The translations under genes and the position numbers were made by a program. Under the pieces are notes generated by a model. It was not told the origin of the DNA and did no database searches. It saw only the letters and a list, made by a program, of their open reading frames with translations. This document shows, piece after piece, positions 1 to 64,000 of a DNA stretch of 64,000 bases (the first letter of the stretch is position 1; every line of letters begins with the position of its first letter). The DNA comes from Streptomyces sp. V1I1 (GTDB taxonomy: Bacteria > Actinomycetota > Actinomycetes > Streptomycetales > Streptomycetaceae), in assembly GCF_030817355.1 (NCBI RefSeq), contig NZ_JAUSZH010000001.1:1798001-1862000 (forward strand). The letters are read 5' to 3'.

Positions 1-148
1 GTGAACGCCCAGACCCGCCCAGAAGTAAACCTTTGACGCGATCACTACAGATCTGCTTGGGTTCACGCGCTTCAAGGTTGATCAACGAGGGCGGGGGCCT
101 CAACGACCAATCATCACCCCCCGTTCTCGAAAATCGGGAGGGAAGTAC

Positions 149-757
149 GTGAAGAGACTCTTTGCAGCGTTTGCACCTGCTGCACTACTGGTCACACTCT
201 TGGCCGCTCCGGCGTCGGCGGAAAGCGCTGAGCAGCCCAAGTCCCAGCGAGTAACGATCGCGGCAGGCGCGGAAGCAGCGGCGCCTGCCGCTACCAGCCG
301 CAAGCTCTACGACGTTGACTTCTTCGTCGGCGAACGAGTCAGCGCCAACCAGATAAGGAAGCTCAAGGTCAAACCGGTCAAGGCCTGGAATGAGCTCCAC
401 CGCTGCTTCAACTGCAGCTTCCCCGTCAAGGGCGCGCCGAAGAAGTTTCCGGCCGAGGGGCAGCTCATCAAGCTCAAGGCGTGCGCGACTGGCAGCTGGG
501 GCTGCAAGCCTGCCCCTGTCCGCTACTACAAGAGCACGGGCTGGCCGTACACCTGGTACTTCATCGCCCAGAAGGGACACTTCGACGGCGCAGGGTCGAA
601 GGTCTACTTCCGCTTTTACAACGACAGTAGTGGGTACCTGAAGCTCAACGTGTGGGCATACGTGACCAAGCCCACGGTCCCCGACGGAGTGAACAAGGAA
701 TTCGCCACGTCGAAGTGGCGGGCGTTTGCCCACGTCCTGGGAACGAAGTTGGGCTGA
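149..757 (+). CDS. Secreted protein of unknown function
   Basis: About 202 residues with a GTG start, chosen because a strong GGGAGGGA Shine-Dalgarno lies 7 bases upstream. Residues 1-24 form a Sec signal peptide (KR, a hydrophobic core, then a cleavage site like ASA-ES), so the product is exported. The mature part has four cysteines in two close pairs (HRCFNCSF near residue 88 and a C-x7-C pair near 112-120), suggesting disulfides, and is rich in aromatic and basic residues. I do not recognise the family. It converges on xylH and shares a strong hairpin terminator with it. It is probably monocistronic. A role at the cell surface is inference from the signal peptide alone. Confidence 0.75.
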   Translation: MKRLFAAFAPAALLVTLLAAPASAESAEQPKSQRVTIAAGAEAAAPAATSRKLYDVDFFVGERVSANQIRKLKVKPVKAWNELHRCFNCSFPVKGAPKKFPAEGQLIKLKACATGSWGCKPAPVRYYKSTGWPYTWYFIAQKGHFDGAGSKVYFRFYNDSSGYLKLNVWAYVTKPTVPDGVNKEFATSKWRAFAHVLGTKLG

Positions 758-775
758 CCTTCCGGCGAGGAATCG

Positions 776-811
776 GTGAGGGGCCGGCGCCAGCAGGCGC
801 CGGCCCCTCAC
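776..811. terminator. Bidirectional terminator, perfect 16-bp stem
   Basis: GTGAGGGGCCGGCGCC at 776-791 and its exact complement at 796-811 flank a 4-base AGCA loop. It sits between the convergent secreted-protein gene and xylH and can serve both. Confidence 0.85.
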
Positions 812-822
812 GCGTCTGCCGG

Positions 823-2112
823 CTAGGCGCGGCCCGCGCTCTTCTGGGTCTTGCGGGTGACAGAGTCGATCACCACGGTCGCCAGGAGTACGCCACCGGT
901 AATCATGTACTGGATCGGCGTAGCGATGCTTTCCAGCGCCAGGCCGTACTGGATCGAGACGATCACCATCACACCGAGCAAGGCGTTCCAGGTCCGGCCG
1001 CGTCCGCCGAAGAGGCTGGTGCCACCGATGACGGCGGCCGCGATGACGTTCATCAGAAGGTCACCGGCGCCCGCGCTCTGGTTGGCCGCAGCGATCTTGG
1101 AAGCCCAGAACAGACCGCCGATGGCGGCGAAGGTACCTGCGATCGCGAAGACCGAGATCCGGACCGCCGTGACGTTGATGCCCGCACGACGGGAGGCCTC
1201 GACGCTGCCGCCGAGTGCGAAGATCTTACGGCCGTAGGTGGTCCGACGGAGCACGAAGTCCGTGACCACCAGCACAACGAGGAACAGGACCAGCGCCAGC
1301 GGCAGGCCCCGGTACTGGTTGAACATGATCGCCGCGGCAAAGGCCGCCACGGCCAGCAGAACCGTACGCACCACGATGTCGACAAGCGGCCGCGACGGGA
1401 TACCTGCGGCCTCACGACGGCGGGCGTCGAGGAAGGCCGAGACGAAGAATCCGGCCACCGCAACCGCGGCCAGGCCGTAGGCGGCTGCCACGTCGGAGAA
1501 GTAGTACGTGGTCAGCTTGCCGACCACACCGTCGCCATCCAGGTTGATGGTGCCTTGGTCGCCGAGTAGCTGGAGCATGAAGCCCAGCCAAAAGAGCAGA
1601 CCGGCCAGCGTGACGGCGAACGCGGGTGCGCCGATCCGGGCGAAGAAGAAACCGTGGAGGGCGCCAATTACGGCGCCGCTGACGATCGCAACCAGGACAG
1701 CCAGCCACTCGTTCATGCCGTGTGTGACGCTCAGTACGGCGACGATCGCGCCGGAGACACCGCTGACGGAGCCGACCGACAGGTCGATCTCACCGAGCAG
1801 CAGCACAAAGATGATGCCTACGGCCATCATGCCGGTGGCCACCATCGCGACGGCGATGTCGCTGAGGTTCTTCGCGGAGAGGAACTGGGAGTTCAGGCTC
1901 TGGAAGATCACACAGATGACGATCAGACCGATGATGACCGGCATCGAGCCCAGGTCACCGGCGGACATCTTGCGCTTGAACTCCGAGACGTAGCCGCCGA
2001 GGCCCTGCTCGCGCACGAGCAGCCGCGGGTCGACCGCGGTGACCGCGTCGTGCGCGGCCTCCGGGTTGACGACCGGGGCGTCGGTGTGCGTGGAGGTCTT
2101 TTCGGTGTTCAC
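823..2112 (-). CDS. xylH: Xylose-type ABC transporter permease (XylH family)
   Basis: About 429 residues and strongly hydrophobic, with roughly ten membrane segments. It is the membrane pore of a CUT2/BPD_transp_2 monosaccharide importer (RbsC/XylH class). A charged cytoplasmic N-terminus of about 55 residues precedes the first segment. The EIDLSVGSVSG stretch and the later VIGGTSLFGGRGR stretch are signatures of this permease class. Its ATG overlaps the TGA of xylG (ATGA at 2109-2112), so the two are translationally coupled. Xylose as substrate is inferred from the xylF-xylG-xylH order beside a ROK regulator, as I recall for S. coelicolor. Ribose or another pentose cannot be excluded from sequence alone. 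Confidence 0.9.
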   Translation of the reverse strand: MNTEKTSTHTDAPVVNPEAAHDAVTAVDPRLLVREQGLGGYVSEFKRKMSAGDLGSMPVIIGLIVICVIFQSLNSQFLSAKNLSDIAVAMVATGMMAVGIIFVLLLGEIDLSVGSVSGVSGAIVAVLSVTHGMNEWLAVLVAIVSGAVIGALHGFFFARIGAPAFAVTLAGLLFWLGFMLQLLGDQGTINLDGDGVVGKLTTYYFSDVAAAYGLAAVAVAGFFVSAFLDARRREAAGIPSRPLVDIVVRTVLLAVAAFAAAIMFNQYRGLPLALVLFLVVLVVTDFVLRRTTYGRKIFALGGSVEASRRAGINVTAVRISVFAIAGTFAAIGGLFWASKIAAANQSAGAGDLLMNVIAAAVIGGTSLFGGRGRTWNALLGVMVIVSIQYGLALESIATPIQYMITGGVLLATVVIDSVTRKTQKSAGRA

Positions 2113-2888
2113 TTCTGGACCTCCGAGGCGCGCGCCGCACGACGGGTCACGGCGTTGTCCGTGGCACCGGTGATGGCGGAGATGATCTCTTCCTGCGAGG
2201 TGGACTTGACGTCGAAGACGCCGTTGTTGCGGCCCAGCCGGAGCACGGCCACCCGGTCGGCCACAGCCTTGACGTCAGCCATGTTGTGACTGATCAGGAT
2301 CACCGCGTGACCGCGCTCGCGCAGCCGCTCGACGAGGTCGAGGACCTGCGCGGTCTGCTCGACGCCGAGGGCCGCGGTGGGCTCGTCGAGGATGACGAGC
2401 TTGGGCTCGCCGAGCATGGAGCGGGCAATGGCCACGGTCTGCCGCTGACCGCCGGAGAGCGACGCGATCGGGATGCGCACGCTGGGGATGCGGATCGACA
2501 GCGTGTTGAGGAGCTCACGGGCGCGGCGCTCCATCTCGACCTCGTTCAGGATGCCGCGCCTGCGGATCTCCCGCCCAAGGTAGAGGTTTCCGACAACGTC
2601 GATGTTGTCGCACAGTGCGAGGTCCTGGTAGACGGTCGCGATGCCCAGGTTCTGGGCGTCGTGCGGCCGGTTGATCTGGACGGACGTGCCGTCCCACTCG
2701 ATGACTCCCTCATCGATGGGATGCACACCGGCGATCGTCTTGACCAGCGTGGACTTTCCGGCGCCGTTGTCGCCTACGAGGGCGACCACCTCGCCGCCGT
2801 GGACCTCAAGCTCTACGTCGGTGAGCGCCTGAACGGCACCGAATCGCTTGGAGACCCCGCGCAACGCCAGCACGGGCGTAGCGGACAC
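2109..2888 (-). CDS. xylG: Xylose-type ABC transporter ATPase (XylG, single-domain)
   Basis: About 259 residues; energises the sugar importer. Walker A GDNGAGKST is near residues 39-47, the signature is LSGGQRQ, and Walker B runs into LVILDEPTAALG. GTG at 2888 is preferred over ATG at 2897: AAGGAG abuts the ATG directly but lies 9 bases before the GTG. There is only one ABC domain, whereas E. coli XylG and RbsA carry two fused copies, so this subunit must work as a homodimer. It lies 193 bases after xylF, with a hairpin in the gap that may lower its expression relative to the binding protein, and is coupled to xylH by ATGA. Confidence 0.9.
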   Translation of the reverse strand: MSATPVLALRGVSKRFGAVQALTDVELEVHGGEVVALVGDNGAGKSTLVKTIAGVHPIDEGVIEWDGTSVQINRPHDAQNLGIATVYQDLALCDNIDVVGNLYLGREIRRRGILNEVEMERRARELLNTLSIRIPSVRIPIASLSGGQRQTVAIARSMLGEPKLVILDEPTAALGVEQTAQVLDLVERLRERGHAVILISHNMADVKAVADRVAVLRLGRNNGVFDVKSTSQEEIISAITGATDNAVTRRAARASEVQK

Positions 2889-3000
2889 GTGAACCATCTC
2901 CTTCGCCGCCTGACCGGCGGGGATGCCGCGCCGGAGAAACGGGCGCGGTGGTTGAGCAGAAGCGAACAGAAGGGAAGAAGCGTTTCTGTACGGCGCCCCA

Positions 3001-3016
3001 CCCCCGATGGCGGGGG
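3001..3016. other. Intercistronic hairpin between xylF and xylG
   Basis: CCCCCG-ATGG-CGGGGG, a perfect 6-bp stem in the xylF-xylG gap. By analogy with other sugar ABC operons it could stabilise the xylF mRNA 3' end or partly terminate transcription so that more binding protein than ATPase is made. That role is inference. Confidence 0.45.
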
Positions 3017-3081
3017 CTGAATGAGGGGCAGAGCACCGGACAGGCTTCCAGGGGGCGTAAGTCCCGTAAGGCTTGGGGGAC

Positions 3082-4194
3082 TTACTTCAGACCGAGTGCG
3101 TCGCAGGCGGCCTTGTACTTCGCGGTGCAGATCTGGGCAGCCGTGTACACGCCGTCCTTGACGACCGTGTCGTTGATGTTGTCCTTGGTCAGCGAGACGA
3201 CCGGGACGAGCACAGACGGGATGCCCTTGTTGGTGGGGCTGTCCACCTTCTCCTTGGCGATCGAGTCGACCTTCTCGCCCTTGGCGAGCGCGACGGCCAT
3301 CTCGGCCGCGGCGGCCGCCTCCGGGGCGTACGGCTTGTAGACGCTCATGTACTGCTCACCCGCGACGATCCGCTGCACACCGGCGAGCTCGGCGTCCTGG
3401 CCGGTGACCGGCGGGAGCTTGGCGACGCCGGCGGCCTTCAGGGCGGTGATGATGCCGCCCGCCATGCCGTCGTTGGCGGAGTACACGCCGATGATCTTGT
3501 CCTTGCCAAGGGCCGTGATCGCCGCCTCCATGTTGGCGTTGGCGTTCTCCGGCTTCCACTCCTTGGTGTCGTACTCGCGGCCGATGTTCACCTTGCCCTC
3601 GAGTTCGGCCTTGGCACCCTTCTTGAACAGCGCTGCGTTCGGGTCGGTGATCGCGCCGTTCATCATGACGATCTGGCCGTCCTTGGCCTTGTCGCCGAGG
3701 GCGGTGAGCAGCGCCTTGCCCTGGACGTGGCCGACCTCTTCGTTGTCGAACGAGGTGTAGGCGTCGATCGGGCCCTCGGCCAGGCGGTCGAAGGCGACGA
3801 CCGGGATGTTCGCCTCCTTGGCCTTCTTGACCGAGCCGGCGATGGCCTTGGAGTCCACCGCGTCCACGATCAGCGCGTCCACCTTGTTGGTGATCATGGT
3901 GTCGACCTGCTGGTTCTGCAGCGTTGCGTCCTGCTTGGCGTTGGCGTAGAGAACCTCAGCCTTGCCGTTGGTCAGCTCGCTGATCTTCTTCTCGATGAGC
4001 GGCTTGTCGAACTGCTCGTAGCGCGCCGTCTGGTTCTCCGGCAGCAGCAGACCAATCTTGATCGCGTCGCCCTTGCCGGCGCCGGTCTCCTTGGTCTTGT
4101 CGCCGGACTCCTTGGCGCTGCCACACGCGGCGAGGGAAACAGCCATCGTGGTGGCTGCTACGGCAACGGCGGCACGACGCATTCGCATGTTCAT
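3082..4194 (-). CDS. xylF: Xylose-type substrate-binding lipoprotein (XylF)
   Basis: About 370 residues. ATG at 4194 is chosen because AGGGAGG lies 9 bases upstream and a lipoprotein signal follows at once: basic RMRR, a hydrophobic core, and lipobox SLAAC with the acylated cysteine near residue 25. The mature part is a type I periplasmic binding protein (Peripla_BP_4). Recognisable elements are IKIGLLLPENQTARYEQFD, then DALIVDAVDSKAIAG, VVAFDRLAEG and a C-terminal TGQDAELAGVQRIVAGEQ, all typical of XylF/RbsB proteins. It captures the sugar outside the membrane for XylG/XylH. It is the first gene after the ROK regulator, with its own promoter region at 4195-4316. Confidence 0.92.
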   Translation of the reverse strand: MNMRMRRAAVAVAATTMAVSLAACGSAKESGDKTKETGAGKGDAIKIGLLLPENQTARYEQFDKPLIEKKISELTNGKAEVLYANAKQDATLQNQQVDTMITNKVDALIVDAVDSKAIAGSVKKAKEANIPVVAFDRLAEGPIDAYTSFDNEEVGHVQGKALLTALGDKAKDGQIVMMNGAITDPNAALFKKGAKAELEGKVNIGREYDTKEWKPENANANMEAAITALGKDKIIGVYSANDGMAGGIITALKAAGVAKLPPVTGQDAELAGVQRIVAGEQYMSVYKPYAPEAAAAAEMAVALAKGEKVDSIAKEKVDSPTNKGIPSVLVPVVSLTKDNINDTVVKDGVYTAAQICTAKYKAACDALGLK

Positions 4195-4272
4195 CTTCGA
4201 AAACCTCCCTGACGAGGCCGCGTCGTTGCGGCCGAGGTGGCTGGAAGTCAACTCGGCCCCGCTGCCAGCGTC

Positions 4273-4287
4273 AAGGAGTAAATCCTT
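4273..4287. promoter_or_regulatory. Inverted repeat upstream of xylF, possible ROK operator
   Basis: AAGGA-GTAAA-TCCTT, 5-bp arms in an AT-rich patch about 80 bases before the xylF start and just downstream of the ROK regulator gene. Its position suits repression of xylFGH by that regulator. The assignment is inference. Confidence 0.4.
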
Positions 4288-4316
4288 AACGAGATGACAA
4301 CGGTGCCATTCGTTAT

Positions 4317-5516
4317 CTAAGTGAAGGCAGGTGCTCCGGCAGGGAGCGGACTGTCGAGAAGGGTCGAATCGCCCATTTCGCTGAGTACCAAGGCCAGTGA
4401 ACCCAGCACTTCGGCACGCCCTCCGAGCGCCCCCGGAAGGACGGACAACTGACGCGCCGCGCTGGGAATCGCGTAGCGCGAGACCGACTCCCGGATCGGT
4501 CCGAGAACCAATTCTCCCGCTTCGGCAAGATTTCCGCCGAGCACGACGCGACTCGGGTTGAGCAGGTTGCACAGATTGGCCACGCCGCTGCCGATGTGCC
4601 GCCCCACATCGGCGACCACGCGGCGGCAGCCGGGGTCGCCCTCGCGCGCCAGCTGCACCACGCGCTCCATGGTCAGATCGGGCCCATGGCTGGACTGGAG
4701 GAGCGGCAGTACGTAGCGGGCGGCGGCGAACGTCTCCAGGCAGCCGCGGTTGCCGCAGCGGCAGACCGGGCCCGATTCGTCCAGCGTGATGTGGCCGATC
4801 TCGCCGGCCGTGCCGCCCGGGCCGCGGTAGATCTGGCCGTCTATCACCAGGCCGGCGCCGACGCCGCTGGCGACCTTGATGTACGCGAGGTCCTTGACCC
4901 CGCGGCCACTGCCCCAGACCATCTCGCCCAGCGCGCCGAGGTTGGCGTCGTTGTCGACGTACACAGGCACGCCGAGCCGCCCGGAGAGCTCCTCGCTGGG
5001 GTTGATCCCGGTCCAGCCCGGCAGGATCGAGGTGGAGCCGAGGGTGCCGGACTCCACGTCGATCGGACCCGGTACGCCGAGACCGACGCCGATCACCTTG
5101 TCCTGGCCGATCCCAGTCGCCGCGATCAGCCGGTTGACCAGCTGTTCGGCCCTGCCGAAGCCCTGCGCGGACGAGGCGTCCACATCGAGCGGTTCGGACT
5201 CCTCGGCGAGCACCTGGTGGGCGAGGTTGCCGATGGCGACGCGCAGATGGGTGTGGCCGAAGTCGACGCCGATGACGATGCCCGCGTCGCCACTGAGAGA
5301 GACGCTGCGGGCCCTGCGACCGCCGGCCGAGGTGGGGGTGACCTCGACGGTTCCGCCGTCTTTCAGTTCGCGAACGATATTGGAGACCGTTGCTGCGGAG
5401 AGGCCTGTGCTCCTCGCGATCTCCGCCTGCGTGAGCGAGCCCGCCATACGCACAGCGCGTACGACCCGCTCTAGGTTGGCCCGGTGCAGAGATGTCTGCG
5501 ACCCCGGAGTCTCCAT
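4317..5516 (-). CDS. rok7B7: ROK-family transcriptional regulator (Rok7B7-like)
   Basis: About 399 residues. ATG at 5516 is preferred, with GCAGGAG about 11 bases upstream. The N-terminal winged helix is near residues 20-75, including SLTQAEIARSTGLSAATVSN. A ROK sugar-kinase-like domain follows, with the GVDFGHTH phosphate motif and the zinc-binding CRCGNRGCLE segment. From memory, the S. coelicolor homologue Rok7B7 sits beside xylFGH and affects xylose use, carbon catabolite repression and antibiotic production. This gene is on the same strand as xylFGH and 122 bases upstream of xylF, matching that arrangement. It probably represses xylFGH until a sugar ligand is present; whether the kinase-like domain has any activity cannot be seen. 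Confidence 0.88.
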   Translation of the reverse strand: METPGSQTSLHRANLERVVRAVRMAGSLTQAEIARSTGLSAATVSNIVRELKDGGTVEVTPTSAGGRRARSVSLSGDAGIVIGVDFGHTHLRVAIGNLAHQVLAEESEPLDVDASSAQGFGRAEQLVNRLIAATGIGQDKVIGVGLGVPGPIDVESGTLGSTSILPGWTGINPSEELSGRLGVPVYVDNDANLGALGEMVWGSGRGVKDLAYIKVASGVGAGLVIDGQIYRGPGGTAGEIGHITLDESGPVCRCGNRGCLETFAAARYVLPLLQSSHGPDLTMERVVQLAREGDPGCRRVVADVGRHIGSGVANLCNLLNPSRVVLGGNLAEAGELVLGPIRESVSRYAIPSAARQLSVLPGALGGRAEVLGSLALVLSEMGDSTLLDSPLPAGAPAFT

Positions 5517-5751
5517 TGACTCATCCACTCCTGCCCCCGGTGGGCGGCACGACGGCCGCCCCCGGCCGGGCCCACCGCGAAGCGGCACCCGACGTTTCTC
5601 CAACTTGTGAACTCTAAGCTCAACTCTCGGGCCTTATCCCGTCAAGACCTTGAGCGGGGGCAACCACGGATGAGCGAGGCAGGGCGGCAGCCGGGGCAGC
5701 GGTCGGAGGGGGGCCGGGGCAGCGGTCGGCGAAGGGGTGTTTTTCGGGCGC

Positions 5752-6195
5752 CTAGGCGCCCGCCAGCTCGGCGTTTGCCCGGGCCGTGACCAGGGTCAGC
5801 AGGCGGCCCGCGGTCGCCAGATCGTCGGCGGGGAGGTCGCCGTAGAGCCGCTCAGTGATCTCGGCGACGGCCGCCCGGATCCGCCCGTTCAGCGTCCGGC
5901 CCGCTTCCGTGAGGCGAAGGCGGGACGTGTCACCGGGCACGGTCTCCAGCAGCTTCGACTCGGCGAGCTCGCCGATGGTCACCAGGACCGCCGACTCGTC
6001 GATCTTCAGGGCGCCGGTCATCCGGGCGACGAGGGCGCCGTGCTCGACGGCCTCACCGCCGTCCGCGACGGCGTTCAGCGCCACCGACTGATTGAACGTG
6101 GTACCGGTGGGAGCCAGGGCTGTCTTCAGAAGGGCCCGCGTCGCATAGTGGGCCTGGCCTATGACCTGGCCGTTGAGGGTCGGGGCTGTGGACAT
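5752..6195 (-). CDS. MarR-like winged-helix protein, second of a tandem pair
   Basis: About 147 residues. The start ATG lies 2 bases after the stop of the upstream MarR gene (TAACGATG), so the two are co-transcribed and probably co-translated. The sequence is largely helical: an N-terminal dimerisation helix, a central winged-helix region (ARMTGALKIDESAVLVTIGEL then ESKLLETVPGDTSRLRLTEA) where the wing reads SRLRLTEAG, and a C-terminal helix rich in Ala and Leu. This is MarR architecture, although the recognition helix is less canonical than in its partner. It could act as a heteromeric partner or as an independent regulator. No enzyme gene follows it in the operon, so its targets are not obvious. 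Confidence 0.75.
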   Translation of the reverse strand: MSTAPTLNGQVIGQAHYATRALLKTALAPTGTTFNQSVALNAVADGGEAVEHGALVARMTGALKIDESAVLVTIGELAESKLLETVPGDTSRLRLTEAGRTLNGRIRAAVAEITERLYGDLPADDLATAGRLLTLVTARANAELAGA

Positions 6196-6197
6196 CG

Positions 6198-6665
6198 TTA
6201 CTCCTCGGTCGGGAAGTCGAGTGGTGTGTCGAGCAGGAGCGCCAGTTCGCGGGAGAAGACTTCGGCACGTGAACCGTGCAGTCCCCCCAGCGGCTCCAGA
6301 AGCTGATCGAGGAGCCGCCGGACGACGGTGATCGCCCGCCGGGTGACCGCACGCCCATGAGTCGTGAGCGACAGCTGGACGGCGCGCGTGTCGGCGGGGT
6401 CCGGGGCGCGCTCGACGAGACCGGCTGCCTCCAGGGCGCGGGCCAGCTTCGACACATAAAGAGGTTCGAGGCCGGTGCGGTCGGCGAGCTGCCGCTGACT
6501 GGGCCGGAGCCCGGAGCGCTCCATACCGAGCAGCGAGGCGACCAGTGAGTACTGCGCATGGGTAAGACCCAGGGGCGCGACGGCCCGGTCGACGGCGACC
6601 CGCCACTTCATCGACAGTCGCCAGACCAGGAAGCCGGGCGTGGGGCCTTCGGATGCTGCACTCAT
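6198..6665 (-). CDS. MarR-family transcriptional regulator
   Basis: About 155 residues, a canonical MarR protein. It has an N-terminal dimerisation helix (FLVWRLSMKWRVAVDRAV), a winged helix with recognition segment RTGLEPLYVSKLARALEAAG, and the wing LVERAPDPADTRAVQLSLT, where DPADTRA is the MarR wing signature. It is the first gene of a two-gene regulator operon. Directly upstream lies a repeat region with two copies of GTACATGGCTACT, which also contains a GTACAT/ATGTAC inverted repeat, placed where autorepression would occur. The ligand is unknown. Confidence 0.85.
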   Translation of the reverse strand: MSAASEGPTPGFLVWRLSMKWRVAVDRAVAPLGLTHAQYSLVASLLGMERSGLRPSQRQLADRTGLEPLYVSKLARALEAAGLVERAPDPADTRAVQLSLTTHGRAVTRRAITVVRRLLDQLLEPLGGLHGSRAEVFSRELALLLDTPLDFPTEE

Positions 6666-6675
6666 GGCAAATACA

Positions 6676-6703
6676 GTACATGGCTACTATGTACATGGCT
6701 ACT
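6676..6703. promoter_or_regulatory. Repeated operator upstream of the MarR pair
   Basis: GTACATGGCTACT occurs at 6676-6688 and again at 6691-6703, 15 bases apart. The same stretch contains the inverted repeat GTACAT (6676-6681) / ATGTAC (6689-6694). It lies 11-38 bases before the MarR start codon, overlapping the expected promoter. Confidence 0.6.
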
Positions 6704-6712
6704 GTTATGAGG

Positions 6713-6748
6713 CCGGAACCCGGCCCCCGCGACGGGCCGGGGTTCCGG
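6713..6748. terminator. Terminator of the sugar ABC operon
   Basis: CCGGAACCCGGCCC (6713-6726) pairs with GGGCCGGGGTTCCGG (6734-6748) with a one-base bulge. It lies 10 bases beyond the last gene of the leftward ABC operon and before the MarR promoter. Confidence 0.7.
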
Positions 6749-6758
6749 AGTGGTGCTC

Positions 6759-7676
6759 CTACTTCAGCGCACCCGCGGTCAGACCGGCGACCACCTGCCG
6801 CTGGAAGATGATGTACGCCGCGAGCACCGGCAGCATCGCCATCACCAGACCGGCGAAGAGACCGGACCAGTCACCCTTGTAGCCCTGGCTGACGGCAAGT
6901 TCGACCAGGCCCTGGGAGAGCACCTTCTTCTCCGGCTCGGTGTTGAGCACGGTCGGCAGCATGTACTGGTTCCACTGCCCGAGGAAGTTGAAGATGGCGA
7001 CGCTGATCAGGCCCGGCTTCGCCATCGGCAGCATCACCTGGAAGAACGTCCGGGTGTGGGAGGCCCCGTCGATCAGCGCCGCCTCGGCCACCGAGGTCGG
7101 CAGCGTACGGAAGAAGGCGGTGAGGAAGAAGACGGTGAACGGCAGGGAGTAGGCGATGTAGACCAGGATCAGGCCGTGCAGCGTGTTCAGCAGGGCGACG
7201 TTGTTCAGCACGAAGAACAGCGGCACCAGCGCCAGCATGACGGGGAAGCTCATTCCTCCGATGAAGAGGAAGTAGATGAAGCGGTTCCCTGGGAAGTCGA
7301 AACGCGCGAGGACGTACGCGGCCATCGAGCCGAACAGCAGCGTGCCGACCAGCGAACCGCCCACCACCAGAACGGTGTTGAGGAAATAGTCGCTCATGTG
7401 CGCCTGGCTCCAGGCGCGCGACCAGTTCTCGAAGTGCAGCGAGTCGGGCAGTGACCACGGCGAGGTGAAGATGGCCTTGTCGGTCTTGAACGAGGTCATC
7501 ACCGCCCAGAGCAGCGGCAGGACGACCATGATCGCCCAGATGACGAGCACACCGTGCGAGAAGACGTTGAGGACGCCGCCCTCGGTCCTCTTCGTCCTGG
7601 TGGGCGGTGCTGTCGTCTTGACCACCGGCGGGCGGTCCTCGGAGATGCCGGCGGGCGGGGTGTCAGTCGTCTTCAT
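6759..7676 (-). CDS. Carbohydrate ABC transporter permease (MalG type)
   Basis: About 305 residues with six membrane segments, CUT1 family. A proline- and threonine-rich cytoplasmic N-terminus of about 38 residues precedes segment 1. The inner-membrane permease EAA loop is visible as EAALIDGASHTRTFFQVMLP. The start lies 1 base after the stop of the MalF-type permease, so the two are coupled. The operon encodes binding protein and two permeases but no ATPase. In streptomycetes such CUT1 importers share the general ATPase MsiK, which is encoded elsewhere; that is family knowledge. It ends just before a terminator. Confidence 0.92.
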   Translation of the reverse strand: MKTTDTPPAGISEDRPPVVKTTAPPTRTKRTEGGVLNVFSHGVLVIWAIMVVLPLLWAVMTSFKTDKAIFTSPWSLPDSLHFENWSRAWSQAHMSDYFLNTVLVVGGSLVGTLLFGSMAAYVLARFDFPGNRFIYFLFIGGMSFPVMLALVPLFFVLNNVALLNTLHGLILVYIAYSLPFTVFFLTAFFRTLPTSVAEAALIDGASHTRTFFQVMLPMAKPGLISVAIFNFLGQWNQYMLPTVLNTEPEKKVLSQGLVELAVSQGYKGDWSGLFAGLVMAMLPVLAAYIIFQRQVVAGLTAGALK

Positions 7677-7677
7677 G

Positions 7678-8601
7678 TCAGAACTCCAGCCGCTCGCGCC
7701 GGCCGACCCGCATCACGACGGCCGCGAAGGCCAGCGTGACGACGAGCAGGGCGACACCGATCGTTGTCGCGTATGCCGCCTGGCCGTCGCGGAACGCCGT
7801 TTGGTAGACGTACAGCGTGAGCACCGTCGTCGAGTAGTCGGGTCCGCCGGGGCCCACGGTCATGATCTGTACGACCGCGAAGGACTCCGCGCCCAGGGCC
7901 AGGATTCCCATGTAGACCCAGCCCGACTGCACGGTGTCCCACAGCAAGGGCAGGGTGATCCGGAAGAAGGTGGTGAACCGGTTCGCGCCGTCCAGCAGCG
8001 CCGCCTCGTAGAAGTCCCTGGGGATGGACGCCATTCCCGCGGAGAACAGCACGACGAAGAAGCCGACCGTGCTCCAGACCAGGACCGCCATGACGCACCA
8101 CAGGGCGAGATCGGGATCGCCGAGCCAGCCCGGCTGGATGCTGTCGAGGCCCACGGCCCGCAACGCTCCGTTGATCGCGCCCTCGTTGGGGTTGTACGCG
8201 AACTGGAACAGCAGGGCCACGATCGCGATCGACAGCACCTGCGGGAAGAAGTAAGCGATCTTGTAGAAGGACGAACCGCGCACTCCGGCGATGGCGGCGC
8301 CCTTACGGCGCCGCCCGCCCACATTGAGCATGAAGGCGAAGAACAGCGCGAGGCCGAGCGTCACCAGCGGCAGCAGCAGCGCGAACCACAGGCTGTGCTG
8401 GAGCGACTTCCAGAAGATGTCGTCGTCCAGCATTCGGCTGTAGTTGTCGAAGCCGACCATCTTGAAGTCCGGGCTCAGGCCGGTCCAGTCCGTGAAGGAG
8501 TAGTAAATGGACTGGATGAACGGCCATATGACGAAGACTGCGTACAACGCCAGTGGGGCCGCCAAGAACCCCACGATGAACCGGTACTTGCCGTGTTGCA
8601 T
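7678..8601 (-). CDS. Carbohydrate ABC transporter permease (MalF type)
   Basis: About 307 residues with six membrane segments, starting ATG after a weak purine-rich site. The EAA loop is YEAALLDGANRFTTFFRITL. A charged linker, GGRRRKG, lies between segments 2 and 3. It pairs with the MalG-type protein to form the pore for the binding protein encoded 49 bases upstream. The sugar is not deducible from the permeases. The divergent GH92 mannosidase and the dre-like box upstream of the operon suggest an oligosaccharide, possibly mannose-containing or amino-sugar related (inference). Confidence 0.92.
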   Translation of the reverse strand: MQHGKYRFIVGFLAAPLALYAVFVIWPFIQSIYYSFTDWTGLSPDFKMVGFDNYSRMLDDDIFWKSLQHSLWFALLLPLVTLGLALFFAFMLNVGGRRRKGAAIAGVRGSSFYKIAYFFPQVLSIAIVALLFQFAYNPNEGAINGALRAVGLDSIQPGWLGDPDLALWCVMAVLVWSTVGFFVVLFSAGMASIPRDFYEAALLDGANRFTTFFRITLPLLWDTVQSGWVYMGILALGAESFAVVQIMTVGPGGPDYSTTVLTLYVYQTAFRDGQAAYATTIGVALLVVTLAFAAVVMRVGRRERLEF

Positions 8602-8650
8602 GGTTACCGACCCCGATCTTCCGGCGAATGCCGCCGCTGGTGACGCGAGC

Positions 8651-10099
8651 TCACTGGTGCTTGTAGTGCTTGATGGACTGGTCCTTGGCCGCCGCGTCCG
8701 CGAAGCCCTGGATCTTCTTGATGGTCTCGGCCGGGGTCGCTCGGCCCGCCATCATCTCGCCCAGACCGGCGACGCCGATCTGCTCCTTCTGCAGCTTCAC
8801 GTACCAGTCCTGCAGGCGCGGGTTGACGACGTTCTCGCCGGCCTTCTTCAGCGCGTCGACACCGGACTGCATCGCCGTCGACAGGGTCAGACCGTCGGTA
8901 CCGCCGTTGAACGCCGTCAGCGACTTCACCTGCTGGGTGAAGCTCTTCGACGAGGCCTCGCTGAGCATGATGCGCAGTTGCTCCATGCCGCCCTCGGCGT
9001 TCTTCGCCTTGGCCGGGACGACGAAGGGCTCACCGCCGGATGCCCAGATGGTGCCGAACGGCAGCTTGTCGGACTTGTCGAGGCCGGTGGGCGCGGCCAC
9101 CATCATCTTGAAGTCCTTGGGCGTGGTCTTCGCCGCCTCGTTCTCCACCCAGGATCCGTTGGGGATGAAGAGCGCCTTGCCCTCGGTCCAGGCCGTCTGG
9201 GACTGGATGTGGTCGATGCCGGGCGTGCCCTTGAGGATGTAGCCCTTCTTGAAGAGCTCGTAGTACGCCTCGAAGGCAGCCTTGACGGCCGGGTGCTCCC
9301 AGGCCTTGGGCTCGAGGTTGTCGATGGCGTCGAGGACCTCACGGCCGCCGATCTTGGCGATGAAGGGGTACAGCGAGAACGGCAGGTAGTACGGGTGCTT
9401 GCCCGCGTACGTCCAGCCGGCGATGCCCTTCTTCTTCGCCTTCTCGCACAGGGCGAGCATCTCGTCCCAGGTCTCCGGGTACGCGGAGTCGAGCTTCTCC
9501 AGGGCGGTCTGGGAGTACCACACGCCGTACACGGTGTACGCGTAGTAGAGGATCCAGACCGGGTCACCGTCGAACTGGCCCATCTCGACGATGCCCGGGC
9601 GCAGCGTGTCGCGCACCTTCTTGTTCGGGTCGTCGATGGACGGCGCGTCCAGCAGCGGGGTGAGGTCGGCGAGCTGCTTCTTGCCGACCAGGACGCCCAT
9701 GTCCATCTGCTGGGCACCCGAGTTGTCGATCAGGTCCGGCGGGGTGCCGCCGTTGAAGCGCGGCTGAAGCTCCGACTGGATCTTCTGCGTCGCGCGGTGC
9801 TTGACCTTCGGAGCCTTCGGGAAGGCCTCCTGGTACTTCTTCTCGGCGTCCAGCGCGTACTGCTGGCCGAAACCACCGTCGAAGATGACGACCTCGAGCT
9901 GCGCCGTCTCATTGACGCCGAGCGGGTTCTTGGCGGTCTTCTTGCCCTTTTCGACCTTGTTCTCGCTGCCGCCGTCGCTGCTCGCACACGCGGACAGGAA
10001 GCTCATCGTCGGAACGGTGATCAAGCCGATTGCTGCGGAACGCTTGATCAGATCGCGACGGCCAAGGCCCTCATTATTGTGGGCGGAGGTGGATCCCAT
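8651..10099 (-). CDS. CUT1 extracellular sugar-binding lipoprotein, Tat-exported
   Basis: About 482 residues, starting ATG at 10099 with GAGGA upstream. The N-terminus carries a twin-arginine signal (GRRDLIKRSAA) followed by lipobox LSAC, so it is a Tat-exported lipoprotein. The remainder is an SBP_bac_1 domain: AQLEVVIFDGG, then PPDLIDNSG, a hinge region with ETWDEMLALCEKAKKKG, and KALFIPNGSWVENE, which is typical of oligosaccharide binders such as NgcE-like proteins. It is the first gene of the binding-protein/permease/permease operon. The upstream region holds a 13-of-16 match to the DasR box consensus as I remember it. NgcE-like specificity would fit chito- or other N-linked-glycan fragments, but the substrate is unproven. 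Confidence 0.9.
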   Translation of the reverse strand: MGSTSAHNNEGLGRRDLIKRSAAIGLITVPTMSFLSACASSDGGSENKVEKGKKTAKNPLGVNETAQLEVVIFDGGFGQQYALDAEKKYQEAFPKAPKVKHRATQKIQSELQPRFNGGTPPDLIDNSGAQQMDMGVLVGKKQLADLTPLLDAPSIDDPNKKVRDTLRPGIVEMGQFDGDPVWILYYAYTVYGVWYSQTALEKLDSAYPETWDEMLALCEKAKKKGIAGWTYAGKHPYYLPFSLYPFIAKIGGREVLDAIDNLEPKAWEHPAVKAAFEAYYELFKKGYILKGTPGIDHIQSQTAWTEGKALFIPNGSWVENEAAKTTPKDFKMMVAAPTGLDKSDKLPFGTIWASGGEPFVVPAKAKNAEGGMEQLRIMLSEASSKSFTQQVKSLTAFNGGTDGLTLSTAMQSGVDALKKAGENVVNPRLQDWYVKLQKEQIGVAGLGEMMAGRATPAETIKKIQGFADAAAKDQSIKHYKHQ

Positions 10100-10352
10100 G
10101 CTCAAGTCCTCGCCTTCTCCAGGACTCAGGCGGTGTACCGGTCGCCCGTCCTTCTCGCCTGAGGCGAAGGGCCCCGCCACCGCAGTCAGTTGCTGTGTCT
10201 TCCCGGGGGGAAACTCAGTGAAGCTTGGGTCGTGCACGGTCGGCAGCGGGAACGGATCTTCCGCGGACGGCAGTCGCTGTCGCAGATGCCGGTCCGCTGT
10301 CCCCCGTCCCCCCTGGCCCGCTGCCATATGTGGAACAGCTATGCGGGTGCCG

Positions 10353-10368
10353 ACAGGTATAGTCCACT
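10353..10368. promoter_or_regulatory. dre-like (DasR/HutC-type) box
   Basis: ACAGGTATAGTCCACT matches 13 of 16 positions of the DasR responsive element consensus ACTGGTCTAGACCACT recalled from the literature. It sits about 255 bases before the sugar-binding protein start, in the divergent region with the GH92 gene. Confidence 0.4.
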
Positions 10369-10536
10369 TCACATCGGGTGAGCAAGATCGAGAGCAAGGT
10401 TGGGCAGCAGTCTTTCCCGAGTTGAGACCTCGCGGACACCTGAATCCCGTGCGCGCCCAAGTCCCGTGCGCGCCCATACGATCACAGCGCTCTTCGCCGA
10501 ACGACTGAATCCGGCCGCCTCACCCCGTCAACACCC

Positions 10537-10598
10537 TTGACACCGTATGGCACTTACCTCCCTACTGGAGCCTGCGCATCGCGCCTGACAACGTTGTC
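10537..10598 (+). promoter_or_regulatory. GH92 promoter region with perfect LacI-type palindrome
   Basis: A TTGACA -35 hexamer is at 10537-10542. Downstream, GACAACGTTGTC at 10587-10598 is a perfect 12-bp palindrome with the central CG typical of LacI-family operators. It lies 32 bases before the GH92 start, where a bound repressor would block transcription. Confidence 0.6.
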
Positions 10599-10630
10599 CA
10601 ACGCGCTTCCACTGGAGGAAAGGCCCCGGG

Positions 10631-13600
10631 ATGCAGCCCACCCCCAGACCTCGGCAGAGACAAATCCACGCGGCGGCCTTGGTGGCTGCCGCTTCCATGC
10701 TCGTGATGACGGCCCAGTCCGCCGCCGTCGCGCTGCCCGCGCCGTCCGCCCAATCCCCCTCGGCGGACCGGGAATTCACCTCGTCCTTCGAGGCGGACGA
10801 GCCCCAGCCGGACTGGCGCAATACCGTTGACGTCGGAGCCGATGGACAGAAGCGGTCATCCGGTATCGATGGCGGATTTTCTAGCGGAATACCGGGCAAT
10901 ATCACCGATAAGGTGATAGAGCTGCGCGCCAGCGACGAGAACACCGGCGCCGGTGAGACCAAGGAGAACCTGGTCGATTTGCAGCCGGGCACCAAATGGC
11001 TGGGTTTCGAGCCCACCGCTTGGATCGAGTTCGACACGGACGCGCCGGTCAAGGTCGTCACGTATGCGCTCACTTCGGCGAACGACCACGCCGAGCGCGA
11101 CCCGAAGGACTGGACCCTCAAGGGCTCGGCCGACGGCAAGGAGTGGAAGGTCCTGGATTCCCGCGAGGGCCAGACCTTCGAGAAGCGCTTCGAGACGAAG
11201 ACGTACAACGTCGGCGACGGCACGAATGCGACGGCGTACGCCCACTACCGGCTGGAGATCACCAAGAACAACGGCGCCGGCGACGCCACCCAGCTCGCCG
11301 ATGTGCAGTTCTCCAACGGCGACACCAGCACGCCCACCCCCGACGACATGCGCAGCCAGGTCGACCGCGGTCCCGGCGGCTCCCCCACCGCCAAGTCCAA
11401 CGTCGGATTCACCGGCAAGCGGGCGCTGAAGTACGCCGGCACCCACAAGCCGGACGGCCGGGCCTACTCGTACAACAAGGTCTTCGACGTCAATACGGCC
11501 GTGGGCCGCGACACCCAGCTGTCGTACCGGGTCTTCCCGTCCCTGCCGGAGACGGATCTCAACTATCCGGCCACGAATGTGTCGGTGGACCTCGCCTTCA
11601 CCGACGGCACCCATCTGAGTGATCTTCGGGCGCTCGACTCGCACGGCGGGCTGCTGACCCCGCAGGGCCAAGGCGCGGCCAAGCGGCTCTACGTCAACCA
11701 GTGGAACCATGTCGCGTCCAGGATCGGCTCGGTCGCGGCCGGCAAGACGGTCGACCGGATCCTGGTGGCGTACGACTCCCCCAAGGGCCCGGCGAAGTTC
11801 CAGGGCTGGATCGACGACATCTCGCTGGCCCCCAAGGCTTCCGAGAAGCGGCTCGCCCATCTCTCGGACTATGCGTCGACCACCCGCGGCACCAATTCCA
11901 GCGGCTCCTTCTCGCGCGGCAACAACTTCCCCGCGACCGCCGTCCCGCACGGCTTCAACTTCTGGACACCGGTGACCAACGCCGCGTCCAGGAGCTGGCT
12001 GTACGAGTACGCGCGCGGCAACAACGCGGACAATCTGCCGACCGTGCAGGCCTTCAGCGCCAGCCATGAGCCGAGCCCCTGGATGGGCGACCGGCAGACC
12101 TTCCAGCTGATGCCGTCCGCGGCGGCAGGCACACCGGACACCGACCGCGCCAAGCGCGCTCTGCCCTTCCGGCACGAGAAGGAGACCGCCCGCCCGCACT
12201 ACTACGGGGTCACCTTCGAGAACGGTCTCAAGGCCGAGATCACCCCGGCCGACCACGCGGCGATGATGCGGTTCACCTATCCCGGTGACGACGCGAGCAT
12301 CATCTTCGACAACGTCACCAAGGAGGGTGGGCTGACCCTCGATCCGGCCACCCACTCCTTCACCGGTTTCTCCGACGTCAAGAGCGGACTGTCCACCGGC
12401 GCCACCCGGCTCTTCGTGTACGGCGTCTTCGACGCGCCGGTCACCGCATCGGGCGCCGACGGAGTGAGCGGCCACCTCCGTTTCGACGCGGGCAAGGACC
12501 GCACCGTCTCTCTCCGGCTGGCCACCTCGCTGATCAGCGTCGACCAGGCGAAGAAGAACCTCGCCGACGAGATCCCGGCCGGCACGGGCTTCGAGCGGGT
12601 CAAGGACCGGGCGCAGGACGCCTGGGACGAGCTGCTCGGCAAGGTGGAGGTCGAGGGCGCGAACCACGACCAGCTCACCACGCTCTACTCCAGCCTGTAC
12701 CGGCTGTACCTCTATCCCAACTCCGGTTTCGAGAACACCGGCACCACGTCCCGTCCCAAGCACCAGTACGCGAGCCCGTTCTCGCCGATGCCCGGACCGG
12801 ACACCCCGACCCACACCGGCGCGAAGATCGTCGACGGCAAGGTGTACGTCAACAACGGCTTCTGGGACACCTACCGGACGACCTGGCCGGCGTACTCCTT
12901 CCTCACCCCGGAGAAGGCGGGCGAGCTGGTGGACGGCTTCGTCCAGCAGTACAAGGACGGCGGCTGGATCTCCCGCTGGTCCTCGCCCGGCTATGCCGAC
13001 CTGATGACAGGCACCAGTTCGGACGTGGCCTTCGCAGACGCGTACGTCAAGGGCGTGGACTTCGACGCCGAGGCGGCGTACGAGGCGGCGCTGAAGAACG
13101 CGACGGTGGTCCCGCCGAGTTCGGGCGTCGGCCGCAAGGGCATGGAGACCTCGCCGTTCCTCGGCTACGCCTCCACCGAGACCCATGAGGGGCTGTCCTG
13201 GTCGCTGGAGGGCTACCTCAACGACTACGGCCTCGCCAAGATGGGCCAGGCCCTCTTCAAGAAGACCAAGAAGGCCCGCTATCAGGAGGAGTCCCAGTAC
13301 TTCCTCAACCGGGCCCGCAACTACATCACGCTCTTCGACTCCAAGGCCGGCTTCTTCCAGGGCCGCGATCTCAAGGGCGACTGGCGGGTCGAGAGCGAGA
13401 AGTACGATCCGCGGGTGTGGGGCTACGACTACACCGAGACCAACGGCTGGGGCTATGCCTTCACGGCCCCCCAGGACAGCCGCGGCCTCGCCAATCTCTA
13501 CGGCGGACGCTCCGCGCTCGGCGAGAAGCTCGACAGCTACTTCTCCACCCCGGAGACGGCCTCGCCCGAGTTCGTCGGCTCGTACGGCAGCGTCATCCAT

Positions 13601-14470
13601 GAGATGACGGAGGCCCGTGATGTCCGGATGGGCATGTACGGCCACTCCAACCAGGTCGCCCACCACGTCACGTACATGTACAACGCCGCCTCACAGCCCT
13701 GGAAGACCCAGGAGAAGGTGCGCGAGGTGCTCTCCCGCCTCTACACCGGCAGCGAGATCGGACAGGGCTACCACGGCGACGAGGACAACGGCGAGCAGTC
13801 GGCCTGGTATCTCTTCTCCGCGCTCGGCTTCTACCCGCTGGTGATGGGCAGTGGCGAGTACGCGATCGGTTCGCCGCTCTTCACCAAGGCGACCGTGCAT
13901 CTGGAGAACGGGCGCGACCTGGTGGTCAAGGCCCCGAAGAACAGCGCGAAGAACGTCTACGTCCAGGGTCTGAAGGTGAACGGCAATACCTGGAACTCCA
14001 CTGCTCTGCCGCATCAGCTGATCGCGCGGGGCGGCACGCTGGAGTTCTCGATGGGCCCGAAGCCGTCCTCGTGGGGTACGGGCAAGAACGCCGCCCCGGT
14101 CTCCATCACCCAGGACGACAAGGTGCCCTCGCCACGCCACGATGTGATCACGGCGAGCGGTCCGCTCTTCGACAACGCCTCCGCCACGGAGGCCGTGTTC
14201 GAGACGGCGGAGCTGCCGGTGGCGTCGAAGACCCGGGCCGTGCAGTACACCCTCACCTCGTCGGCACGGGCAAAGGCCCCTGCGGGATGGGTGCTGCAGG
14301 GTTCGCAGGACGGGACGGTCTGGAAGGACCTCGACAAGCGGTCCGGCCAGTCGTTCGCCTGGGACAGACAGACCCGCGTCTTCACGGTGGGCGCGCCGGG
14401 CACGTACGCGAAGTACCGGCTGGTGGCGACGGGTTCGGCGACACTCGCGGAGGTCGAGCTGCTCTCCTGA
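10631..14470 (+). CDS. Secreted GH92 family alpha-1,2-mannosidase-like glycosidase
   Basis: About 1279 residues. The ATG follows TGGAGGAAAGG. A long signal peptide occupies residues 1-38 (basic start, then LVAAASMLVMTAQSAAVALPA). An F5/8-type discoidin region is near residues 90-230 (KDWTLKGSADGKEWKVLDSR), and the GH92 catalytic core spans about 400-1130. Core signatures include NNGFWDTYRTTWPAY near 740, RWSSPGYADLMTGTSSDVAF near 780 and GDEDNGEQSAWYLF near 1050, the classic GH92 stretch near the catalytic acids. A second discoidin-like segment closes the protein (WVLQGSQDGTVWKDLDKR). GH92 enzymes are calcium-dependent exo-mannosidases acting on N-glycans and yeast mannan. A strong terminator follows. 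Confidence 0.93.
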   Translation: MQPTPRPRQRQIHAAALVAAASMLVMTAQSAAVALPAPSAQSPSADREFTSSFEADEPQPDWRNTVDVGADGQKRSSGIDGGFSSGIPGNITDKVIELRASDENTGAGETKENLVDLQPGTKWLGFEPTAWIEFDTDAPVKVVTYALTSANDHAERDPKDWTLKGSADGKEWKVLDSREGQTFEKRFETKTYNVGDGTNATAYAHYRLEITKNNGAGDATQLADVQFSNGDTSTPTPDDMRSQVDRGPGGSPTAKSNVGFTGKRALKYAGTHKPDGRAYSYNKVFDVNTAVGRDTQLSYRVFPSLPETDLNYPATNVSVDLAFTDGTHLSDLRALDSHGGLLTPQGQGAAKRLYVNQWNHVASRIGSVAAGKTVDRILVAYDSPKGPAKFQGWIDDISLAPKASEKRLAHLSDYASTTRGTNSSGSFSRGNNFPATAVPHGFNFWTPVTNAASRSWLYEYARGNNADNLPTVQAFSASHEPSPWMGDRQTFQLMPSAAAGTPDTDRAKRALPFRHEKETARPHYYGVTFENGLKAEITPADHAAMMRFTYPGDDASIIFDNVTKEGGLTLDPATHSFTGFSDVKSGLSTGATRLFVYGVFDAPVTASGADGVSGHLRFDAGKDRTVSLRLATSLISVDQAKKNLADEIPAGTGFERVKDRAQDAWDELLGKVEVEGANHDQLTTLYSSLYRLYLYPNSGFENTGTTSRPKHQYASPFSPMPGPDTPTHTGAKIVDGKVYVNNGFWDTYRTTWPAYSFLTPEKAGELVDGFVQQYKDGGWISRWSSPGYADLMTGTSSDVAFADAYVKGVDFDAEAAYEAALKNATVVPPSSGVGRKGMETSPFLGYASTETHEGLSWSLEGYLNDYGLAKMGQALFKKTKKARYQEESQYFLNRARNYITLFDSKAGFFQGRDLKGDWRVESEKYDPRVWGYDYTETNGWGYAFTAPQDSRGLANLYGGRSALGEKLDSYFSTPETASPEFVGSYGSVIHEMTEARDVRMGMYGHSNQVAHHVTYMYNAASQPWKTQEKVREVLSRLYTGSEIGQGYHGDEDNGEQSAWYLFSALGFYPLVMGSGEYAIGSPLFTKATVHLENGRDLVVKAPKNSAKNVYVQGLKVNGNTWNSTALPHQLIARGGTLEFSMGPKPSSWGTGKNAAPVSITQDDKVPSPRHDVITASGPLFDNASATEAVFETAELPVASKTRAVQYTLTSSARAKAPAGWVLQGSQDGTVWKDLDKRSGQSFAWDRQTRVFTVGAPGTYAKYRLVATGSATLAEVELLS

Positions 14471-14496
14471 CGTTACGAGTTCGTCACATCACCACG

Positions 14497-14531
14497 CAGG
14501 CCCGCATTCGGATCCTCCGGATGCGGGCCTG
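14497..14531 (+). terminator. Terminator after the GH92 gene
   Basis: CAGGCCCGCATTCGGA (14497-14512) pairs with TCCGGATGCGGGCCTG (14516-14531) with one mismatch, followed by GTTTGT. It begins 26 bases after the GH92 stop. Confidence 0.85.
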
Positions 14532-14542
14532 TTTGTCCCCCT

Positions 14543-14932
14543 GGCAACGCCAACGGCACCCTGCAGTCCCGGGTGAAGGTCGGCTCCGGCTGGAACATCT
14601 ACAACCAGATCGTGGGCCAGGGCGACCTGTCCGGCGACGGCAAGGCCGACATCGTCGCCCGCGACGGCTCCGGTGTGCTGTGGCTGTACAAGGGCACCGG
14701 CAACGCCGCCGCCCCGTTCACCGCCCGCACCAAGGTCGGCTCCGGCTGGAACACCTTCAACTACCTGGTGTCCACGGGTGACCTGAACGCGGACGGCCGC
14801 ACCGACCTGATCGCCCGCGACGGCGCCGGCGCCCTGTGGCGCTACAACGGGACCGGCAACGCCGCTGCCCCGTTCTCGGGCCGCGTCAAGATCGGCGCTT
14901 CCGGCTGGAACATCTACAGCATGCTGTTCTGA
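14543..14932 (+). pseudogene. 5'-truncated FG-GAP/VCBS repeat protein remnant
   Basis: A coding-like tract of about 130 residues beginning in mid-repeat right after the GH92 terminator, with no signal peptide or ribosome site. It contains about three 45-residue units of the FG-GAP type. Each runs KVGSGWNIYN or a variant, then a calcium-binding GDLSGDGKADIVARD or GDLNADGRTDLIARD, then LWLYKGTGNAAAPF or a variant. Such repeats form beta-propellers in secreted streptomycete proteins, usually as the C-terminus of a much larger protein. The available GTG at 14573 gives only 119 residues with no export signal. It is probably the surviving 3' end of a secreted protein gene lost by deletion, or a repeat tail that recombined here. 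Confidence 0.7.
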
Positions 14933-14953
14933 TCGCGTAGCTGATCAGCCATA

Positions 14954-14995
14954 CAGAAGGGCCGCATCCCCGTCACCGGGGATGCGGCCCTTCTG
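14954..14995. terminator. Bidirectional terminator, 19-bp stem
   Basis: CAGAAGGGCCGCATCCCCG at 14954-14972 pairs perfectly with its complement at 14977-14995 around a 4-base loop. It separates the FG-GAP remnant from the convergent aconitase gene. Confidence 0.9.
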
Positions 14996-15025
14996 CCTTA
15001 CTGCCCTACTGCCTTGCTTCCGTGC

Positions 15026-17773
<2,748 letters not shown>

Positions 17774-17810
17774 TCAATGCTGCCGCCACGGCTTCTCGCC
17801 GATCCGCTAA

Positions 17811-17838
17811 GGTAAGAGTTAGTTAGGTAACCCTTACC
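17811..17838. promoter_or_regulatory. Long inverted repeat upstream of acnA
   Basis: GGTAAGAGTTA (17811-17821) and TAACCCTTACC (17828-17838) pair at 10 of 11 positions across a 6-base spacer, 53 bases before the acnA start. The AT-rich TTAGGTAACC character loosely resembles iron-box (DmdR/DtxR) sites, but the match is imperfect. Confidence 0.55.
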
Positions 17839-17868
17839 GAATGGCGGCTGCGGTACGCCTTCGGCAGA

Positions 17869-17886
17869 TATCTCGATGTCGAGATA
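17869..17886. promoter_or_regulatory. Perfect 18-bp palindrome upstream of acnA, TamR-like site
   Basis: TATCTCGATGTCGAGATA has two perfect 8-bp arms around TG. Its form is that of MarR/UrtR-subfamily operators. From memory, TamR of S. coelicolor, an aconitate/citrate-sensing MarR protein, binds upstream of the aconitase gene. The identification as a TamR site is inference. Confidence 0.6.
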
Positions 17887-18064
17887 ACTCTAGTACATGA
17901 CCGCTGCTGGGTCATGCCCCGACCTCGCTGTGCTGTCTCCGTGTACCTGGCCAGGTCTCACCAAGTCTGGCCACGTTCGGGGAAAGCCTCGTGCACATGG
18001 CCAGTGGCTCCAGTGTCCGTCGTAGGTTCGCGAGTGTCCGTACGTTGCGGTGCCAGGGGTGGAC

Positions 18065-18827
18065 ATGGCGGATCCGGCGGTTTCGGTGGTCCCGGATGGC
18101 GGGGCCGATCCGTTCGATGTGGAGTACGTCGACGGTCTGGGCCGGGTGGTCCGCTCAGCGCTGAGACAGTGCTGGCATGTCCCGTTCGAGGACTCCCGCC
18201 CGTCCGGGAGTTCCCGGTCTACCGAGGTCAGAAGAACTTCACGGGTTGGTGGTGGACCGCGACGACGGCCACGCACGTGGGCTACGAATCATGGCTGAAA
18301 CGGGCGGTGCTGATCGGGCTCGACTTCGACCCGGATGTGGCGGGCATCGCCTCACAGCCGTTCTGGCTGCACTGGTCTGCCGGAGAACGCTCGCGGCGGC
18401 ACGCCCCGGACTATTTCGTACGCCGTGCTGACGGTTCGGCTGGTCTGGTCGATGTCCAGGCCGATGACCGGATTCAGGCCCGGGATGCCGAGGCGTTCGC
18501 AGCCATGGCGGAGGCCTGCGCCGTGGCGGGTTGGAGCTTCGAGCGGATCGGGAGTCCCCCCGTGCGGGAGTCGAACCTTCGGTGGCTAGCGGGCTACCGG
18601 CACCCGCGGAGCTTGCAGCCCGAGATCGCCGGCCGACTCTGGGACGTGTTCGCCTCCCCCCGGCCGCTGTTCGCGGGAGTTGATGCGGCCGGGCGGCCGG
18701 TTCCCGGCTGGCGGTTCTTCCGGTGCTGTTCCATCTGCTCTGGCGGCAGCTGCTGGTCGCGGATCTGGAGTCGGCTCTGCTCGGTGCCGAGACGATCGTG
18801 CGGCTACCTGAGGGCGGTACGCGATGA
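18065..18827 (+). pseudogene. Degraded TnsA-like transposase endonuclease subunit, two frameshifts
   Basis: Reading across three frames gives a complete TnsA-like protein of about 250 residues. Frame one runs from ATG 18065 (MADPAVSVVPDGG) to about 18195. Frame two carries PPVREFPVYRGQKNFTGWWW, GYESWLKR, FDPDVAGIASQPFWLHW, then RHAPDYFVRRADGSAGLVDVQ to about 18705. Frame three carries AVLPVLFHLLWRQLLVADL and ends at TGA 18827. The E...D...QxK-type nuclease core is recognisable (the E of GYESWL, the D of HAPDYFV), and VDVQADDR stands where VD-x-K is expected. TnsA makes the 5'-strand nicks in Tn7-like transposition. Upstream, GTGTCCGT occurs twice (about 18013 and 18031), possibly part of a transposon end. 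Confidence 0.75.
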
Positions 18828-18910
18828 GCGGGTCACGGCCGGTGGGGCTGCGGATCGGTGACCAGGTGCGCTTCGAGGACCGGCTGCACACAACCCTCGT
18901 GCTGCATCGG
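18824..18910 (+). pseudogene. Truncated start of a TnsB-like (Mu/rve) transposase
   Basis: ATG at 18824 overlaps the TnsA-frame stop (ATGA), the coupling expected of tnsA-tnsB. The first 27 or so residues, MSGSRPVGLRIGDQVRFED and RLHTTLVL, look like the N-terminus of the large transposase usually found after these TnsA-like genes. Similarity is then lost abruptly, and all of the catalytic domain is missing. The deletion endpoint abuts the VOC gene. Confidence 0.6.
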
Positions 18911-18946
18911 AGGCCCTGTCTTCATGCACCCACCCGACCCCGGGGC

Positions 18947-19669
18947 TTATCGGGGGGTCAGCACACAGAACTCGTGACCGTCGGGGTCGGCCATCACCAC
19001 CCAGTCGACGTCCCCCTGGCCGATGTCGATGCGCGTTGCCCCGAGGGAGACGAGCCGGTCGACCTCCGCCTGCTGGTCACTGCCGGTCGGTGGAGCGAGG
19101 TCGAAGTGCAGCCGTTCCTTCCCCGTCTTCGGCATCAGGGGTGGACCACCCCACGTGACCTTCGGACCGCCGTGCGGTGAGCGGATCGCGGTCTCCTGGT
19201 CCCGGTCCCAGACCAACGGCCAGCCCAGCGCTCGGCTCCAGAAGTACCCGGCCTCCTGCGAGCCATCGCCCGCCAGCGCTCCGATGAATCCGCACTCGGC
19301 GAGGAAGCTGTTGCCCGGCTCGATGACACAGAACTCATTGCCCTCGGGGTCGGCGAGCACCACATGCCCCTCCTCCGGGAGTTGACCGATGTCGATGTGC
19401 CGGGCACCGAGTTCGAGCGCCCTCTCCACCACCTGCTTCTGGTCGTCGAGGGACGTGCTCGTCAGATCGAAGTGCATGTGGTTCTGGCCTGTCTTCAGCT
19501 CCTGGGTCGGGAGGAAGCGGAGCCGGAACCCGGTCTCATCGCTGGGCAGCAGCGTGATGCCGTCGGAGGAGTCCTTGGACGTCTCCCAGCAGAGAAAGTC
19601 CGCCCAGAAGCGCGCGAGACGGAGCGGGTCGTGCGCATCGAAGCAGAGCGCGTGTAGATGAGAAGTCAT
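18947..19669 (-). CDS. Two-domain VOC (glyoxalase/bleomycin-resistance fold) protein
   Basis: About 240 residues with two tandem glyoxalase-like domains (about 1-115 and 125-240). Each opens with a beta strand placing a His (LHALCFDAHDP), has a central HMHFDL or LHFDLAPP strand, and ends with VVLADPEGNEFCVI or VVMADPDGHEFCVL, where the Glu would complete a metal site. The second domain lacks the initial His-containing strand. Such proteins are usually annotated as glyoxalase-like or dioxygenase-like with unknown substrate. It abuts the TnsB remnant and has no operon partner. Function beyond the fold cannot be stated. Confidence 0.85.
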   Translation of the reverse strand: MTSHLHALCFDAHDPLRLARFWADFLCWETSKDSSDGITLLPSDETGFRLRFLPTQELKTGQNHMHFDLTSTSLDDQKQVVERALELGARHIDIGQLPEEGHVVLADPEGNEFCVIEPGNSFLAECGFIGALAGDGSQEAGYFWSRALGWPLVWDRDQETAIRSPHGGPKVTWGGPPLMPKTGKERLHFDLAPPTGSDQQAEVDRLVSLGATRIDIGQGDVDWVVMADPDGHEFCVLTPR

Positions 19670-19798
19670 CCGTAGGTCTCCCGGTAGGGGCAGGCGGGTC
19701 GTGCTGGAGCCTGCCCAGCCGGTGCCACCCGGTCAACTGATTAAGCCCCGCGCTCGTCCGCTGTCGAGCACGCTCGAAACGGCAGTCCGTCCACGACC

Positions 19799-20416
19799 TC
19801 ACAGGCTCGCGAGGAGGCCGTCGAGCGGGGGCGGTGTCCGGTCCGGTGCGAGGGCCTCGACAAGGAGACGGCCATAGCGGATCTTGCGGCCCTTCTTCGT
19901 GCCGAGGAAGCGCCGCACCTGCTGGTGCCGGGGCCGGCCGTGCTGTGCGGGCTGGCGCTGGAAGGTCTGCCAGGCGCGGAAGTCGCCCTCGGCGCGGAGG
20001 ATCTCCTCGACTCCTGCCATGCCGAGCGCGCGGATGAGTTCATCCTCCAGATCCGCGGTGCATACGTAGATGTCCTGGAGCGGTGCCTGTGCCCGCGTCA
20101 GGCCGCGCTCGTAGAAGCCCTGTTCGCCCTCGTCGCACAGTCCTGTCAGGCGCAGACCGAGGCCGGGCGGCCCGAGAAGGCCGGCATAGCAGCCGACGCT
20201 CATCGCCCCGCCCATCGGCACGACAAACACTCCCTCGGCGGCCAGGTCCCGGCCACGCCGGGCGGCCAGCGCCTCGACGGCCGCGAGATCGCTCAGCCCT
20301 TCCAGGAGCACCGCGGTCCGCACCCCCAGGCTTTCCGCCAGATCGCGCGCCGGCCCGTCGGGACCGCCCGTCGCCCAGCTGGTGACCGCATCCTGGAACG
20401 CCCTCATGTCCGCCAT
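19799..20416 (-). CDS. TOPRIM-domain protein (OLD-nuclease-like TOPRIM, stand-alone)
   Basis: About 205 residues from ATG 20416; GTG 20446 or ATG 20407 are alternatives, and none has a good Shine-Dalgarno. VLLEGLSDLAAVEALA carries the TOPRIM acidic residue and helix found in OLD-family nucleases, FVVPMGGAMSV follows as the second strand, and LTGLCDEGEQGFYE supplies the DxE-like acidic pair (D-E here, where D-x-D is usual). The C-terminus is basic (KKGRKIRYGRLLVEAL), fitting nucleic-acid binding. No ATPase domain is fused or adjacent, unlike full OLD or Gabija-type proteins. It is located between mobile-element remnants. It may be a phosphotransfer or nuclease enzyme; its role is unknown. Confidence 0.7.
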   Translation of the reverse strand: MADMRAFQDAVTSWATGGPDGPARDLAESLGVRTAVLLEGLSDLAAVEALAARRGRDLAAEGVFVVPMGGAMSVGCYAGLLGPPGLGLRLTGLCDEGEQGFYERGLTRAQAPLQDIYVCTADLEDELIRALGMAGVEEILRAEGDFRAWQTFQRQPAQHGRPRHQQVRRFLGTKKGRKIRYGRLLVEALAPDRTPPPLDGLLASL

Positions 20417-20496
20417 GGGGCGAGTCTGCCCGTCCACCGGTGGCACGGCACGGGATTATTCGACAGCCTCAGGAGCTGCGACGGTCCTCAGGCCCC

Positions 20497-20730
20497 GGCC
20501 GCCCAGTCCACCAATCCCCTGGAACGGCTGAACCGCGAGATCAAGCGCCGCACCGAAGTCGTGCGGGTCTTCCCCAACCCCGACGCGGTCCTCCGACTGG
20601 CCACCGCCGTCCTGGCCGAACTCCACGACGAATGGATCGCCTTCCCCCGCCGCTATCTCTCTGAGGAGAGCATGGCCACGGTCTATGCCAGCCGCCTCAC
20701 CACCGACACGCCGCCCTACCCAGCCCCACC
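20497..20730 (+). pseudogene. C-terminal remnant of an IS256-family transposase
   Basis: About 75 residues reading NPLERLNREIKRRTEVV, then FPNPDAVLRLATAVLAE and HDEWIAFPRRYLSEESM, the conserved end of IS256/Mutator transposases, with the final catalytic Glu in NREIKRR. The rest of the enzyme, including both catalytic Asp residues, is absent, and the sequence is fused to the upstream region of the TOPRIM gene. No terminal inverted repeats are recognisable. Confidence 0.8.
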
Positions 20731-20775
20731 GAAGGCTGATCCCCTACACCACGTGGCGGGACGCCATCCAAGAGA

Positions 20776-21267
20776 TCATGCGGTCGCAGGACTGATCCTC
20801 GGCCAACCGCCCAGTGCAGCGACGAGCCGGTCACACAAGACTGGGTCCTGCACGTCGATAGCGAGACGGTGGGCGATGGACCCCACCTGCCAACCTGCGT
20901 GATAGTCGAAAAACGGAGGCGGACCTGCAGTGTTATGGGCTAGTTTGCCGACCAGCTCCGCGAGCCGGAAAAGTAGATGCTCTCGTGCTGTGAGCGGCTT
21001 GTCCTTGTCCAAACCGCGTCCGCGGATCAGTTCGAACACCGCGCGTCCGTGCATCCACTGATCCCTGTCACCTGCCAGTACCAGGGCAGCTTCGATCTCA
21101 GGCGTCTTGCCCAGGATCGCCGAAGCCGCATCGAGAACGTCCGCCGCCCATCTCACCGGGCCCTTCTGCTGCTCAAACAGGCATCGCCCCCATTGGGCAA
21201 CAGGGTCCGTTCGTCGGCTCATCTCGCGATCATCCCAACGTCGCAGATCAGAGACAACAGCGTTCAT
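20776..21267 (-). CDS. Hypothetical protein, possibly 5'-truncated
   Basis: About 163 residues from ATG 21267. Coherent sequence (RRVRHDARAEA and, further back, RLLEESISLA) continues upstream past a TTG at 21306 to a stop near 21346, so the true start may be lost or may use an unusual codon. The protein is mostly helical with Trp-rich segments (RRWDDREMSRR, GPVRWAADVLDAAS) and ends LVAALGGWPRISPATA. I do not recognise a family. Its base composition is lower in GC than neighbouring core genes, which together with its place among transposase remnants suggests acquisition. Confidence 0.5.
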   Translation of the reverse strand: MNAVVSDLRRWDDREMSRRTDPVAQWGRCLFEQQKGPVRWAADVLDAASAILGKTPEIEAALVLAGDRDQWMHGRAVFELIRGRGLDKDKPLTAREHLLFRLAELVGKLAHNTAGPPPFFDYHAGWQVGSIAHRLAIDVQDPVLCDRLVAALGGWPRISPATA

Positions 21268-21622
21268 GGCTTCAGCACGAGCATCGTGACGTACCCGACG
21301 TGCCAAAGAGATCGACTCTTCCAGCAGCCGGGACAGGAGAGTTCGAGATCAAGCACTGAACCGCAGGCCTGGCCACATCGGGCGAGATTTTCCAGCCCTG
21401 CTTCAAGTGGCCACCCTGGTGAGACGACGTCCGAAGCGCAGTCTCACCACACCTGTCCAGCCGCAGGTCAGCGACTGCCCCCAGGCCACCATTACGGAGA
21501 TGGGACACTCACCCGGTCGCCGCTGCATGGATGCCGAGCGGGGCCGAACTACCGCTTTACGAGCCGCGAACACCCGATTGCCCACAGCCTGTCACCCCGA
21601 TGGCCTATCCCCGCGCGATCAC

Positions 21623-21638
21623 ATCTCATATCTGAGAT
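21623..21638. promoter_or_regulatory. Operator-like palindrome before the HTH-MurA gene
   Basis: ATCTCA-TATC-TGAGAT, a perfect 6-4-6 inverted repeat only 11 bases before the ATG at 21650. It overlaps a plausible -10 region (TATCTGAGAT), so the transcript would be short-leadered or leaderless. A Cro/CI-type protein would bind such a site. Confidence 0.55.
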
Positions 21639-21649
21639 AGCCTGCGGCC

Positions 21650-23179
21650 ATGGCAGACGATTACCTCGTACGCATCGGCAAGCTCATCCGTGACGCCCGT
21701 CAGCATCGGGGCTGGACACAGACGCAGCTTGCCGAGGCGCTCGGCACCAGCCAGAGCGCCGTGAACCGCATCGAGCGCGGCAACCAGAACATCAGCCTTG
21801 AGATGATCGCGCGTATCGGTGAGGCGCTCGACAGTGAGATCGTCTCGCTCGGCTACGCCGGGCCCATGCACCTTCGGGTGGTCGGCGGCCGTCGGCTGTC
21901 CGGTGCCATCGACGTCAAGACCAGTAAGAACGCGTGTGTCGCGCTGCTCTGCGGTTCGCTGCTGAACAAGGGCCGTACGGTACTGCGCCGGGTGGCCCGC
22001 ATCGAAGAGGTCTTCCGGCTGCTGGAGGTGCTGAACTCCATCGGGGTGCGCACCCGCTGGATCAACGAGGGCGTCGACCTCGAGATCGTGCCGCCCGCGC
22101 AGCTCGACATGGACGCGATCGACGCGGAGGCGGCCCGCCGGACCCGGTCGATCATCATGTTCCTCGGGCCGCTGCTGCACCGGATGGACACCTTCCGGCT
22201 GCCGTACGCGGGCGGCTGCGACCTCGGCACGCGGACCATCGAGCCGCACATGATCGCGCTGCGCCGCTTCGGCCTCGACATCACCGCGACCGAGGGGCTC
22301 TACCACGCGAAGGTCGAGCGCACGACCACGCCCGAACGCCCCATCGTGCTGACCGAGCGCGGCGACACGGTGACCGAGAACGCGCTGCTCGCCGCCGCCC
22401 GGCACGACGGGGTGACCGTCATCCGTAACGCCTCCTCCAACTACATGGTCCAGGACCTGTGTTTCTTCCTGGAGGCGCTGGGCGTCAAGGTCGAGGGCGT
22501 CGGGACGACGACGCTGACCGTGCACGGTGTGCCGACCATCGACGTGGACGTCGACTACTCCCCCTCCGAGGACCCGGTCGAGGCGATGAGCCTGCTGGCC
22601 GCGGCGGTGGTCACCGAATCCCAACTCACCATCCGCCGGGTGCCGATCGAGTTCCTGGAGATCGAGCTCGCGGTGCTGGAGGAGATGGGCCTGGACCACG
22701 ACCGTACGCCGGAGTACCACGCCGACAACGGGCGTACCCGGCTGATCGATCTGACCGTGCGGCCCTCCAAGCTGGAGGCGCCGATCGACAAGATCCACCC
22801 GATGCCGTTCCCCGGCCTGAACATCGACAACGTCCCGTTCTTCGCGGCCATCGCGGCGGTCGCCCAGGGCAAGACGCTGATCCACGACTGGGTCTACGAC
22901 AACCGCGCGATCTATCTGACGGACCTGAACCGGCTGGGCGGCCGCCTCCAACTCCTGGACCCGCACCGAGTCCTGGTGGAGGGCCCGACCCGCTGGCGCG
23001 CGGCGGAGATGATGTGCCCGCCGGCGCTGCGGCCCGCGGTGGTGGTGCTGCTGGCGATGATGGCGGCGGAGGGCACGTCCGTACTGCGCAATGTGTATGT
23101 CATCAACCGGGGTTACGAGGAGCTGGCGGAGCGGCTGAACTCGGTGGGCGCGCAGATCGAGATCTTCCGGGACATCTGA
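21650..23179 (+). CDS. murA2: XRE helix-turn-helix fused to MurA-like enolpyruvyl transferase
   Basis: About 509 residues. Residues 5-65 are a Cro/CI HTH (HRGWTQTQLAEALGTSQSAV then NRIERGNQNISLEMI). Residues 72-505 are an EPSP-synthase-type MurA domain, which adds enolpyruvate to UDP-GlcNAc at the first step of peptidoglycan synthesis. The equivalent of E. coli Lys22-Asn23 is TSKNA near residue 90, and the Cys115 loop is GGCDLGTRT near 189, so key catalytic residues are kept. Ordinary MurA has about 420 residues and no HTH. From memory, S. coelicolor SCO5998 has the same layout, next to aconitase. The protein may control its own gene through the palindrome directly upstream (inference). Confidence 0.9.
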   Translation: MADDYLVRIGKLIRDARQHRGWTQTQLAEALGTSQSAVNRIERGNQNISLEMIARIGEALDSEIVSLGYAGPMHLRVVGGRRLSGAIDVKTSKNACVALLCGSLLNKGRTVLRRVARIEEVFRLLEVLNSIGVRTRWINEGVDLEIVPPAQLDMDAIDAEAARRTRSIIMFLGPLLHRMDTFRLPYAGGCDLGTRTIEPHMIALRRFGLDITATEGLYHAKVERTTTPERPIVLTERGDTVTENALLAAARHDGVTVIRNASSNYMVQDLCFFLEALGVKVEGVGTTTLTVHGVPTIDVDVDYSPSEDPVEAMSLLAAAVVTESQLTIRRVPIEFLEIELAVLEEMGLDHDRTPEYHADNGRTRLIDLTVRPSKLEAPIDKIHPMPFPGLNIDNVPFFAAIAAVAQGKTLIHDWVYDNRAIYLTDLNRLGGRLQLLDPHRVLVEGPTRWRAAEMMCPPALRPAVVVLLAMMAAEGTSVLRNVYVINRGYEELAERLNSVGAQIEIFRDI

Positions 23180-23300
23180 AACGCGGATGCCGCCGCACTC
23201 TGTCTGACCAGCAAGGACGCGGGTCAGGAGGGGTGCGGCGGCACCCGTGGGACTTCTCTGGACTTTACGCCGGAACGGAGTTGCTGCCCCCCGGCCGGGG

Positions 23301-23376
23301 CTACGCGAAGACCGCGTCGATGGCGGCGCTGCCGCGCCCGCCTGCGCGAGGCAGGAAGTGCGCGTACTTCCGGAGC
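23301..23376 (-). pseudogene. C-terminal scrap of a tyrosine integrase
   Basis: On the minus strand the codons read LRKYAHFLPRAGGRGSAAID and AVFA, then TAG at 23303-23301. This matches the extreme C-terminus of actinomycete phage/ICE integrases, where YAHFLP contains the end of the catalytic region and AIDA closes the protein. Only about 25 residues survive. No tRNA gene or attachment-site repeat is visible nearby. Confidence 0.5.
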
Positions 23377-23639
23377 CTGAACCCGGGACCCGAGTGGCCG
23401 ATCCACCGGGGCCAGGGAGAGGACACGCTCACGCCCCGTCGCCAAGGCTGTACGTCCTCGGCCGCCGGTGCTTGGCTTCCACAGGCGTGTCAGCAGGACG
23501 GGGATCGTCCCACGGCAGCGTGACCGGCACCGGCGCCGGCACCTTTCAATGATTCAATCGAGACATGTGAGACAGGACATTCGAGACCTCACCTTGGCCC
23601 GCGGCCGCCGTGGCAGCCTTCTCCGGAAGGGTGTGTGCG

Positions 23640-23921
23640 ATGCCGCGGCTGTCCTGCCCGGCAGTACCGGCGCACACAGGGCGAAGGCTGCCACTCCAAT
23701 GCGACCGCCGCCTGCACGATCCCAACTACTGTCCGGCGGCCGCCTGGTTCACGGTCGACTGCGAGTTCCACGACTACGACGGACACCTCTTCAGCGCGCG
23801 CAATGTCCGCACCCGCGTCTCCGGGTTCCAGGCGCGCGAGGGCACCGCCAGCATCCCGCGGGACCGGAAGGCCGGCGACCGGAGCGTGGCAACCGGATAC
23901 GTACACTTCAGCCCACAATGA
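23640..23921 (+). CDS. Small protein of unknown function, first of an overlapping pair
   Basis: About 93 residues. ATG 23640 is chosen because GGAAGGG lies 8 bases upstream. It has two or three cysteines near the N-terminus (CPAV, QCDRRLHD) and an acidic, aromatic stretch WFTVDCEFHDYDGHLFSARN that looks like two beta strands. No family is recognised. Its TGA overlaps the next ATG (ATGA at 23918-23921), so the downstream protein is translationally coupled. Two small coupled genes in a mobile-DNA region would fit a toxin-antitoxin module, but this partner has no recognisable DNA-binding domain. Confidence 0.5.
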   Translation: MPRLSCPAVPAHTGRRLPLQCDRRLHDPNYCPAAAWFTVDCEFHDYDGHLFSARNVRTRVSGFQAREGTASIPRDRKAGDRSVATGYVHFSPQ

Positions 23922-24181
23922 AGCGTCACGCCGAGTTCACTGAGCAGGCGGGAAGATTCCGCGATTACCTCCCAGCCGACGACCGTCAGTCGCTGATGCG
24001 TCTCGTCAGCGAGATCGCCGAGGAACCCAATGGCCCCGGCACTCACCTCGCGTACACGAACGACGATGTCACACGCTCGGCCTGGTCCGGCCACCTCAAC
24101 GTCAAGTACGTCGTGACCTGGAATGCCGTGATCGTTGTGGCGGCCGATGTCTACGATGCCGAACGGGTCAACGTTGAGTGA
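23918..24181 (+). CDS. Small RelE/ParE-like protein, coupled to the gene before it
   Basis: About 87 residues, starting in the ATGA overlap. The pattern resembles the RelE/ParE toxin fold: an N-terminal helical pair (AEFTEQAGRFRDYLPADDRQ, SLMRLVSEIAEEPNG) followed by strands GHLNVKYVVTWNAVIVVAADV. In RelE/ParE proteins the corresponding middle segment carries basic catalytic or binding residues, but here it is poorer in Arg and Lys, so activity is doubtful. It might equally be an uncharacterised small actinobacterial family. It is placed between an integrase scrap and transposase remnants. Confidence 0.5.
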   Translation: MKRHAEFTEQAGRFRDYLPADDRQSLMRLVSEIAEEPNGPGTHLAYTNDDVTRSAWSGHLNVKYVVTWNAVIVVAADVYDAERVNVE

Positions 24182-24224
24182 CAACTGCCTCACCGTGATC
24201 CCGCCCGCTCCGCACTGGCAGCCC

Positions 24225-24340
24225 GACAAGGCGGGTGGGTCCTCGCACGCGTCCACGACTGCTACCAGAACGGCTTCGCCAACCTCGACGCCGAGACTCC
24301 CTGCTGCGGCGTCAAGAGCTCGCTGAACGACCTCAACCAG
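24225..24340 (+). pseudogene. Remnant of a conserved actinobacterial small protein
   Basis: The frame reads RVHDCYQNGFANLDAETPCC then GVKSSLNDLNQ. The CCG...SLNDL pattern recurs in short streptomycete proteins whose next residues are normally YxWPxGFA. Here the similarity stops right after SLNDLNQ, and nothing upstream supplies a start, so it is a fragment. Function unknown. Confidence 0.4.
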
Positions 24341-24384
24341 GCACCTGTCCCTTCGATCTTGGGTATGCAGCTACCGGGGCCGCT

Positions 24385-24786
24385 ATGACGGCCGCTCAGG
24401 ATCTGTCCATGATCGCTGACCTGCAGTGTGTGGTGCTGGACTGCCCCGATCCGGCGGAACTTGCCGACTTCTACCAGTTGCTGGTCGGTGGGACCGCCAA
24501 CGAGCAGGACCAACGGTGGGCACTGGGCGACGACTGGGCGACCCTGCACACTCCGTCCGGTCTCGTCCTCGCCTTCCAGCGGGCATCGGACTTTCTGCCG
24601 CCACAGTGGCCGGACCCCGCCCGGCCGCAGCAGTTCCATCTGGACTTCGGTGTTGCGGACCTGGACCGTGCCCAAGAGCAGGTCCTGGCGCGGGGAGCGA
24701 CGGTACTGGACGAGGGTTCCGCCGGGCGGAGCTGGCGTATCTATGCCGGCCCGGCAGGGCATCCGTTCTGCCTGGTCCGCCACTGA
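24385..24786 (+). CDS. VOC family (glyoxalase-like) protein
   Basis: About 133 residues, ATG 24385, a single glyoxalase-like domain. LQCVVLDCPDPAELADFY is the first strand and helix, WATLHTPSGLVLAFQRA the middle, QFHLDFGVADLDRAQEQVL the second metal-type His motif, and YAGPAGHPFCLVRH the end. A Glu is usual where GHPFCL stands, so metal-dependent catalysis is uncertain. Such small VOC proteins are common in streptomycetes, and most have no known substrate. It has no operon partner. Confidence 0.85.
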   Translation: MTAAQDLSMIADLQCVVLDCPDPAELADFYQLLVGGTANEQDQRWALGDDWATLHTPSGLVLAFQRASDFLPPQWPDPARPQQFHLDFGVADLDRAQEQVLARGATVLDEGSAGRSWRIYAGPAGHPFCLVRH

Positions 24787-24849
24787 CAGCGGATCAGCGG
24801 GTGCAATTGCGCTCGTGAGAGTCACGAGCGGAGCCGGCTGAGGAGGGCG

Positions 24850-24981
24850 GCAGCGGCACGGTGCCGAGATAGACATGTCCGCGCTCGTCGTACCGCGTCG
24901 CTACGGCTCGGAACTGCTTCAGCTTTCCGGTGGCTCACTCCACCGTGTTGCGGTCTTCGTACCGTTGCCTGTCGAAGCCGA
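24850..24981 (-). pseudogene. C-terminal remnant of an IS5-family transposase
   Basis: On the minus strand the codons read LGFDRQRYEDRNTVE, then an in-frame TGA, then ATGKLKQFRAVATRYDERGH and VYLGTV. This follows the IS5 transposase end FDRERYKxRNTVER..NKLKQWRGLATRYDK, including the catalytic Glu of NTVE. The stop right after that Glu and the loss of everything upstream show it is dead. Confidence 0.75.
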
Positions 24982-25093
24982 GAGTCTCGAGATCACCGTG
25001 ACGCCGGACCGGCAGACCATCGAGCGAAGTGGACTTCAAGCTGATGTGGTGGCCCATGCAAGACGCAATCAAGGCCGCGGCCGAGGGCCGCCG

Positions 25094-26623
25094 TCAGTGG
25101 TGCTCCACCACCGGCCTGCGGCGGATGCGGGCGGCCATGACCGCCACGTCGTCCTCCGCGTGGGCGGCGTCGAGTTCGTCGAGCACGACGTCGAGCAGTT
25201 CGTCGAGGCTGCTGTCGGGGGCGGCGTGTACGTCCGCGAGGCGGGCGAGCGAGGCGTCGATGTCCTCTCCGCGACGTTCGACCAGGCCGTCGGTGAACAG
25301 CAGCAGGGTGTCACCGGGTTGGAGGCTGCGCGAGATGATTTCGTATCCGCCCAGGCCGGTGCCGAGAGGTGGTCCGACGGGCACGCCTATCAGCTCCGCG
25401 GCGCCTTCCCGGCTGAATACGGCGGGCGGCAGATGGCCTGCGCTGGAGAAGGAGCCCATGCCGCGCGCCGGGTCGACGCGTACGAGCAGACAGGTGGCGG
25501 GCCGCCGGGTGACGGCCTCGGAAATGGCGTTGTCCAGCTGCCGCAGCACCCGGTGCGGTGGCAGGTCGTTGGCCGCGACCTCGCGCAGCGTGGAGCGGTA
25601 GCTGTTCATGTCGACGGCGGCTTCCACGCCGTGGCCCATCACATCGCCCATCACGAGCAGCGTCCGGCCGAAGTGCAGGCGCACGGTCTCGAACCAGTCC
25701 CCGCCCACGAGGCTGCCGGATCCCGAGGGCAGGTACCGGGTGGCGACCTTGAGGTTGGGATGCGGGAGGCCGGGGTCGGTCAGCAGGGCTCGCTGCAGCT
25801 TGAACGCGGTCCGCTCGGCCTGCTCGTACAGGCGGGCGTGTTCGATGGCGGTGGCTGCCCGCGCGGACACCGCCTGGACGCTCCGTACGTCGTCCCGAGT
25901 GAACCTGCCGTGGGTGCGGGCGACCAGCACGGCGCCGATGGCTCGGCCGTCGCCGATGAGCGGCATGGCCAGTCTTCGCTCGTCGAGGACCGGGCGGCCG
26001 GCCCGCATCGCACGGACCGAGACCGGGACGGCGTCCGCGGAGGAATGAGCGAGCAGCTCTTCCCGGCCCGACACGGCAGCGCGGTACACCCCGCGCGGCT
26101 CCTCATTGCCCAGGTCACCGGTAGTGAGGGGCGAAGTGGGAAGCAGGTCGACCGCCGCCGCGTCGGCAAGACCGGGACTGAGGTAGCTGACCACCTCCAG
26201 GCACGTGGTCTCCGCGTCGAGAGTCGTCCCGATGCCTTCGCCGGTCTCCGCCAGCGAGAGGTAGGACAGAGCTGCCTGCAACTCGCCGGCCGACGCGGGC
26301 GCGGTCTCGAGGATGACTCCCAGGAGCCCGACGACTTCTCCGTGGATCGTCAGACGGTGCCATGTGCAGCGGCTGAGTGCGGTCACATGCGTGCGGGACA
26401 CCCCGTCGGTGAGAACCCTGGTCAGCAGCAGCGTGGAGCCGACTCTCGGCCGGGCTCCCCAGCTGACGGGGCTGCCTGCCAGCCCTTCGTGCTCCTCCCC
26501 CACGATCTGGCAGTAGGCGGCGTCCGCGAAGACGTACCTCGTATCGGTGTCGAGGACAGCCAGGCCCACGGAATCAGCCTGCGAGTGGGCGCTCTGGTAC
26601 CCACCGAGGGAGTCGGCACTCAC
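25094..26623 (-). CDS. PAS-GAF-PP2C (SpoIIE-type) serine phosphatase
   Basis: About 509 residues. GTG 26623 is chosen for the GGAGGAGG Shine-Dalgarno. A PAS-like domain is at about 10-110 (GLAVLDTDTRYVFADAAYC), a GAF domain at about 135-275 (GRPVLDERRLAMPLIGDGRA), and a SpoIIE/RsbU phosphatase at 300-505. The metal motifs are VGGDWFE and LVMGDVMGHGVEAA, followed by FTDGLVERRGEDID and AEDDVAVMAA. Enzymes of this class dephosphorylate anti-anti-sigma factors in partner-switching circuits in response to ligands of the sensor domains. No partner kinase or STAS gene is adjacent, so its target is elsewhere. The IS5 scrap lies directly downstream. Confidence 0.92.
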   Translation of the reverse strand: MSADSLGGYQSAHSQADSVGLAVLDTDTRYVFADAAYCQIVGEEHEGLAGSPVSWGARPRVGSTLLLTRVLTDGVSRTHVTALSRCTWHRLTIHGEVVGLLGVILETAPASAGELQAALSYLSLAETGEGIGTTLDAETTCLEVVSYLSPGLADAAAVDLLPTSPLTTGDLGNEEPRGVYRAAVSGREELLAHSSADAVPVSVRAMRAGRPVLDERRLAMPLIGDGRAIGAVLVARTHGRFTRDDVRSVQAVSARAATAIEHARLYEQAERTAFKLQRALLTDPGLPHPNLKVATRYLPSGSGSLVGGDWFETVRLHFGRTLLVMGDVMGHGVEAAVDMNSYRSTLREVAANDLPPHRVLRQLDNAISEAVTRRPATCLLVRVDPARGMGSFSSAGHLPPAVFSREGAAELIGVPVGPPLGTGLGGYEIISRSLQPGDTLLLFTDGLVERRGEDIDASLARLADVHAAPDSSLDELLDVVLDELDAAHAEDDVAVMAARIRRRPVVEHH

Positions 26624-26745
26624 ATGATCGCCTCCTCCGGGTCCTGGCCCTTCTCCCCAGTCCCATGCGCCTCACGTCTACCCGCATTGGCGCACTTCAG
26701 CCAGGTCGCAGACCGGATTGCGGCGAGGCGGGGCCGGGGCGAGCC

Positions 26746-28296
26746 TCAGGGCCCAGGGCTGATGCCTCCCTGGAGGCGTTCCAGGTCTGCGGGACGGACC
26801 TGGATGGCCAGAAGGGCGATCACCGCGGCGATCACCGCGAAGATGGCGGCCACGATGAAGGCGGCGGAGACCCCCGAGGTGAGCACTTCGTCGCCCCAGG
26901 GCGGCGGGAGTTGACCGGTGCGTTCGAAGAACAGCCGCTCCCTCGGACCGGCCTGGGCCATGAAGCGCGGGATCTGCTCCTGGGTCTCGTTGCGGCTGGC
27001 CGTGCCGAACACCGTGACCAGGATGGACAGGCCGAGCGAGCCGCCCACCTGCTGGGTGGTGTTGAGCATGCCGGATGCGGCACCCGACTCGTGCTTGGGC
27101 ACTCCGGAGACGGCCATCAGCGTCAGCGAGACGAAGTTCATGCCCATGCCGAGACCGAAGATCAGCATCGGGCCCAGGATGCTGCCCGGATACGTGGAGT
27201 GGATGTCGGTCTGGGTCAGCCAGGACAGGCCCGTCGCGGCCAGGATCGCGCCTGTCACCATGAAGGGCTTCGGGCCGTATTTGGGCAGGAGTTGGGAGGC
27301 GATACCCGCGCCCACCGCAATGACCGCGCTCACGGGAAGGAAGGCGAGTCCGGCTCTCAGCGGGCTGAAGTCAAGCACGTTCTGTACGAAGAGCGTGAGG
27401 AAGAAGAACATGCCGAAGATCGCGGCGGCGAGGCTGAGCATGATTCCGTACGTGCCCGCGCGGTTACGGTCGGCGAACATGTGCAGCGGGGTGATCGGCT
27501 GTTTCGAGCGGCGTTCGACCAGGATGAAGGTGGTCAGAAGCAGCACAGCGGCCGCGAACGACGCGAGTGTGAACCTGTCGCGCCAGCCTTCCTGTGCGGC
27601 CCGGATGAAGCCGTAGACCAGTGAGACCATGCCGAGCGTGGAGGTCAGCGCGCCGGCCAGGTCGAAGTGGCCGGGGTGGCGCTCGGACTCCTTGATGTGG
27701 CGGGGGGTCGCCAGAACGATGAGCAGGGCGATCGGCACATTGACGAAGAACACCCAGCGCCAGTCGAGCCATTCGACGAGGACGCCGCCCGCCAGCAGAC
27801 CGATCGCGCCGCCGCCCGCGGAGACCGCGGCGAAGACGCCGAACGCCCGGTTGCGGGCCGGGCCTTCGGTGAACGTCGTGGTGATCAGCGCGAGCGCGGT
27901 CGGTGACGCAATGGCGCCGCCGACGCCCTGGAGGGCGCGCGCGGCCAGGAGCTGGCCGGAGTTCTGGGACAGCCCGCCGAGCAGGGAGGCGAGCGCGAAC
28001 AGCAGAACTCCGAAGACGAAGACCCGGCGGCGGCCGAGGATGTCCCCGGCGCGGCCGCCGAGGAGCAACAGACCGCCGAACGTGAGCGTATAGGCACTGA
28101 CCACCCAGGACAGGCTCGTGGTGGAGAAGTTCAGCGAGCTCTGGATGTGCGGGAGAGCGATGTTCACGATGGTGATGTCGAGAACCACCATCAACTGACA
28201 GGAGGCGATGACGAGAAGCGCGATCCCATCGCCGCTGCCGCCCTTCTTCTTCGGGGCGGTGCTCTTGGAGGTGGGGGTCGGCTGCGGGGGCGTCAT
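26746..28296 (-). CDS. DHA2 family (EmrB/QacA) drug-proton antiporter
   Basis: About 516 residues with fourteen membrane segments, placing it in the DHA2 branch of the major facilitator superfamily. Motif A is GGRAGDILGRRRVFVFG after segment 2, and the antiporter motif C region appears as GVGGAIASPTALALI. The cytoplasmic N-terminus of about 20 residues is rich in Pro, Thr and Lys. It probably exports a toxic small molecule or antibiotic in exchange for protons. A perfect 8-4-8 palindrome lies 29 bases before the start, typical of a TetR operator, but no regulator gene is adjacent. It is monocistronic. Confidence 0.93.
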   Translation of the reverse strand: MTPPQPTPTSKSTAPKKKGGSGDGIALLVIASCQLMVVLDITIVNIALPHIQSSLNFSTTSLSWVVSAYTLTFGGLLLLGGRAGDILGRRRVFVFGVLLFALASLLGGLSQNSGQLLAARALQGVGGAIASPTALALITTTFTEGPARNRAFGVFAAVSAGGGAIGLLAGGVLVEWLDWRWVFFVNVPIALLIVLATPRHIKESERHPGHFDLAGALTSTLGMVSLVYGFIRAAQEGWRDRFTLASFAAAVLLLTTFILVERRSKQPITPLHMFADRNRAGTYGIMLSLAAAIFGMFFFLTLFVQNVLDFSPLRAGLAFLPVSAVIAVGAGIASQLLPKYGPKPFMVTGAILAATGLSWLTQTDIHSTYPGSILGPMLIFGLGMGMNFVSLTLMAVSGVPKHESGAASGMLNTTQQVGGSLGLSILVTVFGTASRNETQEQIPRFMAQAGPRERLFFERTGQLPPPWGDEVLTSGVSAAFIVAAIFAVIAAVIALLAIQVRPADLERLQGGISPGP

Positions 28297-28324
28297 GGCG
28301 GATCGCGTCCCTCTTACGAGGGTC

Positions 28325-28344
28325 AGTAGACGATTCCGTCTACT
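28325..28344. promoter_or_regulatory. TetR-type operator before the MFS exporter
   Basis: AGTAGACG-ATTC-CGTCTACT, perfect 8-bp arms. The TAGACG/CGTCTA half-sites are typical of TetR-family repressors of EmrB-type exporters. The cognate repressor is not in the neighbourhood. Confidence 0.65.
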
Positions 28345-28383
28345 AGTCGACCGTAAGCCCGGCGCGGGGCCGTGACCAGTCGA

Positions 28384-29228
28384 TCAAGACCCGCCGACAG
28401 CCGGCTCCACAATGAAGGTGCGCAGGGCCGTGGACAGGGTCTCCGGCTGGTCCTCGGCGATGAGCGTGCAGCTGTCCTCGATCTCCAACAGCCGCCCCTG
28501 CGGCAGCAGTTCGGCCAGCCGCCTGCCGTGTTCGCGCGGCATCATCCGGTCCTGGGCCGCCCAGATGACCAGCGCGGGCCGGTCGAAGTTCCGCAGTCCT
28601 TCGACCGCCTCCAGGAGTTCGGTCTTGCGTACGCCCGCGTTGTAGCGCTTGAAGTCCGCCCTGATGGCCTTGTCGGTGAGCAGGGGCCGCAGCCAGCCGT
28701 CGGCGATCTCGGGCGGTACGGGGCGCTTGGTGAGCGCGCCGAGTCCGATGGGCAGTCGGCGCAGCGGCTTCAGCGCCAGGATCCGGGCCATCAGCGCGAT
28801 GCCGCCCGGCACCTTGCAGACGAGGGAGATCATCTTGCCGGGTGCGCCCGGGGGGTAGTTGTCGAAGGCTTCGCAGGAGATGAGCACGAGCCGGGCGAGC
28901 CGATCGGGATGGCGTCCTGCGACGGTCTGGGCGCGCCCGCAGTCGTTCTCGACGAGGGTCACGTCGCGCAGGTCCAGCCGGTCCAGGAACTCCGCGATCA
29001 GCTCGTTGACAGAGTCGGGGTGAGCGGGACGTCCGGGCGCATGGGGGTGCGGTGCGAGCCGTACGGCAGGGTCGGGGCGATACAGCGGTGGTCCCGCCCC
29101 AGGTCGGCGGCGACCTTGCGCCAGACCGTCGCGTCGTGGACCAGCCCGTGCAACAGGACCACGACCGGGCCCGGGCCTCCGCTGTCCTCGTAGGCGATCG
29201 TCCCTGCACCGAGCTCGATCTCCGGCAT
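28384..29228 (-). pseudogene. Alpha/beta hydrolase with a one-base frameshift
   Basis: The start MPEIELGAGTIAYEDSGG is at 29228 and reads to about 29018 (VVLLHGLVHDATVWRKVAAD, the oxyanion region). The frame then breaks and continues as SVNELIAEFLDRLDLRDVTL to the stop at 28384. The 845-base span is one base short of a whole number of codons, and a GGGG run at 29017-29020 is the likely site. The nucleophile motif is VENDCGRAQ (Asp, as in haloalkane-dehalogenase-like enzymes) and the acid region is WAAQDRMMPREHG. The usual catalytic His before the last helix is not obvious (DSCTLIAEDQPE). It is the last gene of the operon after the acyl-CoA dehydrogenase and RidA. A sequencing error is possible. 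Confidence 0.75.
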
Positions 29229-29273
29229 GGCGTCTCCCCTCGCACCGGTACGGGCATAACGATGTTATGCCCG

Positions 29274-29668
29274 TCAGGGGAGCACGGCCAAGCCCTCCAG
29301 CTCCACCAGCGCTACGCCGTCCCAGAGGCGGACCACCCCGATCACCGCCATCGCGGGATAGTCGCGGCCCGCCAACCGCCGCCAGATCCTGCCCAGTTCG
29401 GGCGCGTGCGCGCGGTAGTCGGCCACATCGGTGGCGTAGACGGTGACACGGGCCAGGTCCTGCGGGGCGCCGCCGGCGGCCGCGAGGGCGGTGAGGAGAT
29501 TGGCCAGCGCGGTCTCGAACTGCTCGGGCAACGTCTCGCCGACGATCTTGCCCTCGTTGTCCAGGGCGGTCTGCCCGGCCAGGAACACGATCCGTGTGCC
29601 GGTGGCGGTGACGGCGTGGGAGAAGCCGGTGGGCGGCGAGAGCTCGGCCGGATTGTGGCGGTGCAGGC

Positions 29669-29672
<4 letters not shown>
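29274..29672 (-). CDS. RidA family imine/enamine deaminase-like protein
   Basis: About 132 residues, full length for the RidA/YjgF/YER057c fold. Landmarks are IVFLAGQTALDNEGKIVG, then FETALANLLTALAAAGG, DLARVTVYATDVADYRAH and the C-terminal YPAMAVIGVVRLWDGVALVE, where the Arg of VVRLW sits near the RidA arginine that binds carboxylates. RidA proteins hydrolyse reactive imines and enamines. Its ATG overlaps the TGA of the acyl-CoA dehydrogenase (ATGA), so it belongs to the aryl-CoA catabolic operon. There it could release ammonia from an enamine intermediate of 2-aminobenzoyl-CoA breakdown (inference). Confidence 0.9.
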
Positions 29673-30913
<1,241 letters not shown>

Positions 30914-30949
30914 TCGTGCCCCCACTTCTGACGCATCTATCGCGGACCG

Positions 30950-30980
30950 TTGACTGTCGTCACCTTCACGATACGCTCGT
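30950..30980 (+). promoter_or_regulatory. Promoter and inverted repeats between the divergent catabolic operons
   Basis: TTGACT at 30950-30955 and TACGCT at 30972-30977 form a plausible -35/-10 pair (16-base spacer) for the ligase gene. Overlapping it are TGAC-TGTC-GTCA (30951-30962) and ACGA-5-TCGT (30968-30980), short inverted repeats where a PaaX protein could bind both operons. Confidence 0.45.
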
Positions 30981-31012
30981 TTGGCGACCCCACCACGAGA
31001 AGGGGGCGAACC

Positions 31013-32629
31013 ATGGAGCTGTCACCCTCGGCCCACCGCGACACCTTTGCGCGCGACCATCTCCCGCCCGCCGGGCAGTGGCCGGAACTCCTCTTCGAGC
31101 TGCCCTCTCTGCGCTATCCGCAGAGGCTCAACTGCGGGGCCGAGCTGCTGGACCGTACGATCGACCGCTTCGGCGCCAACCGCCCCGTCTTCCGTACCGG
31201 GGGCGGCGAGATCTGGACGTACGCAGAGCTGCGCGACCAGGTCGACCGGATTGCCCATGCCCTCACTGCCAGCCTGGGAGTCGTCCCCGGAAACCGCGTC
31301 CTGCTGCGCGGCCCCACCACGCCCTGGCTCGCGGCCTGCTGGCTGGCGGTGATGAAGGCCGGCGCGGTGGCGGTCACCGTCCTCGCCCAGCAGCGCGCCA
31401 AGGAGCTGGCCACGGTGTGCGAGATCGCCGCCGTCCGCCACGCCCTGTGCGACATCCGCTCGCTCGACGACCTGGCGAAGGCCGAGGTGCCGGGGCTGCG
31501 CATCACGGGCTACGGCGGCGACTCCCCCGACGATCTGCTGCGGCTGGCCGCCGCCGGGACCGGTGAGCCGTACGAGGCGGTGGCGACCGCGGCCGACGAT
31601 GTCGCGCTGATCGCCTTCACCTCGGGCACGACCGGCCGCCCCAAGGGGTGCATGCACTTCCACCGGGATGTGCTGGCCGTCGCGGACACCTTCTCCGCGC
31701 AGGTGCTGCGGCCACAGCCCGACGACGTCTTCGCGGGCAGCCCGCCGCTGGGCTTCACCTTCGGGCTCGGCGGTCTGGTCATCTTCCCGATGCGGGCGGG
31801 CGCGTCCGCGCTGTTGCTCGAACAGGCGGGCCCGACGCAGCTGTTGCCCGCGATCGCCGCACACCGGGTGTCGGTCCTGTTCACCGCGCCCACCGCGTAC
31901 CGCGTGATGCTGGCCGGCCTCGACGGGCACGACACCGCCTCGCTGCGGCGGTGCGTGTCGGCCGGTGAGAATCTGCCCGCCGCCACCTGGCAGGCCTGGC
32001 AGGAACGGACCGGGCTGCGCATCATCAACGGCATCGGCGCGACCGAGCTGCTGCACATCTTCATCTCGGCGGCGGACGGGGCGATCAGACCGGGAACCAC
32101 CGGGATTCCCGTTCCCGGCTGGCAGGCGCGGGTGGTGAACCGTTCCGGCCGGCCGGTTGCGGACGGGGAGCCGGGCCTGCTGGCCGTGCGCGGCCCGGTG
32201 GGCTGCCGCTATCTGACCGACCCCCGGCAGCTGGATTATGTGCACGACGGCTGGAATCTCACCGGTGACACGTATGTGCGTGAACCCGACGGCTACTTCC
32301 GTTACGTCGCCCGCGCCGACGACATGATTATTTCGGCCGGCTACAACGTCGCGGGGCCCGAGGTGGAGGACGCGCTGCTGCACCACCCGGATGTGGCGGA
32401 GGCCGCGGTTGTCGGCCGCCCCGATGAGCTGCGAGGACATATCGTGGTGGCGTACGTCGTGCTGCGCGCGGGGGTCCCGGCCGGCGAGGACACCGCCGCC
32501 GCGCTCACCGACTCGGTGAAGCGGCGCCTGACACCGTACAAATGCCCGCGCGAGATCGTCTTCCTCGATGCGCTTCCGCGCACCCCCACCGGCAAGCTGC
32601 AGCGCTTCCGCCTGCGGGCCCTAGAGTGA
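31013..32629 (+). CDS. Aryl-CoA ligase, 2-aminobenzoate/benzoate-CoA ligase type
   Basis: About 538 residues, ATG after AGGGGG. It is an adenylate-forming enzyme that activates an aromatic acid with ATP and CoA. Motifs: the phosphate loop FTSGTTGRPKGC near residue 203, NGIGATELLHIFISA near 345 (the GATE-x-LHIF pattern of benzoate/2-aminobenzoate ligases), GYFRYVARADDMIISAGYNV near 430, and the C-terminal catalytic Lys in PRTPTGKLQRF. Divergent from the acyl-CoA dehydrogenase operon and followed after 4 bases by paaX. Beside the two-domain aryl-CoA monooxygenase, anthranilate is the favoured substrate, with salicylate or benzoate as alternatives. Confidence 0.88.
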   Translation: MELSPSAHRDTFARDHLPPAGQWPELLFELPSLRYPQRLNCGAELLDRTIDRFGANRPVFRTGGGEIWTYAELRDQVDRIAHALTASLGVVPGNRVLLRGPTTPWLAACWLAVMKAGAVAVTVLAQQRAKELATVCEIAAVRHALCDIRSLDDLAKAEVPGLRITGYGGDSPDDLLRLAAAGTGEPYEAVATAADDVALIAFTSGTTGRPKGCMHFHRDVLAVADTFSAQVLRPQPDDVFAGSPPLGFTFGLGGLVIFPMRAGASALLLEQAGPTQLLPAIAAHRVSVLFTAPTAYRVMLAGLDGHDTASLRRCVSAGENLPAATWQAWQERTGLRIINGIGATELLHIFISAADGAIRPGTTGIPVPGWQARVVNRSGRPVADGEPGLLAVRGPVGCRYLTDPRQLDYVHDGWNLTGDTYVREPDGYFRYVARADDMIISAGYNVAGPEVEDALLHHPDVAEAAVVGRPDELRGHIVVAYVVLRAGVPAGEDTAAALTDSVKRRLTPYKCPREIVFLDALPRTPTGKLQRFRLRALE

Positions 32630-32633
32630 TCAC

Positions 32634-33449
32634 GTGGCCGAGCAGCACACTCCCCGTTCCCTGATCGTCACCCTCTACGGCGCCTACGGACGCGAACGGC
32701 AGGGGCCCCTCCCCGTGGCCGAGCTCATTCGTCTGCTGGCCGTTCTCGGCGTAGATGCGCCGTCCGTGCGCTCCTCGGTCTCCCGGCTCAAACGCCGCGG
32801 CCTGCTCGTCCCCGAACGCACGCCGGACGGTGCGGCCGGCTACGCACTGTCGCCCGCCGCCCGTCAGCTGCTCGACGACGGCGACCGGCGGATCTACGCC
32901 CGGCACGCCCCGCTGCTGTCCGACGGCTGGGTGCTCGCCGTCTTCTCGGTGCCCGAGGCCGAGCGCCACAAGCGCCATCTGCTGCGTTCGCGGCTGGGGC
33001 GGCTGGGCTTCGGGTCGGCGGCGCCCGGGGTTTGGATCGCCCCCGCGTGGCTGTACGAGGAGACCCGGCACACGCTGCGCCGCCTCCAGCTCGACCCGTA
33101 CGTCGAACTGTTCCGCGGCGAGCACCTCGGCTTCGCGGCGACGGCGGAGGCGGTGGCGCGCTGGTGGGATCTGGGCGCGATCGCCAAGCAGCACGAGGAG
33201 TTCCTGGATCTGCACGAGCCGGTGCTACGGGCGTGGGAAGCGCGCGGTGAGGTGTCGGCGCGGGACGCCTACCGCGACTATCTGCCGGCGCTGGACTCCT
33301 GGCGGCAGCTGCCGTACATCGATCCGGGGCTGCCGGCCGAGCTGCTGCCGCAGGGCTGGCCCGGCGGGCGGTCGGCGGAGGTCTTCGCGCGGCTGCACGC
33401 GCTGCTGCGGGACGCGGGCGCGGAGTTCGTACAGCTCAGCTCAGAGTGA
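32634..33449 (+). CDS. paaX: PaaX-family repressor
   Basis: About 271 residues, GTG start 4 bases after the ligase stop, so co-transcribed. The N-terminal winged helix is near residues 8-75 ([31 protein letters not shown]). The PaaX central and C-terminal domains follow ([37 protein letters not shown], and [20 protein letters not shown], where R-x-LPYxDPGLP is a hallmark). In known systems PaaX represses aromatic catabolism and is released by an aryl-CoA such as phenylacetyl-CoA. Here it likely senses the aryl-CoA made by the ligase next to it. Its last 14 bases overlap the convergent monooxygenase gene. Confidence 0.92.
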
Positions 33450-35698
33450 GCCGCGGTTTCGGGGCGTCGGTGCGGCCGGTCGGGGGTTTGCGGCTGCCCG
33501 CCCGGTAAGGATCGGGCCACAGCGCCGCCGCTCCCGCGTAGTCCTGGTCCGCTGCCGCGTGCAGGGTCCAGTGAGGGTCGTACAGATGCGGCCTGGCCAG
33601 GGCGCAGAGGTCTGCGCGACCCGCCAGCAGGAGCGAGTTGACGTCGTCCCAGGAGGAGATCGCGCCGACCGCGATGACGGGGATGCCGAGGGCGTTGCGG
33701 ATCCGGTCGGCGTACGGGGTCTGGTACGAGCGGCCGTACTCCGGCTGCTCGTCGGGGACTACCTGCCCCGTCGAGACGTCGATCGCGTCCGCGCCATGGG
33801 CGGCGAAGGCGCGGGCGATCTCGACCGCGTCCTCGGCTGTGGTGCCGCCGCGTGCCCAGTCGGTGGCGGAGATACGGACGGTCATGGGCCGATCGTCGGG
33901 CCAGACGGCGCGCATCGCGTCGAAGACCTCGAGGGGGAAGCGGAGTCGGTTTTCCAGGGAGCCGCCATAGGCGTCCGTCCGCCGGTTGGTGAGCGGGGAG
34001 AGGAAGCCGGAGAGGAGGTAGCCGTGGGCGCAGTGGAGTTCGAGCAGGTCGAACCCGCAGTGGGCGGCGCGCCGGGTCGCGGCGGCGAACTGCTCGCGGA
34101 TGCCGGTGAGTCCGGCGCGGTCCAGGGCGTGCGGGACCTGGTTGACGCCGGGGCGGTACGGGAGCGGTGAGGCGGCCGCGAGGGGCCAGTTCTCCTCGTC
34201 CAGCGGCTGGTCGATGCCTTCCCACATCAGCTTGGTGGAGCCCTTGCGGCCGGAGTGACCGAGCTGGACGCCGATCGCCGTGCCGGGCGAGTGGTGGTGC
34301 ACGAAGTCGGTGACGCGCCGCCAGGCGGCGCCCTGTTCGGGGGTGTAGAGGCCGGTGCAACCGGGGGTGATGCGGCCCGCGGCGCTCACACAGACCATCT
34401 CGGTCATCACCAGGCCGGCTCCGCCGAGTGCCCGTGCGCCGAGGTGTACGAGGTGGAAGTCGCCGGGGACGCCGTCCACGGCGGAGTACATGTCCATGGG
34501 TGAGACGACAACCCGGTTGCGGAGGGTCAGTCCGCGCAGGCTGAAGGGGGTGAACATCGGCGGTGTGCCGGGCGGGCAGCCGAAGTCGCGCTCGACGGCG
34601 TCGGTGAACGCCGGGTCGCGCAGCCGCAGATTGTCGTGGGTGACGCGGCGGCTGCGGGTGAGGAGGTTGAAGGCGAACTGCCGCGGCGGCTGGTCGAGGT
34701 AGCCGGCGAGCTCCTCGAACCAGCGGAGGCTGGCGGCCGCCGCGCGCTGCGTGGACTCGACGACCGGGCGGCGCTCGGTTTCGTACGCGGCGAGTGCGGC
34801 GGGCAGGTCGGGCTGTTCCTCGACGCAGGCGGCGAGCGCGAGGGCGTCTTCGACGGCGAGCTTGGTCCCGGAGCCGATGGAGAAGTGGGCGGTGTGGGCG
34901 GCGTCGCCGAGAAGCACTGTATTGCCGTGGGACCAGCGGTCGTTGACGACGGTGCGGAAGGCGATCCAGGAGGAGCTGTTGGAGCGGAGGCCGCGGCCGC
35001 CGAGGGGCTTCCGCGAAGATCTTGGCGCAGAGGTCGGTGGACTCCTGCTCGTCGGCCGTGTCGAAGCCGGCGGCCCGCCATACTTCTTCGCGCATCTCGA
35101 CGATGACGGTGCTGGCATCGGGGGCGTACGGATAGCCGTGCAGCTGCACGACACCGTGCTCGGTCTCGGCGATCTCGAAGCGGAAGGCGTCGAAGGCGAA
35201 GTCGGCGGCGAGCCAGATGTAGCGGCAGCGGTGGGTGGTGACGTGCGGCGCGAATGTGTCGGCGTGCGCCTCGCGGGTGAGGCTGTGCACCCCGTCCGCC
35301 GCGATGACCAGGTCGTACGCGGCGGCGAGTTCGGCGGCGGGCGGGGCTGGGGTGCGGAAGCGGAGGCGCACGCCGAGGGATTCGCAGCGCCCGTGCAGTA
35401 TCTCCAGCAGGCGACGTCGCCCGAGGGCGGCGAAGCCGTGCCCGCCGGAGGTGAGGGTGCGGTCGCGGTGGACGATGTCGATGTCGTCCCACCGTACGAA
35501 CTCGTCCTGGAGCGCGCGGTAGATGACGGGGTCGGCGTGCTCGATCCCGCCGAGAGTCTCGTCGGAGAGGACGACGCCGAAGCCGAAGGTGTCGTCGGGG
35601 GCGTTGCGCTCCCAGACGGTGATGTCGCGTTCGGGGCCGAGCCGCTTGAGCAGCGCGGCGGCATACAGCCCACCGGGCCCACCGCCGATGACGGCCAC
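33436..35698 (-). pseudogene. Two-domain aryl-CoA monooxygenase/reductase (frameshifted)
   Basis: A fused protein of about 750 residues, split by a one-base insertion. N-terminal FAD monooxygenase: [20 protein letters not shown], then [17 protein letters not shown] up to IFAEA near 35010. After the break: [41 protein letters not shown]-terminal old-yellow-enzyme domain: [38 protein letters not shown], and [13 protein letters not shown]. This matches salicylyl-CoA 5-hydroxylase and 2-aminobenzoyl-CoA monooxygenase/reductase. The 2263-base span has one base too many, most likely in the GGGG run at 35004-35007. A GTG start at 35698 is tentative. Either the pathway is broken or this is a sequencing error; both domains are otherwise intact. 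Confidence 0.85.
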
Positions 35699-35799
35699 GC
35701 GGAGGGCGCGTCGGCGTGCCTCGGGCGCGGTGGCCGTCGGCCGGCCGGGCTGGGGGACCCGGACCCTCGGCTCGGCCGGGGAGCCGGAGGTCCGGGCCG

Positions 35800-36035
35800 A
35801 CTGCGGCGCGGGGGGGTTCGCTCCACCCCGCCCTCCCCCAGAGCTTCGCCTGGGTGGGGGTGCCTCCGGCGAAGCCAGGTGGGGTACCCCCATCCCGGAC
35901 TGGGGCTCCGTCCCAGACCCCGGCCGCCATTGTGAAGCCCGCCCGGGCGACTCAAGCCCCGCCGGCGATTGAGGCGCGGGGGGCCGGGGGCGGAGCACCC
36001 GCTCGGGGGCCGGGGCGGAGCCCCGGGGTGCGCGG
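35800..36035. repeat. Streptomyces-type GC-rich intergenic repeats
   Basis: The 347-base gap between the enoyl-CoA hydratase stop and the monooxygenase start holds two recurrent motifs. One is a CTTCGCCTGGGTGGGGGTGC / GGTACCCCC hairpin element (about 35842-35893). The other is the CAAGCCCCGCCGGCGATTGA element followed by GGGGGCGGAGC tracts (about 35950-36030). Similar elements are scattered in intergenic regions of many Streptomyces chromosomes. No gene is seen here. Confidence 0.6.
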
Positions 36036-36045
36036 CGTGGCATCG

Positions 36046-36873
36046 TCAGCGCCCTCGCCACTTCGGCGGACGCTTCTCCGTGAAAGCGGCGTGGAACTCC
36101 GCGTAGTCCTCGCCGTTCATCAGCAGCGCCTGCGTCGCCGCGTCGAGTTCGACCGACGCGGCGAGCGGCATGTCGAGTTCGGCCGTGAGCAGCGCCTTGG
36201 TCTGCGCGTACGCCAGGGCCGGGCCCTGTGCGAGGTGGCGGGCCAGCTCCGCGGCCCGCTCGTCCGACCGGCCCTCGTCCGTCAACTCGCTGATCAGGCC
36301 GATCCGTTCGGCCTCGGGCGCGCGGACCGGTTCGCCGAGCATCAGCAGCCGGGTGGCGTGGCCGAGGCCGACCACCCTCGGCAGCAGATACGCCGCGCCC
36401 ATGTCGCCGCCCGAGAGCCCCACCTTGGTGAAGAGGAACGCGAAACGGGCCGACGGGTCCGCGATACGGAAGTCCGCGGCCAGCGCCAGCACCGCGCCGG
36501 CCCCCGCCGCGACGCCGTGCACCGCCGCGATCACCGGGAAGGGGCATTCGCGCAGCGCCCGTACGACCTGCCCGGTCATCCGGTTGAAGTCGAGGAGCTG
36601 GGCGGTGTCCATGGCGAGCGTGGCGCCGATGATCTCGTCGACGTCACCGCCGGAGCAGAACCCGCGCCCTTCCCCGCCCAGCACCAGCGCTCGTACGGAC
36701 CGCTCCCGCGCCAGCTCGGCCAGCAGATCACGCAGGTCGGCGTAGGCGCCGAAGGTGAGGGCGTTGAGCTTCTCGGGACGGGCGAGGGTGACGGTCGCGA
36801 CCCCGTCGTCCGTCGTGAGCCGCAGATGGCGCCACTTTTCGGTGCGCTGCGCGGAGCTGGAAAAGGGGCTCAT
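36046..36873 (-). CDS. Enoyl-CoA hydratase/isomerase family protein
   Basis: About 275 residues, ATG after AGGAGGCC. Crotonase fold: VATVTLARPEKLNALTFGAY, oxyanion-hole loop GRGFCSGGDVDEI, and PFPVIAAVHGVAAGAGAVLA with the second backbone amide. GLSGGDMGAAYLLPRVVG is in the region where the catalytic Glu of hydratases lies. Here it has Gly-Asp rather than the usual Glu pair, as in ring-opening or 2-aminobenzoyl-CoA pathway hydratases, so the exact reaction is unsure. It is on the same strand upstream of the aryl-CoA monooxygenase and completes the catabolic set with a beta-oxidation-type step. Confidence 0.88.
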   Translation of the reverse strand: MSPFSSSAQRTEKWRHLRLTTDDGVATVTLARPEKLNALTFGAYADLRDLLAELARERSVRALVLGGEGRGFCSGGDVDEIIGATLAMDTAQLLDFNRMTGQVVRALRECPFPVIAAVHGVAAGAGAVLALAADFRIADPSARFAFLFTKVGLSGGDMGAAYLLPRVVGLGHATRLLMLGEPVRAPEAERIGLISELTDEGRSDERAAELARHLAQGPALAYAQTKALLTAELDMPLAASVELDAATQALLMNGEDYAEFHAAFTEKRPPKWRGR

Positions 36874-36932
36874 GGAGTGTGGCCTCCTTCAGCGGGCTGG
36901 CTGCTGCCTGCCACTCGAAGCTATCACCCTTA

Positions 36933-36948
36933 CGTGACTCCCGTCACG
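36933..36948. promoter_or_regulatory. Inverted repeat in the divergent ECH/HATPase promoter region
   Basis: CGTGAC-TCCC-GTCACG, perfect 6-4-6. It lies between the divergent enoyl-CoA hydratase and HATPase genes. It could be an operator, and the GTGAC/GTCAC halves resemble no repressor I can name. Confidence 0.35.
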
Positions 36949-36995
36949 ACTGCGCGATACGTCGATTGTAGCCATGCAAGGGTCCCGTCCCAGTT

Positions 36996-37526
36996 GTGGC
37001 ACAGGTCCTATCCAGGGCGGGCCCCAGCCCCTTGTTCGGCGTCTTGCGCTTCATAAGGTTGAAAGCACGACGTCGAACCTCGAATGGACCGCCCGCCTTG
37101 CTCGAACTCTCCGGCCTGCCCGTCCCCGCCTCGTGGCGCATCGCGCTGCCGCACACCGCGGCCGCCGTGCCGATCGCCCGCGCCCTGATCCGTACGGCGC
37201 TGACGGACATCGAGGTGTCGGCGGACAGTGACACGGCCGAGCTGCTCACGGCGGAGCTCGTCGCCAACGCGGTGGAGCACACCACTGGCGAGACCCCCAT
37301 CGAGCTGGTGGTGGAACTCCTGCCGACGGGCTGTCAGGTGGAGGTCCATGACGGCGACCCCGCCCCGCCGGGCGATTGGCCCCGGCCCGGACCCGGCCAG
37401 GCCCCCGACGCCTGGCAGGAGCACGGCCGGGGGCTGCTGCTGATCCGCGCGCTGAGCTCGGCGTGCGGGCACCGCCTCACCGGCGGGGGCAAGGCGGTCT
37501 GGTTCACGCTCCCGTCGCGAAGCTGA
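36996..37526 (+). CDS. HATPase_c anti-sigma-factor-like ATP-binding protein
   Basis: About 176 residues. GTG 36996 is supported by AAGGG 8 bases upstream. A basic N-terminus of about 35 residues is followed by one GHKL ATPase domain: helix VPIARALIRTAL, N-box ELLTAELVANAVEHT, G1-like VEVHDGDPAPP and the G2 region EHGRGLLLIRALSS. There is no dimerisation/phosphoacceptor domain, so it is not a full histidine kinase. It belongs to the RsbW/SpoIIAB-like regulators that are numerous in Streptomyces. The target sigma factor or anti-anti-sigma factor is not adjacent. It is convergent with the carbamoyltransferase gene. Confidence 0.88.
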   Translation: MAQVLSRAGPSPLFGVLRFIRLKARRRTSNGPPALLELSGLPVPASWRIALPHTAAAVPIARALIRTALTDIEVSADSDTAELLTAELVANAVEHTTGETPIELVVELLPTGCQVEVHDGDPAPPGDWPRPGPGQAPDAWQEHGRGLLLIRALSSACGHRLTGGGKAVWFTLPSRS

Positions 37527-37541
37527 CCTTCTGCCGCACGA

Positions 37542-38549
37542 CTATCCGGCGGAGGCGAGTGTGGCGACCATGACCGCCTTGATCGTGTGCATACGGTTCT
37601 CCGCCTCGTCGAAGACGACGGAGTGCTCCGACTCGAAGACCTCGTCGGTGACTTCGAGCTCGGTCAGGCCGTGGCTCTCATGGATCTCGCGAGCGACCTT
37701 GGTGCCCAGGTCGTGGAAGGCGGGGAGGCAGTGCAGGAACTTCACGTCCGCGTTGCCGGTGGCGCGCAGCACGTCCATGGTCACGGCATACGGACCGAGC
37801 ACCTTGATGCGCTCGTCCCAGATCTCCTTGGGCTCACCCATCGACACCCAGACGTCGGTGGCGACGAAGTCCGCACCCTGGACTCCCTCGGCGATGTCCT
37901 CGGTGAGGGTGATCCGGGCGCCGCTCGTCTCGGCGGCCGCCCGGGCTCGGGTCACGATCTCCTCGGCCGGCCAGTACGACCTGGGCGCGACGATCCGTAC
38001 GTCCATGCCCAGCAGCGCACCGGTGACCAGGTAGGAGTTGCCCATGTTGAAGCGGGCGTCCCCGAGGTAGGCGAAGGAGATCCGTTCGAGGGGCTTGTCA
38101 CTGTGCTCGGTCATGGTGAGCACATCGGCGAGCATCTGGGTGGGGTGCCAGTCGTCGGTGAGGCCGTTGTAGACCGGCACCCCGGCGTACGCGGCGAGCT
38201 CCTCGACGGTGGCCTGGCCGTCACCGCGGAATTCGATGGCGTCGAACATGCGGCCAAGCACCCGCGCGGTGTCCTTGGCGGACTCCTTGCTGCCGATGTG
38301 CGAACCGGCCGGGTCGATATACGTCGTCGAAGCGCCCTGGTCGGCGGCCGCGACCTCGAACGAGCAGCGCGTACGGGTCGACGACTTCTCGAAGATCAGC
38401 GCGACGTTCTTGCCGCGCAGCCGCTGCACCTCGGTGCCCGATCGCTTGGCGGCCTTGAGCTCGGCGGCCAGATCGATCAGGCCGCGGAACTCCTCGGCGG
38501 TGAAGTCCAGCTCCTTGAGGAAGTGGCGGCCTTCGAGATGTATCGCCAT
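37542..38549 (-). CDS. argF: Ornithine carbamoyltransferase
   Basis: About 335 residues, ATG 38549. It converts ornithine and carbamoyl phosphate to citrulline, or the reverse in arginine catabolism. The carbamoyl-phosphate loop [13 protein letters not shown] is near residue 55, followed by [12 protein letters not shown] near 133 and the ornithine/catalytic loop [10 protein letters not shown] near 270. The length (335) and gapless match to ArcB/ArgF subfamily sequences do not decide direction. The arginine deiminase gene lies 122 bases upstream on the same strand, which favours a catabolic role (arcB), but no carbamate kinase or arginine-ornithine antiporter is present. The promoter region between them holds a GTATA/TATAC repeat. 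Confidence 0.95.
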
Positions 38550-38590
38550 GGTGGCTGCTCCTGGGTCGCGAATGCGGTGACCGTGGAAGT

Positions 38591-38616
38591 GTATACGAGC
38601 CTCTGCATTGCTATAC
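38591..38616. promoter_or_regulatory. GTATA/TATAC inverted repeat before the carbamoyltransferase gene
   Basis: GTATA (38591-38595) and TATAC (38612-38616) lie 42-67 bases before the start codon and flank CTGCATTG. The TGCA core and spacing recall ArgR boxes, but the match is loose. Confidence 0.35.
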
Positions 38617-38671
38617 GGCCGCGCCATACGGCCGTCTCCATGGCCGGCCGCGGGCTGGGCGGCTTACGGCA

Positions 38672-39904
38672 CTACACGGCATCGCGTTCGAACGGACAGC
38701 TCATACAGCGGGGGCCTCCGCGGCCCCGGCCCAGCTCGCTGCCGGGGATCTCGATCACTTCGATGCCCTGTTTGCGCAGATGGGTGTTTGTCGTGACATT
38801 GCGCTCGTACGCCACCACGACGCCCGGCTCGACGGCGAGCACATTGCAGCCGTCGTCCCACTGCTCGCGCTCCGCCGAGTGCACGTCCTGCGTCGCCGTG
38901 AGCACCCGGATCTCCTTCAGCCCCAGCGCGGCGGCGATCGCGCTGTGCATGTGCTCGGGCGGATGATCGCTGACCTTGAGGGCCTGAGGTCCGACGGCCG
39001 GTTCGATGGTGTACGAGCGGAGCATGCCGAGCCCCGCGTACTGGGTGAAGGTGTCGCGGTCGACCATCGTCATCACGGTGTCGAGATGCATCAAGGCCCG
39101 CCGCTTGGGCATGTCCAGCGCCACGATGGTCCGGGCGGAGCCGGCCGCGAACAGCCCGCGCGCCAGCATCTCCACGGCCTGCGGAGTGGTGCGCTCACTC
39201 ATCCCGATCAGCACCGCGCCATTGCCGATGACCAGGACGTCGCCGCCCTCAATGGTGGAGGGGTAGTCGTCCTGCCCCTCCGACCAGTGGTGGAACTCCC
39301 CCGCCCGCGGGCTGGTGAACAGCGGGTGGTGCTTGTAGATCGCCTCGAAGTGGACGGTCTCGCGCTGCCGGGCCGGCCAGCGCATGGCGTTGATGGAGAC
39401 GCCGTCGTAGATCCAGGCGGAGGTGTCGCGGGTGAAGAGGTGGTTGGGCAGCGGGCGGAGGAGAAAGTCGTCCAGGTCCATCACATGGAAGCGGACGGAG
39501 GTCGGCTCGGGATGACCGGCGAGGAACTCCCGCTTGGTCATCCCGCCGACGAGCGCCTCGACCAGGTCGGCCGTGGGCAGCTCGTCGAAGACGGCTCTGA
39601 GGTGATCGGTGGCGAGCGGCCCGTACTCCTTCTCGGCGAAGACCCGGTCCAGGACGAGCTTTCTGGCCTCCGGGATCTCCAGCGACTCGCGCAGAAGATC
39701 ACCGAAGAGGTGCACCTCCACCCCACGGTCACGCAGGACGTCCGCGAACCCGTCATGCTCGTGACGGGCGCGGCGCACCCACAGCACATCGTCGAAGAGC
39801 AGAGCGTCCTTGTTACTGGGGGTGAGGCGCTTCAGCTCCAGATCTGGCCGGTGCAGTATGACCTGGCGCAGCCGCCCGGTCTCGGAGTCGACGTGGAATC
39901 CCAT
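38672..39904 (-). CDS. arcA: Arginine deiminase
   Basis: About 410 residues, full length. It hydrolyses arginine to citrulline and ammonia. Catalytic features: the nucleophilic Cys in [13 protein letters not shown] at the C-terminus, Asp in [12 protein letters not shown] near 165, the [10 protein letters not shown] histidine near 275, and [11 protein letters not shown] near 225. The start [20 protein letters not shown] is typical. It is encoded directly upstream of ornithine carbamoyltransferase, giving the first two steps of the deiminase pathway; carbamate kinase (arcC) is missing from the window. It is followed by the RNA-repair genes on the same strand, with 67 bases between. Confidence 0.96.
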
Positions 39905-39971
39905 GCCTCCATCCTCACCGCGCGGAGCGCCCTTCACCCGGCGAATGGTCCACGAGATCCACTCGAACAGC

Positions 39972-42560
39972 TCACAGCCGGGGGTCGACGGGCTCCGACT
40001 CCAGTGCCAGCACGGCGAAGACCGCCTCGTGGACCCGCCACAGCGGCTCGCCGTCGGCCAGCCGGTCCAGGGCCTCGAGGCCGAGCGCGTACTCCCGCAG
40101 CGCCAGCGAGCGCTTGTGGTTCAGGAACCGGTTGCGCAGCCGCTCCAGGTTCTCCGGGCGGGTGTACTCGGGACCGTAGATGATCCGCAGGTACTCGCGG
40201 CCGCGGACCTTGATGCCCGGCTGCACGAGCCGGCCCTTCTCGTCCCTGGCGAGTGCCTGGAGCGGCTTGACGACCATGCCTTCGCCGCCCCTTCCGGTCA
40301 TCTCCAGCCACCAGTCGACACCGGCGCCGACCGATGCCTCGTCGCCGGTCTCGACGACCAGCCGCCGGGTGACCTGGAGCAGGCCTGTGGGGTCGTGCTC
40401 CACCATCCGGTCCAGCCATGCCAGTTGCTCGTCGTGCGGCACGGACGCCAGCGAACGCCCCTGCGCGGCGAGGATCTGGAACGGAGCGAGCCGCACTCCG
40501 TCAAGCCCCTCGGTCGTCCAGCAGTAACGCCGGTACGCCTCGGTGAACGCGGCGGCGTCACCGGCGCGTCCGCGCTGCTTGGCCAGCAGTCCCTCCACCT
40601 CGACGCCGCGCGCGACCGCCGCTTCGAGGGCCGCCGTGGCGCCGGGGAAGACAGCACGAGAGGCGGCGCCGACCGCCGCGTACTGCGAGCGCAGCAGCCC
40701 GGACGCCTTGAGCGACCAGGGCATCAGCTCGGCGTCCAGCAGCAGCCAGTCGGTGTCGAGTTCCTGCCAGAGACCGGCTTCGGTGACGGACGTACGCAGC
40801 CGGTCGAGGATCTCTTCGGTGACGGCTTCATCGTCGAAGAACGGTCGTCCGGTCCGGGTGTGCAGCGCGCCGGTCGGCCCTCCCTCACAGCCTCCGGCAT
40901 GGGAGGTACCCCCAACCCCGAACCGCTCGCGCGCGGCCTCGGCGTCACGGCAGACGAGCACCACCGCCCGCGAGCCCATGTGCTTCTCCTCGCACACGAC
41001 CTTGGCGACGCCGTCCGCCCGGTACTGCGCGAAGGCCTCGGCCGGGTGCTCCAAATAGCCTGCTTCCCTCGATGTCGCGGTCGGGGACATCGTCGGCGGC
41101 AGATAGGCGAGCAGCCGCGGGTCGACCGCGAAACGGCTCATGACTTCGAGCGCCGCCGCGGCGTTCTCCTCGCGTACGCCGATGCGCGCCATGTGCCGGG
41201 TCTCCACGACCCGCCGCCCCTGCACATCGGCGAGGTCCAGCGGACGGCCCTCACGGCCGCCCGGCGCCTCGGTGACGAGCGGCCGCACCGGCTCGTACCA
41301 GACCTTCTCGGCCGGTACGTCGACGAGCTCGCGCTCCGGCCAGCGCAGCGCGGTCATCCTGCCGCCGAAGACCGCTCCGGTGTCCAGGCAGATGGTGTTG
41401 TTGATCCACGATGTGTTGGGCACGGGTGTGTGGCCGTAGACCACAGCGGCGCGTCCTCGGTAGTCCTCCGCCCACGGGTAGCGCACGGGCAGGCCGAACT
41501 CGTCGGTCTCGCCGGTCGTGTCGCCGTACAGCGCGTGCGAGCGGACCCGGCCGGAGGTGCGCCCGTGGTACTTCTCGGGCAGACCGGCGTGGCAGACGAC
41601 CAGCTTGCCCTCGTCCAGGACGTAGTGGCTGACCAGGCCGACGATGAATTCCCGCACTTGCTCGCGGAAGGAGTCGTCCTCCTTCTCCAGCTGCTCGATG
41701 GTCTCGGCCAGTCCGTGCGTGTGCTGGACGTTGCGGCCCTTCAGATAGCGGCCGAGCTTGTTCTCATGGTTCCCGGGCACACACAGGGCGTTGCCCGACG
41801 CGACCATGCTCATCACCCGGCGCAGCACACCGGGGCTGTCCGGTCCCCGGTCGACGAGGTCGCCGACGAAGACGGCCGTACGCCCTGCGGGGTGTGCGCC
41901 GTCCACATAACCGAGCTTGGCGAGCAGGGTCTCCAGCTCGGAGCGGCAGCCGTGGATGTCGCCGATGATGTCGAAGGGGCCCGTGAGGTGCGTGAGGTCG
42001 TTGTAACGACGCTCAAGGACGACCTCAGCGGCCTCGACCTCATCCACACTGCGCAGGATGTGCACCTTGCGGAAGCCTTCGCGCTCCAGTCCGCGCAGCG
42101 AGCGGCGCAGTTCACGGCGGTGACGCTGGATGACATGGCGCGGCATCCCGGCCCGGTCGGGGCGTACCGAATTGCGTTCGGCGCACACCTCTTCCGGCAG
42201 GTCGAGGACGATCGCGATCGGCAGCACGTCGTACTGGCGCGCAAGCTGCACCAGCTGCCTGCGGCTCTCCGACTGCACGCTGGTGGCGTCGACGACGGTC
42301 AGCCGCCCGGCCGCTAGCCGCTTGCCCGCGATGTAGTGCAGTACGTCGAAGGCGTCGCCGCTCGCGCTCTGGTCGTTCTCGTCGTCGGCGACGAGGCCGC
42401 GGCAGAAGTCGGAGGAGATGACCTCGGTGGGCTTGAAGTGCTTGCGGGCGAAGGTGGACTTGCCGGATCCGGTGGCGCCTATGAGGACGACGAGGGACAG
42501 GTCGGTCACCGGGAGTCTGCGCTTCGCCGGCGCGGCAGTCGTGGTGGTCGTGCTGGTCAT
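39972..42560 (-). CDS. pnkp: Polynucleotide kinase-phosphatase-ligase (Pnkp) of bacterial RNA repair
   Basis: About 862 residues, ATG 42560 overlapping the hen1 TGA (ATGA at 42557-42560). There are three domains. A 5'-kinase spans about 15-175 (P-loop [17 protein letters not shown]). A calcineurin-type 2',3'-phosphatase spans 180-430 ([40 protein letters not shown]). An adenylyltransferase/ligase domain spans 490-860, with nucleotidyl-transfer motif [12 protein letters not shown] placing the active Lys. Pnkp heals 2',3'-cyclic and 5'-OH ends left by RNA-cutting toxins and, with Hen1, seals them. All hallmark residues are present. The N-terminus [15 protein letters not shown] is low-complexity. 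Confidence 0.95.
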
Positions 42561-44095
42561 GCGGTCTTCGCCTCCTTCTCGGCCTCGGTCTTGTTCTTGG
42601 TCGCGGTCTTGTCGGTCTTGGTCTTGTCGGTCTCGGCCTTGTCGGTCTCGGCCTCGTCGGCCCTGGTGAAGACAGCCATCTGGGTCGGCGGCCCCACCTC
42701 GGGGTCGTCGGGCCCCACGGGGACGAACTCGACGCCGTACCCGTCCCGTTCGGCGACGCGCTCCGCCCAGGTGCGGAACTCGTCCCTCGTCCACTCGAAG
42801 CGGTGGTCCCCGTGGCGCACATGCCCGGCGGGCAGGGTCTCCCAGCGGACGTTGTACTCGACGTTCGGCGTCGTCACGATCACGGTCTGCGGCCGGGCGG
42901 ATCCGAACACCGCGTACTCCAGCGCGGGCAGCCGCGGCAGATCGAGGTGCTCGATGACCTCGCTGAGCACGGCCGCGTCATAGCCGGCCAGCCGCTTGTC
43001 GGTGTAGGTGAGCGAGCCCTGCAGCAGCTTGACCCGCGCGGCCTGCCGCTCGCCCATCCGGTCCAGCTTCAGCCTCCGCCCGGCGATGGTCAGCGCACGC
43101 ACCGACACATCGACTCCCACGATCTCGGTGAAGCGCACCTCCTTGAGCAGTGCCTGCACCAACTGACCCTGGCCGCAGCCCAGGTCGAGCACCCGGCTCG
43201 CCCCGGCCCCGCGCAGCGCCTCAAGAATCGCGTCCCGCCGCTGCTCGGCGAGCGGAACCGGCTTCTCTTCGGTGTCCGTCGTCTCGTCCACGGCGTTGTC
43301 GACGTCCTCGACTTCGAGGTCGTCGGTCTCGGCGAGCCGCACCAGCTCAAGACGTTCCATCGCCTGCCGGGTGAGCCCCCAGCGGCGGGACAGATAGCGG
43401 CTGGTGATCAGCTTCTGCTCGGGGTGCTCGGCCAGCCAGCCCTCGCCCGCCCGCAGCAGCTTGTCCACCTCGTCGGGCGCGACCCAGTAGTGCTTGGCGT
43501 CGTCGAGCACCGGCAGCAGTACGTACAACTGCCGCAGCGCGTCGGCGAGCCGCAGCTCCCCCTCCAGCGTCAGCCGGACGTAGCGCGAGTCGCCCCACTC
43601 GGGGAACTGCTCATCCAGCGCGACCGGCTCCGCCTCGACCGATGTCCAGCCCAGCGGCCCGAACAGCTTCCGAACCATCTCCGCACCACCACGCGCGGGC
43701 AGCGCGGGCACCTCGACGCGCAGCGGCAGCGGGGCCTCGGCGCGGCCGGGCAGCACGGCGCACACGCCCCGCAGCGCGCTCTTGAATACGGTGCTCAGCG
43801 CGACGGCCAGCAACGAGGACGCGGCGTACGGCCGGTCGTTGACGTACTGCGCGAGCGCCGAATCGGGCGCCCCACCACGGCCCTTGCCCTTGCCGCGCCG
43901 CACCAGCGCCACCGGATCCACCTCCAGCAACAGCGCGGCAGTGCAGCGCTCGGCGGACGCCTCGGGGTAGAAGACATGCGCCGTGCCGTGCGAGGTGGAG
44001 AACGTCTGCGCCTTGTCGGGATGCTTGTGCAGCAGAAAGCCGAGGTCGGTGGCGGGACGTTCTGTGGTACCGGTGGTGCTGATCGTCAGGAACAC
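42557..44095 (-). CDS. hen1: Bacterial Hen1, RNA 3'-terminal ribose 2'-O-methyltransferase
   Basis: About 512 residues. GTG 44095 gives the family-typical start VFLTISTTGT; GTG 44119 would add eight residues. The N-terminal half is the ligase-activating domain unique to bacterial Hen1 (ATDLGFLLHKHPDKAQTF, HVFYPEASAERC). The C-terminal half is the methyltransferase: SAM motif VLDLGCGQGQLV near residue 305, and metal-binding EVIEHLD with a later His in RHGDHRFEW. Hen1 methylates the repaired 3' end before Pnkp ligation so the site cannot be cut again, and its N-domain activates Pnkp. The last 30 residues are a Lys/Glu/Thr/Asp repeat (ETDKAETDKTKTDK), likely a flexible tail. Confidence 0.93.
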   Translation of the reverse strand: MFLTISTTGTTERPATDLGFLLHKHPDKAQTFSTSHGTAHVFYPEASAERCTAALLLEVDPVALVRRGKGKGRGGAPDSALAQYVNDRPYAASSLLAVALSTVFKSALRGVCAVLPGRAEAPLPLRVEVPALPARGGAEMVRKLFGPLGWTSVEAEPVALDEQFPEWGDSRYVRLTLEGELRLADALRQLYVLLPVLDDAKHYWVAPDEVDKLLRAGEGWLAEHPEQKLITSRYLSRRWGLTRQAMERLELVRLAETDDLEVEDVDNAVDETTDTEEKPVPLAEQRRDAILEALRGAGASRVLDLGCGQGQLVQALLKEVRFTEIVGVDVSVRALTIAGRRLKLDRMGERQAARVKLLQGSLTYTDKRLAGYDAAVLSEVIEHLDLPRLPALEYAVFGSARPQTVIVTTPNVEYNVRWETLPAGHVRHGDHRFEWTRDEFRTWAERVAERDGYGVEFVPVGPDDPEVGPPTQMAVFTRADEAETDKAETDKTKTDKTATKNKTEAEKEAKTA

Positions 44096-44244
44096 GCGTC
44101 CGAGTATGGCCGTACTCACCCATCCTGACCAGGGAATTCCTGGCGGGTGCGATTACCCACAGGCGCGTGGAACGGCTTCGCGTGGCGGCGTACCGCGCCT
44201 ACGGCCGCCGCCTGGACGCCGCCGCCTTCAAGGGCCGCCGGCCC

Positions 44245-45156
44245 TTAACGGCCGACGCTTTCGAGGGCCGCTGTGAGGTCCGCGATCTGCCCCGGCCCCA
44301 CTCGGCAGCAGCCGCCGACCAGTCGGGCACCGGACGCCAGCCAGTCCCGCACCCGGCCCGGGTCGTACGTGGCCCCGCCCCGCCACCCCCGCTCGTCGGC
44401 GTCCCAGCGCTCCCCGCTGTTCGGATAGACGACCACCGGCTTGCCGGTCACCGACGCCGCGAGTTCCACCGCACGGCCCGCGTCACCCGGCTCGCAGCAG
44501 TTCACCCCGACGGCGATCACCTGGTCCCGGCCGGCGGCCAGGGCGAAGGCCGCCGCCAGCTCCTGGCCGGCCCGGGTGCGTTCGCCGGTGATGCTGTACG
44601 AGAGCCAGACCGGCACTCCGCACCCGTCGACCGCCCGCAGCAGCGCCTCCGCCTCGTCCGTGTCCGGCACCGTCTCCAGCGCCAGCACATCGGGGCCCGC
44701 TGCCACCAGGGCCTCGATCCTCGGCCGGTGGAAGCGCTCCAGCTCCCGCACGGACAGCCCGTACCGGCCGCGGTACTCGCTGCCGTCCGCGAGCATCGCG
44801 CCGTACGGCCCGACCGAGGCCGCCACCCACACCTCCCGCTGGACCAACTCGCCCGCGCTGCGGGCCAGTTCGACACTGCGGGCCAGCAGTCCCGCCGCCT
44901 CCTCCCGCGCGACTCCACGCCGCGCGAACCCCTCGAACGTGGCCTGGTAGCTGGAGGTGATCAGCACCTGCGCGCCCGCACGCACATACGCCGCATGCGC
45001 GGCCTCGATCTGACGCGGATCGTCGGCGAGCAGCCGCGCCGACCAGAGCTCGTCGGACAGCTCGCAGCCCTGCTCCTCCAGTTGGTTGGAGAGTCCGCCG
45101 TCGAGGACGACGACTCCTTCGGCGAGGGCGGCGGCGAGTGTACGGGCGGGGCGCAT
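44245..45156 (-). CDS. mmuM: Homocysteine S-methyltransferase
   Basis: About 303 residues, matching MmuM. It moves a methyl group from S-methylmethionine (or SAM) to homocysteine, making methionine. It has a beta/alpha barrel with three zinc-binding cysteines: the first in GVNCCEPGD near 225 and the pair in VGGCCRVGPGQI near 285. Other landmarks are VVLDGGLSNQLEEQG at the N-terminus and VWVAASVGPYGAMLADGSEY near 115. The downstream LLM gene in the leftward unit ends 5 bases before this start, so the two are probably one operon. Confidence 0.93.
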   Translation of the reverse strand: MRPARTLAAALAEGVVVLDGGLSNQLEEQGCELSDELWSARLLADDPRQIEAAHAAYVRAGAQVLITSSYQATFEGFARRGVAREEAAGLLARSVELARSAGELVQREVWVAASVGPYGAMLADGSEYRGRYGLSVRELERFHRPRIEALVAAGPDVLALETVPDTDEAEALLRAVDGCGVPVWLSYSITGERTRAGQELAAAFALAAGRDQVIAVGVNCCEPGDAGRAVELAASVTGKPVVVYPNSGERWDADERGWRGGATYDPGRVRDWLASGARLVGGCCRVGPGQIADLTAALESVGR

Positions 45157-45161
45157 GGCAA

Positions 45162-46085
45162 TCAGCTCAGCTGGGACTGGATCTGGGAGGAGATCAGCTC
45201 CAGGTGATCGAGATCGTCGAGGTCCAGGACCTGGAGGTAGATCCGGGATGCTCCGATGGCGCCGTACCGCCCGATCTTGTCGACCACTTCGGCGGGCGAG
45301 CCGGCCAGCCCGTTCGCCTTCAGTTCGTCCACCTCCCGTCCGATGGCGGCCGCGCGGCGCGCCACCTCTGCGTCATCCTTGCCCGCGCAGACGACCAGGG
45401 CGTTGGAGTACAACAGGTCGTCCGCTCCACGCCCGGCCGCCTCGGCGGCGGCGCGGACCCGGCCGAACTGCCGCTCGCTGTCCTCGATCGAGGCGAACGG
45501 GATATTGAACTCGTCGGCGTATCGCGCGGCCAGCCGGGGGGTGCGGGTCGCCCCGTGCCCGCCGATCAGCACCGGCAGCTTCCCCTGGGCGGGCTTGGGC
45601 AGCGCCGGCGAGTCGACGAGCTGGTAGTACGCGCCCTCGTACGAGAAGGTCTTGCCGACCTCCGTGGCCCACAGCCCGGTGACGATCGCCAGCTGCTCCT
45701 CCAGCCGCGCGATCCTCTCCTTGGGGAACGGGATGCCGTATGCCTTGTGCTCCTCCTCGAACCAGCCGGCGCCCAGCCCCAGCTCGACCCGGCCGCGCGA
45801 CATCTGGTCGACCTGCGCGACCTGGATGGCCAGCACGCCGGGCAGCCGGAACGTACCGGCGGTCATGAGCGTGCCGAGGCGGATCCGCTTGGTCTCGCGG
45901 GCCAGCCCGGCCAGGGTGATCCAGGCGTCGGTGGGCCCGGGCAGCCCGTCGGCGGACCCCATGGGGAGGTAGTGGTCAGAACGGAAAAAGGCGTCGAAGC
46001 CGAGGTCTTCGGTGGCCTTGGCAACGGTCAGCAGGGTGTCGTAGCTCGCACCTTGCTGGGGCTCGGTGAAGATTCGAAGATCCAT
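45162..46085 (-). CDS. LLM class F420-dependent oxidoreductase
   Basis: About 307 residues, ATG 46085. Luciferase-like barrel: MDLRIFTEPQQGASYDTLL, DAFFRSDHYLPMGSADGLPG, IRLGTLMTAGTFRLPGVLA, GRVELGLGAGWFEEEHKAYG and KLPVLIGGHGATRTPRLAAR. The pattern RIRLGTLMT then GWFEEEH is that of actinobacterial F420-dependent subfamily members, so the cofactor is probably reduced F420 rather than FMN; this is family inference. The substrate is unknown. It is 5 bases upstream of the homocysteine methyltransferase start, so the pair is likely co-transcribed. Confidence 0.9.
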   Translation of the reverse strand: MDLRIFTEPQQGASYDTLLTVAKATEDLGFDAFFRSDHYLPMGSADGLPGPTDAWITLAGLARETKRIRLGTLMTAGTFRLPGVLAIQVAQVDQMSRGRVELGLGAGWFEEEHKAYGIPFPKERIARLEEQLAIVTGLWATEVGKTFSYEGAYYQLVDSPALPKPAQGKLPVLIGGHGATRTPRLAARYADEFNIPFASIEDSERQFGRVRAAAEAAGRGADDLLYSNALVVCAGKDDAEVARRAAAIGREVDELKANGLAGSPAEVVDKIGRYGAIGASRIYLQVLDLDDLDHLELISSQIQSQLS

Positions 46086-46220
46086 GCATCCATCCTGCAC
46101 CTTCGAACGGCCGCCAACCCCAACGTCCCCACCGGATCCGCAACGGCCCGGCCGGATGGAGACCCGTCATCCCGGCGGGGCGCGCCCATCCCGCACAGCT
46201 ACCACCCGACCACTGCGGGG

Positions 46221-46862
46221 TCATGACGGCCCCGCCGCCGAGTCCACAGCGTCCACGACGCCCACCGAGCCGGAGGAGCCGCAGGAGCCGGAGGGGTCGG
46301 AGGCGCCAGACAGGTCGAACGAGTCCGGTGGCTCCGGTAAATCCGGTACCTCCGGCGGCTCCAGCGGTTCCATCGGCCCCGCCACAGCCACGGGATCGGC
46401 TCTGCCCCGGATCGTGTCGGGCGGTCTCTCCGCAAGCCGGCGCAGCATTCCCCGCACCCGGTCACTCGACTCGTCCGCGGCGTCTATGGCCTCGATGCAC
46501 TGCCAGTACAACCCCTCCTCGTCAGTGGCGCACGCGACCCCGACCAGGGCGATTCCCACCTCTCCCAACAGCACGCCCAGCCCGATCAACGTCCCCCGCG
46601 CATCCGCCACTTCGGACAGCTGCGCGGCTCTGACCCCGCCGCTGCGCACCATCGGATGGTCGAGCACTCCGCATCCGCGTCCGCCGATCTCGCTGAGCCC
46701 GCGCGCCTCGCCTCTCAGCTCCAGCGGTCCGCAAACCGCCAGCCTGCTCCCGATCGCCTGTGCGAGTGCCTGCGCCTGCCAGGCCTCCGCCACGATGTCC
46801 GGCACGGCCCGGCTCTGCGCCAGAGCATGTCGGCTGACTCCGATGAGCCGCTGCGCATCCAT
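46221..46862 (-). CDS. Streptomyces conserved hypothetical protein (DUF6099-like)
   Basis: About 213 residues, ATG 46862. Residues 1-150 are helical and Ala-rich (MDAQRLIGVSRHALAQSR, AWQAQALAQAIGSRLAVCGP, RGTLIGLGVLLGEVGIALVG) and match a streptomycete family I recall as DUF6099. The last 55 residues are a disordered Pro/Ser/Gly/Glu tail of short repeats (EPLEPPEVPDLPEPPD, DPSGSCGSSGS). There is no export signal, enzyme motif or DNA-binding motif. It is conserved in this syntenic block near the nucleotide pyrophosphohydrolase. The family name is from memory. Confidence 0.7.
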   Translation of the reverse strand: MDAQRLIGVSRHALAQSRAVPDIVAEAWQAQALAQAIGSRLAVCGPLELRGEARGLSEIGGRGCGVLDHPMVRSGGVRAAQLSEVADARGTLIGLGVLLGEVGIALVGVACATDEEGLYWQCIEAIDAADESSDRVRGMLRRLAERPPDTIRGRADPVAVAGPMEPLEPPEVPDLPEPPDSFDLSGASDPSGSCGSSGSVGVVDAVDSAAGPS

Positions 46863-47042
46863 GTACGCCGCCCCCGTTCGTACGACTTACTGCCCACTCA
46901 GTTCATTACCCAGAGTGAAGGCTCTTGAGCCTGAACGCCAAGGGAATTCGGAAATCTGTGGACACCAAGGCCGTTGTGGATAACCCGACCACTCCGTAGA
47001 GTGACGAAGGCATGTGTAGCGGATCACCGGACCCGCCGAGGA

Positions 47043-47483
47043 TCACTTCGCCGGGAACCGAATCTCGTTCCGGTCGATCTTGTCGGAGAGCGCGGCAAGC
47101 ACGTCGATTCCGAGCACTTCGCAGAACTGCAGCAGATACGCCAGCACGTCCGCGACCTCGTCCCGCACCCGGTGCGCCGACCCCTCCTCGTCCATCACTC
47201 GCGCCGACTGCTCCGGCGTCAACCACTGGAAGATCTCGACCAGTTCGGACGCCTCGACGCTCAGCGCCACCGCCAGGTTCTTCGGGGTGTGGTACGGCTC
47301 CCAGCCGCGCGCCGTCGCGAACTCGGCCAGCCTGCGCTGCAATCCCGCCACATCGAGCCCGCCCAGCCCGCCCTGTCCGTACCGTTCCTGCTGTTCCTGC
47401 TGTTCCTGCTGTTCCTGCTGTTCCTGCTGTTCCTGCTGTTCCTGCTGTCCAGCCCGTCCGTCCCGCCCGTCATCTGTCGTCAC
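47043..47483 (-). CDS. MazG-like nucleotide pyrophosphohydrolase with Gln-Glu repeat
   Basis: About 146 residues. GTG 47483 overlaps the stop of the AAA-ATPase gene (GTGA). The C-terminal 100 residues are an all-alpha NTP pyrophosphohydrolase (MazG/dCTPase-like) domain with magnesium motifs ALSVEASELVEIFQW and RVRDEVADVLAYLLQF, i.e. ExxE...ExxD. It would hydrolyse a non-canonical or excess nucleoside triphosphate to the monophosphate. Between the start and the domain lies a seven-copy Gln-Gln-Glu repeat coded by perfect nine-base units. Such a repeat is odd in a streptomycete housekeeping enzyme. Coupling to the ATPase suggests a joint function. Confidence 0.9.
   Translation of the reverse strand: MTTDDGRDGRAGQQEQQEQQEQQEQQEQQEQQERYGQGGLGGLDVAGLQRRLAEFATARGWEPYHTPKNLAVALSVEASELVEIFQWLTPEQSARVMDEEGSAHRVRDEVADVLAYLLQFCEVLGIDVLAALSDKIDRNEIRFPAK
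47384..47446. repeat. Perfect 9-bp tandem repeat, seven copies
   Basis: GTTCCTGCT is repeated seven times without a mismatch, inside the MazG-like gene, encoding (Gln-Gln-Glu)7 on the minus strand. Nine-base units keep the frame when copies are gained or lost. Confidence 0.95.
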
Positions 47484-48628
47484 GGCACCAGGTCTACCAC
47501 CGTCACGCCGTCCACTCCGCGCGCACACGACGCATCGGCGACCGCCCCCACCAGCCGGACATGGCCCCGCGCGCACACCTCCGTGCCCAGCGATACAAGT
47601 TCACGCGCCTGTCGCGGGTCCAGGCAGCGGTCGAAGCCGTCCGCGAGAACGGTGAGAGCCTGGTACGCCGACGGCACCTCGGCCGCCTGGTCCATGGCCA
47701 GCACGCCCGGCCCGGTCAGTAGCACCAGCGCGAGCGCCAGATACCTCAACTCGCCCTCGCCGAGCCGCCCCACGGGAGTGGCTCCCCGCGCGCCGCCCCG
47801 GCCCAGCAACGCCCGCACCGTCCCGTCGTCCAGCTCCTCGACGGCCAGTTCCTCCACCACCCCCGCGCACCCCACCCGCGCCGCCGCGGCCAGTCGCGCA
47901 TGCCGCTTGGCGCACTCGCTCCGGGTTCGGTGCAGCACCTCCGCGAGGTTGTCGCAGCCGCGCGTCAGCCGCCCCTCCCCCGCCGCCACCGGCTCGCGCA
48001 TCCGGTGCGGCTGCGGGTCGCAGGCGAAGACGGACCGCAGCGCCACCACCACCTGCTCGGCCGCCGCAAGCACCTGCAACTGCCCCTGCGTCTTGCCTGC
48101 CACGCGTAACGGCAGCAGGGCCGTGCCGAGCCGGTCGTCCGGCAGCGGGGCACGCGTCACCGACGCAGCGCCGGCCGTGCGCCAGGCGGCCTGCACGGAG
48201 GACCGCTCGGGATCACGCAGCGCGGTGGTCAGCAGGGTCTGCCCACCGCTGGTCAACCGCTCGCCGACGACCCGCAATTCGGGTTCCGCCTGTACGGCCA
48301 GATCAAGCCGTACGGGACCGGCCGGGCCATCCACGGTGCAGCCGATCCTGAATCCCCGCCGCCCCTGTCCGTCGGCCTCCGCCCACTCGGGCACACACGC
48401 CGCGGGATCGGGGAACGCGGCCTCGAGGTCGTCGCCCGCGCCCAGCCGCGCCAGCGCTTCGTACGCCTGCAGGACGCTCGACTTGCCGCTGCCGCTCGCC
48501 CCCGCGAAGAGCGTCAGCGGACCGAGGGGAAAGACCGCGCCACGGTGTGTCCTGAAGGCGGAGAGCCGCAGTTCCGTGACGGTGGGGCGGGCGCCGTTCG
48601 CGCCGTTGAGCGGGGTGTTTGCGTCCAT
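47480..48628 (-). CDS. AAA family ATPase (AAA15/21, RecF-like fold)
   Basis: About 382 residues, ATG 48628. Walker A LFAGASGSGKSSVLQAYEAL is near residue 45, and VTELRLSAFRTHRGAVFPLG precedes it as in OLD/RecF-like ATPases. The signature-like region RLGEGELRYLALALVLL is near 290. Walker B reads VLAMDQAAEVPSA, with Gln instead of the usual Glu after Asp, so hydrolysis may be slow or absent. C-terminal LVSLGTEVCARGHVRLVGAV is a D-loop/H-loop region. No TOPRIM or nuclease domain is fused. Its stop overlaps the start of the MazG-like gene (GTGA), so the two are coupled. The role is unknown. Confidence 0.85.
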   Translation of the reverse strand: MDANTPLNGANGARPTVTELRLSAFRTHRGAVFPLGPLTLFAGASGSGKSSVLQAYEALARLGAGDDLEAAFPDPAACVPEWAEADGQGRRGFRIGCTVDGPAGPVRLDLAVQAEPELRVVGERLTSGGQTLLTTALRDPERSSVQAAWRTAGAASVTRAPLPDDRLGTALLPLRVAGKTQGQLQVLAAAEQVVVALRSVFACDPQPHRMREPVAAGEGRLTRGCDNLAEVLHRTRSECAKRHARLAAAARVGCAGVVEELAVEELDDGTVRALLGRGGARGATPVGRLGEGELRYLALALVLLTGPGVLAMDQAAEVPSAYQALTVLADGFDRCLDPRQARELVSLGTEVCARGHVRLVGAVADASCARGVDGVTVVDLVP

Positions 48629-48684
48629 GAGCCGGACGGTACGCAGCGCGCAGTGCGCCGAACCGTTCCGCCTCGACGGCCTTC

Positions 48685-49083
48685 CTACGAACGGGGGACG
48701 GCGGCGGCCGCTATCCCCTCGACCTCCGTGCCGATCGGGGCCAGCAGGAAGACATTCCGGTCGACCCGGTGCATCCCGCTGCCGAGCCCGAAGACGACAC
48801 CACTGCTGAAGTCCAGGATACGCTTGGCGACATCGGTGTCGGCGCCGGTGAGGTCGAGCAGCACCGGGATCTGGGCGATGAGGTACTCGGCGACCTCACG
48901 CGCGTCGGCGAAGACCTGCACCCGCAGCACGACGAAGCGACGTTGCTCCGCCACCGCGTAGTCCTGCGGGATGGTTCGGTGGTCGACCCGCGACGGCCAC
49001 TCGTTACGGCTGCGCAGCGGGACGACCTGGGCCAGGCCCTCCCACTGCTCGTCGGTGACGTCGTACCTCTCGTACCTACTCAT
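48685..49083 (-). CDS. sepF3: SepF-like cell division protein
   Basis: About 132 residues. ATG 49083 is chosen for GAGGA 8 bases upstream. The core is the SepF/DUF552 domain: RRFVVLRVQVFADAREVAEY, PVLLDLTGADTDVAKRILDF, SSGVVFGLGSGMHRVDRNVF then FLLAPIGTEVEG. VLLDLTG...RILDF and the glycine-rich GLGSG motif are its hallmarks. SepF links FtsZ to the membrane. The usual N-terminal amphipathic helix is replaced by MSRYERYDVTDEQWEG. Streptomyces has several SepF paralogues. From memory, one short paralogue lies in this chromosomal region (SCO5967), and the symbol is by that analogy. Confidence 0.85.
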   Translation of the reverse strand: MSRYERYDVTDEQWEGLAQVVPLRSRNEWPSRVDHRTIPQDYAVAEQRRFVVLRVQVFADAREVAEYLIAQIPVLLDLTGADTDVAKRILDFSSGVVFGLGSGMHRVDRNVFLLAPIGTEVEGIAAAAVPRS

Positions 49084-49175
49084 GCGACCCATCCTCGCGC
49101 TCCTCACCCGTTCGGCCCAACAGCGACACGGGCGAGTCGGCCGCGGATCGGTCCGGGGCTGTTCGGCGCGGCCGC

Positions 49176-49607
49176 TCAGTGCCCGGCGGGGTCGGGTACG
49201 AGGCCGTCGGCGACCAGGCCGACGAGCACCGCCTCGCTCAATACCTGGACCGCGGACATGGGGCGGACCATCACGGTGAACTCCTTGATCCGGCCCGCCT
49301 CGTCGAGCTGAAGCAGGTCGATGCCGTGGATCTGCTTGCCGTTCACCGCAGCCCGGAAGAGCAGGATCTCCGAGGGGACTTCCTCGCCGTCCGTACTGGT
49401 CTCGGCCTCGCCCGCGAACCGGCCGACGTAGCGAAAGTCCTCGAAGGTGCGCAGCAGGACGCCGAGGAGGCCGATGACCATCGGCCTGCCTTCGAAGGGG
49501 GTGAACTTCACTGGACTGTAGAAGCGGATGTCCTCGGTGAACAGGTCGTCCAGGGCGGTCAAGTCCCGCTTCTCGACGGCTGCGCGGAAGCGCTCGGTCG
49601 TGTCCAT
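49176..49607 (-). CDS. SnoaL/NTF2-like protein
   Basis: About 143 residues, ATG 49607 with AGGAGG directly upstream. Cone-shaped NTF2-like fold: RFRAAVEKRDLTALDDLFTE, DIRFYSPVKFTPFEGR, VLLRTFEDFRYVGRFAGE, ILLFRAAVNGKQIHGIDLLQ then GRIKEFTVMVRPM. No catalytic residues can be assigned. Divergent from a PadR regulator with a 10-bp-arm palindrome between, so it is almost certainly that regulator's target. The close packing of regulator, operator and a lone NTF2-like enzyme suggests a small-molecule response unit of unknown chemistry. Confidence 0.88.
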   Translation of the reverse strand: MDTTERFRAAVEKRDLTALDDLFTEDIRFYSPVKFTPFEGRPMVIGLLGVLLRTFEDFRYVGRFAGEAETSTDGEEVPSEILLFRAAVNGKQIHGIDLLQLDEAGRIKEFTVMVRPMSAVQVLSEAVLVGLVADGLVPDPAGH

Positions 49608-49649
49608 CAGTCCTCCTGAAACTGTCATTACTGCCATCGCCACTGATCC

Positions 49650-49689
49650 TGATACTCAAGGATCTGACTAGTCACTTTATTGAGTATCA
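49650..49689. promoter_or_regulatory. PadR-type operator between the divergent SnoaL and PadR genes
   Basis: TGATACTCAA (49650-49659) and TTGAGTATCA (49680-49689) are perfect 10-bp arms 20 bases apart. Within the first arm region a second repeat GATCCT...AGGATC (49646-49665) overlaps. The site covers the promoters of both genes. Confidence 0.75.
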
Positions 49690-49725
49690 TGCGGGGAGAC
49701 ACCGAGGGAAGGGGGGCTGCGTTCG

Positions 49726-50298
49726 ATGGCCCTGCGACATGCCGTACTGGCTGCGCTGCTGGACGGCGAGTACAGCGGATACCAACTGGCCAAGGCGTTC
49801 GACGTCGGCGTCGCGAACTTCTGGCACGCCCTGCCCCAGCAGCTGTACGCCGAACTGGCCAGGCTGGAGAAGGAAGGGCTGGTCACGGGCCGGCAGGTGG
49901 TGCAGGAAACCCGGCCCAACAAGCGCCTGTTCAAGGTCACCGACGCCGGCCTCGCCGAACTGGAGGAGTTCGCCGCGGCCGCGTCGAAGCCCTCGTTCAT
50001 CCGGGACGACCTGCTCGTCAAGGTCCAGGCCGCCGACCGCGTAGGCACCGGCCCGGTGATCGAGCAGCTCGAAGAGCGGGCGGCCGTCGCCGAAGCCAAG
50101 ATCGAGCTCTTCGGCAAGCTGCTGCGGCAGATCCGGGGCGAGGCGGACGAGGACGAATTCCTGCGCCGGGGCGAGCGGATCGGGCCGTATCTGACCTGTC
50201 TGCGCGGTCTCGCCTTCGAGCGGGACAACCGGGACTGGTGTCTGCGGATCGCCACGGTCCTGAGGGAACGGCAGTCGGACCGTCAGGGCATCGCCTAG
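49726..50298 (+). CDS. PadR-family transcriptional regulator
   Basis: About 190 residues. The N-terminal winged helix at 1-85 is canonical PadR: ALRHAVLAALLDGEYSGYQL, then AKAFDVGVANFWHALPQQLY, AELARLEKEGLVTGRQ and TDAGLAELEEF. The C-terminal half is a helical dimerisation domain (VIEQLEERAAVAEAKIELFG, LRRGERIGPYLTCLRGLAFE) typical of the Vir_act_alpha_C subfamily. The palindrome in the divergent gap to the SnoaL gene is the expected operator, and autoregulation is likely. The inducer is unknown. Confidence 0.92.
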   Translation: MALRHAVLAALLDGEYSGYQLAKAFDVGVANFWHALPQQLYAELARLEKEGLVTGRQVVQETRPNKRLFKVTDAGLAELEEFAAAASKPSFIRDDLLVKVQAADRVGTGPVIEQLEERAAVAEAKIELFGKLLRQIRGEADEDEFLRRGERIGPYLTCLRGLAFERDNRDWCLRIATVLRERQSDRQGIA

Positions 50299-50405
50299 GC
50301 AAGCGCGAGGGAGGCGGTCCGCCGCCACCGCCCCCGTCCGGAACACGGTGCACAGGTAGTCCGCTTGTCCGCGGCCTGGCGGATGGCGGCCTCGGCCGAG
50401 TTGGG

Positions 50406-51098
50406 TCATGACGGGACTCCTTGTCCGGGTCGGGGTGTGGTGGCTGCCGCCAGGGCGACAACGGTGAGCAGGAGAAGAGCCGGTGCGAGCGCGGCGGCCG
50501 TGCCGTAGTGGAGCTGGAGCAGGCCGCCGGCAAGGGCGCCGGTGAACATCGCGGCGAGCGAGAACAGACGGCGTACGGTGGCCGGCCCCGGCCGGTCGGC
50601 GGCCAGACCGGTCAGGGTGCGGGTCAGGACGGTGGTGGTGAAGTCCGGTACGGCGAGCTTCCCGACCACGGCGTTCTGCGCGCCCATTCCGAGCGCGAGC
50701 AGCACGATCAGTACGTGCTTCGTGACATCGGCGAGATCGGCCACCAGCGCCGCCGCGACCAGGACGCCGTGCGCCGCGACGAGCAGCGCGAACAGCCGCA
50801 CGGGCTCCGTGACCCTGGGCGCGATCCGCCCTCCGGCGAGCGCACCGGCCGCGAACGCCGTGGCCGCCAGGAGGGAGGCGACGGCGGACAGTTCCTTGTC
50901 GCCCGCCAGCGCGAAGCCCAGGAAGACCACATTGCCGGTCATGTTGGCGACGAAGACACGGTCGAGACCCAGATAGCTGACGGCGTCCACCAGGCCGGTG
51001 ACAAAGGTCAGCAGGACGAGCAGCGGGGGCAGTACGCCGTGGTGTCCTGGGGTGTCGGGGAAGAGGCGGGCGGCGGCCCGGCCGAGCAGAGTGTTCAT
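50406..51098 (-). CDS. DUF1275 (YoaK-like) membrane protein
   Basis: About 230 residues with six to seven membrane segments. LLVLLTFVTGLVDAVSYLGL then DRVFVANMTGNVVFLGFALA is the YoaK/DUF1275 signature (F-V-A-N-MTGN). Later segments are LAVPDFTTTVLTRTLTGLAA, where TT-V-LT-TLTGLA is also conserved, and a final AALAPALLLLTVVALAAA. Function in bacteria is unknown; a transporter role is guessed because of the fold. ATG 51098 overlaps the stop of the small upstream gene (ATGA). Confidence 0.88.
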   Translation of the reverse strand: MNTLLGRAAARLFPDTPGHHGVLPPLLVLLTFVTGLVDAVSYLGLDRVFVANMTGNVVFLGFALAGDKELSAVASLLAATAFAAGALAGGRIAPRVTEPVRLFALLVAAHGVLVAAALVADLADVTKHVLIVLLALGMGAQNAVVGKLAVPDFTTTVLTRTLTGLAADRPGPATVRRLFSLAAMFTGALAGGLLQLHYGTAAALAPALLLLTVVALAAATTPRPGQGVPS

Positions 51099-51421
51099 GC
51101 TTTTCCTTCGGCGGAAACCCGGTGCAGTGCGAGCCGGGCCATCCACCCGTCGGCGCGCCGAGGGCGACGCACACGAGGCTCAGCCAGATCGGCCACGGTG
51201 CGAGCCCGAGGGCGTGGTACCGCGTACGTCTCCGAGCGCGCCCCGTCCCGCTGGATCTCCAGCAGCACCTGGAGCCAGGTGACGGGCACCGCGCCGGAGC
51301 GCAGCACCGGCAGCACCAGGCAGACGCCGTACCGCTGCGCGTCGATGTATCCGGAACCATCAGCGGCACAGACGGTGTGGCCGGCAGCGACCCGCTCTCC
51401 ACGCGAGTACCGCCCGGCCAT
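51095..51421 (-). CDS. Small hypothetical protein coupled to the DUF1275 gene
   Basis: About 108 residues from ATG 51421, with AGGAGC about 10 bases upstream. Residues MAGRYSRGERVAAGHTVCAA then DGSGYIDAQRYGVCLVLPVL suggest two beta strands; the C-terminal half is basic and Arg-rich (RPRARTVADLAEPRVRRPRR). Not recognised. The only support is the clean Shine-Dalgarno and the ATGA overlap with the DUF1275 gene, so it may be a spurious call in GC-rich DNA. Confidence 0.35.
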   Translation of the reverse strand: MAGRYSRGERVAAGHTVCAADGSGYIDAQRYGVCLVLPVLRSGAVPVTWLQVLLEIQRDGARSETYAVPRPRARTVADLAEPRVRRPRRADGWMARLALHRVSAEGKA

Positions 51422-51495
51422 CAACTAGCCTGCTCCTGAGCGCAGTCGGCGACCGCAGCGCCCGGCAGCAACAGGTCTCAAGACATTGAAAGGTC

Positions 51496-51845
51496 ATGCG
51501 CGAAGACGCCCTCGTCCACGCCACCACCGGTGTTCACCTGGTCCACGGCAGCAACACCAACTGGGTCATCCTGACCCCGGCCACACCGCGGGGCACTGCT
51601 CCTACCACCTCCCGGACAAAGGGATTCTGATCTCCGGAGACGCGCTGGTCAGCGGCCATCCCACGTCCCGTGTGCGGGGGCCGCAACTGCTGCCCACGAT
51701 GTTCGACGCGAACCGCGAACGCGCCGTGGCATCTCTGGACGTGATCGAGCAGTTGGCGGCCCACATCATGCTGCCCGGGCACGGCCCCCTCCATCACGGG
51801 TCGGTACGCGAGGCCGCCCGGCGCGCACGCGAACTCACTTCCTGA
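51496..51845 (+). pseudogene. Metallo-beta-lactamase-fold gene with internal deletion
   Basis: The first 27 codons (MREDALVHATTGVHLVHGSN, NWVILT), after AAAGG, match the start of MBL-fold hydrolases. They are followed within ten codons, in another frame, by the distal half: PGHTAGHCSYHL, then GILISGDALVSGHP and MLPGHGPLHHG to the stop. The third (H-x-AGH), fourth (D) and fifth (H) metal ligands are present, but the HxHxDH motif and about 120 central residues are gone. A single deletion of roughly 350 bases near 51585-51600 explains this. Confidence 0.75.
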
Positions 51846-52060
51846 CCGGGGCGGCCGAGGCGAGGATGGGCCGCTTCCACCGGGATGCCGCCGCTCCGTG
51901 CGCTGCGAGTTCAGCCTCGGCCGCGCCGGCTTCGCTTAGCTGCGCCTGACGCTGGTCGGCGGTGAAGAGTGCTGGTGACCCTGGACTCGTCGACTGGTCG
52001 ACCACCCCAGGGTCAGGAGGGGTGGGGTCTGGCACGCGTAACGTCGCCACGCAAGGACGT

Positions 52061-52096
52061 AGCGACGTTAACGTAATGATGTTAGCGTCGCTCTCA
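52061..52096. promoter_or_regulatory. TetR-type operator before the SDR-SDR-TetR operon
   Basis: AGCGACGTTAAC (52061-52072) and GTTAGCGTCGCT (52081-52092) pair at 11 of 12 positions across 8 bases. The right half continues as TAGCGTCGCTCTCA (52083-52096), which recurs with one change just before the tetR gene. From the end of the beta-lactamase remnant to here (51846-52060) no gene is seen. Confidence 0.7.
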
Positions 52097-52140
52097 GCGG
52101 GTTGCGGAAACCGCTACCCATCCGAAAAGGGAGCAACGTC

Positions 52141-52887
52141 ATGAGCGAGCAGACCTCCACCCCGTCCCGGGTCGCGATCGTCACCGGCGGGTCCCGCGGC
52201 ATCGGCCGTGAGACCGCCGAGCGACTGGCGGCCGACGGGTTCGCCGTCGTCATCAACTACGCCGGCAACCAGACCGAGGCCGAGGCGGCGGTGGCGGTCA
52301 TCGCCGCGGCCGGCGGGCAGGCGATCGCGTTCCGCGCGGACGTGGCCGACGAAGCCGCGGTGTCGGCGCTCTTCAACGCCGCCGAGGACATGTACGGCGG
52401 TGTCGACGTAGTCGTGCACGCGGCCGGAGTCATGACGCTCGCGCCGCTGGTCGACACCGACCTCGAGGTCCTGGACCGTATGCACAGGACCAACATCCGC
52501 GGCACGTTCGTCGTCGACCAGCAGGCCGCCCGCCGGCTGCGCACCGGCGGGGCGATCATCAACTTCTCCACGTCCGTTCTGGGGCTGGCCCTGCCCGGCT
52601 ACAGCGCCTACGCCGCCACCAAGGGCGCGGTCGAGGCCGTAACCCTGATCCTGGCCCGGGAGCTGCGCGGGCGGGACGTCACCGTCAACGCGGTGGCCCC
52701 TGGCCCCACCGCCACCGCTCTGTTCCTGGACGGCAAGGACGAAGAGACCATCGACCGCATGGCCAAGATGAACCCCCTGGAGCGCCTGGGGACCCCTGGG
52801 GACATCGCCGAGGTCGTCTCCTTCCTCGCCGGACCCGCCCGCTGGGTCAACGGCCAGGTACTGCGCGCCAACGGCGGCATGGTCTGA
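52141..52887 (+). CDS. Short-chain dehydrogenase/reductase
   Basis: About 248 residues, ATG after AAAAGGGAG. Classical SDR: the cofactor loop VAIVTGGSRGIGRETAERLA, NYAGN after the second strand (favouring NADP because of the Asn/Tyr rather than Asp), catalytic Ser in FSTSVLGLALPG, and catalytic Tyr/Lys in YSAYAATKGAVEA. PGPTATALFLDGKDEE follows as the mobile loop, and it ends VNGQVLRANGGMV. It would reduce or oxidise a small carbonyl substrate. First gene of a three-gene operon with a second SDR and TetR, controlled by the upstream palindrome. Confidence 0.93.
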   Translation: MSEQTSTPSRVAIVTGGSRGIGRETAERLAADGFAVVINYAGNQTEAEAAVAVIAAAGGQAIAFRADVADEAAVSALFNAAEDMYGGVDVVVHAAGVMTLAPLVDTDLEVLDRMHRTNIRGTFVVDQQAARRLRTGGAIINFSTSVLGLALPGYSAYAATKGAVEAVTLILARELRGRDVTVNAVAPGPTATALFLDGKDEETIDRMAKMNPLERLGTPGDIAEVVSFLAGPARWVNGQVLRANGGMV

Positions 52888-52940
52888 CCTCCCCCTCCAG
52901 CCTTCCCCGCACGTCGCCCATCCACCGAGGGAGTTCCGTC

Positions 52941-53870
52941 ATGAGCAAGACCATCATCATCACCGGCGCCGGCTCCGGCTTCGGAGCGCTGGCCGCACGG
53001 AGGCTGGCCGACGCCGGCCAAACCGTCTACGCCGCCATGCGCAACACCACCAGCCGCAACGCAGACCGCGTCGCCGACGCCAAGGCCTACGCCACCGAGC
53101 ACAACGTCGACCTGCGCACCGTCGAACTCGACGTCCTCTCCCAGCAATCCGCCGACACCGCCGTCAACACCGTTCTCGCCGAGGCCGGACGGCTGGACGT
53201 GATCATCCACAACGCCGGCCACATGGTCACCGGCCCCACCGAGGCGTTCACCCCGGATGAACTCGCCGCCGTCTACGACACCAACGTCCTCGGCACCCAG
53301 CGCGTGAACCGGGCCGCCCTGCCCCACCTGCGCGCCCAGGAGCGCGGCCTCGTCCTGTGGATCGGCTCCACCAGCACCCGCGGCGGCACCCCGCCCTACC
53401 TCGCCCCCTACTTCGCCGCCAAAGCAGCCATGGGCTCCCTCGCCGTTTCCTACGCCGCCGAACTGGCCCGCTTCAACATCGAGACCTCGATCATCATCCC
53501 CGGCTCCTTCACCACCGGCACCAACCACTTCCTCACCGGCGGCCATCCGGCGGAGCAGACCGTCATCCCCGACTACGAAGCCCGCTACGCCGGCCTCATG
53601 GACCAGGTCTCCGAGCGCCTGGCCGCCCTCGCCCCCGCCGACGCGGATGTCGCGCAGGTCGCCGAGGCCGTCGTCCAGGTCATCGACACCCCCCACGGCA
53701 CCCGGCCCTTCCGCGTCCACATCGACCCCGCCAACGACGGCAGCGAAACCGTCAGCGCCGTCGCCGACCACATCCGCGCCGAATTCCTCACTCGCATCGG
53801 CCTCCACGACCTCCTCACCCCCACAGCTCGTAGCGTCGCTACAGCGCTCTTGATAGCGTCACTCTCATGA
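52941..53870 (+). CDS. Short-chain dehydrogenase/reductase
   Basis: About 309 residues, ATG after GAGGGAGT. SDR with TIIITGAGSGFGALAARRLA, DVIIHNAGHMVTGP (the NAG motif), catalytic Ser in WIGSTSTRGG and YxxxK in PYFAAKAAMGSLAV. It is longer than the classical 250 residues, with a C-terminal extension DTPHGTRPFRVHIDPAND and a hydrophobic end, as in the SDR group with a C-terminal substrate lid. The last codons contain the palindrome proposed as a tetR operator, and the TGA overlaps the tetR ATG (ATGA). Confidence 0.92.
   Translation: MSKTIIITGAGSGFGALAARRLADAGQTVYAAMRNTTSRNADRVADAKAYATEHNVDLRTVELDVLSQQSADTAVNTVLAEAGRLDVIIHNAGHMVTGPTEAFTPDELAAVYDTNVLGTQRVNRAALPHLRAQERGLVLWIGSTSTRGGTPPYLAPYFAAKAAMGSLAVSYAAELARFNIETSIIIPGSFTTGTNHFLTGGHPAEQTVIPDYEARYAGLMDQVSERLAALAPADADVAQVAEAVVQVIDTPHGTRPFRVHIDPANDGSETVSAVADHIRAEFLTRIGLHDLLTPTARSVATALLIASLS
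53830..53867. promoter_or_regulatory. TetR operator embedded in the 3' end of the SDR gene
   Basis: GTAGCG-T-CGCTAC at 53830-53842 is a perfect odd palindrome, followed by TAGCGTCACTCTCA (53854-53867), a one-mismatch copy of the half-site before the operon. Both lie in coding sequence just before the tetR start, suggesting an internal regulated promoter. Confidence 0.6.
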
Positions 53871-54592
53871 GTACGCGAGCACGCATCCTGGAAGTGGCGG
53901 CGGACCTGGTCGCCCAGTCCCCGAACGGGGACATCTCCACCCGGGCCGTGTGTGAGGCCGCCCAGGTAGGTGCACCGGCGCTCTACCGGCACTTCGGTGA
54001 CAAGGAGGGCCTGCTGTCGGCCGTCGTCGACTACGGCTTCGACAAGTACCTGGCGACGAAGCGGCAGCACAACCCGGGCGCGGACCCCATCGAGGACCTG
54101 CGCGACGGCTGGGACACCCACGTGGACTTCGCCCTGCGGAACCCGAATCTGTACCGGCTGATGAATTCCCCCGCGATGCGCACACCGCCGGCCGCGGCCC
54201 TTGAGTCCCACCAGATCCTCACCCGGGACCTGGAACGAGCCGCGGCCCAGGGCAAACTGCGGCTCGCCCCCGAACTGGCAGCCCAGATAGTCATGTCGGC
54301 CAATGTCGGCGTGGCCCTGATGCTCGTCGCCCGCCCTTCGACCTTCACGGACAAGAGCACATCGACGCGCGTACGGGACGCGGTGCACGCCGCCATCTTC
54401 ACCCCTGACGTGTCCGCCCCCGCGGGGACGGCCGCCGAGGGGGCGGGGTCCGAGGACACGCAAGTACCGTCCACGGCAGCCCGGTTGAACGCACTGCTGC
54501 GCCAGTCACCGGACCCGGCCCTCACCCCCGCCGAAACCGGCCTGATGACCGAATGGCTGGACCGGCTGTCCAACGCCCCCCGCAACCAGTAG
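53867..54592 (+). CDS. TetR/AcrR-family repressor
   Basis: About 241 residues. N-terminal HTH at 5-55: RARILEVAADLVAQSPNG, DISTRAVCEAAQVGAPALYR, HFGDKEGLLSAVVD. The ligand domain that follows is helical (LRNPNLYRLMNSPAM, AAALESHQILTRDLERAA), and there is a Pro/Gly/Ala-rich linker near 185-205 before the last helix. It is coupled by ATGA to the SDR gene and is probably the repressor of its own operon through the shared TAGCGTC-type half-sites. Ligand unknown. Confidence 0.93.
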   Translation: MSTRARILEVAADLVAQSPNGDISTRAVCEAAQVGAPALYRHFGDKEGLLSAVVDYGFDKYLATKRQHNPGADPIEDLRDGWDTHVDFALRNPNLYRLMNSPAMRTPPAAALESHQILTRDLERAAAQGKLRLAPELAAQIVMSANVGVALMLVARPSTFTDKSTSTRVRDAVHAAIFTPDVSAPAGTAAEGAGSEDTQVPSTAARLNALLRQSPDPALTPAETGLMTEWLDRLSNAPRNQ

Positions 54593-54623
54593 ACACCGCC
54601 TCCGAGCGGTAGCGACGAGCCTC

Positions 54624-56003
54624 TCAGGGCGTCAGGTAGGAGTGGAAGACGCCCTCGGGGTCGTACTGCGCCCTCAGGGTCTGCAGCCGCTGCCAGTCGC
54701 TCGGCGTGAACGACCGCTCGGCGCGGCTCGGACTGGCGGTGAGGTCGGCCTCGGCGATGTAGTGCCCCGTCCCGAGCGGCTCCACCGCGCTCATCGCCTC
54801 GCGCAGCCAGCGGACGTTGATGTCATCCTCCGAAGGGTCGTCCCAGACGGCGTAGGGGACGACGTAGCTCTCGCCGAGCACCGAGAACGCCATGTCGCGC
54901 AGCAGATCCTCGTCGTGCGACACGGGCGATACGGGTGCCAGGACGAGGGACTTGTCGGAGGGGGCACTTTCGACCGCGTCGCCGAGCCTGGACAACAGCG
55001 TCCCGAAGTCCGCCTGAGACCACAGGGTGTCGGCCGCAAAGCGGTGCTGTCCGGGCCAGATGCTGCCGGAGGCGTCGTAGAGGGCATCGAGAGACGTCGG
55101 CTCGTCCGCTTCCCGGAAAAGGGAGCGATCGGCGAAGGGACAGTTCCGGAGCGGTCGGAGAGCCTGGACGGCCTGCTCGCTCGAATCCGCGAATACGGTG
55201 GCGCCTACGACGATCGCCTTCGGCCGTGGCCTTTCCTTCGTCATGTGCGGGGCGGCCGTTGCGAGTACGAGAGCCAATTCCACCGTCGGCTCGAGTTCGT
55301 TCGCGGTCTCGATGGCCCAGTTCGACACCTCTTCAACATCCGCGAGGGGAAAGGCATACGTGGTCGACATGATCGCCCCGGGAAGCCGGTGCAGGCGAAG
55401 GCGGAAGCTGGTGACGACGGCGAAGAAACCCGGCCCTGCTCCACGCGCCGCCCAGAACAGGTCGGGATTCTCGTCCTCGTTGCATCGGACCACTTCGCCG
55501 TCCGCCGTCACGGCTTCAATCTCGTATACGCTCCGGCAAGCCGGCCCCAGGGCACCGGAATTCCACCCGAGACCACCACTGAGGAGATATCCGCCGACGG
55601 CGACCGACCCACAATGCCCGGTGGGAAAGGCGAGGCCGCGCGCGGCGAGTTCCGGAACGAGTTCGCCACCGGTGACAGCCGGCTGCACGGTCGCCGTCGC
55701 GGAAGCCTCGTCGAAGTCCCACCGCCGGAGCCGGGAGAGGTCGATGAGCATGCCGTCGGAGCGGACGGACGAGCCGCACCAACTGTGCCCGCCCGCCCGT
55801 ACGGCGATGCGGAGACCGCGGGAGCGGGCCAGCCCGATGGCTTCGGGAACGTCCCGCTCGGAGGCGGCCCGGACGATCACCTCCGGGAATCGCTCGGGTT
55901 TGAGCCCGTTCCACACCATGCTTGTCCGGATGGCTTCGTAGTCGGCGTCGCCTCGCTGGACGAGCGCCCCCTCAATACGTCCGGCCTGCCCGTGTTCGCG
56001 CAT
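54624..56003 (-). CDS. FAD-linked (berberine-bridge-like) oxidoreductase
   Basis: About 459 residues. ATG 56003 is placed 6 bases after GGAG. FAD-binding type 4 domain: VIVRAASERDVPEAIGLARS and RIAVRAGGHSWCGSS, with the His that carries FAD, and FPTGHCGSVAVGGYLLSGGL, where the Cys of GHCGSV would make the second covalent bond, so FAD is probably bicovalently attached. The C-terminal BBE segment includes WQRLQTLRAQYDPEGVFHSY. Such enzymes oxidise alcohols, sugars or alkaloid-like natural products. There is no signal peptide. It is divergent from the zinc alcohol dehydrogenase; a shared substrate is possible. Confidence 0.9.
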   Translation of the reverse strand: MREHGQAGRIEGALVQRGDADYEAIRTSMVWNGLKPERFPEVIVRAASERDVPEAIGLARSRGLRIAVRAGGHSWCGSSVRSDGMLIDLSRLRRWDFDEASATATVQPAVTGGELVPELAARGLAFPTGHCGSVAVGGYLLSGGLGWNSGALGPACRSVYEIEAVTADGEVVRCNEDENPDLFWAARGAGPGFFAVVTSFRLRLHRLPGAIMSTTYAFPLADVEEVSNWAIETANELEPTVELALVLATAAPHMTKERPRPKAIVVGATVFADSSEQAVQALRPLRNCPFADRSLFREADEPTSLDALYDASGSIWPGQHRFAADTLWSQADFGTLLSRLGDAVESAPSDKSLVLAPVSPVSHDEDLLRDMAFSVLGESYVVPYAVWDDPSEDDINVRWLREAMSAVEPLGTGHYIAEADLTASPSRAERSFTPSDWQRLQTLRAQYDPEGVFHSYLTP

Positions 56004-56143
56004 CATGGACTCCAGGACTTGCGCCGGCTGCGGCTGCGGCTGAAGCTGAAGATCCGGTGTGAAGTACCGCAGAGTACAAGCGGAGACATCCCCAGTTTAC
56101 CGGCCGCCCCGAAAGCTCGCGGCCTGGAATTGCTGCCCTGGAG

Positions 56144-57217
56144 ATGGCCATCGACACCATGAGAGCTTTTGTACTCAGGAAAGTCGGCGAGGTCGGCGTC
56201 GTCGAGAAACCGGTCCCCGAACCCGGCCCCAATGAGGCGGTCGTGCGCACCACCGCGGCCATGGTCTGTACGTCCGACGTGCACACGATGAAGGGAGCGA
56301 TCCCGGTCGCTCCCGATGTCACATTGGGACACGAGGCGGTCGGCGTCGTTCATGCCCTGGGTTCTGCCGTAGAGGGTCTCGGGGAGGGCCAGCGTGTCGC
56401 CGTGGGTGGCGTGACCCCGTGTTTCCAGTGCGAATACTGCCAACGCGGCTTCTCCTCGCAGTGCGGGGGCAGGATGATGGGAGGCGCGGTGTTCACCGTC
56501 CAGGCGGACGGGAACATGGCGGAGTATTTCCTCGTCCGCAATGCGCAGGCCAATCTGGCGCCGATCCCCGAGACCCTCGGCGACCACCAGGCCTTGTACG
56601 CGACGGACATGCTGTCGACCGGATTCGTCGCCGCCGAACACGCGGAAATCGAATTCGGTGAGACCGTCGCGATCTTCGCCCAGGGGGCGGTGGGGCTCTC
56701 GGCGACGATCGGCTGCCGTCTGCGCGGTGCCGGCCTCGTCATCGCAGTCGAGTCGATTCCCCAGCGTCAGGAACTTGCGAGGCATTTCGGCGCCGATGTC
56801 ATCGTCGACCACGCCCAGCACGACCCGGTGCGGCGAATTCTGGAGTTGACCGGCGGTCAGGGCGTGGACGCCGCGATCGAAGCGCTCGGCACCCCCCGTA
56901 CGTGGGAAGCGACCTTCCGTGTCACCAAGCCGGGCGGACGTATCTCCAATGTCGGATACCACGGCGACGTACCCAAGCCGCTCAAAATCCCCTTGGAACC
57001 CTTCGGATACGGGATGTCCGACAAGCAGATCTACGGCGGACTGAACCGCGGGGGCCGGGAGCGGCTGCGGCGGATCTTCCGGCTGCTGGAGCACGGCAAG
57101 GTGGATCCCACGCCGATGACCACGCAGGAGTTCGGCTTCGACGAGATCGAGCGGGCATTTCGGATGATGGAATCGAGAGAGAACGGGATCATCAAGCCAC
57201 TGATTCGTTTCGACTGA
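56144..57217 (+). CDS. Zinc-dependent alcohol dehydrogenase (MDR family)
   Basis: About 357 residues (ATG 56144; ATG 56159, MRAFVLRK, is an equally likely start because GGAG abuts the first). Catalytic zinc ligands: Cys in AMVCTSDVHTM, His-Glu in LGHEAVGVVHALG, and a later Asp in YATDMLSTGFVAAEHA. Structural zinc: CFQCEYCQRGFSSQC, all four cysteines present. The Rossmann loop GAVGLSATIGCRLRGAG is followed by VIAVESIPQRQELA, where Glu at the strand end indicates NAD. The pattern resembles secondary alcohol dehydrogenases such as TbADH/PsADH. It is divergent from the FAD oxidoreductase. Confidence 0.92.
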   Translation: MAIDTMRAFVLRKVGEVGVVEKPVPEPGPNEAVVRTTAAMVCTSDVHTMKGAIPVAPDVTLGHEAVGVVHALGSAVEGLGEGQRVAVGGVTPCFQCEYCQRGFSSQCGGRMMGGAVFTVQADGNMAEYFLVRNAQANLAPIPETLGDHQALYATDMLSTGFVAAEHAEIEFGETVAIFAQGAVGLSATIGCRLRGAGLVIAVESIPQRQELARHFGADVIVDHAQHDPVRRILELTGGQGVDAAIEALGTPRTWEATFRVTKPGGRISNVGYHGDVPKPLKIPLEPFGYGMSDKQIYGGLNRGGRERLRRIFRLLEHGKVDPTPMTTQEFGFDEIERAFRMMESRENGIIKPLIRFD

Positions 57218-57248
57218 CGCGTTTCGGCAAATGACGCGTTTCGGCAAA
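57215..57248. repeat. 17-bp tandem duplication at the end of the alcohol dehydrogenase gene
   Basis: TGACGCGTTTCGGCAAA occurs twice back to back (57215-57231 and 57232-57248), the first beginning with the stop codon. It looks like a recent slippage or unequal-crossover event. Confidence 0.85.
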
Positions 57249-57348
57249 TGCGCTGTGTTGCCTAACCCGTGGTCAGACCGAAGATGGTGATGATCACCAG
57301 ACAGCACAACGCCACGACGGCGGCGCCCGCCGCATGGGTACGGAAGGA

Positions 57349-58227
57349 TCACGCCCGGCTGGGCAGCAGCCAGAAGGCGAGCGCCCGGTTGACCAGCGGC
57401 ATCAGCAACCACGTCAGAACGCTGACACTCAGCACGTTGCTGATGAACAGGGCCAAATACCCGGGCATTCCCAGGCTGTTGAACCAGTCGCCGACCGTCA
57501 GGTTCAGGATCATCACCGTGGGATACAGGGCCAGCACCACGGACATGGCCTGTTTCCAGTTGGCCGGAATGCCTTCATCCGCCCCCTCGCCGAAGCGGAA
57601 CCAGCCGCCGAACGCCGACCCGATCTTGCGCACGTCGTACGAGCGGAAGTAGCCGCGCCCTTCCTCCAGAAGCTTCTCGCGGGCCTCGGAGTCCAGCCAG
57701 CCGTCGAGGTGTTCGCGCGTGTCGAAGCGGAAGGCGACCACCCAACGGTCCTGAATGCCCTCCACCGGCTTGAACATCTCCGACCCCATAAAGCCGGGAA
57801 ACCCCTCCTGCGCTTTCAGGATCTTGTCCTCCCAGCGCATGAAGTCCCGCTCCCGCCCCGGCAGCACGTCGTGCGAGATGACGGCCGTGACGACATCCTG
57901 GGCCGGCGTCCCACCGGTGAGCACCTCTTGTGTCGGAGTCCCGTCGAACAACGGGCGGCCCTCATCGAGGAGTTGTCGACGCGCACCCGAATTCAGCCAC
58001 GCGGTCAGCTGCTCGACACCGGAGAAGCGGAATACGACGACCCACTCGTTCTCTTCGCCGGAGACCGGCGGGTACAACTCCGTGCCCTGGAACCCGTCGA
58101 AGCCTCGCACGACCTGGTTGGTCTTCTCCTGCCAGCGCTTGTAGTCGTCATCCCGGCCCGCCCGGACCTTCTGGGAGGTCACGACCGTAGCGCTGTCACC
58201 GAGGTCACGGCTTGCACGGGTACTCAT
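57349..58227 (-). CDS. Two-domain ABM monooxygenase-like membrane protein, cut by an early stop
   Basis: About 292 residues. There are two tandem antibiotic-biosynthesis-monooxygenase (dimeric alpha/beta barrel) domains at about 12-105 and 112-205: VTSQKVRAGRDDDYKRWQEK and ISHDVLPGRERDFMRWEDKI, each with WVVVFRF or WVVAFRF and a closing helix. Two membrane segments follow (SVVLALYPTVMILNLTVGDW, LFISNVLSVSVLTWLLMPLV). After the TGA at 57349 the same frame stays open for 28 more codons to TAG at 57262. Those codons encode a third hydrophobic segment (AAVVALCCLVIITIFGL), so the present stop looks like a nonsense mutation near the C-terminus. Function unknown; heme- or quinone-related chemistry is only a family possibility. 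Confidence 0.85.
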   Translation of the reverse strand: MSTRASRDLGDSATVVTSQKVRAGRDDDYKRWQEKTNQVVRGFDGFQGTELYPPVSGEENEWVVVFRFSGVEQLTAWLNSGARRQLLDEGRPLFDGTPTQEVLTGGTPAQDVVTAVISHDVLPGRERDFMRWEDKILKAQEGFPGFMGSEMFKPVEGIQDRWVVAFRFDTREHLDGWLDSEAREKLLEEGRGYFRSYDVRKIGSAFGGWFRFGEGADEGIPANWKQAMSVVLALYPTVMILNLTVGDWFNSLGMPGYLALFISNVLSVSVLTWLLMPLVNRALAFWLLPSRA

Positions 58228-58307
58228 GCAGAGTAGTCTAGATCAAAAGGGAGTTATCGAACAAATGGGAGAAATTTGCGCCGGCCAGTGAGCGGGAGGA
58301 TTCTGAG

Positions 58308-58874
58308 ATGGGACACCAGGAGTTCATGGCCGAAGCGGTTCGGCTGGCCACCGAGTCCGTCGAGAAGGGCTGGGGCGGCCCGTTCGGTGCGGTGATCACC
58401 AACGACGGCGAGATCATCGCTCGCGGGCAGAATCGCGTACTCCTCACGGCCGATCCGACCGCGCACGGCGAAGTGGAAGCCATCCGCAAGGCCGTTCAGG
58501 TGCTCAATCCCGAGGCGCCCAGCATCTCCGAGGAGCACCAGAACGAGTACACCCTGGAGTTGGTGCCTCGGCCTGAGGGCTCCCCCGACCTCGTGCCGGA
58601 GCGCGCTCGCATGCTGCAGGGGTGCGCGATCTACACCAGCGGCGCCCCCTGTCCGATGTGCATGAGCGCCATCTACTGGGCTCGGATAGGGACCGTCTAC
58701 TACAGCTGCGACTGGAAGGCCACTCAGGGGATCGGTTTCGACGACGCCTTCCAGTACGAGGACTTCGCGAAGCCCCCGGACCATCGGAGCATCACTCTCG
58801 AGCAGCTCCACCCCGAGTTGGGCGCCACGTCGTACGAGGCATGGGCGAAGAAGCCGAACAATCACCCGTACTGA
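58308..58874 (+). CDS. Nucleoside/guanine deaminase (CDA fold)
   Basis: About 188 residues, ATG after GGGAGGA. Zinc-dependent deaminase: GWGGPFGAVITNDGEIIARG, PTAHGEVEAIRKA (H-A/G-E, His as zinc ligand and Glu as proton shuttle), and TSGAPCPMCMSAIYWARI (PCxxC zinc pair). The C-terminus FDDAFQYEDFAKPPDHRSI follows the guanine deaminase pattern, but an insertion of about 30 residues (PEAPSISEEHQNEYTLELVP) separates the two zinc motifs, which is longer than usual for GuaD. The likely substrate is a purine base or related heterocycle. Confidence 0.9.
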   Translation: MGHQEFMAEAVRLATESVEKGWGGPFGAVITNDGEIIARGQNRVLLTADPTAHGEVEAIRKAVQVLNPEAPSISEEHQNEYTLELVPRPEGSPDLVPERARMLQGCAIYTSGAPCPMCMSAIYWARIGTVYYSCDWKATQGIGFDDAFQYEDFAKPPDHRSITLEQLHPELGATSYEAWAKKPNNHPY

Positions 58875-58957
58875 CGCGGAGCCCCTGAACTGCTCCCTGG
58901 TCGGCATCGTCTTGGAATTGCCCGGCCGCAGGGGCGCGGGGCAGGAAGGGGAACGCG

Positions 58958-59899
58958 ATGGAGCTGTTCCCGCCGATACCGCTCGCGGAGTGGCAGGACA
59001 CCAAAGAAACACTGCACCGATTCGCGCAAGTCGTCGGCAAGATCCGCCTCGCCGCGAGTGCCCGGCGCAACCACTGGTGGAACGTTCCGTTCCATCTCAC
59101 CGGACGCGGCATCACCACACGTCCGATGGGACAGGTCGACGGAAATCCGGTCTTCACTGTCGACTTCGACTTCGTCGACCATCAACTGGTCGTCGCGACC
59201 TTGGACGGCCGAGCGTCCCTCCCGCTTGAGGGCCAGTCCGTGGCGTCCTTCCACAGCAACACCCTTGACGCTCTGGCCCAAGTGGGCGTCCTCGCGCGCA
59301 TCGCCATTCCCAGGCCGTACGACCTGCCCGATGCCGACCGGCCGTTCGCCGAGGACACCGAGCATGCGGCCTACGATCCTGTGCTGGCCAACCGCTACTG
59401 GCAGGTCCTCAGCCAGGTGGCGTTGGTGCTGGAGGAATTCGCAGCCGGCTTTTCGGGAAAAGCCAGCCCCGTACACCATTTCTGGCACACCTTCGACATT
59501 GCCCACAGCCGGTTCTCAGGGCGTCACATCGACCAGTCGCCGCAGGTCGATCCGGTAACGCGGGAGGCATACTCCCGAGAGCTGATCAGCTTCGGATTCT
59601 GGTTCGGTGACGATACGTTCGCCGAGCCCGCTTTCTACTCCTACACCGCCCCCGAACCTGCGGAACTGACCGGGGAGCCGCTCAAGCCCGCTGCAGCACA
59701 CTGGGTTTCACGCAATGACACCCACCTGGCCGTGCTGCCCTACGACGCGGCCCGCGCCGAAAACGATCCTCGTTCCGCCGTACTCGACTTCTATGAGAGC
59801 GCGTACCAGGCCGGATCCCGACGCGCCGGCTGGGACATCGCCGCTTTCGCCTCTCCGGACGGGATCACAGATCCACAACTGCCGGTCCCGCGTCGCTGA
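58958..59899 (+). CDS. DUF5996 family protein
   Basis: About 313 residues, ATG after GGAAGGGG. Matches a conserved family I recall as DUF5996: LAEWQDTKETLHRFAQVVGK, RNHWWNVPFHLTGRGITTRP, VDFDFVDHQLVVATLDGR, PVHHFWHTFDIAHSRFSG and SFGFWFGDDTFAEPAFYSYT. There are many conserved His/Trp (HHFWHTFD), which could bind a metal, but no function is known. It is 83 bases downstream of the deaminase on the same strand and may be co-transcribed. Confidence 0.85.
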   Translation: MELFPPIPLAEWQDTKETLHRFAQVVGKIRLAASARRNHWWNVPFHLTGRGITTRPMGQVDGNPVFTVDFDFVDHQLVVATLDGRASLPLEGQSVASFHSNTLDALAQVGVLARIAIPRPYDLPDADRPFAEDTEHAAYDPVLANRYWQVLSQVALVLEEFAAGFSGKASPVHHFWHTFDIAHSRFSGRHIDQSPQVDPVTREAYSRELISFGFWFGDDTFAEPAFYSYTAPEPAELTGEPLKPAAAHWVSRNDTHLAVLPYDAARAENDPRSAVLDFYESAYQAGSRRAGWDIAAFASPDGITDPQLPVPRR

Positions 59900-59982
59900 T
59901 TCCGAACGAGCGGATTCCCCACGAGCGGATTCCGAACAAGCGACGGCAGGCCGAGTGAACCTCAACAGCAACAACAGCAACG

Positions 59983-60342
59983 TCAGTGCACGTGCTGCTG
60001 CCAGTCCGCGGGCACCTTGCCCCGCGGGCCCGGGGTCGGCTGGGAGACCGGGTGCGAGACGGGTGGGAGCAGCTGCGGGCCGTCGTAGTACTGCTCGGTC
60101 TCGATGTTCCAGAACCAGCTCTCTTCCGGCTCGAAGCTGGTCAGGAAGGGATGTCCCGCCTCGCGCGCATGCTTCGTACCGTGCTGCGAGGGTGAGGAAT
60201 CGCAGCATCCGATGTGCCCGCACGCGGCGCAGCGCCGCAGGTGCAACCACCATCCCGGACCGTCGCCCGCCAGGCACTCCACGCAGCCGTCTCCGCTCGG
60301 AGTCGCAGTTGGATCTATACCTGGGATCTGGTCATGTGCCAT
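59983..60342 (-). CDS. UBP-type zinc finger protein
   Basis: About 119 residues, ATG 60342. A single ZnF-UBP domain: CVECLAGDGPGWWLHLRRCA, then CGHIGCCDSSPSQHGTKHAR and EAGHPFLTSFEPEESWFW, with the Cys/His ligands C-x2-C...C-x2-C-x4-C...H-x3-H...H in order. The C-terminus is Pro-rich. In eukaryotes this finger binds free ubiquitin C-termini. Streptomycetes carry many stand-alone copies of unknown role. It is convergent with the DUF5996 gene. Confidence 0.9.
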   Translation of the reverse strand: MAHDQIPGIDPTATPSGDGCVECLAGDGPGWWLHLRRCAACGHIGCCDSSPSQHGTKHAREAGHPFLTSFEPEESWFWNIETEQYYDGPQLLPPVSHPVSQPTPGPRGKVPADWQQHVH

Positions 60343-60686
60343 TTGGTATGCCTCTCTGAGTGAGGCTTGGCAGGTGTCTTTGGGGACCCGTTCGGCGTGC
60401 TGAGGTCGGTGACCTGCCCTTCTTGCATCGTAACCGGCGTCAGCACGGAGCGCGTCCACTCGGCATACGGCGACGATCGGAACTGCCCGGGCCCCGAACA
60501 GCGACGGGCCCAGACATCCGGTCGTCGGACCGTAAGGCGCCCTGTGCGGGGCAGACCGGTCGGCGGGGCTGTCACTGTCCCGGTGAGCGCCGCCTGACCC
60601 GCAGTGGCGCCGGCTGACGCCACCCCATACTTGCCGAAACAGCAAGGGACATTGCCATCCCGTTGTGCGAGCCGCAGGGTGGCGGC

Positions 60687-61766
60687 ATGACTGAGACGAA
60701 CAAGCGAAACCTCGCTGATCTCGATGTTGTCGTGGTCGGGGGTGGTGTGGCTGGTCTGTCGGCTGCGCTGACTCTGACTCGGGCCCGGCGTTCGGTGCTG
60801 GTGGTCGACTCCGGGGAGCCGCGCAACGCTCCCGCTGCCGGGGTTCACGGGTTCCTGTCCCGCGACGGCCTCGCGCCGGGCGAGCTGTTGCGGGCGGGCA
60901 AGGACGAGGTCACTGGTTATGGCGGGCGGATCGTGGCGGACCTGGTGACCAGCGCCCGTCGCACCGGCGAGCGCTTCGTCGTGGACACCGAGGGCGGCGA
61001 GAGCCATGGAGCGCGGCGTCTGCTGGTGACCACGGGGCTGGTCGACGAGCTTCCCGACGTTCCTGGCGTGCGTGAGCGGTGGGGCCGTGACGTGCTGCAC
61101 TGCCCGTACTGCCATGGCTGGGAGGTGCGCGACGCGCCGATCGGTGTGCTGGCGACCGGTCCGGGGGCGGTGCACCAGGCGCTGTTGTTCCGGCAGTGGT
61201 CGCCGGATGTGACCGTGTTCCTGCACACTGCGGGCGAACTGACCGAGGAACAGTGGGAGCAGCTGGCCGCCCGCGGTATCGCCGTGATTGACGGCGAGGT
61301 GGTCGGTCTCGATGTCGACGACGACCGCCTCTGCGGTGTACGGCTGGCTTCGGGTACGTGTGTGCCGGTGCGGGCTCTGGCTGTGGGGCCGCGGTTCGAG
61401 GCGCGCGGTGAGATGCTTTCGGGGCTTGGCCTGACGACCGTGGAACACCCCTTGGGCGTGGGCAGTTATGTGGAGTCCGACGCGAGCGGGTTCACCGGGG
61501 TCGCGGGCGTGTGGGTGGCGGGCAATGTCACCGACCTCATGGCCGGCGTCGCGGTGGCCGCGGCGTCCGGAGTGCAGGCCGCGGTGGCGATCAACGCCGA
61601 CCTCGTGGCCGCCGATACCGCGGCGGCGTTGTCCCACCACTCGGCAGCGCAGGCCCAGCAGGCATTCAGCCCGGCCGCGGAGGCCGCCAACTGTGAGCGG
61701 GTCCTCGGCGAACGCCGCCACGGAATCGGGACCGTGATCAGTCCCGGGCACCGCTCGCACGACTGA
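60687..61766 (+). CDS. Thioredoxin-reductase-like NAD(P)/FAD oxidoreductase
   Basis: About 359 residues from ATG 60687. Two Rossmann units: VVVVGGGVAGLSAALTLTRA for FAD near residue 14 and the IGVLATGPGAVHQALLF region for NAD(P). The redox motif is CPYCHGWEV near 143, where thioredoxin reductase has CATC, so it may act as a thiol-disulfide oxidase of a natural product (GliT/HlmI-like) or a low-Mr reductase. FAD closure is VAGVWVAGNVTDLMAGVAVA. The last 45 residues are an Ala/His/Ser-rich extension. The 343-base gap before it (60343-60686) holds no gene; GTGGCG...CGCCAC near 60604 is the only structure. Confidence 0.88.
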   Translation: MTETNKRNLADLDVVVVGGGVAGLSAALTLTRARRSVLVVDSGEPRNAPAAGVHGFLSRDGLAPGELLRAGKDEVTGYGGRIVADLVTSARRTGERFVVDTEGGESHGARRLLVTTGLVDELPDVPGVRERWGRDVLHCPYCHGWEVRDAPIGVLATGPGAVHQALLFRQWSPDVTVFLHTAGELTEEQWEQLAARGIAVIDGEVVGLDVDDDRLCGVRLASGTCVPVRALAVGPRFEARGEMLSGLGLTTVEHPLGVGSYVESDASGFTGVAGVWVAGNVTDLMAGVAVAAASGVQAAVAINADLVAADTAAALSHHSAAQAQQAFSPAAEAANCERVLGERRHGIGTVISPGHRSHD

Positions 61767-61979
61767 CCCGTCTCGCGGCTGTCCGCGTGTTCATGCCCCG
61801 CGGCGAGTCGTCCGTAGAGCCCGGCGACTTCGGTTCGGGCCACCGAAGTGGTGGACGGGCCTTCAAGGACGAGCCGCGAAAACAAGAGCCCCGAAAGGAA
61901 TGCAACATGCCTCACTCCAGTCTCGATTCAGGACGCGGCGCCGGGCATGACACGGTCAGGCCGTGGCGGTTGCTGTCCC

Positions 61980-62098
61980 GAGGTGGACCTGGACGATCTG
62001 CGAAAGCGGCTGCTGAACACACAGTGGCCCGAGTCGGCGACCGTCCCGGGCTGGTCACAAGGGGTTCCACTGGAGTACCTGCGGGAGTTCCGCTGCCA
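61980..62098 (+). pseudogene. N-terminal fragment of an epoxide hydrolase (EphA type)
   Basis: EVDLDDLRKRLLNTQWPESA then TVPGWSQGVPLEYLREF is the conserved N-terminal lid segment of microsomal-type epoxide hydrolases. After REF the sequence becomes the opposite-strand RidA fragment, so more than 300 residues are missing. The start region before 61980 is out of frame. From 61767 to here no other gene is seen. Confidence 0.7.
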
Positions 62099-62102
62099 GC
62101 AC

Positions 62103-62290
62103 GGTGTCGAGGTTGCGGACGATCTGTGCCGCCTGCGCGCCATGGTCGTCCGGTCCTACGGGTCGCCCGTCTCCATCCCACGCTACTTGCCCGGACAGAT
62201 GCACGAGCCGGGTGTCCTCGACGCTGACGATCTGGCTGATCCGGTCGGACGGGCAGTTCACGGACGGGGGTTGAGGCGGGTCACGGTCAT
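62103..62290 (-). pseudogene. N-terminal fragment of a RidA-family gene
   Basis: ATG at 62290 overlaps the stop of the monooxygenase fragment (ATGA) and reads MTVTRLNP, then after a one-base shift SVNCPSDRISQIVSVEDTRL, VHLSGQVAWDGDGRPVGPDD and QIVRNLDTVLAAELP. This is the first half of RidA. The second half is missing, replaced by epoxide hydrolase sequence on the other strand. Confidence 0.7.
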
Positions 62291-62433
62291 GAGGCGTCGC
62301 CTCCCGCGGGTGCGCCTGCCCATGCGGCCAGTGCGGCGGTCCGCTCTGAACTGCGGACGTCGGCATCGGTGGCGCGTGTGGCCCAGGCGATGTGCCCGTC
62401 GGGGCGGACGAGCACTTCGGTCACGCCGTGCAG
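62287..62433 (-). pseudogene. C-terminal fragment of a PheA/TfdB-type FAD monooxygenase
   Basis: LHGVTEVLVRPDGHIAWATR then ATDADVRSSERTAALAAWAG is the closing part of aromatic-ring FAD hydroxylases (LVRPDGHVAW motif). Everything before it, including the FAD site, is gone. The stop overlaps the RidA start by ATGA, so they were an operon. Confidence 0.75.
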
Positions 62434-62449
62434 GTCCGCGTGTTCGTCG

Positions 62450-62859
62450 TGATTCGTGCCGGCCTGGCCAGAGCGATGCGTACAGCGCTGCTCGCCCACC
62501 GCGACGGCGCCCGCGTCTTCGCCGGCACGCACTCGACCGGGGCGCACACCCTGCACTTAGCCGACACCGTGATCGGCGTCCTGCGTGAGGCCGGCTTCGA
62601 CGATGCGGACGCGGCGCGCGCCCTGATGGCGGTGGCCAATTTCACCGTCGGCCACACCCTGGAAGAGCAAGCCGCTCTGGAACCGGGTGCAGAGGCCCCC
62701 GCAGACCCGGGTCGCCTGGTTGACGCCGTGGCGGCCGGGTCGTACCCGCACCTCACGACCACCCTGCCCGTGCTCACCAGCACGGACTTCACCGCCCACT
62801 TCGAGTTCGGCCTGCGCCTGCTCATCGAGGGGCTGCGCGCCCTGCGACAGCAGCGCTGA
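62450..62859 (+). pseudogene. C-terminal ligand domain of a TetR-class repressor, HTH lost
   Basis: LARAMRTALLAHRDGARVFA, then HTLHLADTVIGVLREAGF, ALMAVANFTVGHTLEEQAAL and FEFGLRLLIEGLRALRQQR match the TetR_C_1 domain of tetracycline-repressor-like proteins. The DNA-binding half is missing, ending at the same place where the opposite-strand monooxygenase fragment begins. Confidence 0.8.
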
Positions 62860-62925
62860 CGGCCACCGTTCACGATCCGCATCCAGAGCGTGTGAAGTTC
62901 GGGGTTCGGGCGCCGACGGGTGTCG

Positions 62926-63405
62926 TCAGCGCATGCGGCGGAGGAAAGCGTCGACAAGTCGGTTGGTGAAGTCCTGGCCGAGCGGCTCGTCCGTTACCAG
63001 CACACGGTAGTAGAGGGGGCCGACGAGTTGGTCGGCCTCGGCCGCCATGTCGAGGTCGGCGGGCAACTGGCCCCGCCGCGCGGCGCGTTTCAGAGGCAGG
63101 CGGTCGCGGCGACGCTGCTCGTCGAGGTACCTGGCCCGGAAGTCCGCGGCGAACACCGGATCGTGCTGCGCCTGTGCGATCAGGGCCTCGAAGACGGCTC
63201 CGGAGTCGGACTCGCTGAGGAAATGAGCCAGTTGACGCAGATAGGCACGTAGATCGAGGGTGATGTCGCCGTGATCGGGCGGGATCAGCTCCTCGGCCAT
63301 GTCCTGCAGGAAAGCGTCCACGAGGACGTCGGTCTTGGAGTTCCACCAGCGGTAGATGGTCTGCTTGGCGACACCGCTCTCGCCGCGATGCCCTCACCAC
63401 TTCTG
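62926..63405 (-). pseudogene. TetR-family repressor, 5'-truncated and frameshifted
   Basis: From the stop at 62926 the frame reads back through AFLRRMR, FRARYLDEQRRRDRLPLKRA and DITLDLRAYLRQLAHFLSES to GVAKQTIYRWWNSKTDVLVD, the recognition helix. One base is missing near 63393 (GIAA then ESGVAKQ), and nothing N-terminal to the first HTH helix remains. The ligand domain is TetR_C_11-like. The truncation faces the truncated end of the neighbouring HAF-repeat gene. Confidence 0.75.
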
Positions 63406-63449
63406 GATGGCCGACACCTCACCCGGCCGCCTGGGATGGCTGCTGGGCC

Positions 63450-64000
63450 TGCGGGATTCGTCGTGGGCAGGTACGAGACCCACGTGGGGTCGGGGGTGGT
63501 GCGGGGGTCGCCCACGGACCCCGGCGCCGGGGCGTCCGGCCGATCGGCTTCACGGCGTCCGACGCCGGCGGCACGGCTTCCGATGCCGACGGCACGCGGG
63601 CCGGGACCGGCGTCCGGTTCCACGGCGTCGGCTCGCTCGCCGGGGCCGGCACGCAGAGCGAGGCCACCGACATCAACGACCGTGGCGTCGTCGTGGGCGC
63701 CAGTGCGGTCCCGGGCACCCAGGCGACCCACGCCTTCGTCATGAACCCCGGCGTCGACGGCGGCCGGCTCACCGACATCACGCCGTCGGAGGCGCGCAGC
63801 ACGCGGGCCGAGGCGGTCAACCGGTTTGGTGTGGTGGCCGGCACACTCGGGTCCGTACCGGGTGCCGGGCTGCCGGAGCCCTTCGTCTGGCGGCCACGCA
63901 CCGGGCTGGAGGTCCTTCCGCTGCCGCCCGGCGCCGCCGGTGGCCAGGCCGCGGACATCAACGACGCGGGCACGGTGCTCGTCGTCGGCACGGACTCCAC
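63450..64000 (+). pseudogene. HAF-repeat (extracellular) protein, truncated start, runs off the window
   Basis: HAF repeats carry a DINDxGxVVG-like core. Here are AGFVVGRYETHVGSGVVRG (one frame), then after a shift near 63540 TDINDRGVVVGASAVPGTQA, AEAVNRFGVVAGTLGSV and AADINDAGTVLVVGTDS up to the window end. About three to four repeats are visible. No start codon with a Shine-Dalgarno or signal peptide precedes them, and the first repeat is out of frame with the rest, so the 5' part is damaged. Proteins of this kind are usually secreted; the function is unknown. It continues beyond 64000. Confidence 0.6.

Follow-up and report, generated by a model that had tools for sequence, protein, structure and literature searches.

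A Cro/CI-type domain on the MurA-like enzyme MurA2 and a conserved palindrome at its promoter: a candidate feedback module in Streptomyces and other actinomycetes

An enzyme of cell-wall type that begins with a DNA-binding domain, and whose gene starts a few bases behind a palindrome, raises the question of whether it controls its own transcription and, if so, which metabolite it would respond to. Such a gene is present in the stretch of Streptomyces sp. V1I1 DNA analysed here (the window, 64,000 nucleotides). The original prediction, made from the letters of this stretch, proposed a MurA-like enzyme that represses its own gene, perhaps sensing UDP-GlcNAc or PEP, which would link the supply of peptidoglycan precursors directly to transcription. 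The open reading frame at 21650-23179 corresponds to the published murA2 (SCO5998, sven5810, vnz_28735), an identification based on the acnA neighbourhood and on the published SCO5998p sequence found near orthologues. In the literature, which is cited here from the accessible parts of each paper, murA2 appears as an enzyme or a gene of the cell wall (PMC12161575, PMC8346170), or else as a regulatory target or a gene that is overexpressed (PMC4125116, PMC11005364). Those parts deal with control by BldM-WhiI, SigB or DmdR1, and the HTH, an operator and an altered pocket are not mentioned in them. The gene itself, its control by BldM-WhiI and the existence of enzyme-regulator fusions, the so-called trigger enzymes (PMC8249747), were known already. 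No report of an HTH-MurA fusion or of its operator was found among the matches listed from the open-licence literature, taken by titles and the beginnings of abstracts and with subscription papers mostly outside it.

The murA2 gene and its two-domain protein

The gene and the features of its product are the following:

21650..23179, + strand: murA2, an XRE-HTH joined to a MurA-fold enolpyruvyl transferase, 509 aa, start ATG (open reading frame and domain profiles)
21686..21841, + strand: HTH_3 (Cro/CI) domain, residues 13-64 (57.1 bits against a cut-off of 23, Pfam)
21752..21775, + strand: recognition helix QSAVNRIE, residues 35-42 (helix in the AlphaFold2 model; orthologue motif)
21869..23164, + strand: MurA-fold domain, residues 74-505
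22217..22219, + strand: Cys190, equivalent to E. coli MurA Cys115 (C in 54/54 aligned orthologues)
22355..22369, + strand: ERGDT, residues 236-240, in place of E. coli MurA K160-V-S-V-G (54/54 aligned orthologues)
23015..23032, + strand: CPPALR, residues 456-461, for (A)TD-LR, with Asp369 lost and one residue inserted (54/54 aligned orthologues)

The XRE-MurA fusion with Lys-Asn and Cys signatures that had been read from the sequence was confirmed by the profiles. The N-terminal part scores above the gathering threshold of HTH_3, which places it among the XRE (Cro/CI) proteins; the EPSP_synthase domain is found at residues 79-496 (144.6 bits, cut-off 22.8; Pfam), with the inside-out alpha/beta fold of MurA and EPSPS, and Lys93-Asn94 and Cys190 correspond to K22-N23 and C115 of E. 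coli MurA. By sequence and by model, an enzyme and a DNA-binding domain are carried on a single chain, the arrangement that defines trigger enzymes and that is also seen in PutA, BirA and NadR. PutA has been described as a single-target regulator that represses its own promoter (PMC8249747), and no MurA is among the five E. coli trigger enzymes named in the accessible part of that paper.

Within the genus, murA2 is present in 60 of 61 genomes, and the sole genome without the gene is 82% complete. In the recognition helix, the motif [TS]SQSA[VI] was read in 200 of 202 orthologues (one of the remaining two yielded no QSA, and in the other the reading fell on an earlier QSA), and residues Q35, S36, A37, R40 and E42 were invariant in 28/28 sequences. 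The 8.3 Mb host genome contains three PF00275 genes: murA2, a gene only weakly like E. coli MurA, which we infer to encode AroA, and a canonical MurA (G000:C1:5088524-5089786; 35% to E. coli MurA).

Compared with canonical MurA, MurA2 has an extra N-terminal HTH, carries ERGDT for KVSVG and has Asp369 replaced, with an inserted residue. In the 54 orthologues chosen from the 202 for alignment, the catalytic and PEP residues K22, C115, R120, D305 and R397 (E. coli MurA numbering) and their neighbours are invariant, whereas in the same 54 Ser162-Val163-Gly164 is changed to Gly-Asp-Thr, P121 to T and L124 to P, and D369 is lost. Ser162-Val163-Gly164 has been described as the biphosphate binding region of MurA (PMC8698320), and the canonical paralogue of the host genome retains P121, S-V-G and D369. 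In addition, MurA2 misses the NCBIfam equivalog TIGR01072 (murA; 302.6 vs 392.7 bits) and falls within the broader subfamily NF006873 (317.4 vs 297 bits). NikO, an enolpyruvyl transferase of nikkomycin biosynthesis (PDB 4fqd) whose solved chain has no HTH, resembles MurA2 no more than MurA does (26% identity vs 23-29% for MurA entries); the structural alignment rows (VIA-align) span the MurA domain alone and have no bearing on the HTH.

Because the pocket is altered, the equivalog is missed and a separate canonical MurA exists, the acceptor of MurA2, and hence its signal, may be other than UDP-GlcNAc. This evidence bears on one part of the original prediction, namely a true second MurA that would sense UDP-GlcNAc and PEP and so tie peptidoglycan precursor supply to its own transcription. 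Such an enzyme would be compatible with autorepression, and the invariant PEP and catalytic residues agree with the PEP half of the idea. On the UDP-GlcNAc half, the replaced diphosphate region, the missed equivalog cut-off and the unchanged pocket of the paralogue all point the other way, so the precursor link is only partly supported and we regard a true second MurA as rather doubtful.

The palindrome, its conservation and a candidate binder

21623..21638, unstranded: operator-candidate palindrome ATCTCA-TATC-TGAGAT, with 11 nt between the palindrome and the ATG

The palindrome lies where it had originally been reported, and the genome scan suggested with it returned ATCTCANNNNTGAGAT as a single exact copy in 8.3 Mb. 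When up to two mismatches are allowed, the window contains 5 matches against 0.93 expected, and the only exact one is the murA2 copy. Across the genus, the exact palindrome was found at the start of 55 of the 60 located murA2 genes, with 12 further copies elsewhere in those 60 genomes; a backward control pattern gave 0 matches across all 61 genus genomes. The commonest class-wide forms are TWWCTCA-n4-TGAGWTA, that is, TATCT-N8-AGATA and near variants; in many of the distant sites one half reads TAACT, and the site of the window is CATCT-N8-AGATA.

Conservation upstream of orthologues, on which the original prediction had staked itself, holds across the class. It was evaluated on 203 murA2 loci from two source collections that may overlap in genomes. 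After identical regions had been merged and one locus with a frameshifted gene (L233) left out, 185 distinct upstream regions of 110 nt were obtained. The relaxed motif NNCTCANNNNTGANNTA was present in 177 of them, always at -25 to -30, and it was found neither in regions further upstream (0/185) nor in the last 50 nt read backwards (0/185). Sorted by protein identity to the window, it occurred in 130/138 upstreams at ≥88%, in 3/3 at 78-88% and in 44/44 at 60-78%, so that all 47 upstreams of orthologues below 88% carried it (47/47). In these 47 distant upstreams the mean pairwise identity was 83% across the 18-mer, half of which (9 bases) is fixed by the search pattern, against 32% across the preceding 39 nt. 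Since the CTCA, TGA and TA columns have 2 bits by construction of the pattern, the case for conservation rests on the columns free of it (0.5-1.9 bits) and on the controls. Among the eight upstreams without the motif, one (L107) has a single right-arm change, and the other seven, all from Streptomyces (L021, L034, L056, L078, L105, L108 and L183), have a degenerate right arm, TATCTCACATCMGATATA, with the outer TATC and GATA closer together; the recognition helix at these seven loci is unchanged.

A similar picture was observed in the class. A MurA2 match was obtained in 71 of 246 class genomes (22 of the 71 being Streptomyces), with 65-100% identity apart from two split genes, and ADCTCANNNNTGAKWTA was located within 70 nt of the murA2 start in 68 of these 71, with only 7 other copies in all 71. 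The three exceptions are a Streptomyces genome with the degenerate arm (G070), one with a one-letter variant (G461) and one with a frameshifted gene (G325). The 175 class genomes without murA2 showed 31 scattered sites of the relaxed form over 23 genomes, and the backward control gave 17 matches in the class sample, all in genomes without murA2. The site is at the gene start in nearly all carriers, rare elsewhere and scattered where the gene is lacking; it therefore follows the gene. The HTH is likewise retained, since 69 of the 71 matches cover the protein from residues 1-6 to residue 508-509, the other two genes being split. As regards the surroundings, among 11 wider regions taken from other families no neighbouring ORF group recurred in more than 3, and acnA was near murA2, as in Streptomyces, in one of the 11. 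With no widely common neighbour, gene and operator look like a unit. According to protein records, carriers of MurA2 include Arthrobacter and relatives, Angustibacter luteus, Mumia and Aeromicrobium. At E ≤ 1e-100, MurA2 matches were found in 12 of 296 phylum genomes, all 12 of the same class, with 264 of the genomes without a match left off the listing.

Some loci deserve separate mention. At L253 (G440:C24:75900-80000), a short gap divides murA2 into two pieces, and ~1.16 kb upstream there is a second operator copy. At L254 (G325:C1:1260500-1264500), the murA2 orthologue is in two frames and the operator is also missing, as would be expected if gene and site decayed jointly. Three orthologues (L199, L200 and L201) that are 83-86% identical occur in a family, f19, in which most of the sampled genomes lack the gene, and this suggests horizontal transfer of the gene plus its operator. 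No clear co-variation between half-site and HTH was seen; the distant group f21 combines a TAAC half-site with His for Asn in the helix, yet TAAC is found with Asn elsewhere.

Which protein would bind the palindrome? The solved HTHs closest to that of MurA2 are those of the designed protein DBP48, C.AhdI, C.BclI and HipB. The E. coli K-12 hipB promoter contains four TATCC-N8-GGATA sites, which HipB binds, and the murA2 site, TATCT-N8-AGATA or a near variant, has the same half-site and spacing (TATCY-N8-RGATA). HipB differs from MurA2, whose HTH is fused to an enzyme, in being a small antitoxin that is paired with a kinase; and although HipB is a close solved relative, MurA2 stays below the cut-off of the hipB-like family TIGR03070 (55.5 vs 71.65 bits). 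In a survey of XRE proteins, 9 of the 10 that were tested, picked for confident complex models, bound a palindrome upstream of their own gene (PMC12565409).

Look-alike sites and the possibility of another regulator

A second palindrome of the window is relevant to this question:

15026-17758, - strand: acnA (aconitase)
17869-17886: perfect 18-bp palindrome TATCTCGATGTCGAGATA upstream of acnA

TATCTCGATGTCGAGATA is the second-best match to the operator in the genome. Before acnA it is conserved in 93/93 loci with acnA upstream and in 61/61 Streptomyces genomes, and it is found in 0/49 non-Streptomyces MurA2 genomes. It also occurs in 8 other class genomes, all without MurA2, and in 4 of them it precedes acnA (one locus per genome). 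As a target of MurA2 it was therefore rejected, since it precedes acnA where there is no MurA2 and is absent from MurA2 genomes outside Streptomyces; judging from this distribution, it almost certainly belongs to another regulator. The binder is probably TamR, a MarR protein that has been named as an aconitase repressor (PMC5487221). An iron-box-like stretch is also seen in the acnA promoter, between TATCTCGATGTCGAGATA and acnA or beside TATCTCGATGTCGAGATA. As a site of the same geometry in all likelihood belongs to another regulator, the shape of a palindrome cannot by itself name its binder.

Other look-alikes were found in other genomes. The recurrent ATCTCAACGTTGAGATA of other genomes was considered as a MurA2-type site and rejected, as it lies near a MarR-type gene (by eye, at one locus). 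A recurrent ATCTCAACGTTGAGAT was seen at L249, L250, L251 and L252; in L249 it is near a MarR-type gene (by eye), with a AACGTTGAG repeat nearby. Finally, at L248 (G380:C67), in a genome without MurA2, AACTCATATTTGAGATA is located between genes that look by eye like an XRE-cupin regulator and a LysE-like transporter, and here another XRE protein perhaps uses a similar site.

These sites give some weight to an alternative in which the murA2 palindrome is the site of a different regulator of MarR, TetR or other XRE type, and the HTH of MurA2 acts elsewhere or is vestigial. The acnA look-alike, with its likely MarR-type binder, and the L248 palindrome are both found in genomes without MurA2, as such an alternative would have it. 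Nevertheless, in 68 of 71 genomes the murA2 palindrome stands at the gene of the HTH-enzyme, and it is seldom found elsewhere. A regulator with this one target would have to be kept together with it in many families, where no widely common neighbour is seen. A vestigial HTH would also sit badly with the invariant residues of the recognition helix. We consider this alternative unlikely.

Predicted promoter layout and probable autorepression of murA2

The remaining elements of the promoter are:

21592..21607, unstranded, -58 to -43: candidate BldM-WhiI heterodimer site, reverse orientation of TGnnCCGnnCGGGTGA (3 mismatches to 12 defined bases)
21638..21643, + strand: TAGCCT (TAnnnT), -10 box of a promoter predicted to be leaderless, with the TA overlapping the palindrome end

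It had been stated originally that the palindrome overlaps the promoter, and this agrees with the layout that we predict, in which the palindrome end shares the TA with the -10 box. In 175 of the 177 motif-bearing upstreams a TAnnnT ends 5-9 nt before the start codon (6-8 nt in 173); as this TA belongs to the motif by construction, it is the final T that is informative. A Shine-Dalgarno-like word was found in 0/185 murA2 upstreams, and no conserved -35 box was visible in them. In S. coelicolor, 80.4% of the transcription start sites have TANNNT as their -10 motif, and 21% of the primary ones are leaderless (PMC4895711). From the position of TAnnnT, the lack of a Shine-Dalgarno word and these norms, the murA2 promoter looks leaderless, with +1 predicted at or next to 21650; the palindrome would occupy the spacer and meet the -10 box.

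Footprints of BldM-WhiI on the murA2 promoter of S. venezuelae have been published (PMC4125116). Of the 138 genus upstreams, 95 contain the reversed TGnnCCGnnCGGGTGA at up to 2 mismatches, in most cases at -57 to -60, against 1/138 for the reversed control. In the distant upstreams the TGnnCCGnnCGGGTGA site was found in 0/47, as was the control. Conservation of the operator, which all 47 of these carry, thus extends further than that of the developmental control.

In the mechanism that we propose, the N-terminal Cro/CI-type HTH would bind TATCTCA-n4-TGAGATA in the murA2 promoter as a dimer. With the palindrome spread over the spacer as far as the predicted leaderless -10 box, bound MurA2 would exclude RNA polymerase and murA2 would be repressed; Cro/CI-type proteins at sites that share bases with a -10 box normally exclude polymerase. 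The MurA-fold domain, which appears to have retained PEP/enolpyruvyl chemistry in combination with a rebuilt acceptor pocket, would probably catalyse (or bind) and report its substrate state to the HTH, like other trigger enzymes, and in Streptomyces the upstream BldM-WhiI site would add developmental activation. MurA2 would then be a one-gene feedback module, in which an HTH dimer on its own palindrome represses murA2 and the MurA domain reports the state of the substrate, and we consider this probable. Self-repression, as in the original prediction, is the best-supported reading: a near-single-copy operator, kept class-wide, abuts the predicted -10 box of the HTH-enzyme's own gene and has the half-site and spacing of the hipB sites, and on these sequence grounds we regard it as well supported. 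Several observations speak against the module. The degenerate right arm goes with an unchanged helix in seven Streptomyces upstreams; BldM-WhiI already controls the promoter; a few copies exist away from murA2, with 12 exact matches in the 60 genus genomes and 31 of the relaxed form in genomes that lack the gene, to be compared with 17 for the control; and TIGR03070 is matched below its cut-off only.

The same layout has to be weighed for the opposite sign of control, in which MurA2 binds the palindrome and activates its own gene, either by reshaping the spacer in the manner of MerR or by contacting RNA polymerase. A palindrome within the spacer and the lack of a visible conserved -35 box would suit such an activator, but the site overlaps the predicted -10 box and, in Streptomyces, an activator site is already available at about -58, and we find this quite improbable. 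That MurA2 is an ordinary developmental MurA paralogue, with an HTH of no regulatory role and a conserved block that is merely an unusual promoter, is very improbable, since in spite of the published control by BldM-WhiI (PMC4125116), SigB (PMC8346170) and possibly DmdR1 (PMC12161575) the block has two-fold symmetry, it is conserved in families without a visible BldM-WhiI site (0/47) and the HTH is retained in 69/71 genes.

If the HTH binds the site as autorepression supposes, murA2 would be a self-controlling trigger enzyme in many actinomycete families, and the late-sporulation control by BldM-WhiI would have to be re-read as an activating input superimposed on feedback repression. Doubt would also fall on the annotation 'UDP-GlcNAc 1-carboxyvinyltransferase' in what are probably thousands of database entries; one distant MurA2 member has matches to 7,999 protein clusters at E ≤ 1e-60 (the best 120 of the 7,999 were listed, not checked singly). 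The operator would in turn be a simple handle for finding the true substrate of MurA2. More tentatively, and with less expectation that it will hold, we suggest that there is a class-wide group of enolpyruvyl transferases with an acceptor other than UDP-GlcNAc, each with its own Cro-type head and a single operator; the enzyme would then be its own metabolite sensor, and the gene a portable feedback circuit for a new enolpyruvyl metabolite.

The possibility that the palindrome acts as an RNA hairpin was rejected because the predicted leaderless transcript would exclude the palindrome. At one locus, L027, a small separate ORF (MPLTFRKSFRILPG...), which we take to be DUF4236-like, is located ~65-265 nt upstream of murA2. 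In the related loci L070 and L077, the SCO5998p sequence from the literature (PMC8346170) was found 355-375 nt before the orthologue. Since the small ORF sits in between and read-through would be needed, the SigB promoter SCO5998p is doubtful as the direct promoter of murA2 and may instead serve an ORF of the L027 type.
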